Virus record (IMG/VR): IMGVR_UViG_3300026484_000422
Location: 1-26,545 of that record
DNA from: a virus
Strand: one strand, 5' to 3'
DNA: 26,545 nt
Below are positions 1-26,545 of this stretch, piece after piece; the first letter of the stretch is position 1, and every line of letters starts with the position of its first letter. Below the pieces are notes generated by a model that worked only from the letters and a program-made list of their open reading frames with translations, was not told the origin of the DNA and ran no database searches. A program made the position numbers and the translations under genes.

Positions 1-588
1 GAGATTTTGCCTGCTTTAGGTATAGCTGTGGTTCAAATTTCAGAGCAAGAGGCTGATGATATTATCTATTGGCTTACTACTAGGTTTTATCAAGGTAAGT
101 CAACAGTCCATACTGATGATGAGGATTACCTACAATTATTACAATGGAATGTTAAAGTTCACAGGCCTATGAAAGGAGAGTACTACGAATCTGAACAAGA
201 TTTTATAGACAAATATGGTTACCATTCTAAATACCTAGCTTTAAAGAAAGCTCTAATGGGAGACTCTTCAGACAACATTCCTGGAGTTAGAGGGATAGGA
301 GACAAGAGAGCTACCCAGATTGTTAAGGAGATGTTTAAGCTAAACCTAGAACCTGAAATTCCTAACTTGGAGAGTTTAGTTAAACAGAGGAAGGAAACTT
401 GGGCTAGGAAGGTATTAGATAATCTAGATATAGTAGAAAGAAATCTAAAGCTGATTGACTTTAGGTATGTTGACTTAGCTGATGTTAACATTCAGTTAGA
501 CTTCACTAAGAAAGATTTAATGTTAGCTACTAGGTTATTTGGTAAGTATGGGTTTAAGAGTTTGTTATCCAAGTTAGTGGAGGTATAG
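1..588 (+). CDS. 5'-3' exonuclease / flap endonuclease, N-terminus cut by window edge
   Basis: The reading frame is open from base 1, so the gene starts upstream of the window; a TTG at 7 is only an internal codon. The visible part begins in the metal-binding core, with the E-A-D-D motif of 5'-3' exonucleases about 15 residues in. Later comes D-S-S-D-N-I-P-G-V-R-G-I-G, the acidic metal ligands followed by the helix-hairpin-helix (H3TH) DNA-binding loop. Family role: removes RNA primers and 5' flaps during replication. It complements the polymerase at 2650-6363, which has no 5'-3' exonuclease domain of its own. The stop codon TAG directly abuts the ATG of the next gene, indicating one operon. 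Identity is secure; whether it belongs to the T5/T7-type exonucleases or the PolA N-terminal type cannot be decided from the fragment. Confidence 0.92.
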   Translation, partial: EILPALGIAVVQISEQEADDIIYWLTTRFYQGKSTVHTDDEDYLQLLQWNVKVHRPMKGEYYESEQDFIDKYGYHSKYLALKKALMGDSSDNIPGVRGIGDKRATQIVKEMFKLNLEPEIPNLESLVKQRKETWARKVLDNLDIVERNLKLIDFRYVDLADVNIQLDFTKKDLMLATRLFGKYGFKSLLSKLVEV

Positions 589-1038
589 ATGGAACTAATA
601 AGAGAGTTGTTAGATTTATTAGACCAGTTAGAAGAAGCTAATCAGATTAAAAAGCAAACTCAAGGTTTATGGGATCAGATACTAAGCCATATGGTTAAGT
701 TATACCTCTTTGAGAAAGATGACGATAAGAGAAAACACATCAAGGATATTACAGTTTGGGCTAAAGACATTTTGAGAAAACTTAAGAGGAGTAGCTCTAA
801 CATTTCTTATGGTAAACTGTACGATTGGTATGATTTAGATAGAATTGAAGAAAACATTAGAGATGAAATTCTCTACTGGAAGTCTGAGTATCTTTCTGAA
901 CCAGTTAGAAGTGATGAAGAGGTTATTGACATTGTTAAGACTAAAATGATGAAGTTGTTAAGATGCCTAAGCGATAAAAGTTTAAACTGTGTTCTTGATT
1001 GGAGAGACCAGATAAAAGATGATTTGAAAGTTTGGTAA
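589..1038 (+). CDS. Hypothetical protein, helical, acidic/basic
   Basis: A 149-residue protein whose ATG follows the stop of the flap endonuclease with no gap, so it is translationally coupled to it. It is charged and probably all-helical, with many Leu, Lys, Glu and Trp (for example W-D-Q-I-L near residue 30 and a D-W-Y-D-L segment in the middle). There is no signal peptide, membrane segment or catalytic motif. The general pattern, a helical N-terminus, a Leu/His stretch and then a W-x3-I-L-x-K-L segment, faintly recalls DUF29-type proteins, but that is only an impression. Its position between flap endonuclease and helicase suggests a replication-associated role, by inference only. Confidence 0.75.
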   Translation: MELIRELLDLLDQLEEANQIKKQTQGLWDQILSHMVKLYLFEKDDDKRKHIKDITVWAKDILRKLKRSSSNISYGKLYDWYDLDRIEENIRDEILYWKSEYLSEPVRSDEEVIDIVKTKMMKLLRCLSDKSLNCVLDWRDQIKDDLKVW

Positions 1039-1063
1039 ATAACAATTAACAAAGAGGTTCAGG

Positions 1064-2356
1064 ATGAGTGAGAAACCCAAGCTTTATTCAAAGGAATTCC
1101 AATTTCAGGTTCTTTGTGCTTTAGTACAAGACCCTCTCTTTAGGTTAGACTTTTTAATGCTCTTAAGTCAAGAGATGTTTGAACCTCCTTACAACTTGTT
1201 CTTCCAAGTCCTTCAGAGTTTATCTCCTGGTGAGAACTTTCAACCTAAGCAATATCTGTTAGAGATAACCAATTACTTAGTTCAGGTTGGATTAGATGAT
1301 GAAAAGCAGAGAGAAATCATTTTAGAAGCTAAAAGGCTTTTTAAAGAGTCTGTAGATGTTTCCTATGTAAAGGAAAGAGTAATCTACTTCCTTAAAGAGG
1401 TAGAAGTAAAGAGCTTTCTATCCGAGATTCCAAGATTGGTTATGGAGGGTAAAGTAGGTTTTGTATTAGAAAAATTTGAATATATAAGTAGTATAGGAGC
1501 CTCTACTAGTAATGCTGTTAGCTTAGGAGACTTGGATTTAGTTAGAGAGGAGCTAATAAAAAGGTACTCTCCTAGTGTATTAGTTTCAACAGGATTCCCT
1601 ACCTTAGATAACATTTTCTATGGAGGATTTGCTCCAGGAGAAATACATGTAGTTCAAGCTCCTCCTAAAGCTGGTAAATCTGCTTTAGGAGTTAATGTAG
1701 GAGCTATTAATGTTTTGTTAGGAAAGAAAGTTTTGCATGTTACTTTAGAGTTAACTCACTATGAAGTACTTATGAGGTATGTTCAAAGAATAGCTAGTAT
1801 TAGCTATACAGATATACTTAAAATGGAAGAAGATGAATGGAACTTACTAAAAGAAAGGATTTATAATCAAGTTTTGAAAGATTATCTCTTTGTGCTCTAC
1901 TATCCTGAGAAGTCTGCTTCAGCTATGGAAATTCACAGTTGGTTAACTAGGCAAAAGGTAGTAAGGGAATGGAAACCTGATTTCATAATTATAGACTACG
2001 ACGATTGTTTACTACCTTCAACTGGTAGTAAAGATAGCTTATATGAAGACTCAGGAGATATTTACTCAGACTTAATCAAATTAGCTGTAAAGTGGGATGT
2101 TCCCATCCTAACTTTTTCTCAACCAGTAAGAGATGCTTGGAGTAAACCTGATAAAGGAGAACCAATAGAACCTAACGACCTTGCACATTCAGCAAGGAAG
2201 GCTCACAGAAGTTGGAGTATTAGTTCACTGAACTTTAAAACAGGTTCTGAAGAAGGTTTCTTCTATCTTGGGTTTAACAGGAGAGGTAAGAGTGGAGTAA
2301 GAATTCCACTAAAAAGGAAGCTAGAAATTATGTATATGGGGGAGATACAATCGTAA
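1064..2356 (+). CDS. DnaB-type replicative helicase
   Basis: A 430-residue protein with DnaB layout: a helical N-terminal domain (about 1-150), a linker, then a RecA-fold ATPase opened by S-T-G-F-P-T-L-D-N (about 175). The Walker A is A-P-P-K-A-G-K-S at 199-206, with Ala in place of the usual first Gly. Walker B is F-I-I-I-D-Y at 307-312. The segment around F-S-Q-P-V-R-D and the final N-R-R-G-K-S-G match the DnaB H4 and arginine-finger/loop region. Such helicases unwind duplex DNA as hexamers ahead of the replisome. It starts at ATG 1064 behind an AGAGG at 1053-1057. Neighbours are a flap endonuclease and a polymerase, so this is a phage replication operon. No primase or helicase loader is visible; they may lie upstream. 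A Sak4-like recombinase is less likely because of the N-terminal domain. Confidence 0.85.
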   Translation: MSEKPKLYSKEFQFQVLCALVQDPLFRLDFLMLLSQEMFEPPYNLFFQVLQSLSPGENFQPKQYLLEITNYLVQVGLDDEKQREIILEAKRLFKESVDVSYVKERVIYFLKEVEVKSFLSEIPRLVMEGKVGFVLEKFEYISSIGASTSNAVSLGDLDLVREELIKRYSPSVLVSTGFPTLDNIFYGGFAPGEIHVVQAPPKAGKSALGVNVGAINVLLGKKVLHVTLELTHYEVLMRYVQRIASISYTDILKMEEDEWNLLKERIYNQVLKDYLFVLYYPEKSASAMEIHSWLTRQKVVREWKPDFIIIDYDDCLLPSTGSKDSLYEDSGDIYSDLIKLAVKWDVPILTFSQPVRDAWSKPDKGEPIEPNDLAHSARKAHRSWSISSLNFKTGSEEGFFYLGFNRRGKSGVRIPLKRKLEIMYMGEIQS

Positions 2357-2371
2357 AGAAGGAGGATAATA

Positions 2372-2635
2372 ATGGTTAAGTATATTCAAGTAATTCCTAC
2401 TGAAAAACTACTTTCAGCTATTATGCAAGGATACAGAACTATTACTGGAAATCCTCTAGTAATAGCTAAGTATTTCTCTAACATTGAAGTTTGGATTACT
2501 AATTCCTTGAAGGAAGGGTTGAAAGAGGTTGAAATTAATTTACCTCTTAATGAGAAGTGGAAGTTTGGTATGTATAATGACAAAAAGTTTTATGTTAAGA
2601 ATGATGAAAAGAACTATTTAGTTGAACTTAAGTAG
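2372..2635 (+). CDS. Hypothetical small protein
   Basis: An 87-residue protein with a strong ribosome binding site (AAGGAGG just upstream of ATG 2372), sitting between the helicase and the polymerase with short gaps. It has a hydrophobic/basic N-terminal helix followed by a probable beta-rich C-terminal half (K-F-G-M-Y-N-D-K-K-F-Y-V-K-N). No recognised motif, no membrane segment and no cysteines. Codon usage matches the surrounding replication genes. Function unknown; co-transcription with replisome genes is the only hint. Confidence 0.75.
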   Translation: MVKYIQVIPTEKLLSAIMQGYRTITGNPLVIAKYFSNIEVWITNSLKEGLKEVEINLPLNEKWKFGMYNDKKFYVKNDEKNYLVELK

Positions 2636-2649
2636 AGTGAGGGGGCGAA

Positions 2650-5600
2650 ATGAACTCCAGATGTGAAATCTGTAAACTTTATAAGCAATGCAAGACTCAC
2701 TTTGTTAAGCCCAGAGGTAATTTAGAAAATCCTAATATTATAATAGTAGGAGAAGCCCCTGGGTGTGTTTCTGGAGACACATTAATAGAAGTTGCTTTTA
2801 GGGATGTATCCAAATATCCAAAAGGAATACCTATAAGAGAGTTAGTGGGGAAGAAGGACTTTTATGTCTATTCTTATGATATTGAAAAAGATAGACTGGT
2901 TCTTGGGAAAGTTAAGAAGGTATGGAAGACTGGAACGAAAATGACTTACAAGGTTACTTATAAGTGGAAAGCTGCTACTCAAGACGGTGAGGTGAAATGG
3001 TTTGAAGATTCTATTATTGTAACTTCTAATCATAAGTTCTTACTTAAAAAAGCTAAACCAAAAGATCCGTTTAAAGGTATTAATACAAATGTGGAATATG
3101 AATACCTTTCTATTGATGAAGGGTTAACCGTAGGACATAGTATAATGCCATTCTACAGACGCTTTTATAGTGAAAGAGATAAGCGATACACTTTTATAGG
3201 TGTATCACATGACACTATGCAACCAGAACATAAGTTCTTAATGGAGTTTTTAACTGGAAAAGATTTAGGAGGAAGAAAGTATAATGTCCATCATAAAGAT
3301 GGAAATGGTTTGAATAATACTTTGGAAAATCTTGAAGTTCTTACTGTAGCTGAACATGCAAGGATTCACAAGTTAGAATCTAACCCTATGCACGACCCTG
3401 TTGTAAGAGAAAAACATAGGCAAGTTCTTTCTTCCAAAGAGTATAGGGAAAATATGAGTAGAATTATGAAAGAAAAGTTGAGGTCAGATAAAGAATTATA
3501 TGAAAGAAGAGTAAAGCAACTTTTAGAAGCAGGTAAGAAAACAAGATTTAAGAAAGGTGAACTTGATCCTGTTAATTACTATAAAAGACTTCTTTCTTAT
3601 GTGAGAAAAGGTAAGAGAACTCTAGAATGGGTAGAAGAGAGATTCAAATCTAAGTTTCCAGATTTACCATTTCCACCCATAGATAACCATATTATTGTTT
3701 CTATTGAACCTTATGGAGTGATAGATGTTTACGATATGGAAGTAGAAAAGTATCATAATTTTGTAGCTAATGGAATTATTATTCATAATTCCACTGAAGA
3801 TAAGCAAGGGAAACCTTTTGTAGGTAAATCAGGTAAATTATTAGAAGAAGTATTTAGGCTCTTCAATAAGAAATTTGAAGAAGTTTGCTACATAACTAAT
3901 GTAGTTAAGTGTTGTCCTTATGCAGACCTTTTTAATCCTAGTAAAGGAGTTAGGCCTCCTACTGATAAGGAAATAGAATGTTGCCTTCCTTTTCTGTTAG
4001 AAGAACTAGAAAAGTTTAAGGGTAAAGATGTCGTTATAATGCCTTTAGGTAATACTGCTTTGAAAGGATTAGGTATAAAAGGTAAGATTTCTGAGTTAGC
4101 TGGTAAAGAACTAAAGTGGAATGGGTTTAAGGTTATTCCTAACTTTCATCCTGCTTCTATTTTAAGGAACCCTAAGTGGAAGCAAAAGTTTATATCAGTA
4201 TTTGGTAAAGTACTAGACAATAGGCAAGTGGAGTGGGAGAATTTAATTAAACCTTTACAACCTAAAGAAGCTATCAACTTTTTACAGAAGAAACTTGAGG
4301 AGAAACCTGAATGGTTTTGTTTTGATATAGAAACAGATGGACTTAATCCATTTAAAAATAGAATAATTATGCTTACTTTTTCATTTCCAAATGACCCTTA
4401 TGGTTATGTAGTTCCTTTATATCAAAAAGACCCTTTACCAGGAGATAATTATGATGTTTTTAATGTTGTAGTAGATAATATTTCTAAGCAAAAGGTATTA
4501 CAACTTACAAAACAGTTATTAGAAACTATTCCTGTTATTGGGCATAACATTAAATTTGATTTAAAATTTATGGTAACTAAAACAGGTTTGGATTTATCCA
4601 AAGTTAAAGTAAAAGACGACACATTATTTTTAGCTCATTTTGTATTTAACAAGGTTCAACTTGGAGAGACTTTACAACTTAAAGACATAGCTGTTAAGGT
4701 ATTAGGTTTAGATGGTAGATGGGATGAAGAAGTTAAGGAATATTTAAAGTCAAGGTATCGTCTAAGGAAAGATAGACATTATGGAAATATTCCAACTTCT
4801 TTACTAATTAAGTATGCTGGATTTGATATTCTCTTTACTAAAGAGATTTATTTAGTGCTTTCTGAGAGAGTTAAAGTATTTAACTGTGACGAGATTAGGG
4901 AAGCTCTTAATAAGGCTACAATTATGATAGCTGAATCTGAAATAAAAGGAGTTAAGGTAGATAAACAAGTTAGAGATTTTCTTGACTATAAATATCAGTC
5001 TGAAATAGAAAGAGCTGAAAAAGAGTTACAGGAATTACCTAAAATTAAGAAATGGAAAGAACTAAGAAAAGTATCTTGGTTTAATCCTTCTTCTCAAAAA
5101 CATCAAAAGGAGGTAGCATTTAAAGTCTACCAATTACCTGTAGTAGAAACAACTCAAAAAGGACAGCCTTCTTTAGGTAAGAATGCTATTAACATATATT
5201 TCTCCTCTCTTCCAGAAGGTTCAGAAGAAAAACGATTTATAGAATTGTTTTACAGAATAAAACTTTTCAAAAAATTAAAGTCAACCTACATAGATGGATT
5301 TATAAGTAGTATAGACGACCTAGGGATGTATCATCCTGAATTCAACATAGCAGGAACAATAACAGGTAGATGGTCATCAGGATGGCATACTGTTGCATCA
5401 AAGTCCGACATTAAGAGAATGTTTGTTAGTAGGTGGAAAGATAAAGGAGGACTTATAGTTAGCTTTGATTATTCTCAGTTAGAGGTTAGAATTGCCTCAA
5501 GTCTTTCCAATGAAACTAAACTCATAGAAGCTTATAAGCAAGGGATAGATGTTCATAAAAGAACTGCTTCTATGATATTTAATAAGCCTATGGAAGAGAT

Positions 5601-6363
5601 TACTAAGCAAGAGAGGAAGATTGCTAAAACTGTTGTGTTTGGAATTCTTTATGGTAAAACAGCTAAGTCCTTAGCTGAGGATTTTAACATTAGCTTAGAG
5701 GAAGCTCAGCAATGGATGGATAATCTATTTGGAGGTTACTCCAATCTTAGAAAGTGGATAGAGAATCAGCACAGGTTTGTTTTACAAAATGGTTTTGTTG
5801 TAACAGCATTCAATAGAATTATTCCAGTTCCAATGGCTTTTGAATCTGATAAGTGGAAGAAAGAGGAAGCTAAGCGTAAAGCTGTTAACTATCCTGTTCA
5901 ATCCTCAGCTTCTGATTTAACTACTACAAGTGCAGTTAGACTTTGGGAGAATATGAAAAAATTAAATCTGAAGTCTGTTCTTATAGGAACTGTTCACGAT
6001 GCTATTGTTATAGATGTTTACCTTGGAGAGTTAATTACAGTTTTTAACCTTGTGATTAAAAATGCTGAAATAATACCTATGAAAAAATATGAGTGGTTAA
6101 CTTGTCCTATTAGGATAGATGCTACTATGGGAGATGGAAGCTGGTTTGGAGGAATAGAATGGGAAAGAAAAGTAGTTACTCCAGATTACCTTGAATTAGA
6201 AGGAACAGGATTTGTAAGAGATTTACTGATGTTTAAACAGTTAATGGAAATGAGTTATAATTTTGAATATGAAAAGATAGGTGAAGAAGAATTTAATGAA
6301 CCCAGTCTTGATCAGTTTATTTACTCCCCTAAGAAAGAAGTATGGAGGGTTAAAATTTGGTAG
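2650..6363 (+). CDS. Uracil-DNA glycosylase–DNA polymerase I fusion with in-frame intein
   Basis: A precursor of 1237 residues, 895 after splicing. Residues 1-38 plus 381 to about 520 form a family 4 (Fe-S) uracil-DNA glycosylase: C5 and C8, then K-C421 and I-x-x-C445 as likely 4Fe-4S ligands, motif 1 G-E-A-P-G joined after splicing to S-T-E-D-K-Q-G-K-P-F-V-G, and motif 2 N-F-H500-P-A-S. Residues from about 550 to 730 are a 3'-5' proofreading exonuclease (D559-x-E561, H-N-x-x-F-D, Y722-x3-D726). The rest is a family A polymerase: motif A F939-D940-Y-S-Q-L-E; motif B R989-x3-K993-x3-F997-G-x2-Y1001; motif C V-H1116-D1117. Phe at the position of E. coli F762 predicts discrimination against dideoxynucleotides. 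There is no 5'-3' nuclease domain; that activity is the separate gene at 1-588. Glycosylase-like N-termini on phage PolA enzymes are known from SPO1-like phages. A GGGGG-rich RBS precedes the ATG. Confidence 0.95.
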   Translation: MNSRCEICKLYKQCKTHFVKPRGNLENPNIIIVGEAPGCVSGDTLIEVAFRDVSKYPKGIPIRELVGKKDFYVYSYDIEKDRLVLGKVKKVWKTGTKMTYKVTYKWKAATQDGEVKWFEDSIIVTSNHKFLLKKAKPKDPFKGINTNVEYEYLSIDEGLTVGHSIMPFYRRFYSERDKRYTFIGVSHDTMQPEHKFLMEFLTGKDLGGRKYNVHHKDGNGLNNTLENLEVLTVAEHARIHKLESNPMHDPVVREKHRQVLSSKEYRENMSRIMKEKLRSDKELYERRVKQLLEAGKKTRFKKGELDPVNYYKRLLSYVRKGKRTLEWVEERFKSKFPDLPFPPIDNHIIVSIEPYGVIDVYDMEVEKYHNFVANGIIIHNSTEDKQGKPFVGKSGKLLEEVFRLFNKKFEEVCYITNVVKCCPYADLFNPSKGVRPPTDKEIECCLPFLLEELEKFKGKDVVIMPLGNTALKGLGIKGKISELAGKELKWNGFKVIPNFHPASILRNPKWKQKFISVFGKVLDNRQVEWENLIKPLQPKEAINFLQKKLEEKPEWFCFDIETDGLNPFKNRIIMLTFSFPNDPYGYVVPLYQKDPLPGDNYDVFNVVVDNISKQKVLQLTKQLLETIPVIGHNIKFDLKFMVTKTGLDLSKVKVKDDTLFLAHFVFNKVQLGETLQLKDIAVKVLGLDGRWDEEVKEYLKSRYRLRKDRHYGNIPTSLLIKYAGFDILFTKEIYLVLSERVKVFNCDEIREALNKATIMIAESEIKGVKVDKQVRDFLDYKYQSEIERAEKELQELPKIKKWKELRKVSWFNPSSQKHQKEVAFKVYQLPVVETTQKGQPSLGKNAINIYFSSLPEGSEEKRFIELFYRIKLFKKLKSTYIDGFISSIDDLGMYHPEFNIAGTITGRWSSGWHTVASKSDIKRMFVSRWKDKGGLIVSFDYSQLEVRIASSLSNETKLIEAYKQGIDVHKRTASMIFNKPMEEITKQERKIAKTVVFGILYGKTAKSLAEDFNISLEEAQQWMDNLFGGYSNLRKWIENQHRFVLQNGFVVTAFNRIIPVPMAFESDKWKKEEAKRKAVNYPVQSSASDLTTTSAVRLWENMKKLNLKSVLIGTVHDAIVIDVYLGELITVFNLVIKNAEIIPMKKYEWLTCPIRIDATMGDGSWFGGIEWERKVVTPDYLELEGTGFVRDLLMFKQLMEMSYNFEYEKIGEEEFNEPSLDQFIYSPKKEVWRVKIW
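2764..3789 (+). mobile_element. Intein with HNH homing endonuclease inside the glycosylase motif
   Basis: 342 residues (precursor 39-380). Block A starts at C39 (C-V-S-G-D-T-L). Block B is T125-S-N-H128. The C-terminus reads Y-D-M-E-V-E-K-Y-H-N-F-V-A-N-G then I-I-I-H-N, followed by Ser as the first C-extein residue. An HNH-type endonuclease core (H214-H215-K-D-G-N ... L-N-N-T-L-E-N-L ... H236-A-R-I-H240) sits between the splicing halves, followed by N-P-M-H-D-P and a basic helical stretch of the kind found as DNA-binding NUMOD-like modules. All splicing residues expected of a class 1 intein (Cys1, B-block Thr/His, terminal His-Asn, +1 Ser) are present, so it should be splicing-competent. Insertion splits G-E-A-P-G from S-T-E-D, an active-site motif. 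Confidence 0.95.
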
Positions 6364-6387
6364 TAGGTAGGAAATTTACCTACTTTG
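6362..6387 (+). terminator. Weak hairpin terminator after the polymerase gene
   Basis: AGTAGGTA at 6362-6369 pairs perfectly with TACCTACT at 6377-6384 across a 7-nt loop, and only a short T-run follows. It overlaps the polymerase stop codon at 6361-6363. The stem is AT-rich, so termination is probably partial; it separates the replication operon from the sigma-like gene. Confidence 0.4.
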
Positions 6388-6399
6388 TAAGAAAACCAC

Positions 6400-6427
6400 T
6401 TGCCTTCTCTTGAAAAAGGCCTATAAT
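6400..6427 (+). promoter_or_regulatory. Sigma-70-type promoter for the sigma-like gene
   Basis: TTGCCT (6400-6405), a 16-bp spacer, then TATAAT (6422-6427). The expected start near 6434 lies about 30 nt before the ATG at 6464, leaving a short leader with a GGGAGGAG ribosome binding site. It sits in a 100-bp gap directly behind the hairpin that follows the polymerase gene. Confidence 0.55.
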
Positions 6428-6463
6428 TATAGATAAGGAAACAAAACTGGTCAGGGAGGAGAG

Positions 6464-7114
6464 ATGAGAAAGGTAGAAAGGTTTGAAAACTCAGAGTTAA
6501 ACTCACTCCAAGCAATTATCTACAAATTCTTACAGAGGAAACCTGAAAACTTAGACTTTGATGAACTTTATCAGGAACTTTTCCTTAAAGGGTTAGAGTT
6601 ATTAAAAGACCCAAAAGTTCAAACTCTTAATGAGACTGAGAAGTGGAAGTATATCAAAACTGCTTTACATAACCACATAAAAGACCTTTTAAATGCTCAA
6701 CCTAAAGAAGTACCTCTTTCAGAAGTAGTAGAACCTGAAAGTCAACTTTCCTTTATAGAACAAGTATTATCGCCCTATACTAATGTTAGCAAGTCTCCAA
6801 TTCCAGTGGTTAAATTTATTAATCCAGAAACCTATGCTATTGGTAAGGAATTGATTGATAAAATAATGGCTTGGGCTGAAACTCAAGATGAAGGGACAAG
6901 AATTTTCTTTGAAGAGTATTTTAATCCAAGTCCTGAAGTGTTAGAGTATATGGAAAAACAAACTAATAAGGGAACTTGGAAAAATAGGAAGTTTGAACCT
7001 CTATTCTTAGCAAAGGTGTTAACTGAAATAGGTAAGTGGAAGTATAAAGATGGTAGAGATAAGTGGTTGAAAATAAAAAGAAAAATGATTAGGGATTTAG
7101 GGTTGGCTTTTTAG
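6464..7114 (+). CDS. Sigma-70-like transcription factor (region 2-like)
   Basis: A 216-residue protein. Residues of about 15-85 resemble sigma region 2: L-D-F-D-E-L-Y-Q-E-L-F-L-K-G-L-E-L-L, then K-W-K-Y-I-K-T-A-L-H-N-H-I-K-D-L-L-N, which parallels the D-D-L-x-Q-E-x-F and W-x-x-x-I-A-x-N-x-x-x-D-L-x-R patterns. A Pro-rich linker follows, then a helical C-terminal domain ending in a very basic W-L-K-I-K-R-K-M-I-R segment that could serve as region 4. Phages use such factors to redirect host RNA polymerase to middle or late promoters. The gene has its own promoter (6400-6427) and a strong terminator overlapping its stop, so it is probably monocistronic and separately timed. Region 4 similarity is weak; another helical DNA-binding protein cannot be excluded. 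Confidence 0.5.
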   Translation: MRKVERFENSELNSLQAIIYKFLQRKPENLDFDELYQELFLKGLELLKDPKVQTLNETEKWKYIKTALHNHIKDLLNAQPKEVPLSEVVEPESQLSFIEQVLSPYTNVSKSPIPVVKFINPETYAIGKELIDKIMAWAETQDEGTRIFFEEYFNPSPEVLEYMEKQTNKGTWKNRKFEPLFLAKVLTEIGKWKYKDGRDKWLKIKRKMIRDLGLAF

Positions 7115-7130
7115 CCAACCCTAAATTTTT
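7096..7130 (+). terminator. Strong intrinsic terminator overlapping the sigma-like stop codon
   Basis: A 13-bp perfect stem (7096-7108 with 7113-7125), a TTTT loop and five Ts after it. The TAG stop (7112-7114) lies at the loop and 3' arm base, so the last codons of the gene form the 5' arm. Confidence 0.88.
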
Positions 7131-7164
7131 CAGTATTTCTTATTTTTCTAGAAGGAGGTTTAAA

Positions 7165-8124
7165 ATGAAAATTCTTTATTACTCTGATATTCATTTTAGG
7201 GAAAAAGGGTCATTTATTCCTTGGAACAGGCAAGAGAATCGCTTCACAAAGGAGTTAAATCGTATCTTAAATTCAATGTACTGGTTATCAGAGATTGTAG
7301 AGGTTGAAAAACCTGATTTATTACTTTGCTTAGGAGATATATTCAACAATTTGGTAATCCAATCATCCCCTACACTTGATGCTTCTGGTTTAGCGTTTTC
7401 TCAGCTAAAAGAAACTTGTAAACGATTGGGAGTTGAACATTGGCTTATTCCAGGAAATCATGATTACTATGGTAAGTATAACAACGCTATCTATTCTATT
7501 AGAGTGTTGGAAGGATTTTTTGATAGAGTTTTCTATGAACCTGTTTATGAGGATAATACTTTATACTTACCTTACTTTACAGATGAAGCTAAAGCTTATG
7601 AGGAAATCCTATTAAGGGAACCTAAGAAAGTTATAACTCACTTAGCTTTTAATGGAGCTGATGTAGGTAAGATTAGAATACAAGGGTTAACTCTACCTAG
7701 AGGAGTTAAGGCTATTTCCGGTCATGTTCACATTCCTCAAGAAACGCCTGAATTTCTCTATGTAGGAAGTTTAGTTCAATTGAATTGGGTAGAAGGGACT
7801 AAGCATGGTGTTTATATAGAAGAAAATGGAAAGTTTAGATTTATCCAAAATCCGGTAGGTAAGCAAATCGTTAAGATTAGTAGGTTGGAGGAAATAGATA
7901 AGTATGATAAGGATAATACTGGATTCATTTTAGAAACTTCTCAACTTCCAGACAAATTACCTAATGGAGTGGACATTCAAGTTAAGTTAGTGAAACAAGA
8001 TATTAAAGAAATTCCAGTTGAATATGAGTTAGATAGCTTCCAATCTCCTATTGAGTTATTGGAAAATGAAATTAAGGAACTTTATCCTGATAAAGTTAGG
8101 ATATTGAAAGAACTTCTTAGATAA
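7165..8124 (+). CDS. sbcD: SbcD/Mre11-type DNA repair exonuclease (T4 gp47-like)
   Basis: A 319-residue metallophosphoesterase with every metal-binding motif of the Mre11/SbcD family in order: D8-x-H10, G57-D58, G97-N98-H99-D100, H159 and G186-H187-x-H189. After the catalytic domain (about 1-215) comes a short beta-rich cap and C-terminal tail (about 220-319) like that of phage enzymes such as T4 gp47. With SbcC it forms an ATP-regulated nuclease that opens hairpins and processes DNA ends in phage recombination. It starts at ATG 7165 behind AGAAGGAGG. Its partner is at 9425, but an island of about 1.3 kb separates them, which is unusual because the pair is normally adjacent. Confidence 0.92.
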   Translation: MKILYYSDIHFREKGSFIPWNRQENRFTKELNRILNSMYWLSEIVEVEKPDLLLCLGDIFNNLVIQSSPTLDASGLAFSQLKETCKRLGVEHWLIPGNHDYYGKYNNAIYSIRVLEGFFDRVFYEPVYEDNTLYLPYFTDEAKAYEEILLREPKKVITHLAFNGADVGKIRIQGLTLPRGVKAISGHVHIPQETPEFLYVGSLVQLNWVEGTKHGVYIEENGKFRFIQNPVGKQIVKISRLEEIDKYDKDNTGFILETSQLPDKLPNGVDIQVKLVKQDIKEIPVEYELDSFQSPIELLENEIKELYPDKVRILKELLR

Positions 8125-8212
8125 AAGGAAAAGAATTAATTGTGAAGATACTATAACATTTCCAAATATAGGTTTATAGTTATAACTAACAAACCAAGTT
8201 GAGGAGGAATAG

Positions 8213-8560
8213 ATGATTTTACATTTAGACAAAAAATCTTGTTGAACTTTTGCCAACTACAAAAGTTTATTTTTCTTGTGGTTGTTATTGTGAGTTAGAT
8301 CACAAAATTGTACAATTATTAATGAGAAAATTTGTAGTACTTGTAGGGAAGAAGGAATAGAGGAGCTTATAGATGAGGAGGCTTCAATAATTTATTTATA
8401 TGCGATTAATAAAGGGTTTAATTTAACTGGAAAATTATTACCAGATGATGAAGATATAATGAAAGCTGATTTTATAGATTTTATGAATTTAAAAGAAGTC
8501 TATCTTGATTATGAGCTTTATCGTTTACTCTTTGAAGTAAGATATTGTGATTATCTTTAA
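8213..8560 (+). pseudogene. Cys-rich small protein gene broken by two compensating frameshifts
   Basis: A good RBS (GAGGAGGA, 8201-8208) and ATG 8213 open a frame that stops at 8243 (TGA) after ten codons. Skipping one base in the A6 run at 8231-8236 continues as N-L-V-E-L-L-P-T-T-K-V-Y-F-S-C-G-C-Y-C-E-L-D-H-K. Near 8310-8320 a second shift of opposite sign returns to the first frame, which then runs I-N-E-K-I-C-S-T-C-R-E-E-G and on to a TAA at 8558-8560. The repaired product, about 115 residues, would carry C-x-C-x2-C and C-x2-C clusters, suggesting metal binding, then an acidic helical tail. Two opposite one-base changes within 90 bp mean either gene decay or homopolymer sequencing errors. 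Function unknown. Confidence 0.6.
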
Positions 8561-8636
8561 TCCTAATCATCTATTGGTAAACAACAGTATAAAGATTAAA
8601 CAATTTTAATTATCATCTATGATAGGAGGTGAAATG

Positions 8637-9065
8637 ATGAGTGTAGAGAGGTTCTTGTCAAACGACCTGATAAGCGTTATGTTTGACTTGGCTTATTCAA
8701 GTTATGAGAATCGTGAGTTTCCTTTTTCATTTTACAATTATGTTTGCGAACAAGTAACGACAAAAGTGCCTGAAATAGATGGGTTTTACTATGACAAATA
8801 TTTTGAGAATGTGGTTGTTGATGTCAAAATAGATGTTGATGAGAAAGAGTATCCAGAAGTTGCTCGTAAGGTCGAAGAGGTGTTTTGGGAAGCGTTTAAT
8901 GATAAAAACGGATACTGTGAATGGAAAAGGAAAAGAATTGAAGAACTGATTGTGAAGAAAGCGAAAGAACTATCAACAAAATCTTCGTTGCGTGAAGGCC
9001 TGCATATCATCGAAGATATAATTAATTTAACAGAACGTCTACAAGAGGAATGTTTTGGGACATAG
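8637..9065 (+). CDS. Hypothetical protein with atypical codon usage (moron-like)
   Basis: A 142-residue acidic protein. ATG 8637 is preferred because AGGAGG (8624-8629) lies 7 nt upstream; ATG 8634 and 8619 are in frame but too near or over the RBS. It is probably helical, with paired Tyr/Phe in the first half and charged helices (K-R-K-R-I-E-E-L-I-V-K-K) in the second; no membrane segment or recognised motif. Codons such as CGT, GCG, CTG, GTG, TCG and GGC are frequent here and rare in the neighbouring genes, which prefer AGA, GCT and TTA. It lies between the two Sbc genes and is followed at once by a terminator. This points to recent acquisition. Function unknown. Confidence 0.72.
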   Translation: MSVERFLSNDLISVMFDLAYSSYENREFPFSFYNYVCEQVTTKVPEIDGFYYDKYFENVVVDVKIDVDEKEYPEVARKVEEVFWEAFNDKNGYCEWKRKRIEELIVKKAKELSTKSSLREGLHIIEDIINLTERLQEECFGT

Positions 9066-9094
9066 TTGACAAAGACAAATTGAGAAACTATATT
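9066..9094 (+). promoter_or_regulatory. Near-consensus promoter just after the moron-like gene
   Basis: TTGACA (9066-9071), a 17-bp spacer and TATATT (9089-9094), starting on the base after the preceding stop codon. The same hexamers and spacing, with the same C before and TA after the -10, recur at 12297-12325. Predicted start near 9101, only about 27 nt before a strong terminator stem. Confidence 0.6.
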
Positions 9095-9100
9095 TAATAA

Positions 9101-9171
9101 CGCCATCCAAGCCCTATCACCTTCCTTAACCCCCTGTTACCTTCTAGAAGGTAACAGGGGGTTATATTTTT
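9101..9171 (+). ncRNA. Candidate small RNA of about 70 nt (promoter to terminator)
   Basis: Transcription from the 9066-9094 promoter would run into the terminator at 9128-9171, giving an RNA of about 70 nt with no start codon. Its single-stranded leader holds ATCACCTTCCTTA (9116-9128), which is the 16S rRNA 3'-end anti-Shine-Dalgarno (ATCACCTCCTTA) with one extra U. It could act by pairing to ribosome binding sites, or be the attenuated leader of the downstream genes. No expression evidence is available. Confidence 0.4.
9128..9171 (+). terminator. Very strong terminator, 36-bp perfect palindrome
   Basis: Bases 9128-9145 are exactly complementary to 9146-9163, giving a stem of about 16 bp closed by a CTAG tetraloop and including five G-C pairs in a row, followed by ATATTTTT. 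It ends the moron-like gene and the candidate small RNA. It is the most G+C-rich hairpin in the window. Confidence 0.92.
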
Positions 9172-9197
9172 ATGGAAATAATAATATTTATAAATGG

Positions 9198-9226
9198 TTC
9201 GCTCAGCAAGATTGAGTAAATATAAT
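9198..9226 (+). promoter_or_regulatory. Possible weak promoter for the small ORF and sbcC
   Basis: A perfect TATAAT (9221-9226) has only a poor -35 (TTCGCT, 9198-9203) at 17-bp spacing. It lies after a strong terminator and before the 9274 gene, where a promoter is expected. Confidence 0.3.
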
Positions 9227-9273
9227 GATAGAGAAATGTTTAGAGCTAATCAAATCTGTGAAGGAGGTGTAAG

Positions 9274-9435
9274 GTGAAAATGGATGTTCAAGATATTATA
9301 GATATGATTCAACTTTGGGATGATATTAGAAAATTAGAGTTTTATAAGCTTTATAATAATGAGAAAAAATTTGAAGAACTGAAAACTTTAGTCTTTCTAA
9401 TTGAAGAAATTAAAGGAGAAAAAGATGATAGTTAA
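9274..9435 (+). CDS. Small acidic hypothetical protein upstream of sbcC
   Basis: A frame of 53 codons from GTG 9274 (or 51 from ATG 9280), led by AAGGAGGTG at 9261-9269; the spacing fits either start, with ATG 9280 giving 10-11 nt. The product begins M-D-V-Q-D-I-I-D-M-I-Q-L-W-D-D and is helical and acidic, with no known motif. Its end overlaps the SbcC start by 11 bp, so translation of the two is probably coupled. Codon usage matches the core phage genes, unlike the moron-like gene just upstream. Function unknown; it may simply deliver ribosomes to sbcC. Confidence 0.55.
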   Translation: MKMDVQDIIDMIQLWDDIRKLEFYKLYNNEKKFEELKTLVFLIEEIKGEKDDS

Positions 9436-11032
9436 GTTTCAAAGCTACTACATAGAAAACTTCCAATCTATTAAGGAACTCTCTGTTAATCTTGATACCA
9501 ACAAAGTTTACTGTGTAGTAGGTAAAAATGGTTCAGGTAAGTCTTCTATGTTTGAAGGATTAATTTGGATTCTCTATGGCAAAGCCAGAACTAATAACTT
9601 TATTAGGCAAGGTTCAGCTTACTGTTGTGGTAGTGTAGAGCTTTTCATTAATGACAAACCAATTGTTATTTCTAGATATAAGAATCATCCTGAATATGGT
9701 TCTACTGTTAGAATAAAGATAGACGGTCAAGATTTGATATTACATACTATTAGGGAAGCTAACAAGAAGATTGAAGAGCTTATAGGTAGTTATGAACTCT
9801 TCCAGTCCTGTGTTATCCTTACTCAAGGTTTGCCTTACGACTTTACTTCCCTTACTCCTACTACCAGAAAAGTGGTTTTTGAAGAGCTAATAGGTATAGC
9901 TTACTGGGATAAGTGGAAGGAAAAGTTGCAAAAGAAACTTAAAGAAGTTCAAGCTCAACTTAACCAAATTCTATTGGAAATCTCTAACCTTGAGAATAAG
10001 CAAAACTACCTGCAAGGTAAGTTAGAGGAATTAGAAAATCAAACTGGTTTAGACTCTATTAAACAAGAGCTTTCTGAAACTGAATCTACTAAGTCTAAGA
10101 TAGAATCAGAACTCAATAACCTACCTGATATAGAGCTTACCTCTATCCAAAACCAGCTTTCCCAACTAGAAAGGAAGTTAACCTTATTCCAAAAAGAATA
10201 CCAAGAAAAGTTTTCCATCATACAGTCTGGTATATGTCCAACCTGTGGTCAACCTTATCCTGATATGTTAATTAAACAAGTTGAGGAGAGATTAAAAGTT
10301 CTTAAGGATAGTATCATTAAGCTAAAACAACTCAAGTCTCAGTTAGAATCTCAAAGAGAAATCGCCTATAAAAGACAAAATTTACTTACTCAATACCAAA
10401 CCCTTATGAGAAGGATAAACTCTCTTAAAGAGGCAATAGATAAATCTCAAAATGATGTTAAAGGTAAGCTAGAAGAGATAACCAAAGAATTAGAGTTAGT
10501 TCAAGCTGAGTTAGAAGGTTTTCAAACTAAGCAAAATGAATTGGAATCTGATATAGAATTTCTTAATTATGTTATAGATTTACTTAAGCCTTCTTCTCAG
10601 TTCAGAACTAATTTGCTTAATAGGTATGTAGAAGCTCTTAACACGATTCTAGCAGATTTTCCTATTGAGTTTGAAATTAGATTCAAGTTAGGTAGAGGAT
10701 TGGATTTAGAGATTAAGAGAAATAACCAGATATTAGATTTAAAACAACTCTCAGGAGGGGAAAGAAGAAAGGTTAGTATTGTTATTCTTTTAGCTTTACA
10801 GCAATTAATGGAAAGGATAGGAGGAATTAGAACCAACCTTTTAGTAGTGGATGAAATTTTTGATGCATTGGATTTAGAGAACCTTCAGTTTGCAGTAGAG
10901 TTGTTTACAGGTTTTGAAGGAGAGAAATCAGTATTCATTATTACTCACAATGAAATGTTAAAAGAAATGGTTTCTAATGTTATAGAAGTGGAAAAGGTTG
11001 ATGGAATTTCACAGTATCAAAATATACCTTAA
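9425..11032 (+). CDS. sbcC: SbcC/Rad50-type ATPase (T4 gp46-like)
   Basis: 535 residues from ATG 9425, which has AAAGGAG 6 nt upstream; an in-frame ATG at 9401 has no RBS and lies inside the preceding gene. Walker A is G33-K-N-G-S-G-K39-S40. Two antiparallel coiled-coil arms flank a zinc hook C271-P-T-C274 (about residues 160-390). The ABC signature is L442-S-G-G-E446 and Walker B ends D476-E477. Cellular SbcC is about twice this length; the short coiled coil is usual for phage gp46-type proteins. It partners SbcD (7165-8124): ATP binding and hydrolysis gate the nuclease on DNA ends for recombination-dependent replication and repair. Confidence 0.94.
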   Translation: MIVKFQSYYIENFQSIKELSVNLDTNKVYCVVGKNGSGKSSMFEGLIWILYGKARTNNFIRQGSAYCCGSVELFINDKPIVISRYKNHPEYGSTVRIKIDGQDLILHTIREANKKIEELIGSYELFQSCVILTQGLPYDFTSLTPTTRKVVFEELIGIAYWDKWKEKLQKKLKEVQAQLNQILLEISNLENKQNYLQGKLEELENQTGLDSIKQELSETESTKSKIESELNNLPDIELTSIQNQLSQLERKLTLFQKEYQEKFSIIQSGICPTCGQPYPDMLIKQVEERLKVLKDSIIKLKQLKSQLESQREIAYKRQNLLTQYQTLMRRINSLKEAIDKSQNDVKGKLEEITKELELVQAELEGFQTKQNELESDIEFLNYVIDLLKPSSQFRTNLLNRYVEALNTILADFPIEFEIRFKLGRGLDLEIKRNNQILDLKQLSGGERRKVSIVILLALQQLMERIGGIRTNLLVVDEIFDALDLENLQFAVELFTGFEGEKSVFIITHNEMLKEMVSNVIEVEKVDGISQYQNIP

Positions 11033-11044
11033 AGGGGTTATGTA

Positions 11045-11671
11045 ATGAGTTGGAAAGACATATTTCCTCAAGAGAATAGATATTTTGAGACTGAAAATGG
11101 GATTCTCTATTGTGGAGATGCAAGCGAAATATTACAACAGTTACCTGATGAAAGTATTGATTTAGTATTAACAGACCCTCCTTACCCTAGGAAGTATCAA
11201 TATACTTATAACTACCTTGCTGATTATTGTCCAAAATTAATGAAAGATGGAACATCATTATTAATGATTGTAGGTCATTATGCCTTACCTGATATTATAA
11301 AAATTTTTGATGGAAAGCTGAAATATAGGTGGTGTTTTTGTATGAATCAGGAGGATGGTAAGCATTCAAGAATGGCTATGGGAATAGAAGTTGTGTGGAA
11401 ACCTGTTTTATGGTATGTAAAAAGAGCCTATCCTAATGGTAGAGGTTTTATAAAAGATATGTTGAAAATTACAAAACCTGATGGCATTAAAAAAGAATAC
11501 CATAAATGGCAACAAAGCGAACAATGGGCGGAGTTCTTTATTTCTAAGTTGACTTTCAGTAATCAGGATATTGTATTAGACCCTTATTTTGGAGCTGGGA
11601 CGGTTGGAGTAGCTTGTGAAAAGTTAAATAGGAGATGGATAGGAATAGAAATTGATAGGAATAGAAATTAA
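11045..11671 (+). CDS. DNA amino-methyltransferase (N4/N6), C-terminus frameshifted
   Basis: A 208-residue SAM-dependent DNA methyltransferase. Catalytic motif IV D44-P-P-Y47 precedes the SAM-binding D179-P-Y-F-G-A-G185-T, the circularly permuted (beta-class) order. It methylates the exocyclic amine of adenine or cytosine, and as an orphan phage enzyme it probably protects phage DNA from host restriction. No endonuclease partner is seen. The frame ends G-I-E-I-D-R-N-R-N because a 16-bp sequence is duplicated at 11638-11669. With one copy the frame would continue I-E-I-N-E-K-Y-C-E-I-A-K-K-R-I, the normal family ending, to a stop at 11721-11723 (220 residues). Seventeen residues are thus replaced by five; the last helix is lost but motifs I and IV are intact. 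The RBS is weak (AAAGGGG). Confidence 0.88.
   Translation: MSWKDIFPQENRYFETENGILYCGDASEILQQLPDESIDLVLTDPPYPRKYQYTYNYLADYCPKLMKDGTSLLMIVGHYALPDIIKIFDGKLKYRWCFCMNQEDGKHSRMAMGIEVVWKPVLWYVKRAYPNGRGFIKDMLKITKPDGIKKEYHKWQQSEQWAEFFISKLTFSNQDIVLDPYFGAGTVGVACEKLNRRWIGIEIDRNRN
11638..11669 (+). repeat. 16-bp perfect tandem duplication in the methyltransferase gene
   Basis: GATAGGAATAGAAATT occurs twice head to tail (11638-11653 and 11654-11669). Sixteen is not a multiple of three, so the second copy shifts the frame and ends the protein 50 bp early. Deleting one copy restores a canonical methyltransferase C-terminus. Confidence 0.97.
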
Positions 11672-11696
11672 TGAGAAATATTGTGAAATAGCTAAG

Positions 11697-11738
11697 AAAA
11701 GGATTTTGGAGATTCTAACCTAAATTTCTAATCCTTTT
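11697..11738 (+). terminator. Possible terminator after the methyltransferase
   Basis: AAAAGGATT (11697-11705) pairs with AATCCTTTT (11730-11738), with partial inner pairing in a 24-nt loop and Ts inside the 3' arm. It overlaps the original 3' end of the methyltransferase frame. The long loop makes it uncertain. Confidence 0.4.
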
Positions 11739-11766
11739 GACTTTAATTTGATAAAGTTACTATTTT
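11737..11766 (+). promoter_or_regulatory. Possible promoter for the 85-residue gene
   Basis: TTGACT (11737-11742) with TATTTT (11761-11766) at 18 bp, or TACTAT (11758-11763) at 15 bp. It starts at the end of the putative terminator. The -10 match is poor. Confidence 0.3.
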
Positions 11767-11787
11767 TATAGTTAGAAGGAGGGTACT

Positions 11788-12045
11788 ATGGGTAAGACAA
11801 GGTTGGAGGGGATACTAAGAAAGTTTAATGCTATCGTTAAGGAAATCCAAGAAGGTAAGGAATATTCTGAAGTTTTGTTTGAAGTCAAGGCTTCTGACAG
11901 AGTTAGTTGGGAAGTGTTAGCTATGGTAGGTAAAGATTGGTCTGAGGTTCTCTATACTAGGAAGAAAGGAGAGTGTTTAACTTCCCTAACTTGGGAAGAA
12001 AGGGAAGTTCTTAATAACTTTGTTAAGGAACTTAGAGTGCTTTAA
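11788..12045 (+). CDS. Hypothetical small protein
   Basis: 85 residues, starting at ATG 11788 behind a strong AGAAGGAGGG. It is mixed in charge, with a helical N-terminus (L-R-K-F-N-A-I-V-K-E-I-Q-E-G), a beta-like middle (V-L-F-E-V-K-A-S) and a final helix opened by L-T-W-E-E-R-E-V-L. There are no cysteine clusters or membrane segment and no recognised family. Codon usage matches its neighbours. It lies in a row of small unknown genes between the methyltransferase and the ParB-domain protein. Confidence 0.72.
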   Translation: MGKTRLEGILRKFNAIVKEIQEGKEYSEVLFEVKASDRVSWEVLAMVGKDWSEVLYTRKKGECLTSLTWEEREVLNNFVKELRVL

Positions 12046-12092
12046 AGTAAGTAAAATTCCCCAAACAACTTATATAAATTAGGAGGCGTAGG

Positions 12093-12287
12093 ACGGCTGG
12101 AAAGGTAACAGTAATCAGAAAAGCTGAACTTGGCATAACAGGTGTCTTTATCCAATTCTTTTTCAACTTTAAGAAGAGTGGGAAAATATTGAATTTGTAT
12201 TTCAGAGAAATTATTCCACTTGAACTAGCTGAAATATACCCTTCAGTTGGATCAAGCGAAATAGAGGAAAAACAAGGTAGATTTTAA
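12093..12287 (+). CDS. Small hypothetical protein with apparent ACG start
   Basis: A 64-codon frame whose first usable codon is ACG at 12093, six bases after a consensus AGGAGG (12081-12086). No ATG, GTG or TTG occurs in frame between the upstream stop (12075) and TTG 12189, which is too far in and has no RBS. The product, with an F-I-Q-F-F-F-N-F core and a P-L-E-L-A-E-I-Y-P-S stretch, has coding-like composition and fills an otherwise empty gap. Either initiation at ACG is used (rare, weak), or this is a gene inactivated by an ATG to ACG change. Function unknown. Confidence 0.45.
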   Translation, partial: TAGKVTVIRKAELGITGVFIQFFFNFKKSGKILNLYFREIIPLELAEIYPSVGSSEIEEKQGRF

Positions 12288-12296
12288 GAAAAAGGG

Positions 12297-12325
12297 TTGA
12301 CATTTCCTCCTAATCTGGCTATATT
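12297..12325 (+). promoter_or_regulatory. Near-consensus promoter embedded in an RBS-masking hairpin
   Basis: TTGACA (12297-12302), a 17-bp spacer and TATATT (12320-12325), with predicted start near 12332. It has the same hexamers, spacing and flanking bases as 9066-9094. It would give a leader of about 22 nt ending in AGGAGGTG before ATG 12354. Confidence 0.7.
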
Positions 12326-12346
12326 TAGAGAAAACGGATTAGGAGG
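12306..12346 (+). promoter_or_regulatory. Hairpin masking the ribosome binding site in read-through RNA
   Basis: CCTCCTAATC (12306-12315) is exactly complementary to GATTAGGAGG (12337-12346), and the second arm contains the RBS of the 12354 gene. The 21-nt loop contains the -10 of the local promoter, so only transcripts started upstream include both arms. T4 gene e uses this arrangement to silence early read-through RNA. Confidence 0.55.
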
Positions 12347-12353
12347 TGTGAAG

Positions 12354-12695
12354 ATGAAAGAAAGAGTAAATAATTGGTACCTTTCTAAAAAGGAAGACTG
12401 GAACCCAGTAGAAGTAGTAACTCCTAGAACTAGAGAAAAGATATCCTTCTTTTATGATTATGAATCTGATACACAGTATCCGATTTTGCAACCTCCTAAT
12501 ACTCACATAAAAGTGTATGAGTATGGAAGACGGTCAATTTGGGGTGGGGAAATTCTTCCTATTCTTGTTGTTGCTTCACCATATTATGCTCTGTATTATG
12601 ACCCTTCTATGAAAAAGGTTTTTCTCTTTAGAGGAAAGACAGGAATTAGTAAGGCATTTACCTTCGCAAAGAATATGGCAAACAGATATAATTAA
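12354..12695 (+). CDS. Hypothetical protein behind a hairpin-gated promoter
   Basis: 113 residues from ATG 12354, with AGGAGG at 12341-12346 giving 7-nt spacing; the longer frame from TTG 12297 would begin in the -35 box and is rejected. The protein is rich in Tyr, Trp, Pro and basic residues (N-N-W-Y-L-S-K-K-E-D-W, Y-Y-A-L-Y-Y-D-P) and looks like a compact beta fold with a C-terminal helix. No known motif. It is the first gene of a unit followed by the ParB-domain and transglycosylase genes. Function unknown. Confidence 0.72.
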   Translation: MKERVNNWYLSKKEDWNPVEVVTPRTREKISFFYDYESDTQYPILQPPNTHIKVYEYGRRSIWGGEILPILVVASPYYALYYDPSMKKVFLFRGKTGISKAFTFAKNMANRYN

Positions 12696-12718
12696 AATCC
12701 TCTAAAAGGAGGGTTAGG

Positions 12719-13474
12719 ATGGAACTGAAGTATACCGAACCTGTAAGTGGTAAGGAAAGAATTATTAAGTTAGTTGATATCAACTTGGTAGAACCTTCTC
12801 CCTTACAAAGGGAAATTAGTGAAAAACATATTGATAACTTAGTTAAATCAATGACTAAGCTAGGTTTCCTAGACCCACTTATTGGATATGAGAACAATGG
12901 TAAATATTGGATCGTTAATGGTCAACATAGACTAATGGCTTTAAAGAAGTTAGGAGTTGGTGGAGAAATACCTGTTTTGATAATTCCATTTGAAGATACT
13001 AAGTACATCCTTGATATGAACACTGAGAAAGCTCCTAATGTTAAAGATAAGTCAATAGAAGCTTTAAAGGTCTATAAAGAGTTTATCAAAACTGTACCTA
13101 ATGAAACTGAATTTATAGTGGAAGACACTATTGGAGAAATGTGTCTAGTAACCTTTGGACTGTGCTACGCTATGGATAGTCGCTTCCCAGCTTCTACTTT
13201 TTACAACTTAATTAAGAAAATTGATAAAGCTGAAAATGTTCATCTTTCAGAAGGATTAGCTCTAAGACAAGAAAGAGCTAATAAGTTAATGGAACTCAGG
13301 GAGATTTTCAACCAAAAAAGGCAAGAGTTTATTGAAGCTGGTTATGATAAATATCAGGTAGGTAATATTGTTATTAGTTTATCCAATCCTTGGGGAAGGA
13401 AGAGACTAATAGAGGAGAGTTTTGATGAAGGGATTGATATGATTATTGAAAAGATGAAAAGTCTTACTCCTTAG
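12719..13474 (+). CDS. ParB/sulfiredoxin-fold domain protein
   Basis: 251 residues. An N-terminal ParB/Srx-like domain (about 10-100) shows I-N-L-V-E-P-S-P-L-Q-R-E, then I-D-N-L-V-K-S-M-x-x-x-G-F-L-D-P-L, and the hallmark V-N-G-Q-H-R-L-M-A-L-K-K-L-G. In this family that segment binds a nucleotide (CTP or ATP) and DNA. The C-terminal part (about 130-250) is helical and does not resemble the KorB/Spo0J helix-turn-helix clearly. No ParA partner is visible. Possible roles are phage-plasmid partition, DNA-modification adaptor or transcription factor; the choice is open. AGGAGGGTTAGG precedes ATG 12719, with a small CCTC/GAGG stem over part of that RBS. Confidence 0.75.
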   Translation: MELKYTEPVSGKERIIKLVDINLVEPSPLQREISEKHIDNLVKSMTKLGFLDPLIGYENNGKYWIVNGQHRLMALKKLGVGGEIPVLIIPFEDTKYILDMNTEKAPNVKDKSIEALKVYKEFIKTVPNETEFIVEDTIGEMCLVTFGLCYAMDSRFPASTFYNLIKKIDKAENVHLSEGLALRQERANKLMELREIFNQKRQEFIEAGYDKYQVGNIVISLSNPWGRKRLIEESFDEGIDMIIEKMKSLTP

Positions 13475-13482
13475 AGGTGAGA

Positions 13483-14163
13483 ATGAGAGAGGGTAGGAAT
13501 GTAGATTTTGAAACAGTTGGATTAGTTATGATTTTTGTTATTGTTTTTGTTCTCCTTCACCATGTTTTTATTATCACTAACAAGATTGAAGTTTATAGAA
13601 CAACTAATGAAATTAAAGCTAATAATATTGAACAAAAGGTTGAAGAATTATCTAATAAGATTGACAAGATTTCAAGTTCAATAGAAGATGTAAAGAAACA
13701 AGTAGATTATCTTATTAAACAAGAGAATAAAACTAAGAAATTGAGTCTCTTTATAAAAGAGGTTAATCCTTATCTTCCCAATCATTTAGTTAAAGTCATA
13801 TCTAAAACTATTATACAATCATCTAACAAGTATTCAGTTCCTGTTGAAGTAATACTAGCAGTAGCCTGGCAAGAGAGTCATTTTAAAGTAAATGTTGTTT
13901 CAAGTGCAGGTTGTATTGGAATAATGCAAATTAACCCTGAAATATGGACTGAGAAACTTAACATTCCAGAAGAAGTATTGTGGTATCCTCAAATAAATAT
14001 AGAAGTAGGTACATATATACTTAGATATTACTATGAAAAAGAGGGGAGTTGGGAAAAGGCAATTGAAAGATATTACGGAAAAGATTGGTTTGGAAAGAAG
14101 TATAGGAAAATGGTTTTAAGAAAAATTAGGAAAGTAAGAGATATTATTAAGGATATAAGTTAA
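13483..14163 (+). CDS. Membrane-anchored lytic transglycosylase (SLT domain)
   Basis: 226 residues from ATG 13483 (AGAGGTGA RBS overlapping the previous stop; a GTG at 13477 is inside that RBS). There is one membrane segment at about 12-32, a coiled coil at about 45-85 and a lysozyme-fold transglycosylase domain at about 95-205. Catalytic E131 lies in A-W-Q-E-S-H-F, followed by S-S-A-G-C-I-G-I-M-Q-I-N-P, the family signature. It cleaves the MurNAc-GlcNAc bond of peptidoglycan. The anchored form and its place at the end of the early block, far from the lysis cassette, suggest a role other than bulk lysis, perhaps local wall opening or a virion component. A second transglycosylase is encoded at 15889-16473. 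Confidence 0.85.
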   Translation: MREGRNVDFETVGLVMIFVIVFVLLHHVFIITNKIEVYRTTNEIKANNIEQKVEELSNKIDKISSSIEDVKKQVDYLIKQENKTKKLSLFIKEVNPYLPNHLVKVISKTIIQSSNKYSVPVEVILAVAWQESHFKVNVVSSAGCIGIMQINPEIWTEKLNIPEEVLWYPQINIEVGTYILRYYYEKEGSWEKAIERYYGKDWFGKKYRKMVLRKIRKVRDIIKDIS

Positions 14164-14171
14164 ACTTTGGA

Positions 14172-14200
14172 AAAGAGGCCGAAACCTAATCGGCCTCTTT
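14172..14200. terminator. Bidirectional terminator between converging blocks
   Basis: AAAGAGGCCGA (14172-14182) pairs perfectly with TCGGCCTCTTT (14190-14200) around a 7-nt loop. T-runs follow on both strands (TTT on plus, TTTT on minus). It separates the plus-strand early block from the minus-strand late block. Confidence 0.87.
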
Positions 14201-14224
14201 AATTACCTAAACAAAACCAATTCT

Positions 14225-14620
14225 TCATTCTTTACTTTCATCCATTACTTGATTTCTAAAATACCTAGCTATCATAATTCTTACAAATTCTTTATCTTGA
14301 AGCATTGGTACTTTATCAGGATAAAAGAAGTCAAGTTTATAAACATTTCCATTCACAGAAACTTCAATATAAAAATGATTATACCCATTGTCTCCAATTC
14401 TAAGGAAATACTTAGCTATAAAAGGCAAATTTAATATTGACATATCCTCATCATTAAGAAAAATGAATCCTTTCTTATATTCATCTACACAGATATATGT
14501 CTCTTCAAATATCTCCCTCCTACAAGGATATAACTCTCCATCTACACCCTCCACCAAATAATCACCAGCTCTTCCTTTCATTAATCCTTCTAAAGTTTCC
14601 ACTTCAAAATCTTGTTCCAT
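14225..14620 (-). CDS. PGDYG-type phage protein, N-terminus frameshifted
   Basis: 131 residues from an ATG that lacks an RBS. The motif A-G-D-Y-L-V-E-G-V-D-G-E-L-Y-P-C-R then E-I-F-E-E-T-Y matches the PGDYG family, small proteins common in phages with no known function. The in-frame sequence upstream of the ATG reads K-K-Y-V-K-K-P-I-P-I-K-A-I-Q, the usual start of this family, so the original N-terminus lies upstream in the same frame. Its start codon and RBS are in another frame, separated by one base at an A7 run. The original gene was probably 14225-14693. The C-terminal half is beta-rich (F-Y-I-E-V-S-V-N-G-N-V-Y-K-L-D). Last gene of the late block. Confidence 0.65.
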   Translation of the reverse strand: MEQDFEVETLEGLMKGRAGDYLVEGVDGELYPCRREIFEETYICVDEYKKGFIFLNDEDMSILNLPFIAKYFLRIGDNGYNHFYIEVSVNGNVYKLDFFYPDKVPMLQDKEFVRIMIARYFRNQVMDESKE

Positions 14621-14693
14621 TTGAATAGCTTTAATTGGAATTGGCTTTTTAACATATTTCTTTGCTTTTTTTAAGCAATTCTTTGAAGTTCAT
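14621..14693 (-). other. Displaced 5' end of the PGDYG-type gene: frameshift at A7
   Basis: On the minus strand GGGAGG (14698-14703) and ATG (14693-14691) open M-N-F-K-E-L-L-K-K-S-K-E-I-C and then a stop. Removing one A from the A7 run (T7 at 14666-14672 on plus) gives M-N-F-K-E-L-L-K-K-A-K-K-Y-V-K-K-P, joined in frame to the PGDYG-type protein. The cause could be a mutation, a sequencing error, or slippage by RNA polymerase. Confidence 0.75.
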
Positions 14694-14739
14694 TATTCCT
14701 CCCTTTTGTTTTTAGTTAGTAAAACTAATATAGTTAGAT

Positions 14740-15303
14740 TTAACTAATCTTTCCTTTTTCAATTACTCTAAATCCATTAGCTAAACATAACTCATAAACA
14801 TCTTCTGGAGATTGTCTCCAGTAAGGGATTTCACTTGGTAAAACATCTAAGTACTGAAGAATAAAACAAGTTCCAGTAGAACATACAAATTTGCCGTTTG
14901 GTTCAGATTCTTTACCTTTGGTAATAAATTTAATTATTTCCATCCAGTCATAAGGTAATCCTGCTTGGCAAATAAAATCCAATACCTTTAGATATTCTAT
15001 ATACAAATCAAATTTTACTTCTTTTGCAAGAATAGTGTAAGGTGTTCCTCTGGTATGAAAACTGGAAGTAGTAAGTTGCCATTTAGCTCCAAATATACCA
15101 AATCTTTTATTTCGTGTATTTTCCCAGGCTTCCACTCTGTAATAATTGTCTAAGTCAAATCCTACATGAGAGAATTTACTTCTTGTAAACCATCTAATTA
15201 GTTTAGATATTAATGATAATCCCTCAAAAAATATTACTCTAATTTGGTAAGGTTCTGAAGAGAATTTTAAAACTTGTTGAAGTTGTGGTGTTTTAAGTTT
15301 CAT
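14740..15303 (-). CDS. Permuted NlpC/P60 (YiiX-like) papain-fold protein
   Basis: 187 residues. The layout fits a circularly permuted NlpC/P60 fold: His first (S-K-F-S-H46-V-G-F-D-L), then V-E-A-W-E, then the nucleophile Cys late (G-K-F-V-C141-S-T-G). Family members are peptidases, amidases or acyltransferases acting on peptidoglycan or lipids. There is no signal peptide; the basic-hydrophobic stretch I-S-K-L-I-R-W-F-T-R-S-K at 32-43 may touch the membrane. In this lysis region a peptidoglycan endopeptidase is the natural guess, but related YiiX-type proteins are common phage genes of unknown role. GAGGTG precedes the ATG, which overlaps the end of the upstream gene by 11 bp. Confidence 0.6.
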   Translation of the reverse strand: MKLKTPQLQQVLKFSSEPYQIRVIFFEGLSLISKLIRWFTRSKFSHVGFDLDNYYRVEAWENTRNKRFGIFGAKWQLTTSSFHTRGTPYTILAKEVKFDLYIEYLKVLDFICQAGLPYDWMEIIKFITKGKESEPNGKFVCSTGTCFILQYLDVLPSEIPYWRQSPEDVYELCLANGFRVIEKGKIS

Positions 15304-15892
15304 TTTTACACCTCAGTTTAATACCTTCAAATTTGCCTGATTTTAACCATCCTATATTTGCATAACATTTTCTTTTACCTATTCTAAACCTTATTTCAAG
15401 GTAAGGTCTTTCAGTATAAGTAAATTTTCGAATTTCATAAGTAATGTATTTATTCTTAATGCAGGTTTTAACTAAACCTTTGTATTTTCCTATCCAAACT
15501 TCAGCAAGATAATGACTAAGATTATTAGACGAGTTTCTCCATCCTGCCCAATACCAAGACCTTAGAAAGTTACAAATTGTTTTATTCTCTCTAAAAATAT
15601 ACTTACACAATAACTCTACTAATCTTGACTTATGTTTTGTAGGATGGAAATCAACTTCATAATCACTATAAATAGAATCATCAAAGAAGAACCAAATGAA
15701 AAGTTTGATTCCTTTATTATACTTGACTACTTTTTCAATTTCCCATCTTGTTTCGGTATAAGCATTAGTAGACCTCCAAATGGTATACCTAAGAGGGTAT
15801 ACCAATGGAAACAAAAGAAAACTCAAAATCTTTTTAATTGGGGTGAGAGGAAGTCTAATAAGAAAGAAACTAAAATGAGTTAAACACTTCAT
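15293..15892 (-). CDS. Hypothetical phage protein with hydrophobic N-terminus
   Basis: 199 residues, very basic and aromatic. A hydrophobic stretch near 5-38 (F-F-L-I-R-L-P-L-T-P and F-L-L-F-P-L-V-Y-P-L-R) suggests membrane association. The motif S-W-Y-W-A-G-W-R-N-S-S-N-N-L-S-H-Y near 115 resembles the R-N-x-x-N-N signature of a family of unknown phage proteins often found near lysis or endolysin genes, with a preceding W-F-F-F-D-D. The C-terminus is a basic beta-rich domain. It overlaps the upstream transglycosylase by 4 bp and the downstream NlpC-like gene by 11 bp, so it is tightly coupled. Function unknown. Confidence 0.7.
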   Translation of the reverse strand: MKCLTHFSFFLIRLPLTPIKKILSFLLFPLVYPLRYTIWRSTNAYTETRWEIEKVVKYNKGIKLFIWFFFDDSIYSDYEVDFHPTKHKSRLVELLCKYIFRENKTICNFLRSWYWAGWRNSSNNLSHYLAEVWIGKYKGLVKTCIKNKYITYEIRKFTYTERPYLEIRFRIGKRKCYANIGWLKSGKFEGIKLRCKNET

Positions 15893-16473
15893 TTTATACT
15901 CCTCAATTTAAACCAATAGTAGTAATTAATTCTATTCACATAGGTAATAGTTTCCCTACAATGCCTACCAGTAAACTTACATAAATTGTCTCTAAACTTT
16001 TTCCAATAATAAGGTCTTCCAGCATCTTTCCACGATTTATAAATCCAGCCCATTCCTGCATTATAAGAAGCAAATATGTAATTAAGTTTTTCTAAGTATT
16101 CAAGTTTTTTAAATTTCTTTCTCCACCACTTCGCAATTATCCAATCATATTTAATACCAGTTGCTATATTTATTTCTGGAATAAGGAGAAAATTAGGATT
16201 TTTAATACCTAACCATTTTCCCGTTTCAGGCATTATTTGCATTAACCCTAAAGCACCTACATAACTCTTAGCTTTAGGGTTTAATAAACTTTCTTGAATT
16301 GCCTGAGCTTTAAACCATCTCCAATCCAACCACCAGAAATACCTTTTACCATACCTTTGGAAATATATATCGTATTTATGGTTGTTTATTACTTGGTCAA
16401 TAGTTAACCCTTGAGCAATATTGAAAAATCCCATAAACAGCCAAATAAGAAAGATTAGAATTGACTTTCTCAT
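15889..16473 (-). CDS. Exported lytic transglycosylase (phage endolysin candidate)
   Basis: 194 residues. Residues 1-22 form a signal peptide or signal anchor (basic start, long hydrophobic core, A-Q-G before L23). The SLT domain has catalytic E61-S62, then G73-A-L-G-L-M-Q-I-M-P82 and S136-Y-N-A-G140, all hallmarks of family 1 transglycosylases. It cuts glycan strands with formation of 1,6-anhydroMurNAc. A Sec-type N-terminus on a phage muramidase suggests a signal-arrest-release or exported endolysin that only needs a pinholin or membrane depolarisation. A DUF350-like two-TM protein encoded just upstream could supply that. The RBS is weak (AGGTAGAAAG). Confidence 0.85.
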   Translation of the reverse strand: MRKSILIFLIWLFMGFFNIAQGLTIDQVINNHKYDIYFQRYGKRYFWWLDWRWFKAQAIQESLLNPKAKSYVGALGLMQIMPETGKWLGIKNPNFLLIPEINIATGIKYDWIIAKWWRKKFKKLEYLEKLNYIFASYNAGMGWIYKSWKDAGRPYYWKKFRDNLCKFTGRHCRETITYVNRINYYYWFKLRSIK

Positions 16474-16483
16474 AACTTTCTAC

Positions 16484-16735
16484 CTAAAGCATAAAGTTTG
16501 TGAAAGCATAGATTAATCCTAAAGCTATCAATCCTATGATTAATCCTGAATAAATAGCTACTGCGATATTTCCTTCTTCGAAAACTTTCTTATGAATAAT
16601 CTCAAATTCTTTCTTAAAGATTGAAAGAACTGCCAACCTTGTTAAAAATACAGTAGTAAGAGCTGTAATAATAAACAAGACTAATCCAAGTAGTTTAGAA
16701 ATAGTTAACATTTCAATAGGATTAAGGTTTTCCAT
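16484..16735 (-). CDS. Two-TM DUF350-like membrane protein, holin candidate
   Basis: 83 residues with two membrane helices (about 12-38 and 57-80) and a short charged loop between them. The second helix starts E-E-G-N-I-A-V-A-I-Y-S-G-L-I-I-G-L-I, which resembles the G-N-x-A-x-A-I-x-x-G-x-x-I-G segment of DUF350 inner-membrane proteins (usually longer, about 130 residues). Size, topology and position directly before an exported muralytic enzyme fit a holin or pinholin that triggers lysis by permeabilising the inner membrane. DUF350 proteins have no settled function, so the holin role rests on context. The RBS is GGAGA. Confidence 0.6.
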   Translation of the reverse strand: MENLNPIEMLTISKLLGLVLFIITALTTVFLTRLAVLSIFKKEFEIIHKKVFEEGNIAVAIYSGLIIGLIALGLIYAFTNFML

Positions 16736-16746
16736 AACTGTCTCCT

Positions 16747-17526
16747 TTAATAAGTTACTGCATAATCAAGTAAATTCTCTTGTTCCAAATACCACTTAAC
16801 AATTGTTCGAGTTTCAGGACTCGGATTGATATAGTATATCTTAAACTTTTGATTCGGGAAAGACTTATGTAAAAGTTTAAATATGTTAATTTCTTTATTT
16901 AGGTAAAATACTTCAGGTAGTATAAAGATATGAGGACAATCTTGTATAAAAGTGTCTATTGAAGTTGCTTCGCATACTGAATATGCTAATCCTCCTGATA
17001 AAAGCATTCCTATATTGTCAAGAATTTCATCTTTAGGTAAATCTTTATTTAGAATTTCGTCTATTCTCTTGTAGAATACTTTGAATATTTGACTATGTAA
17101 TTCTAAAAAGTATTTTACAATTTCCCCATCTTGTTTTACCAACTCCTCAGTATATCTTTTCTCTATATCTTTAGCTGATTGTAAAATCACTTCAGGATAA
17201 CCGTCACAAGGATAATAAGTAAGTGTAGAAAAGTAATTCATTATTTGATGATACCAAAGACTCCAAAGAGAATACTTAACTCTTATTATCATATAAGTAG
17301 TAGGATGGAATTTTATCTTGCAATATCTAAGTTCGAGTAGAATATTACTAATCGTTTTAGCTATTATTGACAACCATCTTGAACCTGCTGTTGTTAACCT
17401 TAAATCTTGGTCAACTTTAGTAAAATTATCAGTATTAGGAATAGGTGGAAAATGAATTTGCTTGACTATGTTAGTAATGTCAGTTGCAGAACAGAAGTCC
17501 AAGTTACAGGATTTCGAACAGGACAT
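16747..17526 (-). CDS. Hypothetical protein with Cys-rich N-terminus
   Basis: 259 residues, no recognised family. It begins M-S-C-S-K-S-C-N-L-D-F-C, a C-x3-C-x4-C pattern that may bind metal, followed by helical segments rich in Ile, Tyr and Trp. The C-terminal third has a mixed alpha/beta look (P-H-I-F-I-L-P-E-V-F-Y-L and F-K-I-Y-Y-I-N-P-S-P-E-T-R). No clear membrane helix. It shares TAATG with the upstream gene (1-bp overlap) and has GGAGGAG as RBS. It sits inside the lysis region between a TM/coiled-coil protein and the holin candidate, an odd place for a soluble protein of this size. Confidence 0.72.
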   Translation of the reverse strand: MSCSKSCNLDFCSATDITNIVKQIHFPPIPNTDNFTKVDQDLRLTTAGSRWLSIIAKTISNILLELRYCKIKFHPTTYMIIRVKYSLWSLWYHQIMNYFSTLTYYPCDGYPEVILQSAKDIEKRYTEELVKQDGEIVKYFLELHSQIFKVFYKRIDEILNKDLPKDEILDNIGMLLSGGLAYSVCEATSIDTFIQDCPHIFILPEVFYLNKEINIFKLLHKSFPNQKFKIYYINPSPETRTIVKWYLEQENLLDYAVTY

Positions 17527-17930
17527 TAGCTCCTCCAGGAGATATTGTTGATTTTGTCGGATATCTCATCAAGTTTAGTGTGGAATTCTTTGTCAAATTT
17601 TTCATGAAGTTTCTCAGCAAGTTTTTTTATCTCATTCAACTTTTCTAATATGAGTTCATTACTTTTATTGTCAAGTTTTTCTTTGGACTTGATAAGTTCT
17701 TCTAAACTGTTGATAAGAGTTTCAAGATTTTTAAATTGCAAATCAATAACTTTATCTGAGTGGTCTTCAGATTTAGGTTTCATTGTAAACAACTTAACTA
17801 TGAAAGAATAAAAAGTTCTTGTAATAAGAAATCCGATTACTCCACCTATTCCTATACTAAGAGAAACTACCATTAGTTTCCAAGTGGGATACTCATTGAT
17901 AGCTTTATCGAGAAAATCTATCAGTTCCAT
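17526..17930 (-). CDS. Single-TM protein with long coiled coil
   Basis: 134 residues: a short N-terminal helix, one glycine-rich membrane segment at about 18-46 (L-M-V-V-S-L-S-I-G-I-G-G-V-I-G-F-L-I), then a coiled coil over about 60-130 rich in Leu, Glu and Lys heptads. The shape recalls phage hemolysin XhlA-like or accessory lysis proteins, and it follows directly on the spanin pair (26-bp overlap with the o-spanin gene). It may oligomerise in the inner membrane with its coil on one side. RBS AAGGAG. Confidence 0.7.
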   Translation of the reverse strand: MELIDFLDKAINEYPTWKLMVVSLSIGIGGVIGFLITRTFYSFIVKLFTMKPKSEDHSDKVIDLQFKNLETLINSLEELIKSKEKLDNKSNELILEKLNEIKKLAEKLHEKFDKEFHTKLDEISDKINNISWRS

Positions 17931-18237
17931 TTGATACTCCTTGTTGAGTGATAAGATGACAGGTTTTTACATATTCAAGTAAGACTGTTAAGTATTTAGC
18001 AACTTCGGTAGCAGAATCAGAATCATAGCAATAGTAAATCTTATTTTGGTTTTCAACTTTATACAGGTTTACCTTTGGGGGTTTAGGAGGATTTGGAAGT
18101 TTGGGTAAGTCACACTTATAAACAACTTTAGTTTTATAGATAACTTGTGGTTGTTGAACACTTCCACAACTACTTAACATTAATATTACTATCAACAGAA
18201 ATAGAATTGTCATAAATATTCTTGAACTGTAAGACAT
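17905..18237 (-). CDS. Outer-membrane spanin-like lipoprotein (Rz1-type)
   Basis: 110 residues from the ATG at 18237, chosen because GAGGT lies 6 nt upstream; an in-frame ATG at 18249 lacks an RBS. A lipoprotein signal peptide ends in the lipobox L-S-S-C24. The mature part is short and has a proline-rich stretch L-P-K-L-P-N-P-P-K-P-P-K, typical of o-spanins. Its start lies inside the 3' end of the i-spanin gene in a different frame, the classic Rz/Rz1 arrangement. After endolysin action the o-spanin binds the i-spanin coiled coil through the periplasm and fuses inner and outer membranes. Implies a host with an outer membrane. Confidence 0.72.
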   Translation of the reverse strand: MSYSSRIFMTILFLLIVILMLSSCGSVQQPQVIYKTKVVYKCDLPKLPNPPKPPKVNLYKVENQNKIYYCYDSDSATEVAKYLTVLLEYVKTCHLITQQGVSNGTDRFSR

Positions 18238-18625
18238 TAGAAACCTCATCAGTAGGATTCACTTCTACCTTGATAATTTGATTTCTTAAAATTTTATTGG
18301 TATGTTCTAACCTATGAACAGTTGACTTAAGTTTAGCCAATTTAGTAATCAAGTTATCTCTTTCCCTTAAAATTTTTTCACAAGATTGTTTATATGATTC
18401 ATAAGTAGAGTAACAAGATGAAAGCTGAGCTTGAATAAGCTTAATTTGAGAATTCAAGTTGTTAATAAGAGTTTGTTTCTGTTTTATCTCAGATTTAAGA
18501 GTGATAATCTTGTTTTGAAGATACTCAGTCTTAACTTTAAAGTAAGTCAATTCAGCCCAAATAAACAATGATGAAAGTAAAGCTATACCAGTTCTACTAA
18601 AAAGCAATTTCAGTAAAAAAGACAT
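18170..18625 (-). CDS. Inner-membrane spanin-like protein (Rz-type)
   Basis: 151 residues with a single N-terminal signal anchor (about 8-27) and a long periplasmic coiled coil (about 30-120; repeated Leu, Ile, Lys, Gln, with E-Y-L-Q-N-K-I-I-T-L-K-S-E-I). Two Cys in the coil region (S-S-C and Q-S-C) could allow covalent dimers as described for lambda Rz. The last 68 bases lie within the start of the overlapping lipoprotein gene in another frame. Size, topology and overlap all match i-spanins. RBS AGAGG. The assignment rests on architecture rather than sequence similarity, as is usual for this highly diverse group. Confidence 0.72.
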   Translation of the reverse strand: MSFLLKLLFSRTGIALLSSLFIWAELTYFKVKTEYLQNKIITLKSEIKQKQTLINNLNSQIKLIQAQLSSCYSTYESYKQSCEKILRERDNLITKLAKLKSTVHRLEHTNKILRNQIIKVEVNPTDEVSNVLQFKNIYDNSISVDSNINVK

Positions 18626-18634
18626 TTTAACCTC

Positions 18635-19000
18635 TTAGAAAGTTTGATATATTGGAATAACCCATACCTTAACATTTCCTTCAGAAGACAAATCACCATT
18701 CATAGTTATATTAACCTGTAAAGCTTCTTCATTTTCTGCCATAGGAATATAAATTCTATACTTTCCACGATCTAAAATTCTCTCATAGTTAATTAATTTT
18801 GAACCATCATCCTGCTGGATAGGAAATATCTTACCTGTGGTAACTTCTTTAGCTCCAAAAGAAACAGTAATAGAATCTTCACTACCTTTAATATAATCAA
18901 TGTAGACCATACAATCCCTTCTAGAATTTTCTATTTCTACTGAAATACTACTATCGGATTCAGCAATTTTTTCACCATTTTTATTAAAAACTTGAATCAT
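18635..19000 (-). CDS. Hypothetical beta-rich tail-associated protein
   Basis: 121 residues, predicted mostly beta strands (S-I-S-V-E-I-E, V-Y-I-D-Y-I, I-T-V-S-F-G, N-V-K-V-W-V-I-P-I-Y). No signal peptide or membrane segment. Encoded directly after a Tfa-like module gene and just before the spanins, with GGGAGG as RBS. Small beta-sandwich proteins in this position can be fibre-tip or virion decoration proteins. No specific family recognised. Confidence 0.7.
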   Translation of the reverse strand: MIQVFNKNGEKIAESDSSISVEIENSRRDCMVYIDYIKGSEDSITVSFGAKEVTTGKIFPIQQDDGSKLINYERILDRGKYRIYIPMAENEEALQVNITMNGDLSSEGNVKVWVIPIYQTF

Positions 19001-19012
19001 AATAACCTCCCA

Positions 19013-19426
19013 TTAAGGTAGAAACTTGGTAAGAGGGATATAAGATTGTCTTACAGCAAAGTAAAGTTTTGTATCTGGTATTGATAGATCATTGAGAATT
19101 CTATAATGCATTTGTTTAATAATGTTTACCCAACCTGTTCTAATTCCAACTTTAAGCAACTGTTCCCAACTTTCTCTTAAATTGAATTCTTGACAAAGGT
19201 TGTCAAGTTCAGTTTTAAAATCAGATTTTCCTTCAAGAATTTTAGCAGAAGATATGTATATGAGCTTACCTATTTGATCAGTAGTAAGCTTACCTTCCGA
19301 ATATGTAACTAATCTTGTAGTATGAAGTTTCCAATCTGTATTATCACTCCTTTGTTTCCATTCTGGATAATAACGATGGATAAAACTTGTAGTAAGTTGA
19401 GATAAGATAGATTCTCTTTCAGTCAT
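19013..19426 (-). CDS. Short paralogue of the tail-fibre-assembly-like C-terminal module
   Basis: 137 residues that align along their length with the C-terminal two thirds of the protein at 25398-26099. Shared elements include I-L-x-Q-L, H-Y-P, K-Q-R-S-D versus K-Q-K-S-D, an A-x-I-L-x-G segment, and nearly identical W-E-Q-L-L-K-V-G-I-R-T-G-W-V versus W-E-Q-L-I-K-V-G-V-R-T-G-W-V. It lacks the N-terminal Tfa-like domain. Each copy follows a candidate fibre or tip gene, so each may serve its own fibre as chaperone or trimerisation partner. RBS GAGGTG. Confidence 0.7.
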   Translation of the reverse strand: MTERESILSQLTTSFIHRYYPEWKQRSDNTDWKLHTTRLVTYSEGKLTTDQIGKLIYISSAKILEGKSDFKTELDNLCQEFNLRESWEQLLKVGIRTGWVNIIKQMHYRILNDLSIPDTKLYFAVRQSYIPLTKFLP

Positions 19427-19435
19427 TTCAACACC

Positions 19436-20800
19436 TCACTTTATGAATTCATCCTGAGAACCAAGTGAGTCTATCTCAGTATGCCAATCAACAAATAGTA
19501 TAGGTATTTCATAGTCAAAAGTATCTTCCTCATGAGTTCCAAGTCTTGTTAGTCTATGAAAAATTATCTGTGAAATAGAAAATACTTTATCTATTTCACC
19601 AAAATTTAGAACTATATGTTTACCTATATCATCTTCAGTTATCTCAAATACTTTAGTAATTTTATGAGTAGAAGTTGAGAAATTTCCTTTAGTAATCCTT
19701 TCATCTCCAATAACTCTTTCTACAGGTAAAGTTTTCCACTCAAGTTGAAGTTTAACCTTACCTGGAGTAGCATCAGGTGGAATAAAAGTATGTAAATGGA
19801 ATCTACAAGAGCTTCCTATTCTTATGTCGTGGGAAAACTGTGTATAGAACTGAATAGAAGAAATCTTATCTGGAGGAAATGCTATAGTTGTTAATGCTGG
19901 AGTTATGGATTTCATTATAACCATATAATTATCAACAGGTAAACCTGGTATCTTGATTTGAGCATCACTAATAATTTCAGAAGTGTCATTTATTATTGTT
20001 ACTTCATATTGTCCTGGAGAAAGTTCTTTAACTTCAGTATATAGAGAATCTAAAGCTGAACGAATAACCAAGTTGTCAATCCAACCTTTATCTGCACCTC
20101 TAGTAACTGAACCGTCTTTAGTATACATCCATTTAAATGTATGCATTCCTTTATTTACTTGATTTTCAAACTTAGTCCAGTTTACTTCTCCTGAAATAGC
20201 TAAAATTTGACTATTGTCTATATAGAATCTGAGATAGTCATAACTACGCTCTGAACTTACTTTTTGATAAAAAGAAATTATTGCATCTTCTGGTATATCT
20301 ATTGAAAATTGAAGATAACTATTTTGATTGTCTGTTATGCTAGGATCAGAACATACTGATCTAGTTCCAGTATACCTTATATTTGTATCTACAAGCCAAG
20401 GTTTATGTCCACCTGTAGAGTATCTCTTTTTCAAGTCATCAGTAGTATTATAACTCTCAAAGTCATCATACCAGAAAAAGACTTTATCATTTCTAGGTTT
20501 CCCCGAATTTGACTTAGTAAAATAATAATAAATCTTTTCTCCAGGGTTTAATCCTTTTACCTTAACATAAACCTTATTATCAAGTATACCATAATCAACA
20601 TTTACCTCAGTTTCAGAAGCTGAAAGTACATATTCAACAACTTCATTGTTTGGAGTTATGTTATGAGTAACTTGATCTGAAAATACTGTAGCATTACCTA
20701 CAAATCTAATAGACCCATCTGGAGCAAATTTTACACCTTCTGGTAAAGAAACACTACTGCTTCTTGAGCTATTTTTAAAGAAAAACTGTCCAAGACTCAT
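19436..20800 (-). CDS. Tail-associated protein with carbohydrate-binding-like beta domain
   Basis: 454 residues. A middle domain (about 105-250) resembles MAM/lectin-like jelly-roll modules: W-Y-D-D-F-E-S-Y, I-S-F-Y-Q-K-V-S-S-E-R-S-Y-D-Y-L-R-F-Y-I-D, then H-T-F-K-W-M-Y-T-K-D-G-S and G-W-I-D-N-L-V-I. Such modules occur in bacterial surface and sugar-binding proteins. The N-terminal 100 and C-terminal 200 residues are beta-rich and unrecognised. There is no signal peptide. Position among fibre genes suggests a receptor-binding or tip protein. RBS GAGGT, start ATG 20800. Confidence 0.68.
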   Translation of the reverse strand: MSLGQFFFKNSSRSSSVSLPEGVKFAPDGSIRFVGNATVFSDQVTHNITPNNEVVEYVLSASETEVNVDYGILDNKVYVKVKGLNPGEKIYYYFTKSNSGKPRNDKVFFWYDDFESYNTTDDLKKRYSTGGHKPWLVDTNIRYTGTRSVCSDPSITDNQNSYLQFSIDIPEDAIISFYQKVSSERSYDYLRFYIDNSQILAISGEVNWTKFENQVNKGMHTFKWMYTKDGSVTRGADKGWIDNLVIRSALDSLYTEVKELSPGQYEVTIINDTSEIISDAQIKIPGLPVDNYMVIMKSITPALTTIAFPPDKISSIQFYTQFSHDIRIGSSCRFHLHTFIPPDATPGKVKLQLEWKTLPVERVIGDERITKGNFSTSTHKITKVFEITEDDIGKHIVLNFGEIDKVFSISQIIFHRLTRLGTHEEDTFDYEIPILFVDWHTEIDSLGSQDEFIK

Positions 20801-20865
20801 AGCTTACCTCATTTATGATATTTACGAAATGAATTATCTAATCTTTATTTGCAAACTTATACTTA

Positions 20866-21273
20866 TTACTTCTCAATACCATAAATCTCTTTAAAGAGCT
20901 TACCAATCTTATCTTGCCTATCCATAAGCTTATCTATCAATTCTTTACCATTTATCAAAAATTCGACATCAGCTCTAGTTTGAATGGAATGGTATTTCTG
21001 GAATGCATATTCAACCATTTCTCTTGTTTCTTTATCCATTTTATCTTTAATATCATTAGGAATAGCTTCCCAAATTCTGGTAAGTAAAGCAAATATAAGT
21101 GAAATCATTTTGGCATTATCAGCAACAGAATCGTGTAGGTCAAAAACTTCTTTATTTATTTTGTAACGAAGTTGATATTTCTTATGACTATAAGGTTTTT
21201 CATCTGGAATTTCTTTGATAACTTTTTTGAACATAAAAGGTTTTACTTGTTTCTTTTCTATTTTAAAAGCCAT
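20866..21273 (-). CDS. Hypothetical helical protein
   Basis: 135 residues with a very basic N-terminus (many Lys in the first 40) and a helical remainder rich in Ile, Lys, Asp and Glu, including A-L-L-T-R-I-W-E-A-I-P and two amphipathic helices near the end. No Cys and no membrane segment. It is encoded between two large tail proteins, downstream of a hairpin at 21300-21326, with GGAGG as RBS. A tail chaperone or small structural protein is possible; no family recognised. Confidence 0.7.
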   Translation of the reverse strand: MAFKIEKKQVKPFMFKKVIKEIPDEKPYSHKKYQLRYKINKEVFDLHDSVADNAKMISLIFALLTRIWEAIPNDIKDKMDKETREMVEYAFQKYHSIQTRADVEFLINGKELIDKLMDRQDKIGKLFKEIYGIEK

Positions 21274-21299
21274 TATTGTCCTCCAAATTGTAATAGGAA

Positions 21300-21326
21300 G
21301 GACAGGTGAGAGTTACTCACCTGTCC
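21300..21326 (-). other. Stable hairpin with the LamG gene stop codon in its loop
   Basis: GGACAGGTGAG (21300-21310) pairs perfectly with CTCACCTGTCC (21316-21326), an 11-bp stem around a 5-nt loop that holds the minus-strand TAA (21313-21315). No T-run follows on either strand, so it is not a standard terminator. It may protect the mRNA 3' end or lower downstream expression. Confidence 0.6.
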
Positions 21327-24237
21327 AAAGGTTAACTTTTAGGTTATTTACTAATATGCCTTTGTTACCTTCAAGTTTTACTCTAATAGCTCTTCCATTC
21401 TTCCTAACAGTCTTGTAAGTAGATTTAATGATATTGTTTGTTTCATCATACTCTCTGGTCAATAGGGTTTGTTCAATTGTTCTATCAGGAACAATCAATT
21501 TTGTTGGTGCAGAAGATTGAGTTGGGATATTGATGAGGTGTTTGTAACCTTCATTGTAGAGGATTTTAATCTCCTTCTCTGTTAGAGAACGGTTAAAAAT
21601 TCGAACTTGGTCAATGAGACACTTTGTATCATAATATTCATTATTTCCCCAAATTCCCATTCTTACAAAAGCATCTCCAGAATAATCCGAATGACTTGCT
21701 TCATATTGATACCATAAAACCCCATTTCTATAAAATTTATAAAGATGTCCAGATTTTGTAAGAACAAGAAAATACCATTTAGTTGTATCGTTTAAAGAAC
21801 CATCTTTCTTCGGGCCAAAATATTCAACCCAAGAGTTTCCATCCCCAATCGACCATCGCATTTCGAGGTTTCCACTTGCAGAATAGTATTCTCTTAAAGC
21901 TAATCCAAATCGATAGTCAGTATTTCCTGCGAAAACACAATCACTTCTGCCATTAATTTCATCAACTCTTTCTAGTGCTTTAAACCAAAACGCTACTGTA
22001 AAATCATTTTTAAATGGGTTATTGAGAGAATTTATCTCTACATAACCGCTTCCATCAAACTTTGCCGCTTGTCCAAACTTACCTGTATCATACTGTTCTG
22101 TCCCACTCCAACTTCCGTTGTAATTACCTGATAAGTCATTCGCAGACCCGTCAAAAGTATATGTTGCAATGCAAGAACCATCACCAAAAATATCTAAAAC
22201 CTGTGTCGAATCACTTGAAGTTACATTTTCAACTTCAACTTCCTTATTACTATCAATTATGATAATATCTTTAGGTAGAATTATGTTCTTCCTACTATCA
22301 ACAACTTCGATAGAATCTGTTGTTGAATTTACGATTTGGTCAGATAAGTCTTCATCTTCCCATAAACATCTATCAGGTGTAGTTTCCATAACCACATAAA
22401 CTTTTGTTGGTTCTTTCCAAGCCTTTTCAGGAGGGTTAGTAATGTTGAGGGAAGAAATGTTTAGTTTATAAAGTTTTTCATTATAAAGGACTTTTATCTC
22501 ATCCTCAGATAAAAGTTTGTTGAAGATTCTAACTTGGTCGATGAGACCAACAAAAAAGTCTGCATACTTTTTCGTAGATGCTTCGTAATCTGCGGCAAAT
22601 ATCAGTTCATCAACATTTTTTGTATAAACTTGTTTTGAATCAACGCTGATACTATTTAATAACCCGTTTGTATCGTAAACCTTTATGTATGCTATATTAT
22701 TTTGCATTGAAAGTATCATAAAATACCATTTATTAGGTTTAGTATCTTCTAATATAACAGATTGATAATCACTATCATCATCACCTTCAAAATAGTATTT
22801 TAGTTGATTACCAAATAAACCTACTGTATATGAGCACTCATCATCATAAGAAGTTTTATTCAAGCAAGTAAAAATTTTATGGTGTGTTTCTGAAGATATA
22901 TCTTCGGCTTTAAACCACAATGAAATGGAAAAATTAGATTTTAAATTAACAATAGGCGGTGGAGATACTACAATATAACTATTCCCATCAAACTTTGCAC
23001 ATTGTTCAAATTTTCCAGTATCATACTGTTCATTACCATTCCAATTTCCATTATAATTACCACCTAAATCATTTGCATTACCATCAAAAGTGTATGTTGC
23101 AATACAAGAAGCATCACCGAAAATATCTAAAACATTAACGGTATTAATAGTTTCAGGATAGTTATCTACATTCTTTTCTACAATTTCCTCATTAGAATAA
23201 AGCAGAAGTTTCTCACCTTTTATAATAATCTCTGGTATCCTAATCTCATCTTTTGTTGCTGAAATTATTTTGACTTCTTCAGGTTTTTCTTTAACTTCTG
23301 CTTGATACTGATACCAATCATTTTCATCAGTTTCTTGTTCGAAAGGTATGGAGACCCAAATAGAAGGTGATTCTTTCTTAAATACTTTAGTTGGTGTTTT
23401 GTTTAAAGAAGAAGGAAGTTGGCAATGATAGTATTTTTCACCATTGTAGAGAATTCTAACTTCTTCTTGCGTTAGATCTCGGTTAAAAATTCTAACTTGG
23501 TCGATGAGGCCATTTTTAACATAGTAATAGTTATTAGTGGTAAACCCACCTATTACTAAATGATAATCTGTTGTATAACATTCTGCACCTGTATTTTCTG
23601 CAACTTTTTTTCCATCTATATATAATTCTATTGTTCCATCAGGCTTCATTACTCCAACTGTTAAATGCCAAGTATTCAATGAAAGTTGATTTTTATCTGT
23701 CTCAGCATACACATTATTTCCCGCTTGAAAACGATGAGGATACAATACAAAAGCATTATCACTATAACCAGATGAATGCCACTTATCTATTAACATACTT
23801 GAATATCCATAATCATCTGTTAATTGAGAGAAATTCCACCAAACAGAAACCGTAAAATTATTAGAAGCAAATACATCATTCAAAATATTACCCAAATCAA
23901 CATAACTATTTCCGTCAAACTTTGCACATTGCCCAAATTTCCCTATATCATATTGCTCCGTCCCACTCCAAGTCCCATTGTAATTACCACCTAAATCATT
24001 CGCATTTCCATTAAAAGGATAGCAAGCAATACAACTTCCATCACCAAAAATATCAAGAGTATTCAAAAAATCCGAAACATCCACACTTGATGGAGTAAAC
24101 TCAACAAAACCATCAGAATCATTATAAGCAACTAACTTATCTTCAGTAGTAATTTTATCGAAAACATACAAATCATCTTTTGTTGTTTTTGAAGTAATTA
24201 TGTAAAGAGATTTCCAACCGCCTTTAAGTGCTTTCAT
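21313..24237 (-). CDS. Large tail/fibre protein with three LamG domains
   Basis: 974 residues. Three concanavalin-A-like LamG (Laminin_G_3 type) domains lie at about 61-269, 369-590 and 680-900. Each starts with L-D-I-F-G-D-x-S-C-I-A and G-N-Y-N-G-x-W-x-G-x-E-Q-Y-D, and ends with L-I-D-Q-V-R-I-F-N-x-x-L-x-x-x-E-I-x-x-L-Y-N. Linkers of about 90-100 residues between them share a beta-rich pattern (P-T-K-V-x-x, then E-V-K-I-I-S or I-E-V-V-D-S). The N-terminal 60 residues look like a repeat of the linker type. LamG domains bind sugars or proteins; three in a phage fibre-region protein suggest adhesion to a host glycan. No signal peptide. RBS GGAGG. Confidence 0.85.
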   Translation of the reverse strand: MKALKGGWKSLYIITSKTTKDDLYVFDKITTEDKLVAYNDSDGFVEFTPSSVDVSDFLNTLDIFGDGSCIACYPFNGNANDLGGNYNGTWSGTEQYDIGKFGQCAKFDGNSYVDLGNILNDVFASNNFTVSVWWNFSQLTDDYGYSSMLIDKWHSSGYSDNAFVLYPHRFQAGNNVYAETDKNQLSLNTWHLTVGVMKPDGTIELYIDGKKVAENTGAECYTTDYHLVIGGFTTNNYYYVKNGLIDQVRIFNRDLTQEEVRILYNGEKYYHCQLPSSLNKTPTKVFKKESPSIWVSIPFEQETDENDWYQYQAEVKEKPEEVKIISATKDEIRIPEIIIKGEKLLLYSNEEIVEKNVDNYPETINTVNVLDIFGDASCIATYTFDGNANDLGGNYNGNWNGNEQYDTGKFEQCAKFDGNSYIVVSPPPIVNLKSNFSISLWFKAEDISSETHHKIFTCLNKTSYDDECSYTVGLFGNQLKYYFEGDDDSDYQSVILEDTKPNKWYFMILSMQNNIAYIKVYDTNGLLNSISVDSKQVYTKNVDELIFAADYEASTKKYADFFVGLIDQVRIFNKLLSEDEIKVLYNEKLYKLNISSLNITNPPEKAWKEPTKVYVVMETTPDRCLWEDEDLSDQIVNSTTDSIEVVDSRKNIILPKDIIIIDSNKEVEVENVTSSDSTQVLDIFGDGSCIATYTFDGSANDLSGNYNGSWSGTEQYDTGKFGQAAKFDGSGYVEINSLNNPFKNDFTVAFWFKALERVDEINGRSDCVFAGNTDYRFGLALREYYSASGNLEMRWSIGDGNSWVEYFGPKKDGSLNDTTKWYFLVLTKSGHLYKFYRNGVLWYQYEASHSDYSGDAFVRMGIWGNNEYYDTKCLIDQVRIFNRSLTEKEIKILYNEGYKHLINIPTQSSAPTKLIVPDRTIEQTLLTREYDETNNIIKSTYKTVRKNGRAIRVKLEGNKGILVNNLKVNLWTGE
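21538..24057 (-). repeat. Three LamG-coding repeats with conserved borders
   Basis: Units at 23431-24057, 22468-23133 and 21538-22200 (transcription order). The first 150 bases or so of each unit are visibly alike at DNA level, roughly three quarters identical by eye, and the last 60 are similar too. The central parts are unrelated at DNA level and only structurally similar in protein. Confidence 0.75.
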
Positions 24238-24257
24238 AGGAATCCTCCAGTTTTAGT

Positions 24258-25379
24258 TTATGCAGTTAAATCCCAACCATCGTTGTATTCGGTAGCATCT
24301 TTAAAATTCGAAACGCTAACAGCTGTATCGCCTTTAAGCTCTTCAAGGTTTACGACAGTAATAGTTTTTGTTAACTTTTCAGACATTATTGAACCAGTAT
24401 CTTTGTTGTTTACCCATACACTTATGGTAACTTTATTATCGCCTTCAGGAATAAACCAAGTGAAAGACATATCATCGTGAATCTTAACATCACCGTGAGA
24501 TGTTTCCACTTTCAAGTCGTAGTAATCAGGGCAAAATTCATCACCATTTTCACGGGTTACTTTTATCTTTAAAATTGAGTTTTCTGTAACTTGATTTGGT
24601 AAATTATCATCTAAACGATAAAGCCTTGTTTTTAAAACATAAATCGGAGACCATTCTGATACTTCTCCACTTTTCCCGTGATACCTCGCTCTTACATAAT
24701 AAGTTTTATTTGGAGACAAAACAAAATCATCAGTTACTTTAAATAATTGAGGGTTTTCACCTTCACCTACACTACCACTTATAAAAGTTGGTGAACCTCC
24801 AGAACCATAGAAAAATCCTGATGAAGTAGATGTTGAACTCGTAAAAACATCTAGAGTATCTGTTATTTGCCATTCCGTATAATCCCATTCATCAGAGAAT
24901 CCGATAGTTCTAAAAGGTGAAAGTTTAAACTCCGCATTAGGGGAGTTGTTAAGACAGGTAATAACAGGTGTTTCAATAAAAGAATTTGCTGTTGTAAACC
25001 TAACAGGTCTTGACCAACCTGATAAATGATGAGAAAATCTAAATCTTGCTCTTGCAAAATAAGTTTTGTTAGGTTCAATATTAGGCATTGAGAAAGTCAA
25101 CAAATTACCTTTATCATTGTAACTTGAAGCTATAATATTTTTAAAGTCATAGTCAGATGATATCTCCCAATCAGTAGCCTCAAGTTTAGCATCTAGAAAT
25201 GAAGAGGAAGAAAAGGATTTTAGTTTTAATGCTCCTTTGAAACCTGAAGAACCATTAAGAGGAGATTCAAAAACAGGCCTAGGTATCAAATCAGCCATAC
25301 AACATATTTCACCCTTTTGCTCAATTTCTTTCTTTATGTAAACTTTTGATAGATTATTACCGTCTTTTTTGATAAACAT
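24258..25379 (-). CDS. Tail protein with fibronectin type III-like repeats
   Basis: 373 residues from ATG 25379 (GGGAG RBS; an internal ATG before A-D-L-I-P-R-P is less well served). Two FN3-like units are seen at about 35-130 and 135-255. Each opens with P-V-F-E-S-P or P-V-I-T-C, has a W-E-I-S or W-Q-I-T strand, and ends N-K-T-Y-x-x-R-A-R-x-x ... S-x-W-S-x-P. The remaining part (about 260-345) resembles an Ig/PKD-like domain (S-F-T-W-F-I-P-E-G-D-N-K-V-T-I-S-V-W-V). These modules are common spacers in phage tail tips and fibres. It sits between the fibre-assembly-like gene and the LamG protein. Confidence 0.75.
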   Translation of the reverse strand: MFIKKDGNNLSKVYIKKEIEQKGEICCMADLIPRPVFESPLNGSSGFKGALKLKSFSSSSFLDAKLEATDWEISSDYDFKNIIASSYNDKGNLLTFSMPNIEPNKTYFARARFRFSHHLSGWSRPVRFTTANSFIETPVITCLNNSPNAEFKLSPFRTIGFSDEWDYTEWQITDTLDVFTSSTSTSSGFFYGSGGSPTFISGSVGEGENPQLFKVTDDFVLSPNKTYYVRARYHGKSGEVSEWSPIYVLKTRLYRLDDNLPNQVTENSILKIKVTRENGDEFCPDYYDLKVETSHGDVKIHDDMSFTWFIPEGDNKVTISVWVNNKDTGSIMSEKLTKTITVVNLEELKGDTAVSVSNFKDATEYNDGWDLTA

Positions 25380-25397
25380 TCTTACTCCCTCAATATG

Positions 25398-26099
25398 TTA
25401 AAATTTTGGGAATTCAGGAAATTCAATATCACTCAAGTTAAATTTCTCTAACTCCTTTAAGCTTGACATATCTTCAATTTGTCTCTTAATCTCATAATAC
25501 TTTTGTTTAACTAATTGAACCCAACCTGTTCTTACTCCAACTTTTATGAGTTGTTCCCAAGGTAGTTTTGTTGATACAGTTTGACCATTCCAATCAAAGG
25601 TAATTTCATTGCCATCTTTATCTTTTGATAACTTTTCTACTTCATCTTGCAAGGTTGAAATTCCTGATAGAATGTTGGCAGATGCATTATAAACTCTGTT
25701 CGCAATTTCATTTGCAGTTAATGATAGTTTGTTGATGAGTAATGTTGTATAGAATTCCTTATCAGCTAAATCAGACTTTTGTTTAATATCAGGGTAATGT
25801 TGGAGAATATATGAAGTTGTGTTACTATTAAGTTGGTTAAGGAGGATGTTTTTCTTTTCAGCTATAATTTCTTGTTCCGTTTTATCACGCCATTGTTTGT
25901 TTTCATCGTCCCAAACTTTATCAGTTATATCAATAACCTGTTTAGTTTTAAAATCCCAAGCTCTTTTGCCTTGATTGTTTATAAATTCTCTCCATTGTTC
26001 ATCGGTTATTTCAACTGCGTTCTCAGGTATATTTGAGTGAATATCGGGAGAATAAAAACCTTTCGGTAAGCCTTTTTCGTCGAAAATTGCGTATTTCAT
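25398..26099 (-). CDS. Tail fibre assembly (Tfa)-like protein with extra C-terminal module
   Basis: 233 residues. The N-terminus Y-A-I-F-D-E-K-G-L-P-K-G-F-Y-S-P-D-I-H, then A-V-E-I-T-D-E-Q-W and N-N-Q-G-K-R-A-W-D, is characteristic of the Tfa-type proteins encoded after tail fibre genes. Those act as chaperones for the C-terminal receptor-binding tip and sometimes stay on the fibre. The C-terminal part (about 95-220) is a helical module also present alone at 19013-19426. It directly follows a fibre C-terminus at 26110-26545, the usual order. RBS GGGAGG. Confidence 0.82.
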   Translation of the reverse strand: MKYAIFDEKGLPKGFYSPDIHSNIPENAVEITDEQWREFINNQGKRAWDFKTKQVIDITDKVWDDENKQWRDKTEQEIIAEKKNILLNQLNSNTTSYILQHYPDIKQKSDLADKEFYTTLLINKLSLTANEIANRVYNASANILSGISTLQDEVEKLSKDKDGNEITFDWNGQTVSTKLPWEQLIKVGVRTGWVQLVKQKYYEIKRQIEDMSSLKELEKFNLSDIEFPEFPKF

Positions 26100-26109
26100 T
26101 TTTGCCTCC

Positions 26110-26545
26110 CTAATAACCTATTGCTAACCATGCTGTGGGATAACCGTCATCAACAGTAACCTTTATCTGGCTGTTACTGTATTTACTTGCAGACCCAGAA
26201 TATGTATCTTCTGTATCTGGAAGTGCTGTTCCAGAGTAACCTAAGACAAATAAACATTCGTTTGGAAATGCGATAGGTAACGTTACAATAAATGTTCCAC
26301 TAGAATCGCTACTATAATATCCCCATTGAATAATCAACCCATTAGGCAGCCTCGTATAACCATTTTCACTTAAATCACAACTAAAATCAGCGGGCAATCC
26401 TCTCAACAGGTCGGCATCGAGTCCACTTCCCTCACCATCAACATTTTTAAGTTTGTTAAGAATATCAGAATCATTAACATTACTTAGATCCACTTTTGCA
26501 AAATCTAACAAGTCCTGAATCTTATCATAAATTGTATGTTTATCT
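26110..26545 (-). CDS. Tail fibre protein, C-terminal part (N-terminus outside window)
   Basis: About 144 residues are visible and the frame stays open to the window edge, so the gene begins to the right; a TTG at 26511 is only internal. N-V-N-D-S-D-I-L-N-K-L-K, then G-S-G-L-D-A-D-L-L-R-G-L, is a common fibre shaft-to-tip junction. The C-terminal domain G-Y-T-R-L-P-N-G-L-I-I-Q-W-G ... F-P-N ... A-W-L-A-I-G-Y is the gp53/K1-type tail fibre tip fold. This tip recognises the host receptor. A Tfa-like gene follows 10 bp downstream. Confidence 0.88.
   Translation of the reverse strand, partial: DKHTIYDKIQDLLDFAKVDLSNVNDSDILNKLKNVDGEGSGLDADLLRGLPADFSCDLSENGYTRLPNGLIIQWGYYSSDSSGTFIVTLPIAFPNECLFVLGYSGTALPDTEDTYSGSASKYSNSQIKVTVDDGYPTAWLAIGY

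Follow-up and report, generated by a model that had tools for sequence, protein, structure and literature searches.

A candidate homing intein at motif 1 of uracil-DNA glycosylase domains in viral polymerase fusion genes

Motif 1 of a uracil-DNA glycosylase (UDG) domain is interrupted by an in-frame intein in the window, that is, the whole stretch of 26,545 nucleotides of viral DNA analysed here (IMG/VR record IMGVR_UViG_3300026484_000422), and the identical UDG junction carries an intein in ten distinct viral contigs, window included. Very probably, these inteins belong to a mobile HNH class 1 lineage that is specialised on UDG motif 1 and moves horizontally across polymerase fusions. In other words, the simplest reading is that of an intein that homes to the UDG module, whichever polymerase family it is fused to, and imports a serine at the position following the intein (+1). 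This reading draws on the anatomy of the gene, the conserved residues of the inteins, the existence of uninterrupted alleles, the single clade formed by inteins of scattered hosts and the bias towards serine at +1.

The intein and its host gene

A single open frame of 1237 aa, at positions 2650-6363, encodes a UDG-exonuclease-PolA fusion with the in-frame intein. Specifically, the following features were assigned:

2650-6363, plus strand: UDG-exonuclease-PolA fusion gene with in-frame intein (open reading frame; Pfam and NCBIfam domains)
2650-2763, plus strand: N-extein of 38 codons, which holds the first UDG cysteines (C5, C8) and motif 1 up to GEAPG (translation; uninterrupted homologue L003 against solved UDGs)
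2764-3789, plus strand: intein of 342 aa, assigned to class 1 by Cys1 and a terminal His-Asn, the next residue (+1) being Ser (sequence, Pfam/NCBIfam and conserved residues; predicted Hint-type fold)
3277-3369, plus strand: predicted HNH endonuclease core, intein residues 172-202, with H176, H177, N189, H198 and H202 (HNH_3 match at residues 172-200; all five residues unchanged across the nine full inteins)
3688-3789, plus strand: C-terminal splicing segment, from intein residue 309 to 342 (TIGR01443 match over 321-342; conserved VYDMEVEKYHNF...HN)
3790-4185, plus strand: remaining UDG domain (C-extein), with STEDKQGKPFVG and the HPAS motif (PF03167 at residues 382-512)
4276-4872, plus strand: 3'-5' exonuclease domain (PF01612 at residues 543-741)
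5014-6135, plus strand: DNA polymerase family A domain (PF00476 at residues 789-1162)

The insert corresponds to residues 39-380 of the frame, starting with the Cys codon at 2764 and closing with an Asn codon whose last base is 3789, and its termini read CVSGDT...NGIIIHN; motif 1 is thereby split between an N-extein ending in IIIVGEAPG and a C-extein beginning with STEDKQGKPFVG. A preliminary description of this DNA had placed the intein at 2764-3789, within motif 1 of a UDG-exonuclease-PolA fusion and with exonuclease and polymerase entirely within the C-extein; the translation and the Pfam positions agree with it, to the base. Over the whole frame, Pfam returned Intein_splicing (3.3e-12), HNH_3 (1.3e-6), UDG (3.4e-23), DNA_pol_A_exo1 (6.1e-10) and DNA_pol_A (6.5e-72), all passing the curated cut-offs. 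The NCBIfam model intein_Cterm likewise passed its cut-off (1e-8), and intein_Nterm was marginal, with 24.3 bits for the whole frame against a cut-off of 24.5 and 26.2 bits for the intein alone. A chance match or a misframe was considered and rejected, because the domains share one frame and colinear uninterrupted alleles were found. The composition of the intein gives no sign of recent foreign origin, its GC content being 32.5%, against 32.2% in the C-extein and 32.1% in the window (third-position GC 23.7% in the intein and 22.7% in the C-extein). Elsewhere in the window, a DNA methyltransferase-like gene (11045-11671) and a ParB-like gene (12719-13474) lie downstream of SbcC/SbcD-like genes.

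As for the interrupted domain, the family model TIGR00758 (UDG_fam4) matches the interrupted frame at 3.7e-27 and misses its cut-off (95 against 125 bits), whereas the superfamily cut-off of PF03167 is passed, and for this reason the domain is labelled here as a family-4-type UDG. The family-4 motifs GE[AG]PGxxED..G and HP[AS] are present in the window sequence. Moreover, the uninterrupted relative L003 aligns with the solved family-4 UDG 1ui0 (1.5e-25) over both motifs, an alignment that puts the junction between GEGPG and EEED, counted as residues 40-44 and 45-48 of the solved protein, whose residues 41 and 47 we take to line the active site. The UDG-domain cysteines, presumably ligands of a predicted 4Fe-4S cluster, are present as judged by eye. 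Uracil excision is the predicted activity of this domain.

The splicing residues and the HNH core had been described beforehand as apparently intact, and comparison bears this out: in an alignment of nine full inteins, window included, Cys1, the block B residues T87 and H90, D324, H341 and N342 are invariant, as are the HNH residues H176, H177, N189, H198 and H202, the sole exception among the splicing residues being the block F His331, which is replaced by Ser in L040. The histidines originally numbered H214, H215, H236 and H240 correspond to H176, H177, H198 and H202 of the intein. The class 1 assignment follows from the N-terminal Cys, the block B T..H, the C-terminal His-Asn and the +1 Ser, together with an in-frame position in a conserved extein that has uninterrupted homologues (L002-L005). 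The HNH_3 model exceeds the Pfam cut-off in just two of the nine full inteins (window and L023), falls below it in L006, L008, L022 and L040, and gives no match at E 0.001 in L007, L030 and L043, so that the endonuclease call in these other inteins relies on the conserved residues. On the same ground, the intein would be competent both for splicing and for DNA cleavage. The only cysteine of the window intein is Cys1, which excludes an intra-intein disulphide and leaves the N-extein cysteines C5, C8 and C14.

The predicted model of the intein has a mean pLDDT of 82, with values below 50 at residues 257-262. Its best solved matches are DnaB mini-inteins, which also come first in the sequence profile search; the structures ranked just below them in the fold comparison include RecA mini-inteins and PI-PfuI, an intein that bears an endonuclease. 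The DnaB-type mini-inteins (Ssp DnaB, 1mi8/6frg; Npu DnaB, 4o1r) are alike in splicing fold and termini; they differ in extein and site, and their solved chains count 142-169 residues, against 342 plus an HNH motif in the present case.

One junction in ten viral contigs

A protein search detected inteins at the same junction in L006, L007 and L008, 49-52% identical to that of the window. A DNA pattern, GE[AS]PG-Cys, in which no intein residue was fixed past the first four and the +1 position was left free, returned 29 stretches: twenty hold short or unrelated frames and nine hold UDG inteins, that is, three in contigs already known, L030 and L044 (which encode the same protein), L022, L023, L040 and L043. 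A profile search added, among the best 80 of 189 relatives, L058, which ends at a contig edge. Finally, the C-terminal pattern HN-[CST]-x-E-D-x-x-G-x-x-F-V-G gave seven stretches, all from viruses of the set and covering six of the ten contigs; L006, L007, L008 and L022 do not match it. In the alignment, the other eight full inteins are 45-50% identical to the window intein. The context was read for 37 viral and 8 genome loci, and UDG C-exteins were compared with the best 80 of 189 viral loci. A further contig, 3300026382_000175 (L001), equals the window over bases 1-7368, intein included, and then diverges; the two are counted as one contig. The divergence is sharp, at window position 7369 inside an SbcD-like gene, perhaps a recombination edge.

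The host genes are of three kinds. UDG-exonuclease-PolA fusions are found in the window, L007, L030 and L058 (Pfam; L058 by local profile alone). UDG-exonuclease fusions are found in L022, whose frame counts 746 residues from stop to stop and 416 without the intein, and in L043, which is cut by the contig end and whose exonuclease is assigned by local profile alone. DnaE (Pol III alpha)-UDG fusions occur in L006, L008 and L023 by Pfam; L040 is cut, and its DnaE part is deduced from the match of its first 150 residues to the DnaE-UDG protein L273 (37%, 2.6e-27). The UDG module is N-terminal in the PolA fusions and C-terminal in the Pol III alpha fusions. Accordingly, the common host is the UDG module and not any one polymerase. 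The preliminary description had set this insertion against phage inteins in polymerase motifs, a contrast that holds in part, as a PolA motif (of the R|SS..PN.QNIP type) is indeed the insertion site of 15 of the 37 viral relatives read. Distant intein relatives in this motif are found in L069, L078, L081, L083, L084, L089, L090, L093, L107, L111, L120 and L123, with a UDG match upstream in nine of these twelve loci.

Comparison of related phages for an uninterrupted allele had also been proposed, and such alleles are present: four related contigs (L002-L005) have the gene without the intein. L002, L003 and L005 are colinear with the window and lack exactly the 1026 nt of the intein; once this is removed, the gene measures 2688 nt in all four, with 2427 (90.3%), 2475 (92.1%) and 2428 (90.3%) bases identical to the window, respectively. 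L004 is more distant (2029/2679, 75.7%). In these uninterrupted relatives the +1 residue is Arg or Lys, never Ser. Moreover, the first 30 bases 3' of the junction match between the window and L002, L003 and L005 at 21 of 30 positions, a dip that suggests co-conversion of the flank, although other 30-base bins are equally low or lower.

The +1 residue is Ser in all ten UDG inteins, encoded by TCN codons in two and by AGY codons in eight. By contrast, among the matches listed, Ser occupies that position in 2 of 116 insert-free viral UDGs, in which Glu, Ala, Lys and Arg dominate; the bias has a p of 3.4e-13, a value that ignores kinship. Among the first 80 rows of the same sample, Ser is found in 2 of 76 insert-free UDGs. 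The sample comes from a GEAPGxxED scan (at least 120 rows, four of them dropped as non-UDG by profile), and two of its 116 members (L231 and L232) carry inteins at other UDG sites. None of the searches that found the inteins required a serine: the protein search and the GE[AS]PG-Cys pattern were free at +1, the C-terminal pattern admitted Thr or Cys as well, and the profile, which included the flank, used scan patterns inside the intein. The presence of two Ser codon families would point to selection on the residue itself, as the splicing nucleophile, and argues for inteins that splice. If so, invasion would leave the active-site loop of the UDG with a Ser.

Proposed transfer between UDG genes and competing explanations

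According to the proposed mechanism, the intein would be a mobile one of class 1, equipped with an HNH homing endonuclease; it would have as its target the DNA for motif 1 of family-4-type UDG domains, and would be transferred horizontally between viruses regardless of the polymerase fused to the UDG. The intein would be translated inside the UDG domain and would exit by means of Cys1, His341-Asn342 and Ser +1, after which the GEAPG-STED loop would be restored uninterrupted. The HNH domain, for its part, would cleave uninterrupted UDG genes, and repair would copy the intein and, at minimum, the +1 codon into the cut gene.

The ten UDG inteins form a single clade (100/100) with respect to four outgroup inteins hosted by glycosyltransferases. 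In the intein tree, PolA- and DnaE-hosted rows are interleaved, with moderate branch support. Monophyly of the four DnaE-hosted inteins, a group named before tree building, is rejected (p-AU 0.0066), and so is that of the inteins of L006, L023 and L040 (p-AU 0.027, or 0.017 once the outgroup and the partial row are removed), a trio whose UDGs form a starred clade and which was chosen after viewing both trees. On the UDG trees, the nine intein-bearing rows need nine state changes, at 83 rows, where the L007 row retains a second intein and has a long branch, as well as at 122 rows, where L007 is without it; the larger tree was built by a quick method, and its short contig-end rows are labelled "alone", labels that were not used in the change count. 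In the 122-row tree, seven of the nine intein-bearing UDGs group, with 87-99% support, with insert-free UDGs, most or all of which have the same architecture: L006, L023 and L040 with the DnaE-UDGs L224, L237, L273, L301 and L308 (96), L022 (93) and L043 (87) each with UDG-exonuclease proteins, the window (99) with L002-L004, and L007 (91) in a group of 11 that are mainly PolA or exonuclease fusions. The placement of L030 and L008 is not firm, L008 standing apart from the other DnaE-UDGs. Starred inner branches are few (17 of 116 in the larger UDG tree, 1 of 11 in the intein tree), and with trees this weak individual donors are not singled out. The overall pattern looks like repeated horizontal arrival at one junction, and some UDG domains may have travelled together with their intein.

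Joint travel as the general rule, with UDG domain and intein shuffling as one unit between polymerase genes and no homing into resident UDGs, appears highly improbable. The position of the UDG at opposite ends of PolA and DnaE fusions does imply that UDG modules have moved, and the placement of the L008 UDG outside the other DnaE-UDGs is in keeping with it; yet the UDGs of L006, L023 and L040 lie beside insert-free DnaE-UDGs and that of L022 beside insert-free UDG-exonuclease proteins, at the supports given above, with inteins that do not follow them. Vertical descent from one ancient invasion, followed by many losses, would need more than nine changes on the UDG tree and requires congruent trees, contrary to the AU tests. 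It is extremely improbable, even considering that clean losses are traceless and that the 45-50% identity of the other eight full inteins to that of the window indicates an old lineage.

The preliminary description had suggested a regulatory role: the UDG would remain unformed until splicing occurs, exonuclease and polymerase could form, and splicing could time uracil recognition by the replicase. The anatomy of the window gene, in which motif 1 is split and both other domains sit in the C-extein, lends itself to such a conditional switch, and so does the finding that all ten intein-bearing UDGs are in polymerase or exonuclease fusions, as compared with 62 of 103 classifiable insert-free viral UDGs among the matches listed, the other 41 being standalone (one-sided p 0.0086, or 0.010 without the short frames L279 and L310; p ignores kinship). 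In this count near-duplicates were kept, thirteen unclear rows were left out and L279 and L310 were taken as standalone, while the ten fused cases include L040, by its L273 match, and L043 and L058, by local profiles; among the first 80 rows, 43 of 68 insert-free UDGs are in fusions. The kinship among rows and the small number make the enrichment weak, and confinement of the intein to fused UDGs is suggestive; alternatively, inteins may last best in genes that the virus cannot lose. Against a switch, the nearest relatives of the window gene have no intein, the distribution on intein and UDG trees is of the mobile-element type, the window intein is cysteine-free apart from Cys1, and the DnaE-UDG hosts have their polymerase in the N-extein, so that the window layout is not valid for all hosts. 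The support for splicing as a uracil-recognition switch comes from anatomy, mobility suffices for the pattern, and a switch is very unlikely. A broader proposal, that of a lineage adapted to a domain niche, which follows the UDG across PolA and Pol III alpha, resides in fused UDGs only, turns +1 into Ser and causes a splicing delay that some viruses may exploit, is speculative and judged unlikely. In giant viruses, an intein endonuclease has been proposed to harm co-infecting competitors that lack the insert (PMC5871332), and by analogy a similar effect is conceivable for the UDG inteins.

Known systems and reach of the searches

In general, inteins are catalogued by gene and site. Here, one lineage occupies one junction in genes with unrelated polymerase parts, since these have a fused repair domain in common; its host range, spanning polymerase families, is unusual. 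A partial parallel is offered by the mycobacteriophage TerL inteins which, according to PMC5050341, are located near functional motifs of the terminase and were tested for splicing, with cleavage of the partner phages' uninterrupted gene tested for two; horizontal transfer was inferred there for another extein. They are likewise phage-borne and near motifs of the host protein, the host being a terminase in that case and a UDG module in unrelated polymerase genes in the present one. Both kinds of host fusion are known without inteins (PMC7412058 for PolA, PMC3919608 for DnaE). In particular, the DNA polymerase I of phage PaBG is described with a UDG domain in PMC7412058, and PaBG and SPO1-like phages share the UDG-PolA domain combination of the window. 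In the sole SPO1-like relative examined, Lysinibacillus phage LysYB1, the gene has no insert and its motif 1 is degenerate. In bacterial DnaE-UDG fusions, the UDG domain stands in place of the OB and C-terminal domains of Pol III alpha (PMC3919608), a layout that L006, L008 and L023 seem to share; the analysis in that source removed inteins beforehand, and its accessible text does not mention a UDG intein. The glycosyltransferase-hosted HNH inteins L009-L012 are among the nearest intein relatives (29-33% by BLAST, 34-37% in the alignment); they have a different extein, named by eye, and fall outside the UDG-intein clade.

Among isolates, a tblastn search of 50,697 phage records with the window intein (E 1e-5) gave no match, nor was one found in 72,556 plasmid records. 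The L008 intein (tblastn, E 0.01) matched ten phage records, none spanning 80% of the query; judging by the flanks that were read, the one of highest coverage, an uncultured phage record of 735 kb, does not have its match in a UDG. The L030 intein gave one weak match (25%, 1e-6), between its middle part and a gene of Stenotrophomonas phage SOVA965 (PP079418.1:38427-38885) that is annotated as an HNH homing endonuclease and may be related to the endonuclease part of the intein. In cellular genomes (one per species), comparison of UDG C-exteins revealed no UDG-hosted intein among the best 80 of 97 intein relatives: in L136, L138 and L144 a UDG match over most of the domain lies on the opposite strand and is separated from the intein match by at least about 2.5 kb, and the weak matches in L133, L134, L149, L175 and L193 derive from the L007 query, which contained its second intein.

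No UDG intein is reported in the literature searched, with InBase and supplementary files outside that search, nor in the accessible text of PMC7886860, PMC7412058, PMC2147016, PMC7776575, PMC5050341, PMC9957025, PMC3919608, PMC3326045, PMC5871332 and PMC11208441. The insertion point had been put forward as possibly novel: the occupation of the same site in nine other viral contigs means that the window intein is not unique, while the site itself is undescribed in the literature searched. As far as checked, insertion of an HNH intein at UDG motif 1 is new. The site offers a natural test bed for homing across gene families, and suggests that an intein can impose a residue (Ser +1) on the active-site loop of its host enzyme.

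With regard to annotation, UDG genes from metagenomes can conceal inteins at this junction and at three or more further sites of the domain. In L007, the UDG domain already bearing the motif-1 intein contains another, different one of 318 aa (4880-5833); it precedes a CC pair (IEIE|C...HN|CCRSR), probably later UDG cysteines. The UDG-PolA fusion of L231 has a 275-aa intein (3188-4012, minus strand), with a LAGLIDADG look by eye, at another UDG site, ten residues past the motif-1 junction (EDAQGKPF|C...HN|CGDSG). In L232, a 348-aa intein that also looks LAGLIDADG-like by eye (3898-4941, minus strand) is placed before the cysteine of an NxVxC-RP stretch, in a UDG with no polymerase domain detected. 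Finally, L014 contains a single frame of 1872 aa (3-5618), by eye perhaps a portal protein, with several related inteins that have HNH-like parts.
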